Assembly (NCBI GenBank): GCA_030762935.1
Contig: CM060883.1
Span: 90,774,001 to 90,838,000 of the forward strand
Length of the DNA: 64,000 nucleotides
Direction of reading: 5' to 3'
Source: Hymenopus coronatus
Taxonomy: Eukaryota; Arthropoda; Insecta; Mantodea; Hymenopodidae
Part shown: positions 1 through 64,000 of the stretch, in pieces
How the letters are laid out: each line of letters begins with the position of its first letter
Position numbering within the stretch: position 1 is the stretch's first letter
Translations under genes and position numbers: made by a program
The notes under the pieces: generated by a model
Database searches by the model: none
Told to the model about the DNA's origin: nothing
Seen by the model: only the letters and a program-made list of their open reading frames with translations

Positions 1-620
1 AATTACTACAGCAGCAAATGTACACACAGCTCACTAAAATGTCTTCATTATGCCAGTTTAATTATCTAATTTACATTTTAAACCGCATGTTAAGCAAATG
101 AGCATGTCGACATCCATTGTGTCACCAACGACAGTTAATAACAAAAGAAGAATAAATAAGTTGCGCTCGGCAATCACATGGTATCAATTCCGCCCGTCAA
201 CCAGTGAGGTGACAAACGTCAAACTCTGCTTCATGTCACGTCAACGTCAATGGTTTGTTGCTAATTAATATCTCAAAACTGCTAGCTTTGATTCGTTGAT
301 TCCATATGCTTGGAACAGCACAGCTTCCTACAGGAGCATTATGGCATCCAGGTCATCAGTGCCTGTAGACGAATTCTCAAACGTTTTAACGTTGTGCTAC
401 TCAATTATAGTATATTATTTAACTAGGTGCAGAAGTCGAGCTTTGTTACTGAGTGGGTCAAGTTAGATCACGACCGCAGCTAGTTATCTAACTAATAAAG
501 CTCCTTTTGCACACTATCTACGTTTATTTAAGGAAATACGTTTTGATGCTGGAAATACTTATAATATTGCATATTAAATCTTATATCAGTGAATAACTTT
601 AACTCTATTACTATTCATGT
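1..620. other. AT-rich stretch without recognisable gene
   Basis: Both strands were read in this stretch. No ORF of useful length, tRNA-like box pair, or copy of the repeat families seen elsewhere in the window was recognised. Confidence 0.5.
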
Positions 621-621
621 C

Positions 622-960
622 GCAGGCGGCGCCGCGGGTGAGTGGTTAGACCGCGAGCCTCCCATCTAGGGCCCGGGTTCGATCCAAAGCATGTGGGAGT
701 CGCGGTGGACGAAGCGACGTTTCCTCCGGATCCTCCGGTTTCCCTCGCCATTCCTTCCACCAATTGCTCCATCATCACCTTTCCAATCATTAATTTCGCT
801 TACATTTCATATCATTCACTAGGTACCTCATGTTCATGCCTAGCTACGGGGCGACCCCTCGTAACAGGTTCTTCATTCTGTAGTTTCGCGCCGTAGCTCC
901 CCGACAGGCAAGCCCTAGGGGGGTGTCAGTCCTACAAATACGGGGAGGGTAAGCCCATTA
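622..960 (+). repeat. tRNA-derived SINE, subfamily with a distinct 3' half
   Basis: The left end is tRNA-like: an A-box-like GAGTGGTTAGACC near 640 and a B box GGGTTCGATCC near 676. It is followed by the GGTGGACGAAGCG and CTCCGGTTTCCC core also seen in the SINEs at 33.05 and 61.8 kb. The 3' half (about 760-950) is unlike those copies, so this is a separate subfamily or a chimera. The 84-residue ORF across it is an accident of the repeat. Confidence 0.7.
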
Positions 961-1463
961 CGAAAAGAAACTATCCAGTCCTGAAATTGATGTTATGCTA
1001 ACTATTCTAGTTAGTTGAAATCAATAATCGCCTTTTTCGATAATAGTTGTTAAATTATAGATGATTTTTATGAAATTATTCAAAGTCTGTTTTTGGTGGT
1101 TCTATTGAATGTAATACTACTGATACGCGTAACCAGATTTATGATGAAGTTGGTGTTTGTAGTGTAACAAATGAGTTGGTTCATGAGATAATATGGCTCT
1201 TCAAGTCAATACTTTAATTTCTTAAGACTCATAACGTAATTTACGCTCGTAAACTGCTTTGTAACACGTTGCTATGTGAAAGTACATACCGACGTGTTTA
1301 TGCTTTTGCAATAGAAGTCTGCTTTTGAGACGGAAGTAGATAAAATATTTAATTGGAATAACCAATTTTTACTCTCAACAGAATCTGGAAGTGCGAACAT
1401 GAATGTGCTTCATTACATAGTACTTGGTGGTCTGAAACATGGCTAACAGTATACAGCTTCGTG

Positions 1464-1464
<1 letters not shown>
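961..1464. other. AT-rich stretch without recognisable gene
   Basis: No coding signal, RNA gene or known repeat was recognised here on either strand. Confidence 0.45.
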
Positions 1465-1500
<36 letters not shown>

Positions 1501-1617
1501 CTCTCTCCTCTCTCTTCTCTCTCTCCTCTCTCGTCTCTCTCTCCTCTCTCTTCTCTCTCTCTCTCTCTCCACTCTCTCCTCTCTCGTCTCTCTCTCCTCT
1601 CTCTCCTCTCTCTCTAA
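1465..1617. repeat. (CT)n/(GA)n microsatellite
   Basis: About 150 bp of CT repeats are interrupted by CACTCTCC, TCTTCTC and TCGTCTC variants that themselves recur, so blocks of the tract have been duplicated. The leucine/serine-rich and arginine/glutamate-rich ORFs on the two strands are products of this tract. Confidence 0.97.
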
Positions 1618-1851
1618 TATGGTTTGTTATATAATGACTTTGTAAAGTATAACTGAACTACAGCATTCTGTTTGAAACGGTAACAGTACACACAAAAGAA
1701 CGTTTTTACATTCTCTGCCATTTACTTGGAGTGACTCAGACCACGTGAAGCAAGCGAGCAAGAGATTGTGCTGCATAAACATTTTCTGTACTGGCGTAAA
1801 GTTCTTGCAGCGATAAACCTACACACATACATAATTATTTATTGCAAACAA

Positions 1852-2055
1852 ATCGGCCTCCCTGCCTCTTTGGGTGGAGGTAGCGTATCTGCCTCACATT
1901 CAAGAGTTCCCGAGTTCGAGTCTCGGTTAGGGTGAGTAACTCGGATAACGTTTCTTTACGGTGGTTTCCCTTATCGGAGAAGACTTATGTCGAGTAATGT
2001 TATGGGCCCAGGGCTACGGGTCCAACTTAACCTACCAAGTTTAACTACCAAAAAA

Positions 2056-2094
<39 letters not shown>

Positions 2095-2136
2095 AATAAT
2101 AATAATAATAATAATAAAAAAAATAAAAATGAAATG
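1852..2136 (+). repeat. tRNA-derived SINE with (AAAT)n tail
   Basis: A tRNA-like head contains GGTGGAGGTAGCGTA and a B box GAGTTCGAGTCTCGG (about 1,912-1,926). A short unique body follows, then a tail of AAAT repeats and A-rich sequence (about 2,050-2,136). This is a head-body-tail SINE layout on the plus strand, from a family different from the 622 and 33.05-kb copies. Confidence 0.75.
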
Positions 2137-2706
2137 AGTAGAGAAAGAAAGAAAAAAAAAACAAGCACTACGGAGCAACAAGACCCCTCTAATTCCTCAG
2201 ACCCCATCGCCCTTTTCTCGTGCTCCAATGTTGTATGAAGTAGTTTGTACTACAGCCAAAAATTCGATTTTGAGATTTAAACAAAACACACGTTTTGAGA
2301 GTCCTGTAAACCAAATAAGCAAAAGATACTTGTATGGATATAAAGTCGGATAAACACCAAACTTAAGGTTAAGTTCAGCCGAAAACTCACAAGGAAAATG
2401 TGTCCTAATTTACAGTTTTTGCAAAAACAGTTCTAACGAGTTTCATTAAAATATCTTATATTTAGGATACTTGCATGACCAATATCACGTAACAACTCGA
2501 TTCTGAGATATCTATAGACACTTATACATACATATATGTATGTATATTAAAGACATTAAGTATTTCCGAGATATTCGTTGCTACCTACTATTTTAAATGT
2601 TCCAATGTTACATTTATTGGAGTGCTAAGACACCATTTGCTTGTTTCTCGTGGGTCATGCAACGAATATATAAAACCCAGCTTACCGCAACTACGAACAA
2701 TAAAAA
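2137..2706. other. AT-rich stretch without recognisable gene
   Basis: Contains a small (CATA)/(TATG) patch near 2,525-2,545. Some internal family-P-like wording appears near 2,270-2,470 ('gagatttaaacaaaacacacgt'-like, 'attaaaatatcttatattta'), which may be an old reverse-strand fragment. Nothing else was recognised. Confidence 0.35.
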
Positions 2707-3516
2707 AACCTGATGTGTTCCATTCACATGAGCTACCCTACATCTCTGTAACAAATTGTTGTTAGTAAGCTTTTTCTTGTGTCTACTTCATGATAATCGA
2801 GATTAAACGAGCAGAAATGTCTTCTTGTAAGAAAAGGGAAATAATGGAATACACTAGCCTAAAGTACTAGTCAAATCTTTTAAAAGCTGGTTGCCATGTG
2901 GTTGAAATCCGTTTCTTTGCATTGCCAGGACTTGACAAACTCCGTGTATGAAAAGTTTAAGAATTTTAAAACTGAAACCAATAACCAGCATTATCTCAAA
3001 AATGTTCAACTCTGCGAAAAAAAAGTGTATGACATTAGTTATTTGCTTCAACGAGATATTCTATGTTGTGCAATAAGTTTTTGTCTATCACTTACAGTTT
3101 ACTAGTTATGCAACATCAAAAAAAATTCATCCTTAAAAGAGGCCTTCAGAGGATATTCCCAGAAAATTCAAGTTATGTGTTATGTGTTTAAATATACGGT
3201 GCTTTAATCAAAATCGTTGTTTTGAGAAAATCAAAATGTTCGAAAAATTTTCCATGTAAAAGGTAGTTTAGGGTGGGGAGATTTTCCTCAAAATCCTTGT
3301 GTCGTATCCTTGAAAGACTTATACACCAAGTTTAGTATTTTACCGACTTCGTTTTTGCGTTATCGCGTTCACAGACACACATTTTCTAAAAAGCCTTTTT
3401 TGGATACAGGGACTCTAAAACGTGTATTTCCGGGGAAATCTCGGTATCCAATTTTTTTGTGGAATACAATACCTTCTCTATACACTATGCACTTATTACG
3501 TGTAGAGAAATAAAAA
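2707..3516 (+). repeat. Family P interspersed repeat, forward copy
   Basis: The 5' end CCTGATGTGTTCCATTCACA follows an A-run. The 3' end is the near-palindrome TTCTCTATACACTATG...CGTGTAGAGAAA. The interior matches the other copies ('gacattagttatttgcttcaacgagat', 'cagaggatattcccagaaaattcaag'). The internal CA microsatellite is almost absent here. The short ORFs are coincidental. Confidence 0.85.
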
Positions 3517-3731
3517 TAAAATAAAATCCTCAATATCATACCCTGACATATAATTTCTTAAACCAGGGCATGTATTCCAAATTTTTAAAATTTATTTATA
3601 CATTTAAAACATCTCCTACAGACATTTTGTGTAAAAACCCTAAAATTTTCTAAATGTTCTAAAACTACTAAATCCTGCTCATTAAAATATTAAAATAGCC
3701 AAATTAACCTTAAATAAAAATGAATACATAC

Positions 3732-6274
3732 AATTGAGAGGCTCAGCGCCAGAGGGAGCTATCCCAGAAATAGCTAAATTTGAGAAACAAAGAGTTTTAT
3801 TGGAGTTGTTGATTTGGTGAAAAACGTAATATTAAGGTACAATTTTTTTTAAATCAAGTACTTGATCCACATTTTGAAATATCGTAGAAAAGACAAAAAG
3901 TGATATTTAAGTCTTTTTTTTTTATTTAGTACTGCAAACTGTATTATTTACTATAAATTTACTTATGCAGAGAGAAACTAAACATGATATTACTCATAAA
4001 ACACAAAAAAACTGAACTACACAATTTCTGCAACCAGTTCAGTTGGTTCTACATTATTTGATCTAAAATCATAAAAAGATTGGTACACTGCTGGGATGTA
4101 TTTTCTGATGGACTGTAGATCCCAGAGTTTCAGCTCAGGAATATAGTAATGGGAGATCCGCCATCACTCTAGACATGAAGGATGATTCTACTACAAGTTG
4201 AGTACTATATTTAGTCTTCTCCCTGGCATCGTTTTGAAAAACTGAACTCTTTTTCATTCTTCCAAATCTGAGAAAGTATCTTTGAAGAACAACGTAGTAG
4301 ATCTTTTTCTTACTTTCACAGTAGAAACTTTCCGAATATGAAAGATATTGAAATCATTATGTTTTGAATTACCTTTAGTAATGTTGTTATTCAGTTTCTA
4401 AAATCTTCTTTCTTCATTTCAATAACTGCATATGGCTTTGCAATCCGAGCCTTGCTGACCAACTTATACCACTGGCCTGGTGTATAAATGTGGCTTGTAT
4501 GTCTTAACTTCTGCTCCACAACTCCAAAATCCCGGTCACCGAGTAGGAAGGTGTGTCCTGGTATCAGAAAATAGTGTTGAATCTCACGGAAACAAGGGCG
4601 TAGTAAAATTTAAAAATAGTGTTATTCTTGCTTAGCCCTGAGCATGAATCAGAGAAAAAAATCAGCCTCCTTTTATCAAGAGTGTTAGCTGGATTTTTAA
4701 TACAGTATAATGCCACTTCAGACGATCTTCTATAAGCTGTATTTTCTGGCCACATACACATAAAGGCATTGTTAGTGCCCCAAGATTATACACCCACATT
4801 GTCTGTTGGGATTTTTGGTGTGGGTAGTGCTTGCTGTAAATCACATGTTATCAAACAGTAGTCACAATCTTCATTCACTGTACCTGCTTTAAACTTCTTA
4901 AGTAGTGAATAAGCTTTACATTGATGTAATGTGACTTGCAGAGAAACATCTTCAGTTTCTGAAGCCACCCACTCATCACATGTATCCGAAAGAGGTAATT
5001 TAAATGCAATGTTGAGCTCTGTATTAAATACCTTAGAATAGATATACTGTGAAGCAGAAATTACAACTTTCTGTGCACATTCTTTTTCATGTAATCGATA
5101 CATCTCAGCTACAGGATGGACATTGCTTGTATACATTTTATTTGGATTATCACGGCGAGAATACTGACTTGTATATTTTACAAACTTCTTTATATGATTC
5201 CTAACAGATTTCAACTTTATTTCAGGTGTTTTATTATGAACATTCCCATGTTTACCTCTCTGATCAAGGCGAGGTGTTCCGACATAACATGTGCTTCAAT
5301 TTCAAGATCGTCTTCATCATCAATTCTCTCAGTTTGTTTTAACTTGTCATCACCCCTAGCAGTACATAGTCTTTTCTTTTTTTTTTTTTCTTTTTTTTGA
5401 AATAGCAAAAAGTCACAGAAAGCTTTCATACACACTCTCTTGGATTCACCATTATGTACTTTAATAGCATACTCAAAAGAATATTTACTCCTAGACACTG
5501 TTTCATCACCATGGGTGCACTCTCTTCAATGAATTAATCCAAACAAAAATGAGTTTTGAACATCATAATGACCCAAACTATAAAAATTCTTACAAATGTC
5601 TTCTTTTGTATCGTGGTCTAATGAGTAACTGCACCAGTTGAGATCAGAGTTGGCAGGACGGCTACTACCGAGGCATCCAGCTCCTTGTTTGCGAGCACAA
5701 ATTTGTTTCTTCGTTGTATAGCTTTCATATTCCTCACTATTGTTTCTTTTTCGTTTAGCAACAACTTTTTCCCATATGTTTTGCCTGCATATTCGTTTCT
5801 TTCCTTCACTAGCTATACTATTTAATTCCATTTTGAAAAACAGAACAAGCTACAGCATATTATAATGCCTACAATTACAACTATTTACATAATATTCTTA
5901 ATGTTTAATAATAATCTTACATATTATTCTGTTTCGCGTATTAAGGCCTAAAATGTTATTTGAATATATAACTTGCAAAATCATTATTTCTTGACCTATA
6001 GTTTAAACAATAAACAATACTATTGCAATAGTTAAAGTTGTATAAGGTTGGTGACATTGTTCTTTAAATATGAGGCAACTTGACAGTGGGATATTTCCAT
6101 CTGGCACAAACTTTCTCACTTTGGAAAACGACAGTTTCTGTAAGTTACTGTAGATGGTGCTCTAATATCACCAGGATTTGTACAGTAGATGAGAGACGGC
6201 CGAAGCTGTCTAAAAACAAAACACAAAAAAACTCATTTGTGCGATAGCTCCCTCTGGCACTGAGCCCCTCAATT
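3732..6274 (-). mobile_element. DNA transposon with 28-bp terminal inverted repeats and AATT flanks
   Basis: The left end (3,736-3,763) begins GAGAGGCTCAGCGCCAGAGG. The right end (6,243-6,270, read on the minus strand) begins GAGGGGCTCAGTGCCAGAGG. The two match at 26 of 28 positions. Both ends are flanked outward by AATT (3,732-3,735 and 6,271-6,274), which is either a 4-bp target duplication or the palindromic tip of the inverted repeat. The element is about 2.54 kb. Its only large gene runs on the minus strand from about 5,831 to 4,390. The superfamily is not recognised. Ends with 20 of 28 matching positions bound a small element at 40.91 kb. Confidence 0.85.
4390..5831 (-). pseudogene. Unclassified transposase-like protein, frameshifted (candidate DDE/DDD enzyme)
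   Basis: The gene reads from ATG at 5,831 down to about 4,390 with a stop at about 5,520 and frame changes near 5,240 and 4,795 and between 4,650 and 4,570. The N-terminal part is basic (KRKRNNSEEYESYTTKK). The middle is open (4,786-5,214). The C-terminal part is open at about 4,400-4,562. Three acidic patches have the order and spacing of an RNase H-fold transposase: ITCDLQ (Asp codon at 4,840-4,842), FFSDSCSG (Asp at 4,648-4,650, about 64 residues on) and GDRDFGVVE (Asp/Glu at 4,516-4,537, about 40 residues further). Proteins with this DLQ / SDSCGG / GHxF-GDxDF layout are, to my knowledge, common in arthropod genomes as uncharacterised repeats. The catalytic assignment is inferred from the motifs and from the inverted repeats that bound the gene. 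A poly-T/CT tract at 5,376-5,400 interrupts the coding region. Confidence 0.7.
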
Positions 6275-7603
6275 CTGAAATCAAAATATATAAACTTAAT
6301 ATCATCATTTAAAAACACAATTTTATATAGGCATATTTTGTTGTATTATCATATTTATTAACTTAATTAATTCTAACTACAAATTATTCCTATATTACAT
6401 TAATTTACTCAATTGACATGTTAAAACCCGTAAATACAAAATTTAATAGCAAATTATCAGTTATAATTTCTTAGTATTTATCTTTTAAAAATCTATTGTT
6501 TAAATTTTGCATTATTTATTAGTTATTAATTTAATATTTAATTTCAAATTATGTCTCCCTTTTTTAAATTATTTACTTCATTTTCTCATTACTTTTCTAA
6601 TTGTTTTTCTTTTCTTTTTTTTTCCTTTCTTTTCTTGTTAAGTATTTTCTTTTATATACTTCAAACATTTTATATTTAAATTAATAGAAAACTACAAATT
6701 CCTTTTTAAAAATGAAATTTAAATATTTATCCTGGAAACCAATGAAAATAGCTGCTAACCACTAACCAAAATATTTCTAGCACTAATTTTAATATTTTGC
6801 CGCCGGAACTCGGCAGATATTTTATTATTGTTCTGGTTTTCAGTTTCTTTTCTTAGAACTAAATTAAACTTAGAGGTATATTTTACTATAAATGCTATCT
6901 AACTTAGCACTATTTTAAATATATCTAACAACACTTATTTATGTCTATGTTATTTTTAATTACCATGCGGTATTGTCATGGGTAATTGTTACCTAAACTA
7001 TATCAAGACATTTTTACACTCATGTTTATATATGTTCTTACTTTTCGTCATTTACCTTAGTTATTCACCTCACTCACGTAGGATTCCATTTACGTTACTC
7101 CTTTCACTCTCTATAAATTTCACTTGCTTAACGTACATATCACTACACTATTTGCTTTTAAAATAAAGGCAAAGAAAAGAAAATGTCCATTTTTCATTCT
7201 TTTTAAATAATTCATTCTCATAAATGAATAATCATTTCAAAACAAAACCATCTTGCTGCTTTAAATCTCCCACTATAGTCACTAAAGCTAAAATAAACTC
7301 AAAATATTAGCCTCACTACACAAAAGATAATTATCACCTCCAGTTTCCTATCTTCTAGCTCCGCCTCCTCTAATCTGCTCTCTCCCTAAAACTGTAATCC
7401 TAGATTATCAGTTATCACATATCCTATTCGCCCATCCATCTATCCATCTCCGCGTTGATCCCCTTTCCACTATTTTCGTCAGCATTCAGTCCCTTAGTTT
7501 AAAATAATCTGCTTTTTGATGACCAAAACTGTTTTGTTCTGATTAATTAAATGAAACTAATTTCACTCGCCTCCATTACTTCTTAATTAATTGAAATACA
7601 TAT
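6275..7603. other. Very AT-rich stretch without recognisable gene
   Basis: Low-complexity T-rich and A-rich sequence. The 62-residue ORF at 6,978-7,166 has no recognisable features, and no repeat boundary was seen. Confidence 0.5.
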
Positions 7604-8236
7604 AAGAGAGTAATTCAGAAAGTGACAGACGATTTGGCATAACTAATTGATAACGAAAGGTATCAACACAAAACTTTATTTACTAAATTGTAGTACTTTA
7701 CTCTATTTCTCAATGTAATCTCCATTCTGTATAGACATTTACTGTCACGTGGTACCCGTTTTTCAATGTCGATGTTATACTTTTCTGCCGCCAAAGAATT
7801 TATTCGCAAAAAATGTTCGGCCAATCGAATTTTATAGGCAAATAACGCAAGTGTATGGTGATAAAGCAATGCGCGAGTCTTCAGTGTGACAATGGCGCGT
7901 AATTTACGAATGCACGATAAAGTGAAAGTTCATCAATGGTTATAGAGGAGTTGAAAGTGAATATTATAAAAGGATTAAGAAAAGCCCGTGTTTCAATTTG
8001 GATCCCGGACGTGGAAAAGATTTCCCAACCGATGAAGGTCTCAAAGTGATGGTACATCCTGGCTCATATCTTTAGCAGTGAAAAGTATTACACCTGCATT
8101 GATAAACCGGCACCATGTGAAAATAAATACCTTGATAGCTATGACGACTACGTTGGAAAACAGAGTAAGGTAGTGTAACTTTGTTGTTGTTTAGTTATAT
8201 CAAATCGTCTGTCACTTTCTGAACGGCCCTCGTATT
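7604..8236 (-). mobile_element. Mariner-like element, internally deleted
   Basis: The ends are inverted repeats: ATTCAGAAAGTGACAGACGA at 7,611 and its complement TCGTCTGTCACTTTCTGAAC at 8,206-8,225. The outermost part is degenerate ACGAGGGCC and TA lies at both borders, as in Tc1/mariner insertions. The minus-strand ORF 7,663-7,869 ends next to the left inverted repeat with KYNIDIEKRVPRDSKCLYR and VNKVLC, resembling a mariner transposase C-terminus. Two more copies lie at 10.43 and 31.29 kb. The catalytic core is missing. Confidence 0.7.
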
Positions 8237-8274
8237 ATCATCTGTTGATGCTTGTGTAAAATGCAATCTATTAT

Positions 8275-8646
8275 TTAAATGCGTTGCTCTTCTGGTCTTA
8301 TTTGTTCTGTTCCAGGTTGTTCCTGTTGTCTATTTATTGGAATAATTCTATCATCTTTCCAAGCCATTATGCTTATCTTATAAACTATTTGTTCTAAGTG
8401 CAAGTATTGGAGTTCATTTCTTAGGACCGCTCTTCCTTCACATTCAAAAAGTACATGTTCTGCTATGTCCTGTTTATTACAAGTCATACACAGATCCGTA
8501 TTAATTGTGTACGTTCCATAAGGTTCGTGTCCTGTAAGATAGTGTAACGTCCATTTGGTAGGTTTTACGTGCTTAAAGTTCTATCTCTCGTTTATTTTAT
8601 TCAAAACTGAACTTGCAGCTCTGCCCTCCTTTATTTCACCCCATTA
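8275..8646 (-). pseudogene. Jockey/R1-type non-LTR retrotransposon ORF2, C-terminal end
   Basis: Open minus-strand frame with no start of its own. Upstream of the ATG at 8,487 the frame continues to about 8,646 (KPTKWTLHYLTGHEPYGTY). It carries the Cys-Cys-His-Cys motif typical of the end of these ORF2 proteins: CMTCNKQDIAEHVLFECEG. The coding sequence is cut at 8,647 by a reverse family-P copy. It could belong to the same family as the RT remnant at 12.5-14.6 kb, but continuity cannot be shown because mariner-like and family-P sequence lie between them. Confidence 0.75.
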
Positions 8647-8847
8647 TTACTTTCTCTATATGTGCTATGTACATAGTGTATAGAGAAGGTATAGTAATGC
8701 ACCCAAAAATTCCATACCGAGATTTCACCGGAAACACATGTTTTGAGACCTCCTGAATCTAAAAAAAAGCATTTTTAGAAAAATGTCCGTGTGTGTGTCT
8801 GCTGTCTGTCTGTGTGTATGTGTGTCAGTGAGTGAGTGAGTGAGTGA

Positions 8848-8878
<31 letters not shown>

Positions 8879-9563
8879 TCTGTGGGCAGCATAGCTCAAA
8901 AACGAAAAGTCCGTTAAAAACCAAACTTGGTATTTAGGTTTGGTATCTTCCAAGGATGCGACACGAAGATTTTCAAGAAAATCTCCCCAATCCCAACCAC
9001 CCTTTACATGGAACTTTTTTTCGAAAATTTTGATTTTCTAAAACATGGCTCTAAAGATTTTGATTAAAATATCGTATATTAAAGACATTTACCTGGCGAA
9101 TAAAATGTATAACTTAAATATTCTGGGAATAGCCTCTGAAGACTACTTTATTCTGGATGAATTTTTCATAACTACTAAACCGTAAGAGATGGACAAAACT
9201 TTAACACACAAAAGATGTAAAGCACCTTAAAACACACAATTTATGTTCATTACATTTTTTTCGTGGAGTTGATCGATTTTGAGATATTCCTTGTTTTTGG
9301 TTTCAGCTTTGAAAAACTTATTCTTTTCTCATACAGGAATGAACATACAAATGAACTTCAGTCACATAGCAACCAGCTTTTGGCTTTCACTTTAACCTAT
9401 GGTACTCCCTTATTTCACTACTACTTACAATAAAGCAAGAAATAAGACTATTTCTGCAATTTTTTCTCGATTAGCATGAAATAAATAAAAGAATACGTTT
9501 ATTAGCAATAATTTGTTACAGAGACATAGAGAAAGTCATGTGAATGGAACACATAAGATGTTT
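8647..9563 (-). repeat. Family P repeat, reverse copy with TG microsatellite
   Basis: Begins TTACTTTCTCTATATGTGCT and the palindromic ATGTACATAGTGTATAGAGA. A (TG)n with a GAGT(GAGT)n run lies at about 8,794-8,880. It ends GAGAAAGTCATGTGAATGGA near 9,550. The head interrupts the RT coding sequence at 8,646/8,647. Confidence 0.9.
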
Positions 9564-10336
9564 TAATTTCTCTAATCGAACTATGTACATAGTGTATAGA
9601 GAAGGTATTGCACTCCACCCAAAAATTCGATACCGAAATTTTACCGGAAATATATGTTTTAGGGTCCCCTGTATCCAAAAAAAAAGCATTTTGAGAAAAA
9701 GGTCCATGTGTGTGTGAGTGTGTGTGTGTCCGTGTGTCCACTTGACTGTGAACACGATAACTCAAAAACGAAAAGTCGGTAAAATACCAAACTGGGGTTT
9801 AAGTTTGGTATCTTCCAGGAATGCGACACAAAGATTTTGAGAAAAATCCCCCATCCCAAAATATCCTTTACTACCCATTTTTCGAAATTTTTGATTTTCT
9901 AAAAAATGGCTCTAACGGTTTTTATTAAAATATCGTATATTAAAAATATTTACCTGAAAAATTAAATGTATATTTTGAATTTTCTGGGTATAGCCAGAAT
10001 AGTCAGATTTTTTTTATTATAATCGAAATTATGCTTAAAATACACATAACATTCAATATTCTGATATTCACAGAACACTTGCAAGTTAATTACTTACAGT
10101 AATTAATTTTTTCTTTACCACATAATCAATAGATAAGTATGGTGTCAATTTCTTTCTATTAACATAAAATGAACATTTAATATGAAAACGGTTGGCTTCC
10201 ATATATTAACGTCTCAAGCAATAGTAAGATCATTCTGCTAGTTTTATCTTGATTAGCATAAAGTAGATAGAAGAATATTAACAACAATTTGTTATAGAGA
10301 TGAGAATTTCATGTGAATACAACACATCATATTTTT
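9564..10336 (-). repeat. Family P repeat, second reverse copy in tandem
   Basis: Starts immediately after the preceding copy with TTTCTCTAATCG and CTATGTACATAGTGTATAGA, has a short TG tract near 9,705-9,735, and ends TTTCATGTGAATACAACACA near 10,325. The head-to-tail contact with the previous copy leaves almost no spacer. ORFs inside it are coincidental. Confidence 0.88.
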
Positions 10337-10380
10337 GTAGCGTTTAACGCCTGCTTTTACTTGTGGCACCGCAGGCGACC
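10337..10380 (-). repeat. SINE 3'-end fragment
   Basis: GTAGCGTTTAACGCCTGCTT followed by GGCACCGCAGGCG matches the complement of the 3' end of the SINEs at 33.05 and 61.8 kb. It is truncated and sits at the end of a family-P copy. Confidence 0.7.
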
Positions 10381-10432
10381 ATTCTTTTTGCCATAATCTT
10401 ATTAAGTTATACTTTGTTTCAAATTTGTTAAT

Positions 10433-11079
10433 ACGAGGATCATGCAGAAAGTGACAGGCGATTCGGCATAACTAAACAATAACGAAAGATATCAATACAA
10501 AACTTCATTTACAAAGTTAAAGTACCTTACTCTATTTCTGCGCGTTATCGCCGTTGCTATCAAGGTACTTGCTGTCACGTGGTACCGGGTTTCCAGTGCT
10601 GATGTTATATTCTTTCAGCGCTAAAGAACTTATTCGTGTATGGCGATAATGCAATGAACCAATCTTCACTGACAAAATGACGCATCATTTAAGGAAGAAC
10701 CAGTGTATGCAAAAATGACCGGAATGAAAGTTCATCAATCGTTATAGAAGAGAATGAAGAAAATTTTGATAAAAGAATTAAGAATAACCGGTGTTTCACT
10801 TTGTACACCGTGCATAGCTTTTTGGATGGTAAATATTTCTCAGCCATGAAGACCTCAATGTGGCAGCGACATCTTGGCTCAGATCTTTAGGGGTGAAAGA
10901 GTGTAACATCTGCGTTGAAAAATCGGCATCGCTTGACATTAAATACATTGAAAGCAATGACGATTACGCTGAGAAATAGAGTAAGATGCTGTAATTTTTA
11001 AACAAAGTTTTGTGTTGATAGCTTTCGGCATTATTTAGTTATACCAAATCGTCTGTCACTTTCTGGATGGCCCTAGTAC
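10433..11079 (-). mobile_element. Mariner-like element, second copy
   Basis: Begins ACGAGGATCATGCAGAAAGT and ends with the inverted ACTTTCTGGATGGCCCTAGT at 11,058-11,077. The interior matches the 7.6-kb copy (AACGAAAGATATCAATACAA; GCTGTCACGTGGTACCGGGT). No long ORF remains, so it is a defective relic. Confidence 0.75.
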
Positions 11080-11329
11080 AATTACTATCTATTACTCAAA
11101 ACCCTTTGCCACATCTCCTTCTCTTTAGCCAAAAGCATGCTCCTTTAATGATAGTGTAAGATCAACGGGTCATATTCCTTTTGCTACAAATATCGCTATG
11201 GTTGGCGTCGTACTTACTGTCCCTGTAAATCTAATCTGGCTTCTCCTTAAAGGACTGCTTATACTTTTACTTTCATACGAAACATCCATTGAGACCGTTA
11301 GTCGTCCTCGCTACTATTATTATCATTAC

Positions 11330-11820
11330 TTCCGTTAATTATCAAACATTTAATGTATTTAAAAGTGTATAAAGCTAGCTTCTAGCAAGCACAACTGAAA
11401 GTTGTTTACCAAACTTGGCTGCTGAAGAGGAGAAGGTTCTTTGTGAAAGAGAACGCTATTTCAGTCACATGCTCTTGTGAATGTGCGTGGACTAAGTGAA
11501 GACGCAATTTCGTAAAGAACCTAATTGCAGAGAAATGAGATTTTCTTCATTGTGTGGTGACGGTGCATTCTGAATAAACAAAGATGCACACCAAGTTCGC
11601 TGTCTTTCTGACCAATCAGAATGAAACAGCCATGATAGCAGAATTTACTATATAAGTAGCAGATTGTAGAACGTTAGACTCCCTCCAACAGCTGCTACGG
11701 CTAAGCTCCTTACAATCCTTCAAGAGTTACTTGGATATCAAAAGTAAAACCTAAAATAAAATGCTTTGAATAAACATCACACCAGCGGTGCACCATAATT
11801 GGCAACCGTCGAGGAGCAAT
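11330..11820 (+). repeat. Possible LTR with adjoining primer-binding-like site
   Basis: An ACTATATAAGTAGC TATA-like site lies at about 11,650 and AATAAA signals at about 11,755 and 11,768. At 11,800 the sequence TGGCAACCGTCGAGGAGC looks like a tRNA primer-binding site placed just after an LTR. Neither the LTR 5' boundary nor a second LTR was found, and no gag-pol is present nearby. It could be a solo LTR or coincidence. Confidence 0.3.
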
Positions 11821-12480
11821 ACTTGCCTCCTCCTGTCACTCCACAACCCCAAACCTCACCCGCCATCCTGCAAACACCACAATCCCGTCAGTACGCGGTT
11901 AAGTTCTCTCCGAGAACAGGAACACGACTAACACACCTCGGGCTGCCCTCAGCCAGTCAGGTCTGTTAGACTCTCTCTCAGTCAGTGAGTTATTACAAAG
12001 GTCGAGATCATGTTGAGAACACTCACCGCTAAGTTCAAGGCGCATACTCGTTGTCAGGTTACTATACAGTGTGAAAGTAACTGTTATAAGTGTTATATGC
12101 AAACAAAGCGAGAAAGTAATCAGGTCTATGAGAGGAGTAAAGTTACGTCGTTAAAAAGGGAAGGCTCCTAGAAGTCATAATCAATTAGCTTGTAAAGCAA
12201 AGAGCTTGTCTGCATATGTCTCTGTTTTAGTCAAGAATAAAGCAAATAGATGAAAGTGAAAGTGTGTTGGCTATTTCGCAAGACCACTCCTAACTACCCC
12301 CATTGTCATTATCACCCGAGTGAGTTAATGTTCATGCAGGCTGAGTTATGACGGAGGCAGCATCTTCGATAGAGGATCTTCAAAATAAGGTACGTGGAGA
12401 GATCTACTATGTTGGTAGTGGAGCGAGTCTAGAGACACCCTCAACGTGAGCCATAAAAACATCGCATGTACAAAGTGAGG
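11821..12480. other. Unassigned region with a possible short exon at 12,348
   Basis: An ATG at 12,348 opens MTEAASSIEDLQNK and is followed by AAG|GTACGT, a good match to a 5' splice site. Continued unspliced, the frame stops at 12,450. No partner exon was identified. The ORF at 11,899-12,102 is unconvincing. Confidence 0.25.
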
Positions 12481-12489
12481 CGTTATACG

Positions 12490-12845
12490 GCTTCACCATA
12501 CATCTCCTCCATAAGTGACTATAGAGTGTAAGTTGGGAGAGTGTTTAGGGGAATGTTGAAACTTTGTTGATAATTTCATCGTCGTCTTCTCTGCCTTCAA
12601 TCTAACGTATTCGATGTTATTCCTAAACTTGAATCTCTCATCCACAATTAAGCCAAGATGTTTTGTTTCTATGTTTCTTATAATTATTGTTAAATGTTAT
12701 TACTGGATCTCTTTTCACTTTTCCTTTCAAGATTATGAAGCCAATAGATTTCTAATGTCTTCATTTTGCATAATTGCACCAGGACTGTAGGATTTTTGTG
12801 ACCTAATTAGATTTTTCTTCTATTTCTCGTCGACTATTGCCTTCA
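12490..12845 (-). pseudogene. Jockey/R1-type reverse transcriptase remnant, segment downstream of the catalytic motif
   Basis: The minus strand encodes KHLGLIVDERFKFRNNIEYV followed by RLKAEKTTMKLS (about 12,535-12,650). This is the conserved block that follows the RT catalytic motif in Jockey/R1-like elements. Traces of the preceding helix (ILQSWCNYAKM and the SRRE-like start) lie at 12,740-12,845 in a shifted frame. The coding sequence is cut at 12,845 by the family-P copy and resumes at 13,777. Confidence 0.75.
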
Positions 12846-13555
12846 ATTAAAAATCTGATGTGTACCATTCATATGACTTTCTCTATATCCCTGCAACAAA
12901 TTACTCTTAAAAAGCTTATACTTCTATTAACTTCATGCTAATCAGTAAAACATTAGCAGAAATAGCCATATTACTTGCTTCCTTGTAAGTAAAGGTGAAA
13001 TAAGGGAGTACCATAGGTTAAAGTGATAATCAATAGCTGGTTGCTATGTCACTGAAGTACCTTTGTTTGTATGGATAGCAGTTGACAAATTCCTGTATGA
13101 GAAATGTATAAGTTTTTCATAGCAGAAACCAAAAATCAGGAATGTCACAAAAACGACGAACTCCACGAAAAAAAATGTATATAACATAAATTGTGTGTTT
13201 TAACGTGCTCTACATTCTTTGAGTAGTAAGGTTTGGTCCGTCTCTTACGGTTTAGCAGTTATTCAAAATTTAGTAAAATTCATCCAGAATAAACTACTCT
13301 TCAGAGGCTATTCCCAGAAAATTCAAGATAAACATTTTATTTTTCAGGTAAATATGTTTAATATACGAAATTTAAATCAAAATCGTTAGAGCCATTTTTG
13401 AGAAAATCAAAATTTTCGAAAAAAGTTCCATGTAAAGGGTAGTTGGGGGTGGGGGGATTTTTCTCAAAATCTTCGTGTCGCATCCAAATACCAAGTTAGG
13501 CATTTTACAGACTTTTCGTTTTTGAGTTATCGTGTTCACAGACACGCAGACACAC

Positions 13556-13638
<83 letters not shown>

Positions 13639-13775
13639 CGTTTTCCGAAAATGCTTTTTTTAGATAAAGGGGACCCTAAAACATATATTTCAGGTGAAAT
13701 CTCGGTATCGAATTTTTTGGTGGAGTGCAATACATTCTCTATACACTATGTACATAGTGCCTATAGAGAAAGTAA
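12846..13775 (+). repeat. Family P repeat, forward copy with long CA microsatellite
   Basis: Begins AAAAATCTGATGTGTACCAT and ends with the palindromic CTATACACTATGTACATAGT plus GAGAAAGT. A (CA)n run occupies about 13,545-13,636. The copy is inserted within RT coding sequence whose two halves flank it. The histidine/threonine and cysteine/valine ORFs are microsatellite products. Confidence 0.93.
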
Positions 13776-13776
13776 A

Positions 13777-14640
13777 AATATCACATCATCTGCATTTACA
13801 ACCGTGTTTACATTATTGTGGCTTTGTAAATTTTTATGTAGGCTTTCTAAAAATACATCCAGAAGCTCGGTCCTAGGATTGACCCCTGGGGACATCCCTT
13901 GGTTATACTTTTTAAGTGTGTTATTGAGACCCAGAAAATAAACAATTTTTTCTTTACAGTAGTCCATTAAAAGATTGTATAATGATTATGGATACTGGAA
14001 TAGTCAAAGTCTTTCAAAAAGAAAGAACCACCATAAGTTGTCAGATGCGCCGGTATCAATAAAAACACCAACGACGTATAGACTTGTGGAGTTCTTTATT
14101 GTATGAGTTACGGCATTTACAGCATCCTTAGCGCATTTTCCCTTCTTAAATTGGAATTCGTTATTATTGATGTCAATGAAGCATCTGTATTCATTTATTC
14201 TTTTGTTTATAATATGTTTAAAATGTTTTCATAGGTAATTCAAAAGACAGATCGGTTTATGGAATCTCTTTAATATAATTATATTTATATACTATTTAAT
14301 ATAATTAATTTTGCCTGTTTCCATATTTTTTAATCTGCCTCTCCATAAGCAATCATTGTAAAGGTTGCTCAAAAATGGGGCTAATTTTTCTTCAAGATTT
14401 ATTAGTATTTCATTTTTAATATTATCTAATGTGGTAGTTATTTTAAGATTATAGTTTTTATTGTTAATTTAATTTTCTTTGGATCAAATGCAAATATGGG
14501 TTTATTGTTTGTATAATTGTGTTTAATTTTACTTCTTAGTGTAATATTAAATTCATTTTCAGCTTCCAATTCACTGTCGGGCAATAGTTCCTTCAGAAGC
14601 TCCTCTACTGAGTCTTGCCAATTTGTGGTCATTGGCCCAT
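13777..14640 (-). pseudogene. Jockey/R1-type reverse transcriptase remnant, N-terminal and catalytic segment
   Basis: The minus strand from 14,632 reads WQDSVEELLKELLPDSELEA and then FAFDPKKIKLTIKT, the region just before the RT domain. Later frames give FKKGKCAKDAVNAVTHTI and VVGVFIDTGASDNLWW (RT motif with Asp), then VNADDVIF at about 13,790, the catalytic x-x-D-D box. Several frameshifts and stops separate these. The segment is cut by the family-P insertion at 13,775 and continues at 12,845. Confidence 0.8.
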
Positions 14641-14654
14641 CTTCCTTCTTAAAA

Positions 14655-14822
14655 TTCTCATATGCATAGTAGGTAGAGAAGGTATTCTATTCCGCTCAAA
14701 ACATTCATACTGAGATTTCACCGAAAATACGTGTTTTGAGGACCCTCGCACCCAAAGAAAATATTTTTTTAGAAAAAGGTCCGTCACGCCTACCTGTGTG
14801 TGAGTGTGTGCATACTCGAGTG
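14655..14822 (-). repeat. Family P repeat, truncated reverse fragment
   Basis: Contains GTAGAGAAGGTATTCTATTC, the 'GAGATTTCACCGAAAATACG' block, and a short TG tract. It is interrupted at 14,822 by the start of a forward copy. Confidence 0.8.
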
Positions 14823-15546
14823 CGTTGATGTGTTCCATTCTCTTGGCTTCCTCTAACTGTGTTATAACAAACTAATCTTACAAAAGTTTATTTTTTATAT
14901 TACTTCATGCTGATAAAAAATAAGCATTAACAGAAACGGTATTATTACTTGCTTCCTTATAAGCAGAAGGGAATTGAGGGAAAACACTAAAATAAAGCAT
15001 CAGTCAAATCTTTATAAGCTAGTAACTATGTGATTGAAGTTCGGTTTTCTTTTCATGGCCAGAAGTAAACTAAAAGAAACAAAAATGTAAAATGCCTCAT
15101 TGATAAATGCTTAAGTACTTTAAAATTGAAACGAATAACAAAGAAGACCTATGAAATAGTTTGTTCCACACAAAAAATGGACAAGTGTGTGTTTTACCGA
15201 GATATGCTTTTTTTTTTCATTAAGCTCTTGTCTATCTCTTACGTTTTACCAGTTATGCAAAAGTCATTCAGAATGAATAGGAACTTCGAATTCCAGAAAA
15301 TTCAAGATGTATATTTTATTAGACATATAAATATGTATAACATATTTTAATCAAAATCGTTGTAGCCATTTATGAGAGAATATAAATTTGTTCCATGTAA
15401 AGGACATTTTGAGGTGGGAAGGTTTCTGTGAAAATAATTGTGTCACATCTTTAAAGAATGCTGAACTTATTTATCAAGTTTAGTGTTTAACCGCCTATTC
15501 GTTTATGAATTATATTAATTCACACATACCTACAAACAGATATGTT
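14823..15546 (+). repeat. Family P repeat, forward copy
   Basis: Starts TTGATGTGTTCCATTCTCTT and carries the family interior. It is cut before its palindromic end, within the A-run at about 15,546, by the next forward copy. The ORF at 15,126-15,350 is coincidental. Confidence 0.83.
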
Positions 15547-16160
15547 TTCAAAAAAATCTGATGTGTTCACATAACTTTCTCTACATCTCTGTAACACCCA
15601 GGTTCGCTCCCGAGCGACCGCATGTGAGATTTGTGGTGGACAAAGCGGCGCAGGGACGGGTTTTTTCCGGTTTCCTCCGCCATCGCATTTCACCGATGCT
15701 CCATCTTCATTCCAGGTATCACCGTGTCACCGCCTGCGGTGCCATCAGTAGTAAAAGCGGAAGTTAAACACTATTAAAGAAATTTATGTACCAAACTATT
15801 CTTAAAAGTCGTATTCTTCTATCTAATTCATACCAAACATTATCAGAAACATCTTTAATACTTAGTTCCTTTTAGATAGAGGGAAATTAGGCTAAAGCGA
15901 TATTCCAATTTTCTAAAACTTGGTTTCTATGACTGGAATTCATTCGCTGTGCATGGACACGAGTTGAGAACTTCCAGTTTGAGGAAAGCCTATCCATTTT
16001 TAAACTGAAATCAAGAAAAAGGAATATCTTGGAAACGGTTAACTCTAATAAATAATTACATGTGACATAAATTGAGTGTGTTAATGAGCGCTACATTTTG
16101 CGCATTATAGTCTTTTGTTTTACGGTTTACTAGTTATGCAAAGTTCGACATTCCACTGTA
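15547..16160 (+). repeat. Family P repeat, forward copy split by a SINE
   Basis: Starts AAAATCTGATGTGTTCACAT at about 15,548. After CTCTGTAACA the sequence changes to a SINE (15,597-15,776), and family P resumes with CAAACTATTCTTAAAAGTCG. It is truncated near 16,160. Confidence 0.82.
15597..15776 (+). repeat. SINE, 5'-truncated, inserted in family P
   Basis: Starts inside the tRNA-like head (GGTTCGCTCCCGAGCGACCG) and contains GGTGGACAAAGCGGCGCAGG, the CCGGTTTCC core and the 3' end GCCTGCGGTGCC...AGTTAAACACTA. It is of the same family as the copies at 33.05 and 61.8 kb. Confidence 0.85.
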
Positions 16161-16267
16161 TACTACTGAACTAGGGAATTAAGCTACAGCTAAAAATATG
16201 TTAGCAGTGAAAAGGTTAAGAGTTCAGGAGACCATATATATTTTGAATCAGAAAGAATCACATAATG

Positions 16268-16831
16268 TTTACTCTCTCTACACGTACTATGTGCGTATTG
16301 TATAGAGAAGGTATTGAATTAAACCCAAAAATTCGATACCGAGATTTCACAGGAAATACATGTTTTGAGACGACTTGAATTAAAAAAAACATATTTAGAA
16401 AATGTCCCTGTGTATCTGTCTTTCTATCCGTTTTTCTGTCTGTATGTGTGTGTATACGTGTGCCTGTGGACCGCATAACTCAAAAACGCAAAGACCGTTA
16501 AATACCAAACTTGATATTTAAGTTTGGTATCTTCCAAGGATGCGACATGAAAATTTTCAAGAATATTCCCCCACCCCAATTACCCATTACATGGAAAAAT
16601 TATCGAAACTTTTGATTTTCTCAAAACTGACTTGAATGATTTTGATAAAAATCTCTTATATTTAAGATACTTATGTGACATATAAAATATATATCTTCAA
16701 TTTTCTGGCAATAAGTTTATTCTGAATGAATTTTGCGGAATTTTACATAAGTGGTAACCAATAAGAGATAGTCAAAACCACCCAAAAATGTTGAGCTCGT
16801 TGAAACTCACCATTTATGTTATATGAATTTT
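16268..16831 (-). repeat. Family P repeat, reverse copy
   Basis: Starts ACTCTCTCTACACGTACTAT and has TG-rich sequence at about 16,440-16,460. It is cut at 16,831 by another reverse copy's head. The ORF 16,258-16,476 is coincidental. Confidence 0.85.
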
Positions 16832-16943
16832 TACTTTCTCTGCACGTACCATGCACATAGTATATAGAGAAGATATTGCATTTCACCTATAAATTCTATA
16901 CCGAGATTCACCAAAAATACACGTTTTATGGTCCCTGTATCAA
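16832..16943 (-). repeat. Family P repeat, reverse head fragment
   Basis: TTTACTTTCTCTGCACGTAC and the palindromic block are followed by GAGATTCACCAAAAATACAC. It is cut in the A-run that follows TCCCTGTATC by the next forward copy. Confidence 0.82.
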
Positions 16944-17822
16944 AAAAATCTGATGTGTTCCATTCACATGATTTTCTTCACATCTCTGTAACAAACTATT
17001 GTTAAAACGCTTATGCTTCCATTTACTTCATGCTAAACGAGCGAAAAAAAAAAAAAAATAGCGGAAATAGTCTTATTACTTGCTTCCTTGTAAGCAGAAA
17101 CGAAATAAGTGATACCATAGGTTAAAATGATAGTCAAACGCTGGTTGCTATGTGACTGAAGTTGCTTTGTTTGTATAGACAGGAGTTGACAAATTCCTGC
17201 ATGAGAAAAGTATAAGTTTTTCAAAGTTGAAACCAAAAACAAGGAATATTTCAAAAACAACCAATTCCACGAAAAAAATGCATATGACATAAATTGTGTG
17301 ATTTAACGGGCTCTACATTCTGAATGTGTTACGTTTTTGTCCATCCCTTACGGTTTAGCAGTTATGCAAAATTCCGTAAAATTCATCCAGAATAAAGTAG
17401 TCTTCAGAAGCTATTCCCAGAAAATTCAAGATATACCTTTTATTTGTCAGCTAAATATCTTTAATATACGATATTTTAATTAAAATCGTTAGAGCCATTT
17501 TTGAGAATATCAAAATTTTAAAAAAAGTTCTATGTAAACGGTAGTTAGGGTGAGGGAATTTTCTTGAAAATCTTTGTGTCGCATCCTTGGAAGATACTAA
17601 ACTTAAATACCAAGTTTGACATTTAACGGACTTTTCGCTTATGAGATATACTGTCCACAAACGCACACGCACACACACGGACCTTTTTCCAGAAAAGCTC
17701 TTTTTTAGATTCAGGGGACCCAAAACATGTATTTCCGGTGAAATCTCGGTGTCGAATTTTTGGGTGGAATGCAATACCTTCTCTATACACTATGTACATA
17801 GTACATATAAAGAAAGTAAAAA
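16944..17822 (+). repeat. Family P repeat, forward copy
   Basis: Begins AAATCTGATGTGTTCCATTC in an A-run and has a short CA tract at about 17,660-17,680. It ends CTATACACTATGTACATAGT and AAAGAAAGTAAAAA. Confidence 0.9.
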
Positions 17823-17842
17823 AGTATTTTCAGAAAAATTTC

Positions 17843-17897
<55 letters not shown>

Positions 17898-17956
17898 CTG
17901 TGTGTCTGTGGACAGCGTACCTAAAAAACGAAAAGACCGTTGAATACCAAACTTGC
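17823..17956 (-). repeat. Family P repeat fragment with TG microsatellite
   Basis: AGAAAAATTTCCGTGTCTGT, (TG)n at about 17,850-17,895, then CTGTGGACAGCGTACC and AAAAACGAAAAGACCG. This is a reverse copy lacking its palindromic head. Confidence 0.8.
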
Positions 17957-18370
17957 TTGATTTTATTGTGAGCCTTGCATTCAAATCTTTCCTTGTTTTC
18001 TCGCTAGTGATATTTTCAGCATTTTTATTCCTGTAAAATTTTCCATATGGAGCAGCTTTTGTATTATACAAATAAGAACATGTTCACAGAGGGACAAGAA
18101 TGAGAATTGCCTTACGTTTTACTGTCAGGTGTATTTAAGCATATGTTTTCAATTTTCAAATGCAAGAATTATATTTTTATGATAAAGCAGATTCATAACT
18201 TTAAAAATTGGAGACCAAACCATATAAGATACAATGAAACCAGGGCAATTTCAAAAAGCAGATGTATTGTGAACCTAGGGTTAATATATTAGACCAACAT
18301 TTTATTTTTTTTCCGCAAGTATTTTGTGATGTGACAAAAACATTTGCCCATAGCTTGCAAACTATTAGAG
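17957..18370. other. Unassigned stretch
   Basis: Sequence between two family-P copies. No recognisable protein, RNA or repeat. It may be remaining host sequence. Confidence 0.4.
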
Positions 18371-19091
18371 AAAAATCTGATGTGTTCCATTCACACAACT
18401 CTCTCTACATGTCTACAATAAATTATTGTTAAAAAGCTCATTCTTCAATTTGTTTAATGCTAATCAAGAACAAATTGGCGGAAAGGGTCTTCTTACTTGC
18501 TTCCTTGTAAGTAGAATGAAAATAAGGGAATACACTGGGCTAATGCGATTATCAAATCTTTTAAAAACTGGTTGCTCGAAGTACCTTTGTTTGTATGGAC
18601 AGGCGTTGACAAATCCTCATATGAAAGAAGCAAGAAGCATAAGTACTTTAAAGCTGAAGCTAATTAAAAGGAATATCTCCAAAACGATCAACTCCAGGTA
18701 AAAATGCATTTTACATAAATTGTGTCTTTTAACGAGCTCTACATTCTTTGTGGGATACGTTTTTGTCTATCTCTTACGGTTTACCAGTTATGCAAAATTC
18801 CGCAAAATTCATCCAGCATAAGCATTTTTAAAAGATTCTTCCCAAAAATTGAACATATACATTTTATTCGCCATGGAAATATCTTAAATATAAGAAAGTT
18901 TAATCTAAATAGTTAGAGCCATTTCGGAGAAAATCAAAATGTACAAATTTTTTTCATGTAAAGGGTAGTTTCAAGCAAATCCCCCCACAGATTTGCTTGA
19001 AATTCTTCATGTGGCATCGTGTGAAGATACCAGACTTAAATACCAAGTTGGGTATTTAACGGTCTTTTCGTTTTGAGCTATTCTGTCCACA

Positions 19092-19126
<35 letters not shown>

Positions 19127-19312
19127 ACATACACACTCACACTGATAGACAGACTGGCAGACAGCACACATGGACATTTTTCTAAAACTGCTTTTATTGG
19201 ATTCGGAGAGTCTCAAAACATTTATTTGCGGTGGAATCTCGCTATCGAATTTTTGTGTGCAACACAATATCTTCTCTATACACTGTGTTCATAGATGTGT
19301 ACAGAAAGTAAA
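18371..19312 (+). repeat. Family P repeat, forward copy
   Basis: Begins AAAAATCTGATGTGTTCCAT, has (CA)n at about 19,092-19,125, and ends CTTCTCTATACACTGTGTTC and ACAGAAAGTAAAAA. The short ORFs inside are coincidental. Confidence 0.88.
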
Positions 19313-19930
19313 AATGAATGAAATGGCTCTGTAATTTATTTGTACTATGCTACACATGTGGTATGAATGTCAAAAAGTTGGCATAATTACTTCGGAATTT
19401 CCAATACATGTCATTAAGCTTGCTTGAAACCAAAAGTGTTCGGACACATGACTTCCATTAACAGTGTCTGCTGCTTATCCATCAAGAAGGTCCTCTATTG
19501 CCCTCAAGGACATCATGGAGCCGAGTGCATCTCCACGTAGATCGAACTCGAGCCCCTCACTCCTCCTACTACAGCTAATACTTGCATTTTCGTCAGCAAT
19601 TTGCATTTCGTTATGCACATGCCTCTGCGACCCAAACGACAGCATTCCCAGCAGACCACACACACTGTTAAGTCTGCGTCGCATTCAAATTGCTTGTGAT
19701 ACGTTCTCTGCGCACATTTACCTCCCAGGAGACTATGCTTGCATTTTGTGGGCCATTCAAGCACCAGCATTGTTTCGTTACGTGCAAATATTATTCAAAT
19801 ATTTAGTACATTTTATACTTTCGTAGAATTTGTAACTATTTTCTTACTGATCAATTTAAAGATTTTAGCCGTTGCGAGAATTGTTCAAGAAATTCTCCGT
19901 CTGCAAAAGACAAAACAATTGACACAATAT
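19313..19930. other. Unassigned stretch with overlapping ORFs on both strands
   Basis: Holds a 120-residue plus-strand ORF (19,464-19,826) and Cys-rich minus-strand ORFs across the same bases (for example GGKCAQRTYHKQFECDADL). Local GC is higher than in neighbouring repeats, which could mark an old coding fragment. None of the frames is recognised, so no gene is called. Confidence 0.3.
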
Positions 19931-20055
19931 TATTACTTTCTCTTCACATACTATGTACATATTGTATAGAGAAGTATTGTATTACACCCAAAAATTCGAT
20001 TCCGAGATTTTACCAGAAATACATGTTATGGGGCCCCTGATAAAAAATAAGCGTG

Positions 20056-20093
<38 letters not shown>

Positions 20094-20457
20094 TATGTGT
20101 GTATGTGTGTATATGTGTGTATGTGTGTATGTGTGTGTATGTGTGTATGTGTGTATGCGTGTGTATGTGTGTGTATGTGTGTGTATGTGTGTATGTGGTG
20201 TGTATGTGTGTGTGGTGTGTATGTGTGTGTGGTATGTATGTGTGTGTGTGTGTGTCCGCTGACAGCTTGGCTAAAAGCTAAAAGACCACTAAGTACCAAA
20301 CTTGGTATTTAAGCTTAGTATCTCCGAAGGGTGCGAAACGAAGATTTTCAAGGAAGTCCCACAGCCATAATGTACCCTTTACATGGAACAATTTTCGATA
20401 ATGTTGATTTTCTCAAAAATTACTCTAGCGATTTTGATTAAATTATCGTATATTTTT
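19931..20457 (-). repeat. Family P repeat, reverse copy, 5' part (continues at 28,877)
   Basis: Starts TTACTTTCTCTTCACATACT and has a long TGTA/TG-rich microsatellite at about 20,058-20,255. It stops abruptly after GATTAAATTATCGTATATTT at 20,457. The missing remainder of a reverse copy is found at 28,877-29,127, so about 8.4 kb has been inserted here. Confidence 0.85.
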
Positions 20458-21780
20458 TTTTTCTCTAGAACAATGATATAGACCTTTGTTGTTGTTTTTG
20501 TTGAAGCGTTGAGCATATCTTCTGACTCCTGTTAGCAGTTTTTAGATTCTAGTTATTATATAACGATATCTAGCATGTGAGGTTAGGCGTCTCTCCTCTT
20601 TTATCTGGGCTTGAGACCAGCATTAGAAATGTATTCTAATGGCAGAGTTCCCGCCGAGCTTCATTCTTATTCTTCTTATTCTTCTATATTTGTGTGTCTC
20701 TTACTAGGTGCATGGGAGCGTTTGCAGTGTAAACTTCAATTTTATTTCTCGTTACCGATGGTGAGTAGTACATGTAGTATTCTCTCTTGATACCTTCACA
20801 ACTTTGTAGTGACCATAAGCATAGTTTGATATTCCATCATCAGCAATCACTCTTTTATCATCATGAGGCGATAGAGCGATTTTGTTGACTTTTACAGACG
20901 AAACGTTATGCTGTTGTGACATGATCAAATTAATAGGAGTTCTTATTATTTCGCTGTTTTTAAGACAATCTACATAACTGTCGAATGTGATGTACTGCTT
21001 AATAGGGCTTCGTTTTATACCTTTAATCTTTTTTTATCATTCCTCCAACAATGTCGAGAGCATACATCTTAGGTCTCAGTCCGACAAAACGTTGGATGAT
21101 TTTACCATTAGCTTCATCTTTAAACTTTCCCAACACTTTTTTGTTCTGTGTGGAGTGGCACATGTGACTTGCAGGGTAATCAGATGTATTCAAATGTTCA
21201 AGAAATTGCATTTTGTCCTGGTATATGTCAGCTGTTGTAACTCGATGAATGAAGGAGTCCGTATCCATGTATATAAGCTTCAGGTTTTCAGTCCCATAAT
21301 ATGGCAATAGCACCTCATATTGATATGAGTACATGAGGGTTTTTGAGATATCCAGCACGCTCATTCCAATGTACATTGGCTTGTTGAATATAATCTGCCG
21401 TGAGGCCATATGAACAGCTGCTAGGTTAGGTCCATATATACTTCTATCGATGAATGTCGGCTTAGAAATCAGGTTTTCCAATGTTTTCTCGTTTGTCACA
21501 AGACGTATATCCATTCGATTTCGTATATTCCCCATGGTTTTTCCAAACATAGCGTTATTGAAAAGTTTGTACAGGTCCTTTTCAAAGTCATTTCTAGCCT
21601 GTTGCCTCAGCTTGTTATTAAGCGCTATGTAAGGTTTTAACCAGCACGATTGTTGAAATTGTAGCACACGATGGATGTTTGTCAGTCGTAGTCCATGCGA
21701 GAGTGTCTGTTTTAACGCCATGTAATGTACAACATACTTGTTCCTGCTTACAAGGTGAGCAATTAGTTTCTTTACACTTG
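20458..21780 (-). repeat. Left arm of the DNA polymerase inverted duplication
   Basis: From the outer tip (ATTGTTCTAGAGAAAAAAAA read on the minus strand) to about 21,780, this arm is the near-identical reverse complement of 25,812-27,146. It covers the polymerase C-terminus and about 300 bp past its stop codon. Confidence 0.92.
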
Positions 21781-23960
21781 AATTCTTTGGTTTCAGACAC
21801 TCAGGTAGGAACGGCAAATCATTATGTAGATCGTGAAGCTCAGTAGGGTAATCCACATCAACTTCGAATATATATCCAAGAGAAGCATCTTCTTTTAGTG
21901 TTTCAACATTAATACTATCAGGAGAAACCCATTGAATCCTCCATATGGAAGTGGATGCTGCATAGCCCATCCATATTGGTTATTTGCGTCTTCGTATGTA
22001 GTAAATTGAGTTGGTTTATCAGGATCAAACTCCTCCATGTAGGTGTTGTTAGCCAGGGCATACCGATGAGTCACCTGACATAATCCTCCTCTTATGCCAG
22101 ATTCTACCATGAGAAGCTGCTCTTAATCCAGTAACAATTCTAGCTCAATCCAGGTATATAGAAGCATGGCATTCCAGGTTAGTCCTGGCGATGAAAAGTA
22201 ATGTGCAGGGTCAACTTGATGAGTATTCAATGTTTGCTCTCTGAAGGCTTCAAAAACATCTGCGAGTAGCAGAACATCTGAGGTTAAGTAGAGATCTCTG
22301 TATTCACCCAAGTTTTGAATTTTAAATTGTTCCCATACATTTTTAGCAGTTCGTGGTCTTGATCATGGATTTCCTCTTCATTTAGTCTACTGTAGAACGC
22401 TTCCTTTGGAGGCAAGCACGTTTCTTTCAAAACATACACGACGTGATGTAATCATAGATAAATACTCCTTTACGTGTCACCAAACCAATCTTCTCTTCTC
22501 CAAAGTATATGAATGTCTCAGGAAACGTTGTTAGGGGTTTTGTTAGTTTATCCAAACTTGAACTGAGGAAACGGTATGTATCCGCAAACCGAAGCTTAAT
22601 ACCTCCAACATGCTTCGAGAATAAAATATACTTTTCTTCTCAGCACGGAATCACATCCACTCTTTCACTTGTACAACCTAACTGTTTAACGATGAAATGA
22701 GAATCATATCCGCTTAGGTTGTGCATGAGGGCAGGAACTTCGGTGTTTTGCAGGCTAGATTGCATGCATTATGAAGACTTCCGCGATATTCACCAGTTAA
22801 ATGGTCATGATCCCTAACCTTCCAGTTTTCGTAAGTGAATTTTTTATTACACAAGTAGCATTCAGTTGAAGACTCGAAATCCTCCTGTTGTAGATCCGAT
22901 AGTTTTAGAGGTTTAGTAGATTTGTATATACTGCTAATCTTATTAGCAAGAGACATTAGATAATCCATATATTTCTCAGCAGCATCATATCCTCTGTATA
23001 CATTAGGGACAATAGGAGGATTAGTCTGCAGCTGCTCAACAGATGACGATGGTTTGACGTAAACAGCGAAACTCATTGGGGAATGCTTCTGATAAGCCGT
23101 TGTATAGGAAGCTTCGGGATTAGACTCGCATGAGTAAATTGGACTATGAATACTCTGAAAATCCGCATAGATAACATACGGGAGTTTCAACATCCTTTCT
23201 ACATTTTTAAACTGAATGATAGAGGTTTCCATTGTAGGCATCACTATCCTAGCGATGGCATGCTGCCTGCAGATAATAGCATGTTCCTCCAATTTTTGCA
23301 CTCCACTACGTCCATATCGGTCATCAAAATGAGTGAAGCAACGTTTACATGTGTACACTCGTCCTTTATATATTGTCTTTTGCTCACGGATAAGCTTTTC
23401 AAAGTTCTTGATGTACACATAATGATGCGTAACATTTCCATTACTTAGAGGAAGAAGGTCGCGATGATCAGCTTATTCTTCCTCCACAACCTTTATTGGA
23501 AACACTTCTTTCTTTTCATCCAGTCCAAACACGTTGATAGGTATATTATTTTTACTTTTCAAATGTAGGGATTTTTGACAATGACGTAGGAAACGTGATG
23601 TACGAGAAGTAATATTTTTCTTCGAGTTTCTTGTATTTGTTGACACGTTGAGGATTCTTTTGAATATATTGTGCAAGGATAGCATATAAAAAGCACCGCT
23701 CATCACTATGTTTCTAAGGGTTCACACATGCTTTCTTTGCTTCTATAGATGCAGGTAGAGGAATATAACTGCTTCTACAAAGAGGGTTGTACTTGTTAGT
23801 TCGAAGGCGTACCCCCTGCAAGCAGAGCCCAATTGCTTCCGTTAAGTTGTGATTCATCCATTCCAGCATACAGTTTCTTGAATTTCGTCGAATCTATAAA
23901 GGGTCCGTTTTTATAACTTCTAAACTAAGAGTGTTATATAGCTTAAATAAATATGCACAT
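20752..23960 (-). pseudogene. Protein-primed-type family B DNA polymerase (Polinton/adintovirus class), left copy, broken
   Basis: Replicative polymerase of Polinton/adintovirus-type elements. Traces begin at about 23,960. 22,714-23,418 holds a zinc-finger-like CKRCFTHFDDRYGR, the exonuclease motif YVIYADFQSI (residues 81-90 of that ORF; Gln where Glu is usual) and an endonuclease VII-like zinc module (CYLCNKKF, then VRDHDHLTGEYRG). 22,123-22,311 has LTSDVLLLADVF. 21,895-22,110 has motif A-like ANNQYGWAM. 21,023-21,970 has motif B KLFNNAMFGK (residues 135-144) and motif C YMDTDSF (234-240). The C-terminus continues in another frame to a stop at 20,752. At least seven frame changes or stops make it non-functional. 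Its 5' part is lost near 23,960. Confidence 0.92.
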
Positions 23961-24940
23961 TACGGGCAAATATTTGGATATTAAACTGGTTAATAACTTT
24001 ATAAAATGAACATGGGTTCAATTCCCGTCCTTTCATGACAATCCTTTTTTGGATTTCATGTGCACTGCAACTTTTAAAGCTGAATAATCCCTGGAGCGTG
24101 TGTATAAATGTATTAATATGCTGAATTAGCTATATACAACAACCTGATTTGTACGGTCTAGACTTCGAATACCGAAAACTTGGAGAAAATGCAATTAAAT
24201 TAAATAGTACTTTTACTCATTGGGAATGTGGTTACAATTCTGCCCTGTGGCTATGTAGGAAAGCGAAAACCTAATAATTAGTGACAATATGAGGAAAACC
24301 GGACTTTTAGAGGAAGGAAGATGTACCAACCAATTGGATAACGTTTATGTGGGAACAACAGGATAATGGACCAGAGGCTTCGAACTTGACTTGTAAAACA
24401 CTAGAAAAAATGGAAGTGTGTAGATGTAGGGATTCATGAGCTAAAAATATATTAAAATATACAAAAACAAGCGACTGACATAATTTAACGTCTTAAAGGT
24501 TCTAAAATATGGGTGTTGTTCTAGTGTGGGGAGTGAATACAGTTGGTCTAGCTGCTGTCCTTCTATCGCGGGTAGTGGATGGTATGGAAGGAGAGCATGA
24601 TGAATCAAGAATAGGCAGGCTGAAAACAAGGTTTATAGGAAGGAGGTGATGTTAAATAGCGACGTATGAGGTTGGGAAGAACATGCAGGGGGAGGGGTTA
24701 AAACATGAAAACTGGTTTTAGGGAGGGGAATGTAGATGTATTAACCTGTCGGACGGCTTTTATGAGGAACAACAACAGGAAATGATTGTTGAACTTACAA
24801 CTGTACATGCTTAATCCTCGATTATATTATAATACATTGATTTATGCAGATAAAAGTATATAACGCTATACCATTTATTAAAACATGCAAAAAGACATGT
24901 GTCACACATATCATTTAAATTCTTAAAGGTTCTAAAATAT
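23961..24940. other. Spacer between the two polymerase copies
   Basis: No coding signal was recognised. The 20-mer CTTAAAGGTTCTAAAATATG occurs twice, at 24,492-24,511 and 24,922-24,941, with weaker similarity to its left, so part of the spacer is an old direct duplication of about 430-bp period. A tRNA-like GGGTTCAATTCCCGTCC lies near 24,012. Confidence 0.5.
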
Positions 24941-24994
24941 GAGGACTAACTCGATCAGGAAACGCAGAAAAACCAGGGAAATGGCATTGCTTAA

Positions 24995-25066
24995 GTCACG
25001 TGACCTCCTCACAGTCCGTGCCGTTGGTATAAATAGGAGGAGTTGTCTATAGCAGGTCTTCATTGC
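24995..25066 (+). promoter_or_regulatory. Core promoter of the right polymerase copy (E-box, TATA, initiator)
   Basis: A perfect 10-bp palindrome GTCACGTGAC containing the E-box CACGTG (24,995-25,004) is followed by TATAAATA at 25,028-25,035. An initiator-like TTCATT places the likely start at about 25,062, 34 bases from the TATA box. The ATG of the zinc-finger ORF follows at 25,199. Spacing and order fit an RNA polymerase II promoter. Confidence 0.6.
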
Positions 25067-25198
25067 GGCAGTTTGCTTCGAGTCGAGTATATTAGCTCCT
25101 CTTAGAGAAACTAGCTATCAATTGCGACAAGAACGTGTTAGGGTGAAAAAAGTTCTGTCCTTTTTATCATACTCAGAAGTATTTATCAGGTTGAAGAC

Positions 25199-25459
25199 AT
25201 GCAGAAAGCTACATTCAGCGAGGTATCTACGAATTCTACTTCTGACTGTAGTTGCATTAAGTGTGGCAAAAGCTTTTTAAGGAATTATGACAAGAGGCGG
25301 CATGAAATAAATTGTGGACAAATCTTCAAATGTAGACACTGTGCTACAATCTTCGGGAACAGCTACAATAGTAGTCGACATGAAGAGCATTGCGGTGCTG
25401 GCATGGTTCGGAAGCAAACAACCTACCAGACACCAACTACTGACTACAATGGAGAATGA
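25199..25459 (+). pseudogene. N-terminal zinc-finger segment of the right polymerase gene
   Basis: 86 residues starting MQKATFSEVS. Two C2-H-C-type fingers are visible: CIKCGKSFLRNYDKRRHEIN...C (about residues 20-39) and CRHCATIFGNSYNSSRHEEHC (about 42-62). Paired fingers of this kind head the long polymerase proteins of arthropod Polinton/adintovirus-type elements. A stop at 25,457 separates it from the next coding piece, which resumes in another frame, so the gene is broken. The left copy has lost this part. Confidence 0.75.
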
Positions 25460-25538
25460 ATGTGACATGAAAGAATATGAGACGTAGTTTGAAGGACGTC
25501 TTAAATCTTACTTTATCCGATGCAATTCAAGCAAGGAC

Positions 25539-26842
25539 ATGAAGACGTATCTACAGGAAGCTAAACATAGGATTACACAATCAGTTCAAAAAGAGCTCCC
25601 CATCCATAAAGCTGTGAAGATTGACCTGTTAGTGGAATGCCGGTTTGTTAACAGTGTTGGAGAAACTACAGACAAGACCTTCAACACCTGGAATCAGGTA
25701 GTATTTCTAGAAACTGATTTAGACACCATATTAGAGACGAAATTTAAGAAACTGGTTAGCTGAAATGGATGAATCACAACTTAAAGGAAGCAATTGCGCT
25801 CTGCTTGCTGAGGACGGGGTAAAGAAACTAATTGTTCACCTTGTAAGCAGGAAGAAGTACGTTGTCCATTACCTCACGTTAAAACAGGCACTCTCGCATG
25901 GACTACGACTAACAAACATCCATCGTGTGCTACACTTTCAACAATCGTGCTGGTTAAAACCTTACATAGCGTTTAATAACAAGCAGAGGCAACAGGCTAG
26001 AAATGACTTTGAAAAGGACCTGTACAAACTCTTCAATAACGCTATGTTTGGAAAAACCACGGAGAATATACGAAATCCAATGGATATACGTCTTGTGATA
26101 AACGAGAAAACATTGGAAAACCTGATTTCTAAGCCTACATTCATGGATAGAAGTATATATGGACCTAACCTAGCAGCTGTTCATATGGCCTCACGGCAGA
26201 TTATATTCAACAAGCCAATGTACATTGGAATGAGCGTGTTGAATATCTCAAAAACTCTCATGTACTCATATCAATATGATGTGCTATTGCCATATTATGG
26301 GACTGCAAACCTGAAGCTTATGTACATGGATACGGACTCCTTCATTCATCGAGTTACAATAGCTGACATATACCAGGACAAAATGCAATTTCTTGAACAT
26401 CTGGATACATCTGATTATCCTGCAAGTCACATGTGCCACTCCACACAGAACAAAAAAGTGTTGGGAAAGTTTAAAGATGAAGCTAATGGTAAAATCATCC
26501 AACGTTTTGTCGGACTGAGACCTAAGATGTATGCTCTCGACATTGTTGGAGGAATGATAAAAAAAGATTAAAGGTATAAAACGAAGCCCTATTAAGCAGT
26601 ACATCACATTCGACAGTTATGTAGATTGTCTTAAAAACAGCGAAATAATAAGAACTCCTATTAATTTGATCATGTCACAACAGCATAACGTTTCGTCTGT
26701 AAAAGTCAACAAAATCGCACTATCGCCTCATGATGATAAAAGAGTGATTGCTGATGATGGAATATCAAACTATGCTTATGGTCACTACAAAGTTGTGAAG
26801 GTATCAAGAGAGAATACTACATGTACAACTCACCATCGGTAA
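25539..26842 (+). pseudogene. Family B DNA polymerase, right copy, internally deleted
   Basis: 25,539-25,763 encodes the region after the zinc fingers (FNTWNQVVFLETDLDTIL). 25,765-26,571 then reads MDESQLKGSNCALLAEDG, and about residue 17 jumps directly into the polymerase C-terminal domain at VKKLIVHLVS. The left copy shows that exonuclease, endonuclease VII-like and motif A sequences normally lie between, so about 2 kb is deleted at about 25,812. Motif B (KLFNNAMFGK) and motif C (YMDTDSF, 26,323-26,343) are retained. After the stop at 26,569 coding resemblance continues one frame over (VNKIALSPHDDKRVIADDGI) to a stop at about 26,840. It cannot be an active polymerase. Confidence 0.9.
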
Positions 26843-27146
26843 CGAGAAAGAAAATTGAAGTTTACTCTGCGAACGCTCCCATGCACCTAGTAAAAGACAC
26901 ACAAATATAGAAGAATAAGAAGAATAAGAATGAGGCTCGGCGGGAACTCTGTATTTAGAATAAATTTCTAATGCTGGTCTCAAGCCCAGATAAAAGAGGA
27001 GAGACGCCTAACCTCACATGCTAGATATCTTTATATAATAACTAGAATCTAAAAACTGCTAACAGTGAGTCAGAAGATATGCTCAACGCTTCAACAAAAA
27101 CAACATCAAATGTCTATATCATTGTTCTAGAGAAGAAAAAAATCTT
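25812..27146 (+). repeat. Right arm of the DNA polymerase inverted duplication
   Basis: Near-identical reverse complement of 20,458-21,780, running from the internal deletion joint to the tip ATTGTTCTAGAGAAGAAAAA. Similarity stops where the next repeat family starts. Confidence 0.92.
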
Positions 27147-27399
27147 GAATAAAAGAAAATAGATCGTAAAAAACTACAAAACACGAGGAATCATAATGTT
27201 TACTAAACTGTTAACACTTAGACAACAAAGGCTTAGGTCACTTTTCTAATGGCAGCCTAGGAAGAGATACGTCATACAAAAAGAGAAATAAAAAAAGATG
27301 GAGACACGAAAAGTTAGGTTATGTTGGATTTGCAACCTAAGTAAGGCTGTAAACCGTACTAACATACCCCTTGCTTCAAAAGTTATCATATGATCATCC

Positions 27400-28835
27400 G
27401 AAAAGGATATATACTATGGCTCTTAAAGGACATCAAAAAACTGACACAGAATACAGAAATGATCATAATAAAAATATGACAAAACTATAAAATACTACAT
27501 AGTCTATAAAAACAATCAGATCATCCTGAAACATATGAAAATTCTGTAAAACATAGTAAATGGTGAGAAAAATATCTGAAACACCGAAAAACGATTAAAT
27601 CAATTACTGCAAAAAATGATCAAAGTTTTGTAGAAACCACATAAACTAGCACACAATTACATACATTATTAACAACATTAAGAAAAGGGATCTACAAGGT
27701 CGCATGAAAAAGACACTTAAAGTGCTAAAAATGTCGTCATTACACCTTCGACACCGTCGCAAAGTTATTAAAGACCTTCCGAAAAATACATTTTAAGTGA
27801 GTTGAAATATCTATTGCCTGAGAGTTTGACACTATTCTATAGTTCTGAATACCTTAAAAGTCGTAAATGACATGTAAGGAGACAAAAAGCACTACAAAAC
27901 ACTACAACATTCTGCTAAGTAGACTCAAAATGTGCTAGAATGTCTATAAAAGTGTTACAAGCATTAGAAATCACTGCAAAATTATTAAAAATATGAGCAA
28001 AGACGTCTGAAAGAAGCCTAAAATGCCAGCTTTAAAGTCTTAAATACCTCACAAAATGGCGTGAAATCGGTTAAAAAGAGCTAAAATGTATGATAAGTAC
28101 CCTGAAGCTAGCGGATCTAGAGACCTAAACACCCTCCAAATGGAATGAAGTGCCATTAAAATCATACTACTCAACAGTGACAATGATACAAATCACCAAT
28201 AAAATCCTGAAAAATGTATGTGAAACACTGAAGAAATAAGACTAAAACATACTAAAAGACTTATAAAAGCGTCAAAAATCAATAAAAACACTGCAAAATA
28301 ATGCACAATATGAGCAAAAACGTCTGAAAAAGCCTAAAATACCAGCTTTAGAGTCTTAAATACCACACAAAATGGCGTGAAATTGGTTAAAAAGAGCTAA
28401 AATATTGGATAGAAACCCTGAAACTAGCTGACCTAGAGACCTAAACACCCTCCAAATGACATGAAATGTCATTAAAAAGCATTCGAAACAGTTGCGCTAA
28501 CACTCAAAAAACTTAGAAAGGACTTATAAATGTTCTCTACACATTCAAAAAGGAGAGCAAAACACTGCAAAATAATGATAAAAAAGTCTTCAGTCAACAT
28601 CCTACAATTGAAAAAGCTTTAAAGAAGACAAAACCTAGGAAAAACCATAAAAATAACTGATAAACAAAGCAAAAGACCGTGAAAGGGACACCAAAGGACT
28701 GAAGAATACATCTTATACTCTGAGCCTAGGTTAGGTTCCCCTTTTTCCTTAAATTCCCTATCTCTAGCTCTAGCCCTGAGCTCTCGCTAGAGACTCCCCC
28801 GCTCCTTGAATTCCCTATCTTTCTCATGTATGGGC
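27400..28835. repeat. A-rich interspersed repeat with internal ~317-bp duplication (copy 1)
   Basis: Words such as ATGAGCAAAAACGTCTGAAA, CCTAAAATACCAGCTTTAGA and AAATGGCGTGAAATTGGTTA recur at an offset of about 317 bp (27,995 and 28,310). The right part (GAGCCTAGGTTAGGTTCCCC ... CTCCTTGAATTCCCT) reappears at the end of a second copy at 46.56-47.54 kb. No ORF is credible. Confidence 0.8.
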
Positions 28836-28876
28836 ATTAGCCCCTGTGCTAGGATCCCTATATTTTAACTACTAAT

Positions 28877-29127
28877 GTTTATATTGAATTTTCTATGACC
28901 AGCCTTTGAAGATCTCTTCATTGTGGATGAATTTGGCTGAATTATGCATAAATACTAAACCGTAAGAGATTGACAAAAACTTACTGTACAAAAATGTAGA
29001 TCTCTCCAAAACACACAATGTCTGTCCTTTACGTTTGTGTTGTGGAGTTAATTATTTCCGAGATATTCCTTGTTATTATTTCAATTTAAAGAACTTAAAG
29101 TTTTCTCGGAGAGAAACTGTTCATTTT
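28877..29127 (-). repeat. Family P repeat, reverse copy, remainder of the copy cut at 20,457
   Basis: Starts mid-consensus with TTGAATTTTCTATGACCAGC and AACCGTAAGAGATTGACAAA, the part of the consensus that should follow the end of the 19,931-20,457 fragment. It is cut at about 29,127 by the next reverse copy. Confidence 0.78.
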
Positions 29128-30196
29128 TACTTTTTTTACACGTAATATGTACATAGCACAGAGAAGGTATTGTATTGCATCAAAAAATTCGATACCGAGA
29201 TTTTACCCGAAACGGAAATGCATGTTATAGAGCCCCCTGAATGCAAAAAAAAAAAAAAAAAAAACATTTTTAGAAAAATGTCTGTGTCTGTCTGTGTATG
29301 TATCTGTGTGTATTTGTATGTCTGAGGACAGCATAACTCAAAACCGAAAAGACCGTTAAAGACCAAACTTGGTATTTAAGTTGGTATCTTCCAAGGATGC
29401 GACACGAAGATTTTCAAGAAAATCTCATCACCCTTTACATGGAATAATTTTCGAAAATTTTGATTTTCTCAAAAATGGCTGTATCGATTTTGATTAAAAT
29501 ACCACATACTTAAGTTATTTTCATCACAAAAAAAAATGAACATCTTGAATTTATTGGCAGTAAATTTTGAAGACCTGTTTATTCTGGATGAATTTTGCTG
29601 AATTTTGAATAACTGGTAAACCGTAATAAATAGACAAAAATGTATTACAAAAATATAGATTTTGTTAAAACTCACAATTTGTGTTATATATCTACATTTT
29701 TTTATACATGGAGTTCAGCGTTTTCGAGATTCCTTGATATTAGTTTCAGTTTAAAAATACTTCAATTGATCTCATACGGGAACTTATCAACTTCCGGCCA
29801 CACAAAGAAACGGATTTCAATCCCATAGAAACCATATTTTAAAATATTTGACTGTCCGTTTAATCTAATGTATTCCGTTGTTCCCCTTCTACTTACAAGG
29901 AACTAAGTAATAAAATCGTTTTTGCTAGTGTTTCTCGAAGCAAATGTTTTTCTTTTGTTTCACTCCCGGCCGAGCATTGAAGCGAATTGCAACGACAATC
30001 GCATAACGACAGCTTTTAAAGCATTTGACTATCGTTTTAGCATAGCATGCTTAGTATTCTTCTACTAATAATTAACTAAGTAATAAGAACAGTCTGCTAA
30101 TGCTTATCTCGATTAGCATGGTGTACAAGGAAGAATAATCTTTAGTAAGAAGTTTGTTTGCTAGAGAAAGTCATGTGAGTGCAACTATACAGATTT
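29128..30196 (-). repeat. Family P repeat, reverse copy, possibly chimeric
   Basis: Starts TTTACTTTTTTTACACGTAA, has (TG)n at about 29,280-29,325, and ends GAGAAAGTCATGTGAGTGCA near 30,185. The 'GCATTTGACTATCG' and 'AAGTAATAA' blocks appear twice (about 29,840-29,915 and 30,015-30,090), so two copies may be fused. Confidence 0.83.
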
Positions 30197-31009
30197 TTTT
30201 TCTCATTGAGGTTAGTTTCCGGTCTATTCAGGATGTGTCACGTATTGGCACTCCCCTTTTTTGTCTCTCCGCAATTTCAGGTTTGCTGGAAGGAAACGAT
30301 TAAGGTGTGTGGATAGAATAGAAACTCCCCGGACAGTGCGCATTCCGTAGAACAAAATTGAGTAACAGGAAAGCAGTTTTGTTCTTTCTGTGGCAGCCAT
30401 AACGGCGACATTCTAGCTGCTTTATGAATCATTGTTACCTTCGCTACTATAGATACACGTACTACATTAAGTAAGCTACAAAACTTGGCCGCCAGGCGCA
30501 CAGTCCGTCTCCCGGTCACGTACTGTACGCTTGGCTGGCAGTCCCAAGACCCGTCACCCAGTCACACTTGCGTGGGCTTAAAATAAAATCCCAAATCACA
30601 TTGACAATTATCAAAGTGAGCACAAAACATAGGTACCTTATCACAGGAGATGTTGAAAATTCTTGAACAACAGTAACCCTTTATGGTTTTTCGAGATGAT
30701 CGTTCTAACTTTTCTCCGACTTAGTCTAATGTCTGCTCCATAAGCATATGCCTGTTTACCTTCCATTGGTCCCGTCTTCAATTTAGTTCCTTTCCTACAA
30801 GATGATGTAAGCATATACATATCGACATAAACACTCTTTGTGCTACTGTATACCGCATTTTCAAAGCGCATCCCTAATGTTATTCACGTGTGACCTGGAT
30901 TAGAACAGAGGAAACATTGACGCACGTGTAAGACTGACAGTACAGATGTAAAACGCGTCTACAGGGAAATGCAGTGAAGGCCACCCGGGCCGTTTCTTAA
31001 CGGCCAAGT
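30197..31009. other. Unassigned stretch with two minus-strand ORFs
   Basis: ORFs at 30,277-30,519 and 30,641-30,871 (minus) are moderately GC-rich and basic but not recognised. No repeat was identified. This could be host sequence or an old element, and the evidence does not decide. Confidence 0.3.
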
Positions 31010-31287
31010 TTTGTAACAAACATACTGTATAAAATAAGTAGAGGGAGTTTTATATAGTATTGATATTTCGCCGGAGACATGCTCTGAACCTCCCTGAAAA
31101 GTCCCCAAAATATAAAATGGTTCGTGTATGTATATAAACGCCATAACCTTAAATATACGAAACTAGGGTTTAAATTGTGGATCTCCCAACGTTGCGACAA
31201 GGAGGATTTTCAAGAAACTCTCCCACCCGGTTGACAATTCTTTGTTATCTTTTACTACCTCAGAAATGACTGATTAAAATATCATAT
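31010..31287 (-). repeat. Family P repeat, diverged reverse fragment
   Basis: Contains ATTGATATTTCGCCGGAGAC, TTAAATTGTGGATCTCCCAA and GATTTTCAAGAAACTCTCCC in consensus order, ending ATTAAAATATCATATACG where a mariner-like element begins. Confidence 0.65.
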
Positions 31288-32049
31288 ACGAGGGACATCC
31301 ACAAAGCGACAAACGATTATTCATTACTAAATAATAACGAAATACGAGTATATCAACCCAAAACTTTATTTACAAAGTTACAGTACCTTACTCTACTTCT
31401 CAACGTAATCGCCATTCTGTCGAGACATTTATTGTCTCGTGATACGAGATTTTCAAGGACGATGTTATACTTTTCTACCACCAAAGAATTTATTCGTTTT
31501 TTGAATGCATAAAATGTTCGGCCAATCGAATTTAATAGGCAAATAACGCAAGGGTATGGTGATAATGCAATGAATGAATTTTCAGTGAGGAATTGACATT
31601 ATTTACGAGTAATCAAGGAAGAAACGGTGTTTACGATAAAGACCGAAGTTTTTTTTTTTTTTTTTGGTAGTGTTTAACGCCCGCTTTAACTACTTATGGC
31701 TCCATAGGCGGAAGACCGGAGTGGAAGTTCATCAGTCGCTATGGAGGAGTTGAAAGCAAATGTTGATAAAAGAATTGAGAAAAAAGCGGTGTTTCACTTT
31801 GGACACCGTACTGGATCTAAAAGATTTCCCAATCATGTAGACCTCAAAGTGTCAGTGACAGATCTTTAGCGGTGGAAGAGAATAAAAACTAAACGGTACC
31901 ACGTGCCAATAAATACCGTAATAGTGATGACGAGTACGTTGAGCAACACAATAAAATACTATAACTTTGTAAATAAAGTTTTGTGCTGATAGCCTTCGTC
32001 ATTGTTTAGTTATGTCAAATAGTCTGACACTTTCTGGATGTCCCTCGAT
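31288..32049 (-). mobile_element. Mariner-like element, third copy, with a SINE fragment inside
   Basis: ACGAGGGACATCCACAAAGC at the left end and GACACTTTCTGGATGTCCCT at the right end are inverted. The interior matches the 7.6- and 10.4-kb copies (GTTATACTTTTCTACCACCA). At 31,650-31,716 a poly-T run plus GGTAGTGTTTAACGCCCGCT is a SINE 3' end inserted on the minus strand. Confidence 0.75.
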
Positions 32050-32084
32050 TTAAGCCACTCTATTGCAATAAAATATATTATATC

Positions 32085-32165
32085 TTGAATTTCGATTTTT
32101 TGGATGAAATGCAATGTCATCTCTATGCACTAAGTACGTAGAACGCGTAGAGAAAGTAAAAACGA
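32085..32165 (+). repeat. Family P repeat, 3'-end fragment
   Basis: GAATTTCGATTTTTTGGATG ... CATCTCTATGCACTAAGTAC ... GCGTAGAGAAAGTAAAAA is the terminal ~80 bp of a forward copy. Confidence 0.7.
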
Positions 32166-32521
32166 AGTAAAGCTCCAGATAAGATTGAATGGTAACATTT
32201 AAGTGTGAAATACAATTATATTTCAGATCTACAATCATAAATTTAACAAAGGTTAGAGCATTTATATAGTTTTGCACACAGTGTAATAGAGTGGGCAAAA
32301 GGAGTTTAGATTACCACTAAAGCTAACTTTCCACTATGACAACATTGACGGAAAGTGGATCAAAAAGCACTAACGTCCAGATAACAATTCATTTTCCGTC
32401 TTATTCAAAACAAAATATATGATTTAATATTATTGGACATATTATATGTAAAATGTTGAAGAGTAAATACTCCTCGATACTATCGAAACCAATATAGAAA
32501 TTCTTACTTATATTCTCTGCA

Positions 32522-32835
32522 TTTAAACAGCCCACAATGGGCCCGGCCGTTGCCTCCCCCAACTGGGCCCAGGACAGGCGTCATGGATGGGGCGCAGTAC
32601 TGGAGGGTGAGACTATTTAGCACCTCGAGTCCCTCCGGGCCGGTTAATGCGGTCCTCTCAACCTGGAGCTGCTACTTCTCCATGAAGTAGCTCCTCGATT
32701 CGCTCCCCAAGAACCTCATGAGGCTGAGTGCACCCAGGACCAGGAAATATCCCCACGCCGGTATCGGCAATCGAACCCAGGTCTCACGCTTGGCAAGTAG
32801 CCGCGCTACCATCGCACTAAGGAGACGACCTCTTT
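32522..32835 (-). repeat. tRNA-derived SINE, another family
   Basis: On the minus strand the head reads CTTAGTGCGATGGTAGCGCG (A-box region) and then CTGGGTTCGATTGCCG (B box), about 32,760-32,825. A GC-rich body with CCCGGAGGGACTCGAGGTGC follows. It is much more GC-rich than its surroundings and unlike the 33.05-kb family. Confidence 0.75.
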
Positions 32836-33052
32836 GCATTTAGCATCTCTATTATATAGAGCAGTGTGCCGTTTCCATTTTATAAGTTTAACCACATGAG
32901 ATAGGCTCTACTGTGCTGGTGACAGCATGTTTGTTAGTTCCAATTAGACTCCCCTGAGTCGCGTTTTCAACTGCTAAATTCGGAGTACAGCTGGTAGCCA
33001 ATATGGCAATGGGCAACGGTCATACCACAGTACTTTGCATCCTGCCCCTTCG

Positions 33053-33290
33053 ATCGCGACATGGCCGAGTAGTTAGACCACTCGTCTGTCGTCTAGAGAG
33101 ACCGGGTTCGATCCCAAGCGAACGCACGTGAGATTTGTGGTGGACAAAGCGGCGCAAGGGCAGGTTTTCTGCGGGTTCTCCGGTTTCTCCCACCATCACC
33201 ATCACCTGTTCTCCATCTTCATCCCATGTATTATCAGTGCCATCGCCTGCGGTGCCATAGTAAACGCAGGCGTTAAAGACTACCATAAGA
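33053..33290 (+). repeat. tRNA-derived SINE, near full length
   Basis: A box ATGGCCGAGTAGTTAGACC, B box GGGTTCGATCCC at about 33,105, GGTGGACAAAGCGGCGCAAG, the TTCTCCGGTTTCTCCC core, and 3' end GCCTGCGGTGCCATAGTAAA...CGTTAAAGACTA. The core resembles the conserved central domains described in several invertebrate SINE superfamilies; which one cannot be settled here. The overlapping ORFs at 33,020-33,388 are artefacts. Confidence 0.88.
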
Positions 33291-33855
33291 AATCCCGCCA
33301 CTTCATTTCCAGCACTTGATTCAGCTTGATGATAGCTTCCCCTCAATCTATACACCGTACTGCAGGTTGTGAGGCGACGGTTACTCACTATCTTTTGACG
33401 CTTACCCAGGTGTATGCTGTCATATTTTCATGACTACGTGGCGAGTACATGCGGCATATTGTAATGTTAAATAAACAGAGCCCTTATTTCGACAACTTAA
33501 ACGGTGATTAAAATATTCTATTGGGTATAATGGTGATAATATTGATAGTCATAACAAAATAAGTACGTAATGCATGTAGGAAGAAACTCTAAAAAGCATG
33601 AGCGAAAAAATAAATATCATGTATGCGATAACTTACTTTTATTTGCCCTCTGGAAACGGATCTGTTTCCTTCCATAAAAGATTCGCCGTCTGAGCTGTTT
33701 GAGCTGCTGCTTTCCACTCACCGCGTTATCAACAACATGTCGCTTAAACTATCCATCTCCCAAAATAATGCTTCTTTGTTACATGAACAAAACCTTATCA
33801 ACTGTTGACGGCTCATTTTTAAAAACTAAATTGTGAACTATTACGCAAATTGCAT

Positions 33856-33891
<36 letters not shown>

Positions 33892-35162
33892 GTCACATTC
33901 TTGCATCGCATATTTCACTCACTTTCTTTGCTTCACTTTTCCCGTTTAAGGTTTTTCTTTAAGAACAGTGTTTGTATCTGTGGCGGAAATACCGCTGAAC
34001 TCAGATGTTAATTTCAGCACTTCTTTCACAGGAAGTGTTGGATATTTCCCACAAAACCTACAATAAACACTCAACTCTATAGCTTTTTCACCACTAGCAA
34101 CGGTTGACCAGCTTTGTGTTTTATGTAACTCGACGGAGATGCAAGAGGAAATTTACGGCGACCGTCCTCCATGATTCTAAAAAGGAACAACCAGCAATGC
34201 TTACTGTGTAAACAATATTGCGGAAATCAGGTGACTCACAGGATTTATGTTGGGACATGTAGCTCTTTTTAACGGTACAAATTGGCGTCAATTTAACTCT
34301 TTGGTATTTGTATTCAATATTATACAATTTAAGAATAAATTCATTCTGTAATTTAGGTATTAGCATGGGATTACATTCTTGTGTGCACTAACTTTGTGGA
34401 TCAGCCTAAGAGTGAATAGAAAATAGTATACCAGGGTTGAGCAGCTTTTTGGAAGTTCTAAGGCGACCTTGAATGTTATCGGGCTCTATATATAAATCTG
34501 TGCAACATTTTGATTAAATTTTACGAGTGTTTAAAACAGAAGTTAATATGTGTTAGAGGCATGTACGTTTTGGTCTATATAGGCCACAGAATATTCATTG
34601 AGCGATTGAAAATAACCAAGGATACGTATACAGTGTCCTAGACCTCACTGTAATAAGTTTGGTAAAAGCTTTACCTAGTAATAAACTTACTTCTTGAGTA
34701 CTTCTGTATACAGTAAAGTCACAGGAAAATGGTGGTGCTATGAACGCGATATTTAAGTAACTCCCTCTCTAATGACTCAGTTGTTTTTTTTTTTTTTTTT
34801 TTTTTCTTTTTTTAGAGTTTTTAAGCCTCCTCGTTACCCTTTTGGACTGGAAGTTCAAAACAAGCAACAAGTTCAAATAACAACCTCTGAGATTCACATG
34901 CATTGAAGCGGGATTGAAACTACATGTCGCGAATTTGAAAATCACTCCTAAATACTCGAATTTTAAGGCTTTTGGAAACATTATACAGCCTAGAGGCATG
35001 ATGAAGAAAAAGGTAGATACTGACCTATATATTTAGTCTTAGATTCATTGGCGTTGTACGCTTAAAGGCAAATGGACATTACGTTATTAACTTGAAGTTT
35101 ACTAAAATTATCTCTAAAAAAATTAATCTGGAATCATGAATATCCAAACTCGATGCTGCGTC
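33291..35162. other. Long stretch without recognisable gene
   Basis: Contains an A-run at 33,860-33,888 and a T-run at 34,783-34,816, either of which could be the tail of an unrecognised retroposed sequence. Short ORFs have no recognisable features. Confidence 0.45.
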
Positions 35163-35275
35163 ATATTTTTACTTTCTCTACATGTACTATGTAGATAGTG
35201 TATAGAAAAAATTCGATACCGAGATTTCACCGGAAATATATATTTTCGGATTCCTGAGGACAAAAAAAGCATTTT

Positions 35276-35325
<50 letters not shown>

Positions 35326-36030
35326 GTGTATGAGTGTGTCTGTGGGCAGCATAGCTCAAAAACGAAAGTTTGCTAAATACCAAACTTCATATTTAAATTT
35401 AGTACCTTCCAAGAATGCGGCGCGAAGATTTTCAAAAATATCTCCCACCCCCAACTTTACATGGAAAAAATTTGGAAATTTTTGATTTTCTCAAAAATAG
35501 CTCTAACGAATTTGTTTAAAACCTCGTATATTTAATATAATTACAAGACAAATAAAATGTATATCTTAAACTATCCGGGAATAGCTTCTGAAGACATCTT
35601 GACTCTGGATGAATTTTTCTCCACTTTGCATAACTCTCAAATCGTAAGAGATAGGCAAACATTTACTCGACATAATGTAGATCTCCTTAAAAACAAAATT
35701 TATGTCATATGGATTATTTTCGTGGAGCAGGCGTTTTAAAGACATTCCTTGTTATAGATTTCAGTGTTTAACTTTTCTCATACGGTAACTTGTCAACTCC
35801 TGGGCAGGCAAAGAAACGAATTTCAATCCCATAGCAACCACTTTTCAAATCATTTGCCTGTCAGTTTAACTTAGCTAATATCTTATTTCCCTTCTGCCCA
35901 TAAGGAACTAAGTAACAGCCATTTCTTTAACTCGATTAGCATGAAGTAGATAGAAGAATAAGATTGTTAACAATAATTTGTTAAAGAGATGTAGAGAAAG
36001 TCATGTGAATGGAACACATCAGATTTTTCG
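35163..36030 (-). repeat. Family P repeat, reverse copy
   Basis: TTTTTACTTTCTCTACATGT and the palindrome, (TG)n at about 35,278-35,325, and end GAGAAAGTCATGTGAATGGA near 36,010. Confidence 0.9.
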
Positions 36031-36099
36031 ACTAATTGAATCTCTGAAAAAGCATAATGATCTCCCCTATTACGCCACACTCACTGTGTATTCTTTACA

Positions 36100-36773
36100 A
36101 AAACAAAATCTCATGTCTTACACTCACATGCCATTCTCTACATCCTTGTAGCAAATTATTGTTAGTAAACATAATCGAGATACACATAGAATTTATTTTT
36201 TACTACTTAGTTTCTTATAAGCAGAAGAGAAATAAGGGAATGCACTAGGCTAAAGCGACAGTCAAATGTTTGAATGTGATTGTTATGGGTTTGAAATCAG
36301 TTTCTTTGCGTAGCCAAGTTCTATATCCGAAAAGTTTAGGTATTTTCAAACTGAAACCGATTACAAGGAATATCTCTAAAACGTTTAACAGCATGACATA
36401 AATTGTGTGTTTTAAGGAGCTCTATTTTTTTTTTTTTTTTTTTTTTTTATGCTGTAACCCTTCGTCTATCTGTTACGGTTTGCTTGTTATATAAAATCCA
36501 AAAAATGCATTCAAAATAAAGGGATTTTTAGAGGCTATTCCCAGAAAATTCAAAATATAAATTTTATTTGTGATACGTATATCATAAAATTAAGAGATTT
36601 TAATCAAAATCGTTAGAGCGATTTTTGAGAAAATCCAAAATACTCGAAATTTTTTCCATGTTGGGGTAGGGGATTTCCTTGAAAATGTTCGTGTCATATC
36701 CATGGGAGATACTGTTGCCGCATGTGTTTGGTATGTAACGGACTTTTGTTTTTGAGCTATGTTGCCCACAGAC

Positions 36774-36817
<44 letters not shown>

Positions 36818-37195
36818 TAAATGTAGTTTTATTTATGGACGCTCTTTAACTGCTGTGGTTCTCAGCATGCCATTCTATACTGGCCGCTTAATTTTGCTCA
36901 GAGGCCTCTTTTATCAGGCTTGAGGTTCTACAACACGGGACCAAAGGCTTTACTTCCCTTCCGAAGGAAGCCATTGCTAAGGATTTTACGGTATTTGAAG
37001 TTAGCATGGTAACCACTACCAGGGAGGGCGACGAGAGTGAGACACACAAATACACACGGGCCTTTTTCTAAAAATGTTTTTTTTATTCAGGGGGTCCCAA
37101 AACATGTATTTCTGGTGAAAACTAGGTATCAAATTATTGGTTACCGTGCAATACTTTCTCCATATACTATGTACATAGTACGTGTAGAAAAAATA
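36100..37195 (+). repeat. Family P repeat, forward copy with (AG)n and an internal insertion
   Basis: Starts CAAAATCTCATGTCTTACAC and ends CCATATACTATGTACATAGT and CGTGTAGAAAAAAT. In place of the CA tract there is (AG)n at about 36,774-36,812, followed by about 230 bp of foreign sequence (GCTGTGGTTCTCAGCATGCC ... CCACTACCAGGGAGGGCGAC), then the normal ACACACAAATACACACGG. Confidence 0.85.
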
Positions 37196-37756
37196 ACAGT
37201 AAAGACCGAGGACAAAATGTTAAAACAAATAATAAGCGTTAAGATCGATAGGATATCGATTACACTACCTAGAAATTCCTTTCACAACACAACAGCTCTT
37301 TACTTTTCATTTCTTCCATCTCTGGCTTTCTCTTTTAACTTTCTTATTTTATTTCCGAAAGAAACCCACTCCTCAAAGCTCTAAAGTAAGGAGATTGAAT
37401 TTCGTGGGATAAAACTGCAGAGAGACAAAGAGAGAAGCAGCACGTGCAAGAATTCAGAGAGGCTATTCTGCATTCACACGTTATCCAATAAATTATAGGT
37501 TGCTTTTTATTTGTTTCCGATAAACGATGCCTCCGTAAAGGAAGATTTGTGTGTATGCAAGCGCTCTAAATTTTACCCATGTAATACCAGAAATATATTT
37601 AAATTTTGGGCCACTGTAAATCTAACTTGGCAGGTTAGCAAGTATATTATACTGTGAGTAGCACCGTTAACTATTTGTAGTGTCAGTAACCTTTATTGTT
37701 GTTTTGTCCAAGCGTGGTTAAATGTTGAATACAAATATTTTACACGATCATGTTCT
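37196..37756. other. Unassigned stretch
   Basis: No recognisable coding or repeat signal. Confidence 0.4.
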
Positions 37757-38572
37757 TTTTCAATTTCTCTACACGTATTATGTACATTGTCCAAAAAATT
37801 CGATACTGAGATTTTATCGAAAATACGCGTTTTAGGGTCCACAGTATCCAAAGCAAAAAAAAAAAAATTTTAGAAAAACGTCTGTGTGTATGTCTGTGTC
37901 TCTGTGAACACCATAACTCAAAAACGAAAAATCGGTAAAATATCAAGCTGGGTATTTAATTTGCGCATCTTCCAGGATGCGACAAAAGAAAATTTTGAGG
38001 AAAATTCCCCCCCTCCCAACTGTCCATTACATGAAAAATATTTCGAAAGTGTTTATTTTCTCAAAAATGGCTCCAAAGATTTTGTTTAAAATACAGTATA
38101 TTAAAGATATTTACTTGCCAAATACAATGTTATTTATGAATTTTGCTGGATTTGCATAACTAGTAAACCGTAAGAGATACACAAAAACTTACTACACAAA
38201 AACGTAGATCTCGTTAAAACACACAATTTCGGTCACAGGCTTTTTTCGTGGAATTGCCAATTTTTTAGGTATTCCTTGTTATTGGTTTCAGTTTTAAAAT
38301 ACTTATACTTTTCTCATACGGGAACTTGTCAACTCCTGGCCACGCAAAGAAACGGACTTCATTCCCATAGTAACCAGCTTTTAAAACATTTGACTGTCGG
38401 TTTAGCCTAGCTTATTCCGTTATTCCCCTTCTACTTACAAGGAAATAAGTATTAATACCGTTTTTGCTAACGTTTATCTTGCTTAGCATGAAGCGGATAG
38501 AAGAATAAGCTTATTTACAATAATTTGTTTCAGAGATGTAGAGAAAGTCATATGAATTGAATACATCGGACT
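37757..38572 (-). repeat. Family P repeat, reverse copy
   Basis: CAATTTCTCTACACGTATTA, a short TG tract at about 37,883-37,905, and end GAGAAAGTCATATGAATTGA near 38,560. Confidence 0.88.
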
Positions 38573-38822
38573 TGTTTTCTTTCTTTTATTTATTTACGTT
38601 TATTATATATTGTGACTTTGTTCAGTTTTCTCTACGTTCTCTTGCCAGTTCACTAATGCGGTCTAGTTCAAATTTTTACTGCCACTTCTGTTAGTTTACC
38701 CTTGGTCGCGATGTAGCGGCTTAACGCAGATAGCGCCTTGCTGGGGAGTCGAACACAGCACCTCTCTAGTCGCATGCAGAAATGGCACTCACAGCAGTCG
38801 CTCTTAGAACCGCACTAAATGT
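38573..38822 (-). repeat. Degenerate tRNA-derived SINE
   Basis: The minus strand carries CTGCTGTGAGTGCCATTTCT and GTGCTGTGTTCGACTCCCCA (B-box region). The plus-strand left end is T-rich (TTTTATTTATTTACGTTTAT), matching an A-rich SINE tail on the minus strand. Confidence 0.6.
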
Positions 38823-39109
38823 TGCATTCATCAATTCACTAACACACTCCCGTGTATACAGAACAAGAAACAAGAAAATATGTTTACATATCCTCTAAAA
38901 CGCTTCGATTTTGCCTTCTCAATTTACTAATGAAATTCACCTTCAACGACTTTCCAGGTCCAACCAAATAACTTCATTTATTTATGTCCTTATTCATATA
39001 AGGCTTTGACTCATTTTACCATTCAGAGTTGGCCTTGTGTTGCCATGGCTATTTGTTAACATTGTCAGATGTGTAATACATTCCCCAGCTCGTCTTACAA
39101 GTGTTGTCT

Positions 39110-39690
39110 ACAGACTTCATTCAGAACACTCTCACACACTTATTAGAAAATGTGCCTCTGCAAATAAGAGGAAACATGTGGCTTACGCATGATGCTCTAG
39201 CACATTTTAGTCTGATTGTTCGAGATGCACTGGCTGGTATCTAGCATGACAAATGCATAGGTAGAAGGGGACCAGTTCCATGGTCTGCACGTCCATGGGG
39301 TCCACTCAAACCATTGGTTTATGCAGCAGACATCGCGGATGAAGAAACTCTTAATCTCGTGTCATGGAAGCCTGCGAAATCATACGACACCGACAGGGAG
39401 TATTTGACATTGCATGCTTCGACGAGGAACTGCGTGTCTAGATGCAAGAGGAGGACATTTCGATAATTTGCTATAAGTGGTGTTTGTGTGGAACACCTCC
39501 TAATAAGCTGAAATCGTCAAAAATAGAATAAAGTGCCACTTTAAAATGTTTTGAATAATAACACATTTAGCTTCAATAAATCGAGAACGAAAGATTTTGG
39601 ACATATCTTATAAGATCGCTTTTTCCTGTTTTGATGTCAGGAACCTGCCCCCAAACTTTGTAACATTATTTTTGAATCAGCCTCTATATC
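39110..39690 (+). pseudogene. Transposase relic of a Tc1/mariner-related arthropod element, C-terminal part
   Basis: The plus strand reads ENVPLQIRGNMWLTHDALAH, RRGPVPWSARPWGPLKPLVY, and after a frame change ARRGHFDNLL. The layout 'W-H/D-G-A-P-x-H ... GRGGP-x-PWPARSPDL-x-PLD ... LW-x-LK-x-VY' is a widespread arthropod transposase C-terminus. The catalytic Asp-Leu-x-Pro box is damaged here (reads WGPLKPL). The 3' region to about 39,690 (TTTTTGAATCAGCCTC) looks like the element's terminus. Confidence 0.72.
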
Positions 39691-40909
39691 AGTTGGAAAT
39701 TTTCGCAGAGCATTGAGAGTGTTCTGGAGGCGAAGAGAAAGGAAATTTCCAAAAAGTTGTGGTTAGCGCTCCCAGTGTTTACATTGCCACAAATGCTTAT
39801 CTCAATTCATGTATTAGCAATCGGTGGACGCCATTGATAGTTCGGTGCAAGTTGCATAATTTATAATTAATTATTTTTCTCGGCTGATATGAAGAAAACT
39901 ATCACCATGGATTGATCTAAGAACAATGAAAGCCCGGGACTTGATTCACACTACAAATGATTCATTCGTTTTCAAAACGCTATATTTCCTGAAAGAATTG
40001 TCGATACATCAAAAGAACCGTACACCCACCAAGTTCACATTGTGAGCACCAGTTGGCAGTATCTGATTACTGCTTTCACAAAATGGCGACAAAACAACAA
40101 AGGTGTCACAGGATGATACTACTGAACGTAAGGAACAAACTGACTACCACCTGGACGTGTGAGGTGCTACCCAGGAGGCACACAGAACACTGAGCAGAAA
40201 ACTGGGTAAAGAGCGGTTCAGTTTAGTTAGGGAGTGAACGGTGAGCGGCAGAAGTGAACCGCGGGTCTTCGGATCAGGAACGTGCAGAAGATTGTAGAAC
40301 CGTGGTTGAATCGTGAATGTTGGGAGCGGGCAGCCACGTATCGTTTAGGAACGAATCGGATCTTTCAATCGCAATATTCAGTTGAAAAGTGGGAAATGAG
40401 AACATTTATAATCAGTTGTAGTAAATCGATCAGCATATCAGCAACTGTGTTCCTTGTGAGAATACTTTCTAGGGCGGAGCAAATATGAACAGAAAAAAGA
40501 GCAGTTTAACGAGCGATAAATTAGTAAAATATTGTTTAACAATAATCTGCGTTTTATGTAAATGTAATTTTTTCACAAAAATAATTTTAATTTGATTTTG
40601 AAATTTGTATGCCATGTGAAAGAGTGATGTTATTAAATAATACTATTATATATTTACCCACAGCATTTTTTCTCTCATTTTTCTCTCTTTATAGAATAAT
40701 GAATAAGAATTTCCACAGGTTTTGACCGTAGACATTACACATCATTTAACTGTTCATTTTATTTGATAAAGTGATGTTTTCCAATAATTATTATTTGCAT
40801 TCAAATTGACAATGTAATTTTTCTTTAAAAATTCCATTTTTATTTTCATATAAAATAAAAAAAAATTAAGAATACCAATTTTTATTGGTTCTCAAGTTCT
40901 CTCTTTAAA
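39691..40909. other. Stretch without recognisable gene
   Basis: Contains moderately GC-rich sequence at 40,130-40,480 (AGAAGTGAACCGCGGGTCTT) with a 68-residue ORF at 40,282-40,488 that is not recognised, then AT-rich sequence. Confidence 0.4.
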
Positions 40910-41518
40910 AATTGAAGGGTTGAGAACCATAGTGGGCCAAGCACCATTTTTTAAAAATGGAGAAATAGAAGGTCAATGTTTCTTCAACATTATAATTTAT
41001 TGAGCCAAGTTACACATAATAACTAAATGCCACAGCAATCTAGATATATTTTCTATCTTATGTTAGTACAACATTAATGTGGCTTCATGCAAAATTAGGT
41101 TTTACAGTTATTTATTGGGAGCTATTTTCCTTTGCTGGGATTTGGCCCAGCCTAAAGGAATGTAACTGGGACATTTCCATACATCTAATCAATGTCCTGC
41201 TAATCATCATTATTGACTTGCACACGCAAACTCTTGTAAAAATCATGATTCACTGGAGGAATAAATGGTAGCATGGACATAAGATCATCATATGTGGTAG
41301 TGTGATTTGCTGCATGGATTTGGACCACTCTGACTCTAACAAAATTTTTAGTTTCATTTAGACCGATATTTTGATGCTCTACTGTTTGTAAACGGGAAAT
41401 GCTGGACATGGCCCACTGCAATATAAAATGAATAACCATAAACTATACCGACAGATGGCAACAGCTCAATTTTGACCTCACATGGAGATGGCCCACTATG
41501 GTTCTTAGCCCTTCAATT
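40910..41518. mobile_element. Small inverted-repeat element with AATT flanks (MITE-like)
   Basis: The left end (40,914) begins GAAGGGTTGAGAACCATAGT. The right end on the minus strand (41,514) begins GAAGGGCTAAGAACCATAGT. The first 26 bases match at 24 positions. AATT flanks both ends, as in the 3.73-6.27-kb transposon, and the termini match that transposon's at 20 of 28 positions. Internal length is about 600 bp, with one unrecognised 79-residue minus-strand ORF (41,200-41,439). Interpreted as a non-autonomous relative. Confidence 0.75.
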
Positions 41519-42699
41519 GTTAGTGAACCACTGATTCACTCAAAAGATCCGGTTTACTTAAGTGAGAGAACCATTGAACGGCGCTCACGAAAGTGAATCG
41601 TTTTACCCACTGGGTATGAGCAGAAAATGTGTAATATTTCAGAAAATATAACGTTTTGAAAACCAATACCAAACAAATGAATCATTTGTAGTACCCCTTA
41701 CGAAACTGTAAATCGTCATTGGGGTATGCCATTTCAAAATAATGTGATATCTACTCGTGGTTTATCGGGGTAAATGTGAGTCTTGGAGAAATTAATTCCC
41801 TGTTGGAATGGTCTCGTTTTAGTTCAGTTGGTAGGAGTAACAGGACGGAGAGCATGGATCTATGTCATTGAATATTTCAGATTAAGCTCTGTCTTTCCTA
41901 TTCTTACCAACGTTTATATTTCAATTTCACTTTAACTGAGGATGGTTACTTCTGATACAAGTGATTAAAATGTTGTGAGTAGGAACGAGGCCGTGGGCCC
42001 AGTACAGTTATCCCACGAGCAATATAAAACAACGTTAACACGTGCATCATACTCCATTTTTAGAGAGTTCTCCATATTTATAGACATATATAATTATAAA
42101 CAAATTGTTTTAACCATTTCACGGAGTTCATGTATAATGGTCTGCGAAATTCAGTAGTTGCCCTGCTTAGCATCAGTGCTCACAACATAATGACTTACTC
42201 GTACAGACCGAAAACATTCTATTCAACGGAGGCAGTGTCGCTGTTGTAATTTTGCTCCCTCGCTGCTTGCATAATTGCGTCTGGTTCAGCAGATTCCATG
42301 TTCATTACATTCAAATCATCCGCCATTTTATGGTCCGATACGAGCTTTCAGAGTCTACTAGAATGAGACGTATAAACCAAAGTTGGCTACATTGGAGTGT
42401 TATAGTAATTTTATAATACTGAGTGAGAGAACTGTCTACTTTTAACACTGCTGACATCTGGTAGAATACCTACCGTTAGCACCAAAAGTCTAAACAAATC
42501 TTTGCAGAGATATTTACCTTCACGTTTCATTATACCTACAAAGGAAGTGGGAGAGTCAGATGTTCAACAGCTGGATGGTATTTACACCAGGTGGCCCAAC
42601 GTGTGCAGAAAGAGTAAAAGAGTAGCAGAACTCAACGGGCTATTTCAAGTTGACTGAGCTAGCTTCATTTTACCCATTTTGCTTATTGAGTGAGGTGGG
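41519..42699. other. Region with no firm gene; candidate small first exon at 42,219-42,326 (minus)
   Basis: On the minus strand AAAATGGCGGATGATTTG opens a 35-residue acidic ORF (MADDLNVMNMESAEPDAIMQ ...), with a splice-donor-like CGAGTAAGT about 15 bases past its stop. It is the most exon-like sequence outside repeats, but nothing downstream confirms it. Confidence 0.25.
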
Positions 42700-43400
42700 T
42701 CGTCTCCAAAGACCTTGGAATTATTTTACTTAGACACCACTGGTGCTAATGTAGCTGTCGCTAATTGAAACCTCTCGCGCATAGGCTTCTAGAGGGCTTA
42801 AAAGGACTAACGGTATTGGGGTTTAATAATCAACTTGGTGAATTCCTGTGCTACATAACTGTACCAACGATCGGAAAATGATTACGAGATCACTTTCTAT
42901 CGGTAAGAATAAATTGTAACAGTTGTGAATTTTTGCTCTCGTGGATTTCCTCGTGGTCACTAAGAGAATGATAATTTATTTTAGGTTTCCAATACATAAA
43001 CCAGAATGACTGAGTAAGTCGTCAGCTGCTCTGAGATGTGATAAATGTGTGCCATCGAAATACCACAAACTATACTCAAATGTGAGTATTGTTGAGGATG
43101 GGGAATAATGATCATGAAATAAGAATATTCTCCTCAGCCTAGAATCGAGCCCAGTGTATTTTGTATTTTTAATTCAGCATTTTGACAGCTTTAACAAGCT
43201 CTCTTTATAAATTTCGTTGACGACTTTGTGCATTAAAGTAAAAAGCAGAAACTATAATGGAATGAGTGAGAAGAAACTGCGAAAAGAGAATTAAAGCTGA
43301 ATTATGCTCTTTGTGATGCTTATATTCCGTTTTGTGAAGCACATTTAATACAGGTGTGCCCGGCTTTAACTTGAAATAGCCCCGTTGAGTTCTGCAATGC
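42700..43400 (+). repeat. Duplicated segment, copy A
   Basis: Matches 47,543-49,005 in direct orientation: GCTGTCGCTAATTGAAACCT, CTCTCGCGCATA, ATGATTACGAGATCACTTTC, GGTAAGAATAAATTGTAAC, and GACTTTGTGCATTAAAGTAA with AAAGCAGAA. Copy A is shorter because copy B has extra sequence between about 47,990 and 48,750. Confidence 0.85.
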
Positions 43401-43432
43401 ACCAAGGAATATCTGCACTCACCAAATATAGG

Positions 43433-46400
43433 ACGGAGCGCCCTTTCTATCTATTATATACATGGTAGAGAAAGTAAACAAGTCTCTTCATTTACATGAC
43501 TTTCCCCTATTATTCTGTAACGAACTGTTGTTAAAAAAGCTTATTCTATCTATTGCAGGCTAATGAAGATAGATATTAGCAGAAATTCCCTAATTACTTA
43601 GTTCTTTGTAAGTAGAAGGGGAAAAATCTTATGTATTCCATCTACATTACTTTCCCCATCTATGCTGCAACAAACTCTTGTTAAAAAGCTTACTCTTCTA
43701 CCTACTTCATGACTTTTTCCTACTATTCTGCAACAAACTATTGTTAATAGCTTATTTATTACCTATTCTACATATCATTGATATCGAATTTTAATAAAAA
43801 CCGTTAGAGCCATTTTTGAGAAAATCGAAAAGGTCCCAAAATCTGCCATATGAAGGATAGTCTGGCGTGGGGAGATTTCGTTGAAAATCTTTGGTCACGT
43901 CTTTGAAAGATTGTCGAACGTAATCGACTTACTCTTCCCATATTTGTGTTCTTATGTATTCCATTCACATGACTTTCTCTACACCTCTGTAACAAATTAT
44001 TGTTAAAAAGCTTATTCTTCTTTCTACTTCATGATAATGGAGATAAACATTAGCAGAACTTGTCCTTATTACTTGGTCCCTTGTAAGTAGATGGGAAAAA
44101 TCTAATGAGTTCCATTCACATGATGTCCTCTAACTGTTCGGTAAACATACCTTATATTGAAAACACTAATCTGTTATCTACATCATGCTAATTCAAGCTA
44201 AACATAAGCAGAGCTAGCTTTCGAGTAAGTAGAAGGAAATAAGAAAATCCACAGGCTAAAGCGATAGTCTCGTCCTTTAAAAGCCGCACGCTCGTTAAAC
44301 AAACGAGAAACGAGAAAAACGATGTCTTCTTGTTTGAGCAAAATTTAAGTGGCTTAATATTTAAATTAATAATCCGGAATATCTTGAAACCGGTTAATTC
44401 TACATGTACTATGTACCTAGTGTATAGAAGTTTCACTAGAGCTTCACTATCTTTTCTGCAACAAACTATTCTTACAAAAGCTAATTCTTTTATCTAACTC
44501 ATACTAAACGAAATGTAATGAAATTCAGATCCATTGATATTATGAGCGTAAAAAGGTAAATAAAAACAATTGACAACTTCCCATTTGAGAAAAGTTTAAC
44601 TATTTGAAATCTAAACCAATAGCAATCAAAGTTTCGGAAATCGTTAATTTAACAAAAACGTTTATTGCGCATATTGGTCTTTTTGCGAGTTTTGCGTTTG
44701 TTGTGTAATTAAATTTTGTCTGTCTCTTACAGTTTACCAATTACGTATGATAAGTCAATCAGAATGAAGAAGAACTCAGAGGCTCTTCCCAGAATATTCA
44801 AGAAGATTCATTTGTGACATAAATGTATTAATCTTTGTTATTTTGTTCACAATCATTATAACCATTTCTGCGAAAAACAGAAATTTCGAAAAATATTCCT
44901 TTTAACCGTAGTTTTGGGTGGGGGGTTTTGTTGGTGTCGCATCTTTGGAAAATATTGAACTGAAATACCCAGTTTGGTATGCAACCGATTTTTACTTTCT
45001 CTACGCGTACTATGTACATATGTAATGCACCCACAAATTCGATTCGAGATTTCACCGGAAATGCATGTTTTGGATCACCCTGAATCCAAAAATGTATTTA
45101 AAAAAAGGTGCATGTGTGAATGTGTGTCTGTCTGTCTGTGGACAGCATAGTTCCGAAACGAAAATATAGTTAAATACCAAACTTGGTATTTAAATTTGAT
45201 ATTTTTCAAGGATGCGACAAGAAGATTTTCAAGAAAATCCCTTCTCCCTTACATGAAACATTGAATTTCTTATTTTCTCAAAAATGGCTCTAGTGATTTA
45301 TATTAAACTACCTTTTGTTTAAGATACTTTTATGGCAAACGAAGTGTACCTAGATCTTGAATTTTCTGGGAATAGCCTCGGAACACCTCTTCATTTTGGA
45401 TGACTTTTATGTAACTGGCAAACCGTAAGAGATTACCACACAACGGATGCAGATCTCATTAAAACACACAATTTATGTCCATATACATTTTCTTGTAGAG
45501 TTAACCGTTTTCGAGATATTCCATATTATTAGTTTCAATTTTTGCCACTTAAAATTTTCTCAAACGGGAAGACATCTTTCATCTCCTTTCTCATTTGTTA
45601 ATTCCTGGAAAGCAAAGAGATTGGAATTTCAATTGTTTCCGATAGCGGCTGGCTTCTGAAGGACAAAGCTATCGCTTTAGGCTGTGAATGTTCTTATTTC
45701 CCTTCTACTTTCAAGGAAGCTAGTGATAAGACTAATTCTGCTTGTGTTATCTTGATTAGCATGATGTAGACAGCAGATTAATGTTTTGAATAAAAGGTTT
45801 GTTTACCGAACAGCTAGAGGACATCATGTGCATAAAACAGATTAAATTTTTGCCCTTCTACTTACAAGGGACAATTTCTACCAATGTTTATCTCGATTAC
45901 CATGAAGTAGATAGAAGAATAAGCTTTTTAACAGTAATTTATTTCAGAGATGTAGTGAAAGTCATGTGAATCGAACACATCAGATTTTTCGTTTATCAGT
46001 TATACTGCTTACAGGCACATAGATATACATAGATCTATAATCGGTCTTTTTTCTAAAAATGGTTTTTTGGGGATAAGAGGTCCTCAAAACATGTATTTCA
46101 AATAAAAGATCGGTATCCAATTGTTGGGTGGTATGCAATACTCTCTCTACCTACTATGTACGTAGTAGAAAAAGTAAATAAGTCTCATCTGTTCCATTCA
46201 CTTTACTTTTTCATCTATTATGCAACAAACTATTGTTAGAAAGTTTATTCTTCTATCTACTTCATACTAACCAAGACAAAGATTAGCAAAAATTGCCTAA
46301 TTACTTACTCGTAGTTCCTCATAAGAAGAAGGGAAATGTATTCCATTCGTATGGCTTTCTATACCTGTTCTGCAAAAAAAAAAATATATTCTTATAAAAA

Positions 46401-46560
46401 TTATTCTTATCTACATCGTGGTAATCAATATAAACATTATGAGAAACAATCTTATTACTTAACTCCTTATAAGTAGAAGGAAACAGCAGGTTAAAGCGAC
46501 TCTTTAAAAGCTGTTGCTATGCAATTTGTCGTTGAAATGAGGTTCTCCTTCTTGGATAGG
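43433..46560. repeat. Nested cluster of truncated family P repeats
   Basis: At least eight family-P starts or ends are packed here. Forward heads lie at about 43,478, 43,627, 43,945, 44,096, 46,174 and 46,335. A reverse copy runs from 44,992 (TTTACTTTCTCTACGCGTAC) to about 45,990. A forward tail occupies about 45,991-46,165. Many copies are cut 100-200 bp after their heads by the next copy. Short ORFs here are coincidental. Confidence 0.85.
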
Positions 46561-47542
46561 ACTAAAACAAAACACACGTGAAACGGATGTATGTGAAAGC
46601 AATGCAAACGCTGAGAAACAGACTCCAAATGTACTAAAATGTGTGAAGGTGTTAAGCATTAGAAAATGCTGCGAAATTATAAAACATATTAGCAAAAATC
46701 GTCAGAAATGCCTGTTTTAGAGCTGCAATACCTTCAAAATGGCTCTAAGTGAGTGGAAAAAAGGGTTAAAATTCCTGATGAGTACCCTATAACTAGCTTT
46801 CGTAGAGTCCTAAAAACCTTCAAAATAACATGGAGTGACATTAAAAGTGCTCAAAAATACTTGGTGCATAATTCAAAATGACTTGCAATTAATGGAAAAA
46901 GTGTTAAAATGTCTCATGAACATTCTGAAATGTCTGTAATAGAGGCCTTTACATCCCCCATATGAACTGGAGTGTCTTTAAAAGTGATATAAACAACTGT
47001 CACAACCCTAAAAATCATCTTCAAGTCCTGAAAAATGTACAATCTCGGAAAAAGACGTAAAACCGGCTTAAATGTCGGTAAAAGAGATAAAACACAGCAA
47101 AATAATGTGAGATATGAGCAAACAATGGCTCAAAAAGCCTAAAATACCCTATATACTCCCAAAAAATATAGCGTGAAATGAGTTGAAAAAGATTTAAAAT
47201 GGCGGTGCGTGCTGTAGCTGTCTCTGAGTCTTAAACATCACGGAATGCCATTCAAAAGCATCCTAACACTCAGAGAAAAGCAAGCACACAATAAAAAGAA
47301 CAAAACACTGGAAAATAATACACAAATGTCCATAAACATAAATCTCACAATGTAGAGGAACCTACTAAAATCCTTAAAGCATGACATAATGCTGGGAAAA
47401 CGATAAAAATAACTGTAAAACAATTCATATGACCTTCTAAGGACCATAAAGACTTGAAAAATACATATAATACTCAGAGCCTAAATTAGGTTCCCCCTCC
47501 TCCTAACATGACTCCTTGAATTCCCTCTCTTTCCTGTGTATA
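46561..47542. repeat. A-rich interspersed repeat (copy 2)
   Basis: Same family as 27.4-28.83 kb: CAAAATAATGTGAGATATGA, AAAAAGCCTAAAATACCCTA, GAGCCTAAATTAGGTTCCCC, and CTCCTTGAATTCCCTCTCTT near the right end. It interrupts a forward family-P copy at about 46,560. Confidence 0.8.
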
Positions 47543-49005
47543 CCGGTCAAAGACCTTAGAATTATATTACTTAGACTCACCGCTGGCGCTGGTGTGCTGT
47601 CGCTAATTGAAACCTCTCGCGCATAAGTAGATGAAGGGCAAACGTGATGTTTGCCGTATGTTCAGTATGCTTAAAAGGCTTTAAAAGTGAGATGATTTAA
47701 GGTATTAGGGTTTAATAATGAACATGGTGTACTTCTATGCTGCATAACTATACCAACCACCAGAAAAATGATTCCGAGATCACTTTGCATTGGTAAGAAT
47801 AAATTGTAACGTTTGTGTTCAAAATTCATTCTGATTTATTCTCGTGGGTTTCCTCGGTCACTAAGCGAATGATAATTTATTTTAGGTTCCTAATACATAG
47901 ACTAGAATTATTGAGTAAGTCGCCAGCTGCTCCGAGACGTTACAAATTTGTGGCATCGAAACATCACAGGCTATACTCAGAGTTTCTTTTTGCGAAAAAT
48001 TGTTTCCATGAGAATAAAGGCAAGATGATGCTTAACCCTGACGCAATTCCTTCAGTATTTAGTTTCCCTTTTTATCCGACAAGGGTAGCGAGAACAATAC
48101 TTTCATTCTTATAACTATTTTGTATACGTTTTATTAGTATTAGAAGGCAGTGCTAAAATATTAATTTCAATATTATAATTTGTCCTAAATAAAAACAAAA
48201 TACCCGCAATCTCGATTAAGTTAATTTTTAAAATCTGTAATTTCAGACTTTACACGACCCCACAGGGTGCAAAATAGTTGGAACATCAAGAATATCAAGT
48301 AATTATCAATTCTAATTTTAAATTTGTTTACAAACTATTTAAGGAAGCTAAGGCAATACTTTCCTGTTGTGCACATATTAATATACCTCTCTTATCTAAC
48401 TCAAATATACCACAAATTCTGATATAAAAATTTTACTTAACGTCTTGAATGTAGCTAACTAAAGAGGAAAACTGGCACCACCTAATATCACGTTTATTTT
48501 ATTTTTATACTGTACTACATTCTCTGAAAATACATTATAGCATATTTTTTTTCTGCTAAATCACTTTATTTATTTATTTTTATTTATTTACATGCCATCT
48601 TAGCTAATATCGTCGTATTACCACTTTGACCTTCTATAACGACCGCTTACATTTGAAGTGTACATTAAAACCGCACTTCTCGATTAACTTAACACACATT
48701 CGGTATCGCATTCATATTTCCAGGCTCTAGGAGATGGGCAATAAGAGTAGCTTCATCGGCCTAGAATCGAACCCAGCATATTTCTCATTTTTAATTCAGC
48801 ATTTTGACCACAATTGCAAACACACTCTTAACAAACCCTTTTATAATTCTTGTTTGCGACTTTGTGCATTAAAGTAAAAAGCAGAACATATATATGAAGT
48901 CACTGAGAAGAAACCGCGAAAGCAGAATTAAAGCTGAATTACACTCTCTGTGATGCTTACATCCTATTCGTAAAACACTTTAAATGCAGGTATGCGAGTA
49001 GTGTC
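47543..49005 (+). repeat. Duplicated segment, copy B
   Basis: Direct repeat of 42,700-43,400, with about 750 bp of extra sequence in the middle (about 47,990-48,750). ATGATTCCGAGATCACTTTG with a following GGTAAGAATAAATTGTAAC and GATAATTTATTTTAGGTTCC parallel copy A. Confidence 0.82.
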
Positions 49006-49014
49006 TATGAGCAG

Positions 49015-49800
49015 CTTTAAGAACACATTTGGGAACTGCTACTTGAAACATAACAGGTTTGTTGTTTATGAAAATAAATGGGCAGGCTTTGGAACACATT
49101 TGGGGACTTCTTTGACACATAAGAACAGACTTTGTTTATGAAATAGATAGGTAGACTTTGGAACACATTTGGTGACTACTAGTTGACACATAAGAACAGT
49201 TTTGTTAATGAAATAGAATGGCAGACTTTGGAACACATTTGGGGACTACTAGCTGACACATAAGAACAGTTTTGTTTATGAAACAGAATGGCAGACTTTG
49301 GAACACATTTGGGGACTACTAGCTGACACATAAGAACAGTTTTGTTTATGAAATAGATAGGCAGACTGTGGAACACATTTGGGGACTACTAGCTGACACA
49401 TAAGAACAGTTTTGTTAATGAAATAGAATGGCAGACTTTGGAACACATTTGGGGACTACTAGCTGACACATAAGAACAGTTTTGTTTATGAAACAGAATG
49501 GCAGACTTTGGAACACATTTGGGGACTACTAGCTGACACATAAGAATAGTTTTGTTTATGAAACAGAATGGCAGACTTTGGAACACATTTGGGGACTACT
49601 AGCTGACACATAAGAACAGTTTTGTTTATGAAATAGATAGGCAGACTTGGGAACACATTTGGGGACTACTAGCTGACACATAAGAATAGTTTTGTTTATG
49701 AAACAGAATGGCAGACTTTGGAACACATTTGGGGACTACTAGCTGACACATAAGAACAATTTTGTTTATGAAATAGATAGGCAGACTTGGGAACACTCTT
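49015..49800. repeat. 70-bp tandem satellite, about 11 units, with higher-order structure
   Basis: Unit wording: AACACATTTGGGGACTACTA, GCTGACACATAAGAACAGTT, TTGTTTATGAAACAGAATGG, CAGACTTTGG. Unit starts fall at about 49,161, 49,231, 49,301, 49,371, 49,441 and onward. Variants (AAATAGATAG, TTAATGAAATAGAATG, AAACAGAATG) recur every third unit over part of the array. The repetitive minus-strand ORFs are products of the array. Confidence 0.96.
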
Positions 49801-49984
49801 AGGAAAGAGAGTAGCACCAATAGGGAGAAGACCTTGAGCAAGCACTGGAAATATCAATAGATGGTAAACATTTAACTCTAAAAATTTTCATGATATCTGA
49901 CGATCAACACACCTCCTAGCTGAAAACAAACAATATGACGGGTAACAAAACAGCGCACTTTTGCCAATTCCATCTTATGTACAC

Positions 49985-50790
49985 AACTTGATGAAGGACC
50001 TAGGTTCGATTCTAGGTTGATGTATGAAAATCTAATGTCTTAGATAAAGACTTCAAATAAACTTTATTCAGTATACAGCATTACGTGCAATGATTTTAAT
50101 ATATACAAATTTGCCTGAAGGCCAGGGGTTCGATGTGAAAACCAAAACCTGATTTTCTCAGGAATGGTTAGTTCTAGCATGATGGGATAGAGACTGTTAG
50201 GTAACTATTATTACGCGGCATCAGAATAAATTATAATCTGTAATCCTGGAGCTTTGGTTCAAATCCATAGCGTTCGATGAATTTTTAAGTTTTTGGCTAA
50301 ATCCTGAACTATAAGACCTACATTAACATAAAAAGCGAGTATTGATGATACTAGCATACAAAACTATGATTATATACTCAATTTTAACCTATAGTGTATA
50401 GGGACGATTCTATGTCGATGTATAAAATTTGATATTTCATGCCACTATACTAATTTAGATAAAGATTTTGAATATACTTTATGCAATATACGGAATTAAG
50501 GACGATTATTCAAATATGTAGATGTACGAGAATGTCTGCGGTTCGAGCAAAATTATAAAAATAATTATCTCAGGAACTATTAATGGAAATAAGACGTAAC
50601 AAAGCTTACAACACAGGTAATATTGCGCGACAACAGTTGTGATAGTGAATTATTATAGCAGGTCCTTGGTTCGAATCTATAAATGTGGAGGACATTTTAA
50701 GATTCTGGCGTATCTCTCAACTATTAGGCGGTCAGTAGCAGGTATATTGAAGCATTTAGCATTAGAATTTAAGATTCGACGTACTTCATA
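49985..50790. repeat. Two ~400-bp tandem units at the outer side of the left inverted arm
   Basis: Unit 1 (about 49,995-50,392) and unit 2 (about 50,393-50,790) align at an offset of about 398 bp: CGATTCTAGGTTGATGTATG versus CGATTCTATGTCGATGTATA, ATAAAGACTTCAAATAAACT versus ATAAAGATTTTGAATATACT, and ATTTTCTCAGGAATGGTTA versus ATTATCTCAGGAACTATTA. Each unit holds two or three GGTTCGA/GGTTCAA words. Confidence 0.75.
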
Positions 50791-51235
50791 GCCTAAAGGA
50801 TCCACTTCGATCTCCGACTCGATGGATCTTAATTCCAAAGCGAATAACTCTTAGATGAATGGACAGAAGGAGGGTGAATATAAGTGAAAGGGATACACCT
50901 CCCTCAACTATGAATATCGATACAAATAAATAGTTATCATTATCTACTTGCCCCGAATATATTAAGGCACAGTTTTTAATAACTTCGAAATTAAGAGCGG
51001 CTTATGGCTAAATTTACAAATGAAGGTGAATTATTGGGCCACAAAGCTTACTTATTTAACACCTACCCATCTAGTACAAGAATTACATTTGCACTATCAC
51101 ACACACAAAAAAGTATTACTTAAAATTACGCTAATTAAAATAGAAATAATGCTTAAGGAATTGGGTACAATAAAAGGATATAAGGCATGGTTTATATAAA
51201 AATATACTTGTATTTGCAGAACTTTCGGTTTTATA

Positions 51236-51560
51236 CCAAAAACGATACTGCTTCAAATCACTTGGAAGCCTACAGCTTCACTAGGCATTAATCTATAATT
51301 TCAGCATTGAAGAAGAAGCTATAACGTGAAGCACAAAACACACGACTTCATGATTCTACATAAATAAATCTCAAAGAGGGAATACTATACCACAAAAGGC
51401 AGTTAATGTTGCTTGAAATCAGTTAGAGAGCCTGCAACTTCACTCAGCATTAAACTATAATTTCAGCATTTAAGTATAGGCTATAACTGGAATCACCCAT
51501 CACATAACTTTACCATTGTGCATAAATAAACAATTTAAAAAAATGAGAATATTTAGTAGC
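51236..51560. repeat. ~162-bp tandem pair inside the left arm
   Basis: CTATAATTTCAGCATT recurs at 51,294 and 51,456 within longer similar units (GAAGCCTACAGCTTCACTAG versus GAGCCTGCAACTTCACTCAG). The same pair exists in the right arm (about 62,810-63,140), so it predates the arm duplication. Confidence 0.75.
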
Positions 51561-52717
51561 CTACTATCACAAACACTGTGAATAAAGGCTCCGCATGTTT
51601 GCTCATTCTTGGCTATCACAAACGATAAGGGAAAAAGAATGATACTCCTATAAGAAAACAGTGATGTGACCTGTTTCAGTCAATGAAGAAACACAATTCC
51701 AAACAACGGTATACAGAGAACAGAGGTTCCATCGCCGTCCTTTGATGAAACGGCTCTACTTCTTACCGGAATACATTTCTTCATTGATATTTTCGTAAAA
51801 CAGATATACTTTATACTACAATCTCATCAACGATTAAGCGGCATGCTGTATACAAGAAAACAGAGCACTTCCATTTACACAAAGGAACAATTATCGATGA
51901 ATCACGATTACCAAAATAACTCTAAGAGCTGACATGAATTCGCAGGCGTTTTCCGCGAACAGAGATGTTATCGGAAAAACACGTATTCTACCTCACGCTG
52001 CGCTGACGTGTATATATTTCATACAAAACAACTTAACCTGTTCTATACTGTTTTCAGCGTATGAGTACTGAAAATCATATTATTATACAAATTATTATTT
52101 CATGGACCTATTTGACACATTTTTCGCATGTGAGTTAACTGTGCGACGAGGAACTTGTGAGTGACAGCGTTTCCTGACTATAAGTGTAAAAACGTAGAAC
52201 CTGTATATCAGTGGACTACAGAGAATCTTGAGCGGTAGATATATCAGATTATGTTCCTTTTAGAACGCTAATATTTAATAAGTGCACTACTTATTATACA
52301 CGATTAGTGGCTAAATGATAACTTCAATTGTGGACAATAGTTAAATGAACGAGGCGCTAAATGAGTTACTGTGAAACTTACAGGCATACACTTCAAAGTC
52401 AGTTTCTTACATTGAAAAAAAAACTGTTTTTTATAACACGCACACATTATTAGTTTTTTCTTCATCATATATATACTAAGTAAGACTTTCATTGGTCACA
52501 ATCGATTTTAACACTGTTTTTGTAGGTATAAAGCTGTATTCTTCGATTATTTAGAATTGTAAAGCATACACATGAAAAAGGGCAATTTTTTCAATATTTA
52601 TAATCTCATTTAATAAGTAGGCTTTCCCTAAGTTAATTTTAGTTTAAAAGCTTCATAGCCTTTAAGGTGGTGTAGTAAAGGAGGAAACAAAAGAACTTAG
52701 CGCAGAAAGAGGGAAAT

Positions 52718-52912
52718 GCATACATACATACATACATGCATGCATGCATACATACATACATACATGCATGCATGCATACATACATACATACATACATACA
52801 TACATACATACATACATACATACATACATACATACATGCATGCATGCATGCATACATGCATGCATACATACATACATACATTCATACATACATACATACA
52901 TACATACATACA
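52718..52912. repeat. (CATA)n/(CATG)n microsatellite at the inner edge of the left arm
   Basis: About 195 bp of CATA with blocks of CATG. The complementary TATG tract lies at the inner edge of the right arm (61,799-61,818 and 62,047-62,101). The Met-Tyr-Val-Cys and His-Thr-Tyr-Ile ORFs are artefacts. Confidence 0.96.
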
Positions 52913-53266
52913 GGCACACACTTCATAGGGTGGTTTTATAAGTCCAAACCCCCTATATGTCAACGGAAGTTAAATGGGGTTTATACAAATCACGCAATTA
53001 AAAAAAATAGTTATTTTGCAATTAGATAATTTTGTTAAATAATGCTTCTTCTATTGCAAAAATGTAACATTACCAAACATCAGACATCAGCACAGACACG
53101 ATACAATATGAATCCAAGACTAGCATAAGAAGCACATATGAATGTTTTTCCAGACTCCATTAATAATATACATATATTGCTGCACTCCTTCAAGAATTAC
53201 ACAAGTATAACTGACGCCTTTTCTCAGGAGCATTGCTATTAGATTCCTATATACTCTCTTTAAAAC

Positions 53267-53753
53267 ATGGAAAATATTTTAGCGCCTTATGAAGGTTACT
53301 GTTTTGTCACACTTCAGGGAAAAACACGACTGCAACCCAAGAGCAAAGATTTAAGTCAGGCACTTACCATTTTGGAATTTATGAGAGCTGGTATAATACC
53401 ATAACTCCATACCGAGCTGCAAGCCCGCATATATAAAGAATCACTCTACGATAGGCTTAAGGAAGTCAACAAATCAAACCTGAATGATCATGTACAATCG
53501 CAGATAGAAACTGAGAGTAAAATACTGTCAACTGTAATGTGATATCGTATTTTATAATCACTCTCTTGAATATTAAAAGAACTCAGTGTTTTATAAATAT
53601 GTATTCCTGTATATTTTTTGTTGTTTCAGAAAAATGATGGAATCTCAAACGCACCCAGATGAGTATTATTTCCTCCTACCAAGTTACAGTGAAAAGCTGA
53701 TGGAAGACCTAAAAGCTAGAGTAATAATAAGACGGCTTAGGCTGTGCGTATAA
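53267..53753 (+). pseudogene. Unidentified coding-like sequence, possibly two exons
   Basis: From ATG 53,267 to TGA 53,540 there are 92 codons with a single in-frame TAA, and the composition looks protein-like (KSKDLSQALTILEFMRAGII; SLYDRLKEVNKSNLNDHVQS). A second piece starts at ATG 53,634, directly after ATTTTTTGTTGTTTCAG, a good splice acceptor, and reads MMESQTHPDEYYFLLPSYSE to a stop at 53,751. It is not recognised. It could be a fragment of an element gene inside the large inverted repeat or a captured host exon. Confidence 0.35.
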
Positions 53754-54479
53754 AGCAGCACTATATGGTTTAGTAAAGAAACTCAATATCCCAATCCTGA
53801 TTCGAAGAACAGAATTGAAGAATCAATCAGAAAGCAAAATACAATAGAAACAAATGACATGAACACTAAATCTTCATGCAAGACAGAAACCAATTTGCAA
53901 TGCAAGAGTCAGATGGAGAATCATTTTGATTTTATTAATTTATATTATTGTGTTTTTATAGTGGAAAGCATATCACACACATTCGTTAGATTCAGACTGC
54001 TAATATGCATGCTACATGTTCGAAACACAAGTAAGCCTAAGAATTTCGACAAGTAAGTCGGCTTAATTTCATAGATCATTAATTACTCTATTGTTTCATG
54101 ACTAGGGCTCGGATGTTTACGACGTATCATATTTTTTCCTTTGCTTCCATTTAAGTCACTGTGTTTGATTAAACATGCATTGAACCTTTCTGATTACTTT
54201 TAGAGATGTTTTATGTGTAATATATTTGCATATTTAGGTAATTTCCTCGCTTTTGGTCATATTTTATATAGTTTGGTGCATTTAAGTTAATGTATCGGTT
54301 ATATTTGCAGATGCGATCTTATGTTGAAATTAGTTAAATGTTTCTAAACTTTAAAAGATATTCTGAGAATTACCAATTCTGAGAAAGAGTTACTTATATT
54401 TTAGTTTGACTGTCAATGGAATGTGGGTTTGTAGCTGCCCCTCTCCCTATAACATTTGAGTAGAGAAGGCGTTTTAAAT
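53754..54479. other. AT-rich stretch without recognisable gene
   Basis: No coding or repeat signal recognised beyond a 65-residue ORF (53,859-54,056) without features. Confidence 0.4.
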
Positions 54480-54499
54480 CTTTCTTAATGTTAACATTA

Positions 54500-55087
54500 C
54501 AGAGAATCAGTGAATATCGACAAACCGAAAATTAAGTGTGATAGGCCAAATTAAGAAGTTTCGTTATAGATTTACAGAGGAGCTTTTCAGCACCGATGGA
54601 GGAGTCTTCTTCTGTAGGGTGTGTGAAGTTAAAGTGACATCACGAAAAAGATTTAATGTGCAACAGCATTGTGATACGCTGAAACACAAGAACAATATCA
54701 GTCGGAAATCTGCTCATCAGAGCTGGCAACTTCTTTTGTTGGAAGCAGTTAAAATCGTCAAATTTTTCAAAAGATCTTTGTGAAAAGATGGTATCGGCTA
54801 ACATTCCTCTCAACAAAGTGAACAATGTTCATTTCAGAAGCTTTATGGAGAAATACAATACACACCGCATTTCAGATGAATCAACTTTGAGGAAAAATTA
54901 TTTACCGTCGTGTTATGAAAATACTTTGCACAAAATTAGAAGTATAGTAGGGGAAAATAAGATTTGGGTGTCGAATGATGAAACGCCGGATGCTTGTAGG
55001 AGATCCATTGCCAATGTTGTTATTGGTACGTTCTTTGCTGACCGTCCTGGTGATATATTTTGTTATTGCTTTCACATTGCTATGTAG
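54500..55087 (+). pseudogene. hAT-type transposase relic (BED-like finger plus DUF659-like region)
   Basis: 54,538-54,783 contains FTEELFSTDGGVFFCRVCEV and VQQHCDTLKHK, a Cys2-His2 BED-type finger as in the CGGBP1-like N-termini of arthropod hAT proteins. After a frameshift near 54,760 the frame 54,788-55,087 reads LRKNYLPSCYENTLHKIRSI and IWVSNDETPDACRRSIANVV, the start of the RNase H-like region with its first acidic residue (NDET). The rest of the transposase is absent. The fragment ends exactly where the integrase relic of the next block begins. Confidence 0.8.
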
Positions 55088-55348
55088 TGGTTAATTTTGT
55101 TATTGATCATGAGCCTTTTAAAATGCTTGTTGTAAAACTCCTTTCCATTATCACTCTGAATGTTTTTTGAGGGTAACACTCATTTCCTGAAGTATCTCTT
55201 CCATAGCCTTTGCAACAGGAGGTGCTGTCATTTCAACCAGATCAATCTGTACAAGGTCATTGATTCCTTTGCTGATAATCTTTCGACGTAAAAAAATTCT
55301 CCTTGCTGGGGCATGGAGCACTGCTGCTATATGTTTCTTCACTTCCAT
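55088..55348 (-). pseudogene. Retrovirus-like (rve) integrase of a Polinton/adintovirus-type element, broken
   Basis: Would insert the element into host DNA. ATG at 55,348 opens MEVKKHIAAVLHAPARR. GINDLVQIDLVEM carries the first catalytic Asp. A deletion then removes the part between it and AMEEILQEM. In a shifted frame, QSDNGKEFYN (about 55,110-55,145) is the second catalytic Asp block. The third catalytic residue and C-terminus are lost at the hAT junction. The normal protein is several times longer. It lies directly downstream of the small conserved gene on the same strand. Confidence 0.85.
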
Positions 55349-55374
55349 TATGCAATAATTTTGGAATCCTTTTA

Positions 55375-55998
55375 TTCTGGAATAATTTAATTTATTTCCT
55401 TGTGTGATTGGTATTTCCAGCGTCTGTAGATGCAATGAGTAGTCTCAGACGATTCACCAATGTATTTGAATCATTCCAGTAGTATAGTCACGCTTTCTCT
55501 CTGGGTGATGTTCTTTCCATTCCAAGCCCAAACCTCTATGCTTTCTGATGAGTGGTCGTATGCCTTGCATGCTACTGACGATGAACTTGTATTGATTTCA
55601 GAATTTTCGTGTTAGCATTCAGATACTCTTCTACAAACACATTAATTTCAGAGATCTTCTTAAAGATTAGCTCATTCAATCCAGGTGTACCGTCGAATTT
55701 TTCTTATCCTACTCTGATTTGATTATTAACAAAATCAATCGGCTTACTTCCTAGCATGTAGCTTCCATCTTCATATCGAACACCACACATTGTATCGATT
55801 TCATATTTCTTTCTAACACGTTTCAATTAGGTAGAGATGTTCTCGTCTTTCTCTTCTTTAGGTGGTGTTGACTCTTCGCTCATAATCCTTTGAGTTTCAA
55901 GCTTCTTCCCTTGAGATCTCGTCCTTTTCTCTTATTGCTCTTGTATGTTTAGCTACAGCTTGTTTAAGACTTATACTTTGGCTATCCATCGTGGAAAT
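55375..55998 (-). pseudogene. Conserved small protein of Polinton/adintovirus-type elements, function unknown, broken
   Basis: ATG at about 55,998 opens MDSQSISLKQAVAKHTRAIR. Later frames give CGVRYEDGSYMLGSKPIDFV, KFDGTPGLNELIFKK and NTLVNRLRLLIASTDAGNTN near the C-terminus. The G-T-P-G-L-x-E-L and L-V-x-R-L-R-L-L-I-A-S blocks are, to my knowledge, typical of an uncharacterised protein seen beside the integrase in arthropod elements of this class. At least four stops or frameshifts are present. It ends about 25 bases before the integrase ATG. Confidence 0.72.
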
Positions 55999-56025
55999 GA
56001 TGACTAATTAGAGCTGGCAATCAAT

Positions 56026-57470
56026 TTATGGTTTATGATCAACTTGAAGTCTCTGAGTATCGACAGCCTTAGCTATCATTTCAATTGATTGTTGCAACTG
56101 ATCAGTGACATACTTGTGTTTGCGAATTCTTGTCTTAAAAGTATCAGCAAATATTGCCGTATTGGTATACTGGCTTTTGATTGACTCTTCTATAGCAGTC
56201 ATTTGCTCTCCATGCTTCTTTTGACTATCCGTCAATGCGCTTACGTGTATATTTAATGTCTTCTGCTTCTCATCCAAACGTTTGGTACTGATCTGATTTA
56301 AAGTCTCTGTCTTTAGCTTATTGATTGGTTCATCTACTCTGCTGGCTTTTCGTCACCTGATTCTCAATATTATTCATTTTCTCGGTCTATATTCGTTGAA
56401 GAGTTTTTTTTCTCACTATCAAAGGTCTCAGACAATTGTCTTATAGAATCCAGTAGCGAGTCCTTAGTGTCTTTTGAAGACTTTGTTGGAGAATCCACTG
56501 AAGTTATGGTTTTATTCATATTTGCAGTAAGGTTTTGGAGTTTCTTGCTTATTTGCGTTCCAATTTGTTTCGGTAAATATCTGGATAGCTGTTGGCGTGT
56601 CTCATTCCATTTTTATCTTATAATCGAGACATAAACTAACCTTTTATTTGCAGCATCCGTATCATTAAGAGGATCCACTATATCAATAATTCTCTTTTTC
56701 CCAAATATAATGTTAACATTACCGTCTGGCGCTTGTGTTCGAGAATTGAGATATTCAATGAGGAATTTTCGTGATCAGGTATCGGATTCAGTAATGTTCT
56801 GAATCTAACTTATTTTCATCATTTGTCTTCAGAATATGTTGCGCAATTAATTCATTGAATCGAGACTTAACCATATCTTCAATTTCCTTTGAATTTTCCT
56901 GTGTGAGGACTCGTATTCTTTTCTCAATAGCTTCCGCATATCTCTTATTGCTGGCGTTATTATCAGTCATAAGCTCAGCTATCTCTATTAATCTTTTCTT
57001 TTTAAATGAAAAATTTCCATTCGCAACTATTCACGGCGTTGTTGCATTTATATGATCTTGTATGTATTTTGTGTTAGGCACATCTGTGCCATCCATAGTT
57101 GGTACTGATACTTTCATTCTTATAGACTCAAGCAATATGCTGTTTTCAGTATCTTTTTCAAAGCATTTTTGTTTATATATATCATTCAAGGGATTTCTTT
57201 ATATGATTCCTAAGCATAATCTCAAAATGTCCTATTCGTTTACGTGATGCTTTTTTCAGATAACTCTTGCAAACGATTTCGCTGTAGAAGTTGTAATTGT
57301 ATCCACATGTAGTTTAGCTGTATCATCAGAATCATCTTGCGGTTCTTGAATATCACACAACCGTCTTTTCTTGAAATGATAGTTGCCTTACCCGTCTCTG
57401 CTAATGATGAAGTGATTAAGCGCTTTTTAACTGCAGGAGTTCTCTGCGATCCTAAACTGTTGACGCTCAT
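56026..57470 (-). pseudogene. Coiled-coil structural-like protein of the same element, broken
   Basis: ATG at 57,470 opens MSVNSLGSQRTPAVKKRLIT. Segments include SNKRYAEAIEKRIRVLTQEN (56,788-56,970) and AIEESIKSQYTNTAIFADTF, LQQSIEMIAKAVDTQRLQVD (56,026-56,277). Long charged helical stretches with few aromatics suggest a coiled coil. Many stops interrupt it. No enzymatic motif is visible. Its place between ATPase and integrase, on the same strand, fits a virion or fibre-like component, but that role is inferred from position only. The split between this gene and the next small one is judged from the new ATG at 55,998. Confidence 0.6.
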
Positions 57471-57536
57471 TCTGATCTACAAATGATTGGATTATTTCAT
57501 ACCCATCTTTATATATTGATCAAATCCGTGCCTATA

Positions 57537-58132
57537 TCACCCTCTGCTCATTGGGAATTCGGGACCTATAACTAGAAACGGTCTTCCTTCTGAAGAGCTC
57601 TGCCAAACATTTTTGCACACATCTTTAAATTCATTGAATGTCATGTCAGTGTTTACACAATCATTGCACATATGTTTCAGCTTTAAATTGCATTGCCGGA
57701 AAAGTATAGTCATATTTGTACTATCTGGAATTAAATGTTTAGGGACGTTTGCATAGGATTGTGTTAAATATAAAGAGTCAACATTTTTGTCTACCCATGC
57801 TATAAAATGCTGCAATCTTTCCTTGCTTTTCAGTGATGACATCATCAAATATAAAAGTTTCATTTTATTTAACTTCAGATGGATGCAAAACGCATTCTCC
57901 ATCTTCAAACGTATTAACCTCAATGCCATCAATGTTTTCAAGTAGTTGGATGACATACTTGTACCTTGGCTGATATAGTGTCTTGGAGTAGATATTCAGG
58001 TTTTCAAAGCGAAGTCCATTCTCGTGTAGCAGTATATTGAGTACTGCACTTGTCTTTCCTGCATTCTAACTTCCCAAGATTAGAGTCTAATACTCGAATA
58101 GTTAGTGCACAGTCTTGCTTGACGAACTCCAT
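57537..58132 (-). pseudogene. FtsK/HerA-type genome packaging ATPase, broken
   Basis: Pumps DNA into the capsid in related elements. ATG at 58,132 opens MEFVKQDCALTIRVLDS. The Walker A core NAGKTSAVLNILL lies at about 58,030-58,070 in a frame that also has a stop where the loop begins. Walker B FIFDDVI is at about 57,850 in another frame, then SLYLTQSYANVPKHLIPDST and CVNTDMTFNEFKDVCKNVWQ (57,560-57,780). At least three frame changes are needed to cross it. It is the most upstream minus-strand gene, diverging from the capsid genes. Confidence 0.87.
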
Positions 58133-58245
58133 CGTATAAACTAAGATATACTTACTTGGGTGAATGAATATATGCTGTTGTGTAATAAATATGTCTGAAA
58201 TCTTATAGTATAAAAAGATATTTATAAGGGAATTACTATTAGTAT
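58133..58245. promoter_or_regulatory. Divergent intergenic region between ATPase and capsid genes
   Basis: About 110 bp separate the minus-strand ATPase start from the plus-strand capsid block. It holds TATAAAAAG at 58,209-58,217 on the plus strand, a plausible TATA box for the capsid genes, and CTATAAGAT on the opposite strand. Promoter function is inferred from position. Confidence 0.4.
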
Positions 58246-58770
58246 GCAATGAGAGCTAAAGCGCCAAGGTCAAGAGAGGATCTGGTATCCTCAACAAGAT
58301 TATTTATTGGCTACCATTTGAGGCACATTTGCCTGGTATTGCGGTCCTGGAACGGAACTTGAAAAGAGGCTAAAGAGAGGGGATTGCGGCATTAATCAAT
58401 TGGACGAGGCTTGTAAAGATCACGATATAACCTACGCTGAGTCCCAAGACGAGGCCTCGCGAAATATTGCAGTCAAGATTCTAGCTGAGAAGGCCTGGAG
58501 GAAAGTTCAATCATCAGATATATTCTAGCTGCAGGACTTGTAATATCCATCCTGAAAGGGAAAGTTGCTCTTGGAGCCGGTACAGGAAAGAGGAAACATG
58601 GCGGATTGTTGCCTCTCATCCCTATCATTGCTGCATTAGGAGCTGCTGCTAGAGAACCTGCACAAATAGCATCGGCTGTAAATAGTAAGAACGATACAGA
58701 CGGCAAAATGCAGAAATGATTCGTCATAACAGAGCTATGGAGGCAAAAGGAAAGGAACTTATGAGATTGA
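58246..58770 (+). pseudogene. Minor capsid protein with parvovirus-type phospholipase A2 domain, broken
   Basis: The open frame around 58,345-58,528 reads WYCGPGTELEKRLKRGDCGI and then LDEACKDHDITYAE. The YCGPGT calcium loop and the C-K-D-H-D catalytic helix are both intact, as in secreted and parvoviral PLA2 domains. Upstream, GSGILNKIIYWLPFEAHLPG lies one frame away. Downstream, a hydrophobic GGLLPLIPIIAALGAAA (58,600-58,650) and RHNRAMEAKGKEL follow, a layout like the pVI/pX-like minor capsid proteins of this class. Frame changes at about 58,340 and 58,700 and a stop at 58,526 break it. The PLA2 role (membrane breach during entry) is known for parvoviruses; here it is inferred. Confidence 0.85.
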
Positions 58771-58774
58771 TCTG

Positions 58775-59385
58775 TTGAATTTTGAGACCTTCTATTCAAC
58801 TCCTAATGTTGACGATAGGAATAATCGCTTTCATTATGTGCTCAATGATGAGTTAAGAGTCATCCATATTCCGTCTGAAACGTATGAGATTGCAGATCTT
58901 CATACATTCATCCAGAATAAGCTAGAATTGGAAAGTGATGTCTTCTATATTTGACCTAACAATAATAAAATGAAGGCTGAGATTAAACGCCCTTATACTA
59001 TTGATTTCTCAAAAGAGCGTTCTATTGGCTCTCTTTTAGGATTCTCAAATACCTGTTATACCTGCTGGAAAGTTGATAGAGTCAGATTATTTCGTAAATG
59101 TATTTAAGGTTAGCATCAGTTGAATTGAGTATAGTATTGCAACGAACTCCTTCATTAATGGTGAGAGCGTTCACACGATATACGCGTTCTTTCCCTCTGT
59201 AGCTCCTGGGTTTGATATTTCGCAAGAGTCATCAAAGCCTATCTATATACCTACCAATCATTGATTCCAACTCTATTGATCAAATCACGATGAGGATTGT
59301 TGATCAAGACGGAAGCATACGGAACTTCAGAAAGGAAGATATAAGCATAAGGCTTCACCTACGACGCAATGGGGATCGATTTTAA
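58775..59385 (+). pseudogene. Penton-like (single jelly-roll) minor capsid protein, broken
   Basis: Starts around NFETFYSTPNVDDRNNRFHY (58,778-58,837); the usual ATG is not seen (reads TTGAAT). IHIPSETYEIADLHTFIQNK follows. After a stop, KAEIKRPYTIDFSKERSIGS and LLGFSNT are in the same frame, then ESVHTIYAFFPSVAPGFDIS and RLHLRRNGD before the stop at 59,383. The order matches the vertex capsid protein encoded just before the major capsid gene in arthropod Polinton/adintovirus elements. At least three stops or frameshifts interrupt it. Confidence 0.8.
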
Positions 59386-59389
59386 GCGT

Positions 59390-60655
59390 CGGCATCAAAT
59401 AATAAGCATCTGATTCATCGGTTTGGTCATTCTTCACCTTCAGTCACCAGACTGTTAACATCAAGCAATCGCACATTCCTCGAGGCATCAGGATATACAC
59501 TGCCGTGATGGATATCTTCAACGTGACTGCCACGCCTATCTTCGATAGTAAGATTGCCAAAGAAGATGTGTTTCTTCGTGTAACACTTCAGCTTTGGGAA
59601 CTAATGATGAGAGTAGAATTCCTTGTCAAGCTGAGGATTTGTACACATTTCCTAGGAATCATTGAAGAAATCATTGCTAAACCTGATAGTACTCCTACTG
59701 AAGCAAATCTCGCTAATAATGCTATTGCTTTCATGTTTGAGGAGATTCGACTGGATGTGAATGGTACGACTATTGATAGAACAAGAAATCCTAGAATTTC
59801 AACAACTATGCTGCTCTCAACTGTATGGAATCAACGCGTTTGCTAAATGCTGGATTGACCTATCCTCAGGTTGCCATTGTGCACCCTGGAAGCGGTGTAT
59901 TCAATGCTCTGCTGCCTCTGTCAATGCTGCTAGGATTTGCTGATCATCATAAGGATCTTATCCTGAATAGCAAGTTTGAGTTGGTGGTGATTCGAAGCAA
60001 GGACTCTAGAAACTATATTGTGGCTCCAGCAGAAGCAGCAGATGCTTTGTTAAATGGCATCGCATCGAATGGAAAATGCCTGTGATGCGCCTTGCAGATA
60101 GTGAAAAAGTTGAATTTCTCAAGATCGTTAAGGCCGATAAAAAACTGCACATCGCCTTTCGAACCTTGAATTTTCATACCCAGCCGGCTGTTCCGCAAAC
60201 TAAATCGTTTACATGGAATGTGGCAAGAAAGTCCAAGCCTGAGAAACCAAGATTTGTTGTAGTTGGTGCTCAAACAGCAAGAATTTGCTTATTGTTATAT
60301 CACCAATTTGAGATTCTACCTGAATATCGAGTGTTATCCTTACCATGACCTGAACTAGGATTTTGGAAATCCTGAATTCGCCCTGTTATACGAAATGCAT
60401 TCAACGTTTCAGAACTCATATTAACAAGGAGAATTATCCTTTATTGCAAGGAAAACATTTTCTCAAGTATGCTCATTTATTTATCATTGACTGTTCTAAT
60501 CAACCAGAGGAGACTGTCGATGTGTGGTTAATATTAGACTTGAAATACAAGCAAGTGCTAATATACCTCCTTAGACTTCATTATATTGTCTGATTATACA
60601 TAATAAGGTATTTACCTACAGTCCCTCATCACCTGTCATGCAATCGAGAATTTAA
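59390..60655 (+). pseudogene. Double jelly-roll major capsid protein, broken
   Basis: From about ATG 59,508: MDIFNVTATPIFDSKIAKED, AFMFEEIRLDVNGTTIDRTR (59,730-59,790; the E-E-I-R-x-x-x-N-G-x-x-I-D-R hallmark), then in other frames GVFNALLPLSMLLGFADHHK, MPVMRLADSEKVEFLKIVKA, QPAVPQTKSFTWNVARKSKP, EKPRFVVVGAQTA, FALLYEMHSTFQNSY and the terminal YCLIIHNKVF (about 60,588-60,617). The order and the E-K-P-R-[FY]-V-x-x-G-x-Q-T block fit the major capsid protein of this class. About five frame changes and an internal loss after the N-terminus are present. It is the last recognisable gene of the plus-strand block. Confidence 0.87.
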
Positions 60656-61798
60656 AGGTTTAACTATGAAATGAATAGGATGTGGGAATTTGTATTGGTT
60701 TTATGGAATAAAACAGTAATATATATATATATATATATATACACACAATATATATATTTATTTATTTTTTCAAAGTATCTTCATTACATTCCTTCTCCAT
60801 ATTCTTGTTCCTTCACAGTTTTCATTATTTACATTAATTACATTAATTAGTCCTTTTACACCCTCTTCTTTTAATATCACGCATCCATTATTTATATTTG
60901 CGTTCAAATGGACTTTTGAATCGTAATAATATGATGTGATTCCAGTACATTCACGATTCGCGCACATTTGTCCTTTGTGTACATGTCAAATTCTGGGATG
61001 CCTCTTTGTACTAACTGCCAGTGTAGCAATGTCATTAACGATCAGTTTTGGTAGCTCAAAATAAAGTCCTACACTTGCCCAATTTGTTTTGGAGATGTAG
61101 ACTTGTCGGGAGGTGTTCTGATGGACTATTGCGGTTTCCATATTTTCTACAGGCTTTCCTGTCGGGATGTGAATTTGCGCATGCAGTCTTCCAGTCGTTT
61201 CCGCTTCCTGAGGTGGCTAGCAAAAGCGCTTTTCACCTTTTTCCCTGTCTTCACGTGCATGTTTCTGGATCCGAAACAATATGTTATTTCTTTCATGTAG
61301 CTCGAACCCTGAAACGAAAGTAAGGTTAGTTTCTTCCTTGTCTTATTTTAAGAAATAATAATTTTACACTCCATTGGTGAGCGAATCAGTGTCATCATAG
61401 TCTTGCGTGTCATTGTCATCATGTATTTCCAAGGATCTGAACTGCATTCACATCGCTCACATCAGTTCCATTGGGACCTAGGATCTCTGGAGACATTGGC
61501 GTTGTCTCTCGAACCCTGTAAAGAAGAGGCGTTAATATTATATATGTTATTCAACTGTGCTATGTGGTGATTATGAATTGTATTGTGTTTGGCTCATCTA
61601 TCTTAACCGTTACCGTTGCAGATGAAATATGATGTTATAGCTCTGCGGGTTATGTACAAATCACCTCAAGGGTTACCCGTTGCATAGTTCCGCATGATCT
61701 TCGATCTCATGTGCTGATCTAAGCCTACCCATTGCATCAATGGTATCCGCATCATGAACCTCTTGGGCGTGCCGATCGCTGTTATATAAGAATTTAGT
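60656..61798. other. Stretch after the capsid block; unidentified coding-like pieces on the minus strand
   Basis: A TA/CA dinucleotide tract lies at 60,719-60,750. Minus strand 60,770-60,967 reads HLNANINNGCVILKEEGVKG and is open for 65 codons. 61,040-61,310 is open in several frames and minus-strand basic (HLRKRKRLEDCMRKFTSRQE). None is recognised. It could hold further element genes or unrelated sequence. Confidence 0.35.
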
Positions 61799-62317
61799 GC
61801 ATGTATGTATGTATGTATATTTTTTTTGTTAGTGTTTAACGCCCGCTTTAACTATTTACGGCACCGCAGGCGGTGACACTGATGAGCACCGGTGGAATGC
61901 AGTGGCGGGGGAAACCGGAGTACCCGGAGAAAACCCGACACAGCGCCGCTTTGTCCACCACAAATCTCACATGTGGTCGCTTGGGATCGAACCCCGGCCG
62001 TCTAGGTGAGAGTCGAGTGGTCTAACCACTCGGCCACGGCGCGGCCAGTATATGTATGTATGTATGTATGTACGTACGTATGTATGTATGCGTGTATGTA
62101 TGTTAGTTCTTTTGTTTCTTTCATTACTATACCACCTTAAAAGCTATGACGTTTTTAAACTAAAATTAACTTAGGGATAGCCTATATATTAAATGAGATT
62201 GTAAATAATGACACATTTGCGCTTTTTTCGGTGTATGACTTACAATTCTAAATAATCGAAGAATATAGTTTTATAACTACAAAAACAGTGTTAAAATCGA
62301 TTATAACCAATGAAAAT

Positions 62318-62367
<50 letters not shown>

Positions 62368-64000
62368 TTATAAAAACAGTACTTTGAGTGTAAGCAATCC
62401 ATTTGAAGTGTATGCCTGTAAGTTTCACAGTAACTCATTTAGCGCCTCGTTCATTTAACTATTGTCCACAATTGAAGTTATCATTTAGCCACTAATCGTG
62501 TATAATAAGTAGTGCACTTATTAAATATTAGCGTTCTAAAAGGAACATAATCTGATATATCTACCGCTCAAGATTCTCTGTAGTCCACTGATATAGATTT
62601 TTTACTTGGATTCAATTTTTATTCGTTGCGTATTTTTAATGAGGAATTGTTGCAGTTTGGAATTGTGTTTCTCTGTGGTGTCTGTTCTTCATTGACTGAA
62701 ACAGGTCAGATCACTGTTTTCTTATAGGAGTATGATTCTTTTTTCCCTTATCGTTTGTGTTAGCCAAGAATGAACAAACATGCGGAGCTTTTATTCACAG
62801 TGTTTGTGATAGTAGGCTACTAAATATTCTCATTTTTTTAAATTGTTTATTTATGCTAAATGGTAAAGTTATGTGATGGGTGATTCCAGTTATAGCTTAT
62901 ACTTCAATGCTGAAATTATAGTTTAATGCTGAGTGAAGTTGCAGGCTCTCTAACTGATTTCAAGCAACATTAACTGCCTTTTGTGGTATAGTATTCCCTC
63001 TTTGAGATTTATTTATTAGAGTCATGAAGTCGTGTGATGAGTGTCTCAAGTTATATCTGCTTCACTGCTGAAATTATAGATTAATGCTTACTGAAACTGC
63101 AGGCTGTCCAAGTGAGTTGAAGCACTATCGTTTTTGGTATAGAACCGAAAGTTCTGCAAATACAAGTAGTTTTATATAAGTCACGCCTTATAGCGGTTTT
63201 ATTGTACCCAATTCTTTAAGCGTTATTTCCATTTTAATTAGCGTAATTGTAATCAATATTACTTGGATGTGTGATAGAGCAAATATAATTTTTATACTGG
63301 ATGGGATGGTGTTAAATAAGTAAGATTAATATCCCAATAATTCACCTTCATTTGTAAATGTATTAAAGGTATAAGCCACTCTTAATTTCGGAGTTATTAA
63401 AACGGAGTTTTATAGATTCTAGGCAAGTAGCTAAAGATAAGAATTTATTTGTATCGATATTCATTGTTGAGAGAGGAGTATCCGTTTCACTTTTATTATC
63501 TCCTTCTGCTCATTCCTCTAAGAGTTATTCGCCTTGGAATTAAAATCCATCGAGTCGGGGATCGAAGCGGGTCCTTTAGGGTATGAAGTACTTAGAATCT
63601 AAATGCTGATGCTAAATGCATCAATATACAGCTTACCATGTTACTGACCGCCTAAGATTTGAGGGATACGCCAGAATCTTAAAATGTCCTCCACATTTAT
63701 ACATTCGAACCAAGGACCTGCTTTAATAATTTATTATCACAACTGTTGTCGCGTAATATTACCTGTGTTGTAATTGTTACGTCTCATTACGATTAATAGT
63801 TCCTGAGATAACTATTTTTATGATTTTGCTCGAACCACGCACCTTTTCGTACATCTGTATATATTTAAATAAGTGTTCATAGCTCCGTATATTGAGTAAG
63901 TTTATCCAAAATATTTATCTAAATTGGTATAGTGTCTCTGAGAAATTAAAATTTTATACACCGACTTAGAATCGTTCCGATACCCCATAGGATAAAAGTA
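61799..64000 (+). repeat. Right arm of the giant inverted repeat, running off the window
   Basis: Inverted counterpart of 50,380-52,915. It begins with the TATG microsatellite, contains the (AT)n tract at 62,320-62,364 where the left arm has only TATATATA, and still matches at the last bases (63,960-64,000 against about 50,380-50,430). The real arm is therefore longer than seen. Confidence 0.9.
61819..62046 (-). repeat. tRNA-derived SINE, full length, inserted in the arm microsatellite
   Basis: On the minus strand: GCCGTGGCCGAGTGGTTAGA (A box), CGGGGTTCGATCCCAAGCG (B box), GGTGGACAAAGCGGCGCTGT, TTCTCCGGGTACTCCGGTTT, and 3' end GCCTGCGGTGCCGTAAATAG...CGTTAAACACTAAC plus A-run. GTATAT borders both sides, a likely target duplication, though the surrounding TATG repeat makes this uncertain. 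It is the best-preserved SINE here. Confidence 0.92.

Follow-up and report, generated by a model that had tools for sequence, protein, structure and literature searches.

A decayed DNA transposon in Hymenopus coronatus and evidence that DUF7869 proteins are transposases

The genome of Hymenopus coronatus carries, at positions 3736-6270 of a 64,000-nucleotide stretch analysed here (hereafter the window; contig CM060883.1, 90,774,001 to 90,838,000), what is very probably a once autonomous, now decayed cut-and-paste DNA transposon moved by a DUF7869 protein. The sequence basis for this reading comprises matching inverted ends, an AATT (AWWT) duplication, many copies, an amplified deleted form and a single gene shared by at least five families. 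The element and its relatives show the features by which DDE/D cut-and-paste elements are recognised: terminal inverted repeats (TIRs) on dispersed copies, a target-site duplication (TSD) of fixed length and a predicted RNase H-like fold with three acids at the catalytic positions. A preliminary description of this DNA had interpreted an "uncharacterised" arthropod protein as a transposase, and the copies, empty sites and predicted fold described below support that interpretation. On this reading, a large group of proteins so far listed as uncharacterised acquires a function. Unless domestication is demonstrated, relatives in aphids, beetles, butterflies, bugs and a locust are best regarded as transposon proteins, and annotators can use the fixed ends and duplication to find further copies and non-autonomous forms. 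Full-length relatives offer material that can be assayed.

Ends, copies and target site

The element proper is 2,535 bp long (3736-6270), since AATT occupies 3732-3735 and 6271-6274. Its left TIR (3736-3771, plus strand) lies on the 3' side of the gene and its right TIR (6235-6270, minus strand) on the 5' side. Counted with the flanking AATT, 3732-3771 and 6235-6274 form an inverted pair of 40 nt that is 90% complementary, so the inverted ends with AATT on both sides noted in the preliminary description are real. Allowing up to three mismatches, a 28-nt end pattern occurs at two places only within the window, both of them element ends, and gave no match in 100 shuffles. These shuffles and the empty backward control of the whole genome rule out inverted ends by chance.

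The same ends recur across the assembly (3.13 Gb, 384 contigs). Searching with a 142-aa fragment of the gene gave at least 153 genome matches at E <= 0.001, a lower bound obtained with 150 of 809 candidates scored. Among the 30 best loci, which include the window copy, 50 of 60 possible ends were recognised (score 16 or more, start within 2 nt), and 42 of these 50 are flanked by AATT. Seventeen of 21 two-ended copies carry AATT at both ends; L007, L008, L021 and L025 do not. With up to two mismatches, the end pattern matched 695 places genome-wide (353 + 342), and the same pattern read backward matched none (0 + 0). Many genomic copies thus share the ends and the AATT, as the preliminary description had proposed to check.

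Facing pairs of ends reveal an amplified short form. We counted 22 such pairs by eye among 100 listed zero-mismatch places, 21 of them about 670-805 bp long and one 2,650 bp. Twenty pairs are flanked by AATT/AATT; of the other two, one has AACT/AATT and one ATTT/AATT. In each of four short copies read from end to end, the first 267 bases of 3732-6274 are fused to its last 551, and identity among the four is 92-95%. Such a structure for the ~800-bp form is what one would expect of a deletion derivative moved in trans. AACT, ATTT or AAAT replaces AATT on one side only at G000, L069/070, L073/074, L013, L025 and L052; for this one-sided minority, either decay or a looser AWWT target could be the cause.

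AATT is palindromic, so its presence at both ends proves no duplication on its own. The four bases could instead belong to the inverted repeats, and at most copies the two readings look alike. What separates them is the state of the site before insertion. Two relatives, L005 and L006, lie within a host repeat of which the window has many copies. We closed up their flanks around one AATT and aligned them to unfilled copies of the repeat; 20 (for L005) and 18 (for L006) span the junction at 68-79% identity without a gap in the four bases, some having gaps a few bases outside the four-base site. The unfilled sites read GATT in 15 of 20 and 13 of 18 copies; AATT itself appears in one copy per set, which in both cases is the same place in L032. 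L005 and L006 occupy an identical position in the repeat, so a single old insertion that was later multiplied along with the repeat may account for both. L029, whose right flank fits the same place in the repeat, gave no junction-spanning alignment by the rule used and was excluded, as was L003, where the spanning site is too diverged.

A second line comes from the sister element L040, which has AAAT on its left and AAAT on its right. This is a non-palindromic direct repeat, which inverted ends cannot yield, and it therefore reflects duplication, in this single case. With the empty sites holding a single copy of the four bases, L040 rules out AATT as part of the TIRs, a reading to which we give practically no credence. 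The comparison of empty and filled sites suggested in the preliminary description thus fixes the duplication: judged from these alignments, AATT is a 4-bp TSD of fixed length. In the window, the left copy (3732-3735) is assigned from its sequence, the empty sites of the two relatives and the L040 direct repeat, and the right copy (6271-6274) from its sequence; neither is given a strand.

The host repeat itself is interspersed and ~900 bp long, contains a GT/CA microsatellite and occurs in at least 15 places between 2699 and 46309 of the window, in both orientations and about 65-88% alike. The window also holds a tandem array of 11 copies of a 70-bp unit (49021-49796, 91% matches).

The gene, its family and the predicted fold

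The inverted ends enclose one gene. Searching 1,595 six-frame pieces of the window with a profile of 73 relatives (A1) recovered seven collinear pieces on the minus strand from 5849 to 4020 (best E 5.5e-38), whereas the reversed window (1,568 pieces) gave a best E of only 1.6. In order, the pieces cover profile positions 4-88, 100-179, 149-321, 339-409, 405-471, 478-517 and 551-577; two weak ones, 478-517 (E 3.1) and 551-577 (E 0.0017), were retained for their position. An ATG lies at 5831-5829. The gene has in-frame stops and frame shifts and lacks a stretch before the second acid. The window copy is, from its reading frames, a pseudogene that would make no working enzyme. "Complete", as the transposon had been called, therefore fits its ends and not its gene. 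A single gene was likewise correctly recognised, but the ~480 codons ascribed to it fall short of the fuller relatives, which are mostly about 600-660 aa long.

Pfam places the family in an entry with no assigned function: 69 of the 73 relatives match PF25273 (DUF7869), whereas the broken pieces of the window gene show no direct match and are linked to it through the relatives' profile. "Unclassified" was thus an apt term as far as Pfam is concerned. In six relatives inspected, the PF25273 match begins at beta-2 and reaches at least as far as the last catalytic helix. The family is large, with 474 matches at E <= 0.001 among 7,994 candidates scored. The gene sets that supply the named relatives are those of aphids, beetles, butterflies, bugs and a locust, and the names shown are only uncharacterised, hypothetical, unnamed or DUF7869 proteins.

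Searches of Pfam, NCBIfam and PHROGs for known transposase families, with natural relatives and pieces as queries in place of a reconstructed family consensus, gave no link past DUF7869. A match to HTH_32 (E 0.008) in one of 73 members and two weak hits of P0033 (a transposase N-terminal model, E 0.11; an integrase PHROG, E 0.07) were taken as chance. Among solved structures (PDB set) searched by sequence, an L031 query found nothing and an alignment query found two chance-level matches. Viral contigs gave 13 pattern matches with no relative among them, and a viral structure library gave nothing at E <= 0.001; its top rows included two IS4-type transposases of giant viruses that superposed poorly.

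Two relatives were modelled with AlphaFold2 (pLDDT 87 and 91), and the models contain an RNase H-like core whose structural neighbours are retroviral integrases and Mos1/Metnase. In these models the conserved acids are at the catalytic positions of the fold, which agrees with the fold expected in the preliminary description. Numbered on the relative P0012, the predicted first catalytic acid is D353 at the end of beta-1 (codon 4840-4842, minus strand) and the second is D428 after beta-4 (4648-4650, minus strand). The third lies on the last core helix (4514-4537, minus strand), where D472 (4537-4535) is followed seven residues on by E479 (4516-4514). Across the 73 relatives, the D is better conserved than the E. 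Median spacing in these relatives is 75 residues from the first to the second acid and 41 (D) or 48 (E) from the second to the third. The three acidic motifs picked out in the preliminary description hold acids at predicted catalytic positions, but the 64/40 spacing given there is that of the decayed copy.

Five further residues of P0012 (D291, C293, C296, H322 and E396) are invariant in 73 of 73 relatives and lie outside the catalytic triad; E396 follows strand 3 of the modelled core. The CxxC/H set (C293, C296, H322) may bind zinc. Overall, the prediction is of a DDD/E core with an RNase H-like fold, ahead of which lie a helical part carrying the invariant CxxC and H and an N-terminal part that may bind the transposon ends.

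Sister families and the identity of the enzyme

More distant genes in the same genome extend the comparison. From the list of gene-piece matches we took 32 loci with such genes (L031-L062) and found end pairs in 11, nine by script and two (L031 and L038, which have a single-base insertion or loss close to an end) by eye. Flanks of the 11 two-ended loci are AATT/AATT in nine, AAAT/AAAT in L040 and AAAT/AATT in L036. Five loci have one end only, with AATT at L032, L033, L037 and L061 and AAAT at L052. The remaining 16 showed none of the known ends within the stretch fetched; they may be truncated, longer than that stretch or members of other families. Of the two outcomes that the preliminary description would have counted as refutation, gene copies lacking these ends and a predicted fold with scattered acids, neither emerged, although 21 of the 32 distant loci lacked an end pair. 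Together with the window family, at least five DUF7869 families are present in the genome, sharing the tip GA(A/G)GGG (GARGGG) and AATT/AAAT flanks.

One of these families is represented in the window by a short, internally deleted element at 40914-41518 (no strand assigned), with ends GAAGGGTTGAGAACC... that form a 34-nt inverted repeat (91%) and AATT at 40910-40913 and 41519-41522. It belongs to the fifth end family, of which L059 (2,677 bp) is a full-length relative, and it retains a C-terminal remnant of the DUF7869 transposase gene (41203-41442, minus strand; profile 550-584, E 1.6e-5). At L033, positions 1007-3354 contain two long, near-perfect inverted arms (226 and 208 nt) of gene sequence, which suggests a nested or inverted rearrangement.

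Is the DUF7869 protein the enzyme that moves these elements? It could be a passenger or a captured host gene, with another enzyme moving the transposon. The annotations shown for relatives say nothing beyond uncharacterised, hypothetical, unnamed or DUF7869, and of 44 open frames of at least 100 aa in the 11 sister elements and the window element, 13 fall outside the family profile that the other 31 match. None of those 13 frames exceeds 149 aa, however, and the recurrent one is antisense to the gene. Moreover, the same gene is found in at least five families that differ in the inner sequence of their ends, and its predicted fold and acids are those of a transposase. We therefore regard a passenger role as very unlikely; DUF7869 is very probably the enzyme. 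Such an enzyme would bind the inverted repeats, use D353, D428 and D472 (or E479) to coordinate two metal ions while cutting both ends, and insert the ends into target DNA at AATT by cuts staggered by 4 nt.

Placement among known superfamilies

The transposase could be an ordinary member of the Sola superfamily (Sola2) that Pfam leaves unlabelled, a proposition to which we assign an even chance. Sola transposases are described as being of the DDD type, which suits the better conservation of the third D here. The Sola2 description in PMC3627910 gives 4-bp AT-rich TSDs of the pattern AWWT, with ATAT, AAAT and ATTT as instances, and our AATT and AAAT fit the pattern as described. The same source gives an 888-aa transposase and TIRs of 12-21 bp, against mostly about 600-660 aa and about 36-40 here, and TSD length is common to unrelated superfamilies.

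Alternatively, DUF7869 proteins may be the transposases of a yet undescribed superfamily, common in insects and present in a spider, with AWWT duplications, 5'-GARGGG tips, the signature D-75-D-41-D-6-E and the CxxC/H set. We offer this placement tentatively, as a possibility somewhat short of even. One Repbase account (PMC4455052) sets profile convergence below E 0.005 as the rule for a superfamily. In literature covered largely without subscription papers and Repbase Reports, we found no paper on DUF7869/PF25273; under the same coverage, searches on Sola, AATT and new superfamilies gave no title or abstract opening naming these proteins.

PiggyBac and Kolobok also have a 4-bp, AT-only TSD, but their target is TTAA according to PMC9587614, whereas the sites here are AATT/AAAT. 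That paper also describes a C/DxxH motif between the second D and the last acid in the hAT/P/MuDR/Kolobok/Dada group. A matching string is present in only seven of 73 DUF7869 relatives, in four different forms, so C/DxxH is no conserved motif here. Tc1/mariner elements (Mos1, Metnase) duplicate TA, their typical target according to PMC4495683, in contrast to AATT here, and gave no sequence match in the PDB set. The retroviral integrase core differs in context, since the DUF7869 gene lies between inverted ends with no reverse transcriptase seen, and sequence identity to that core is about 10%.
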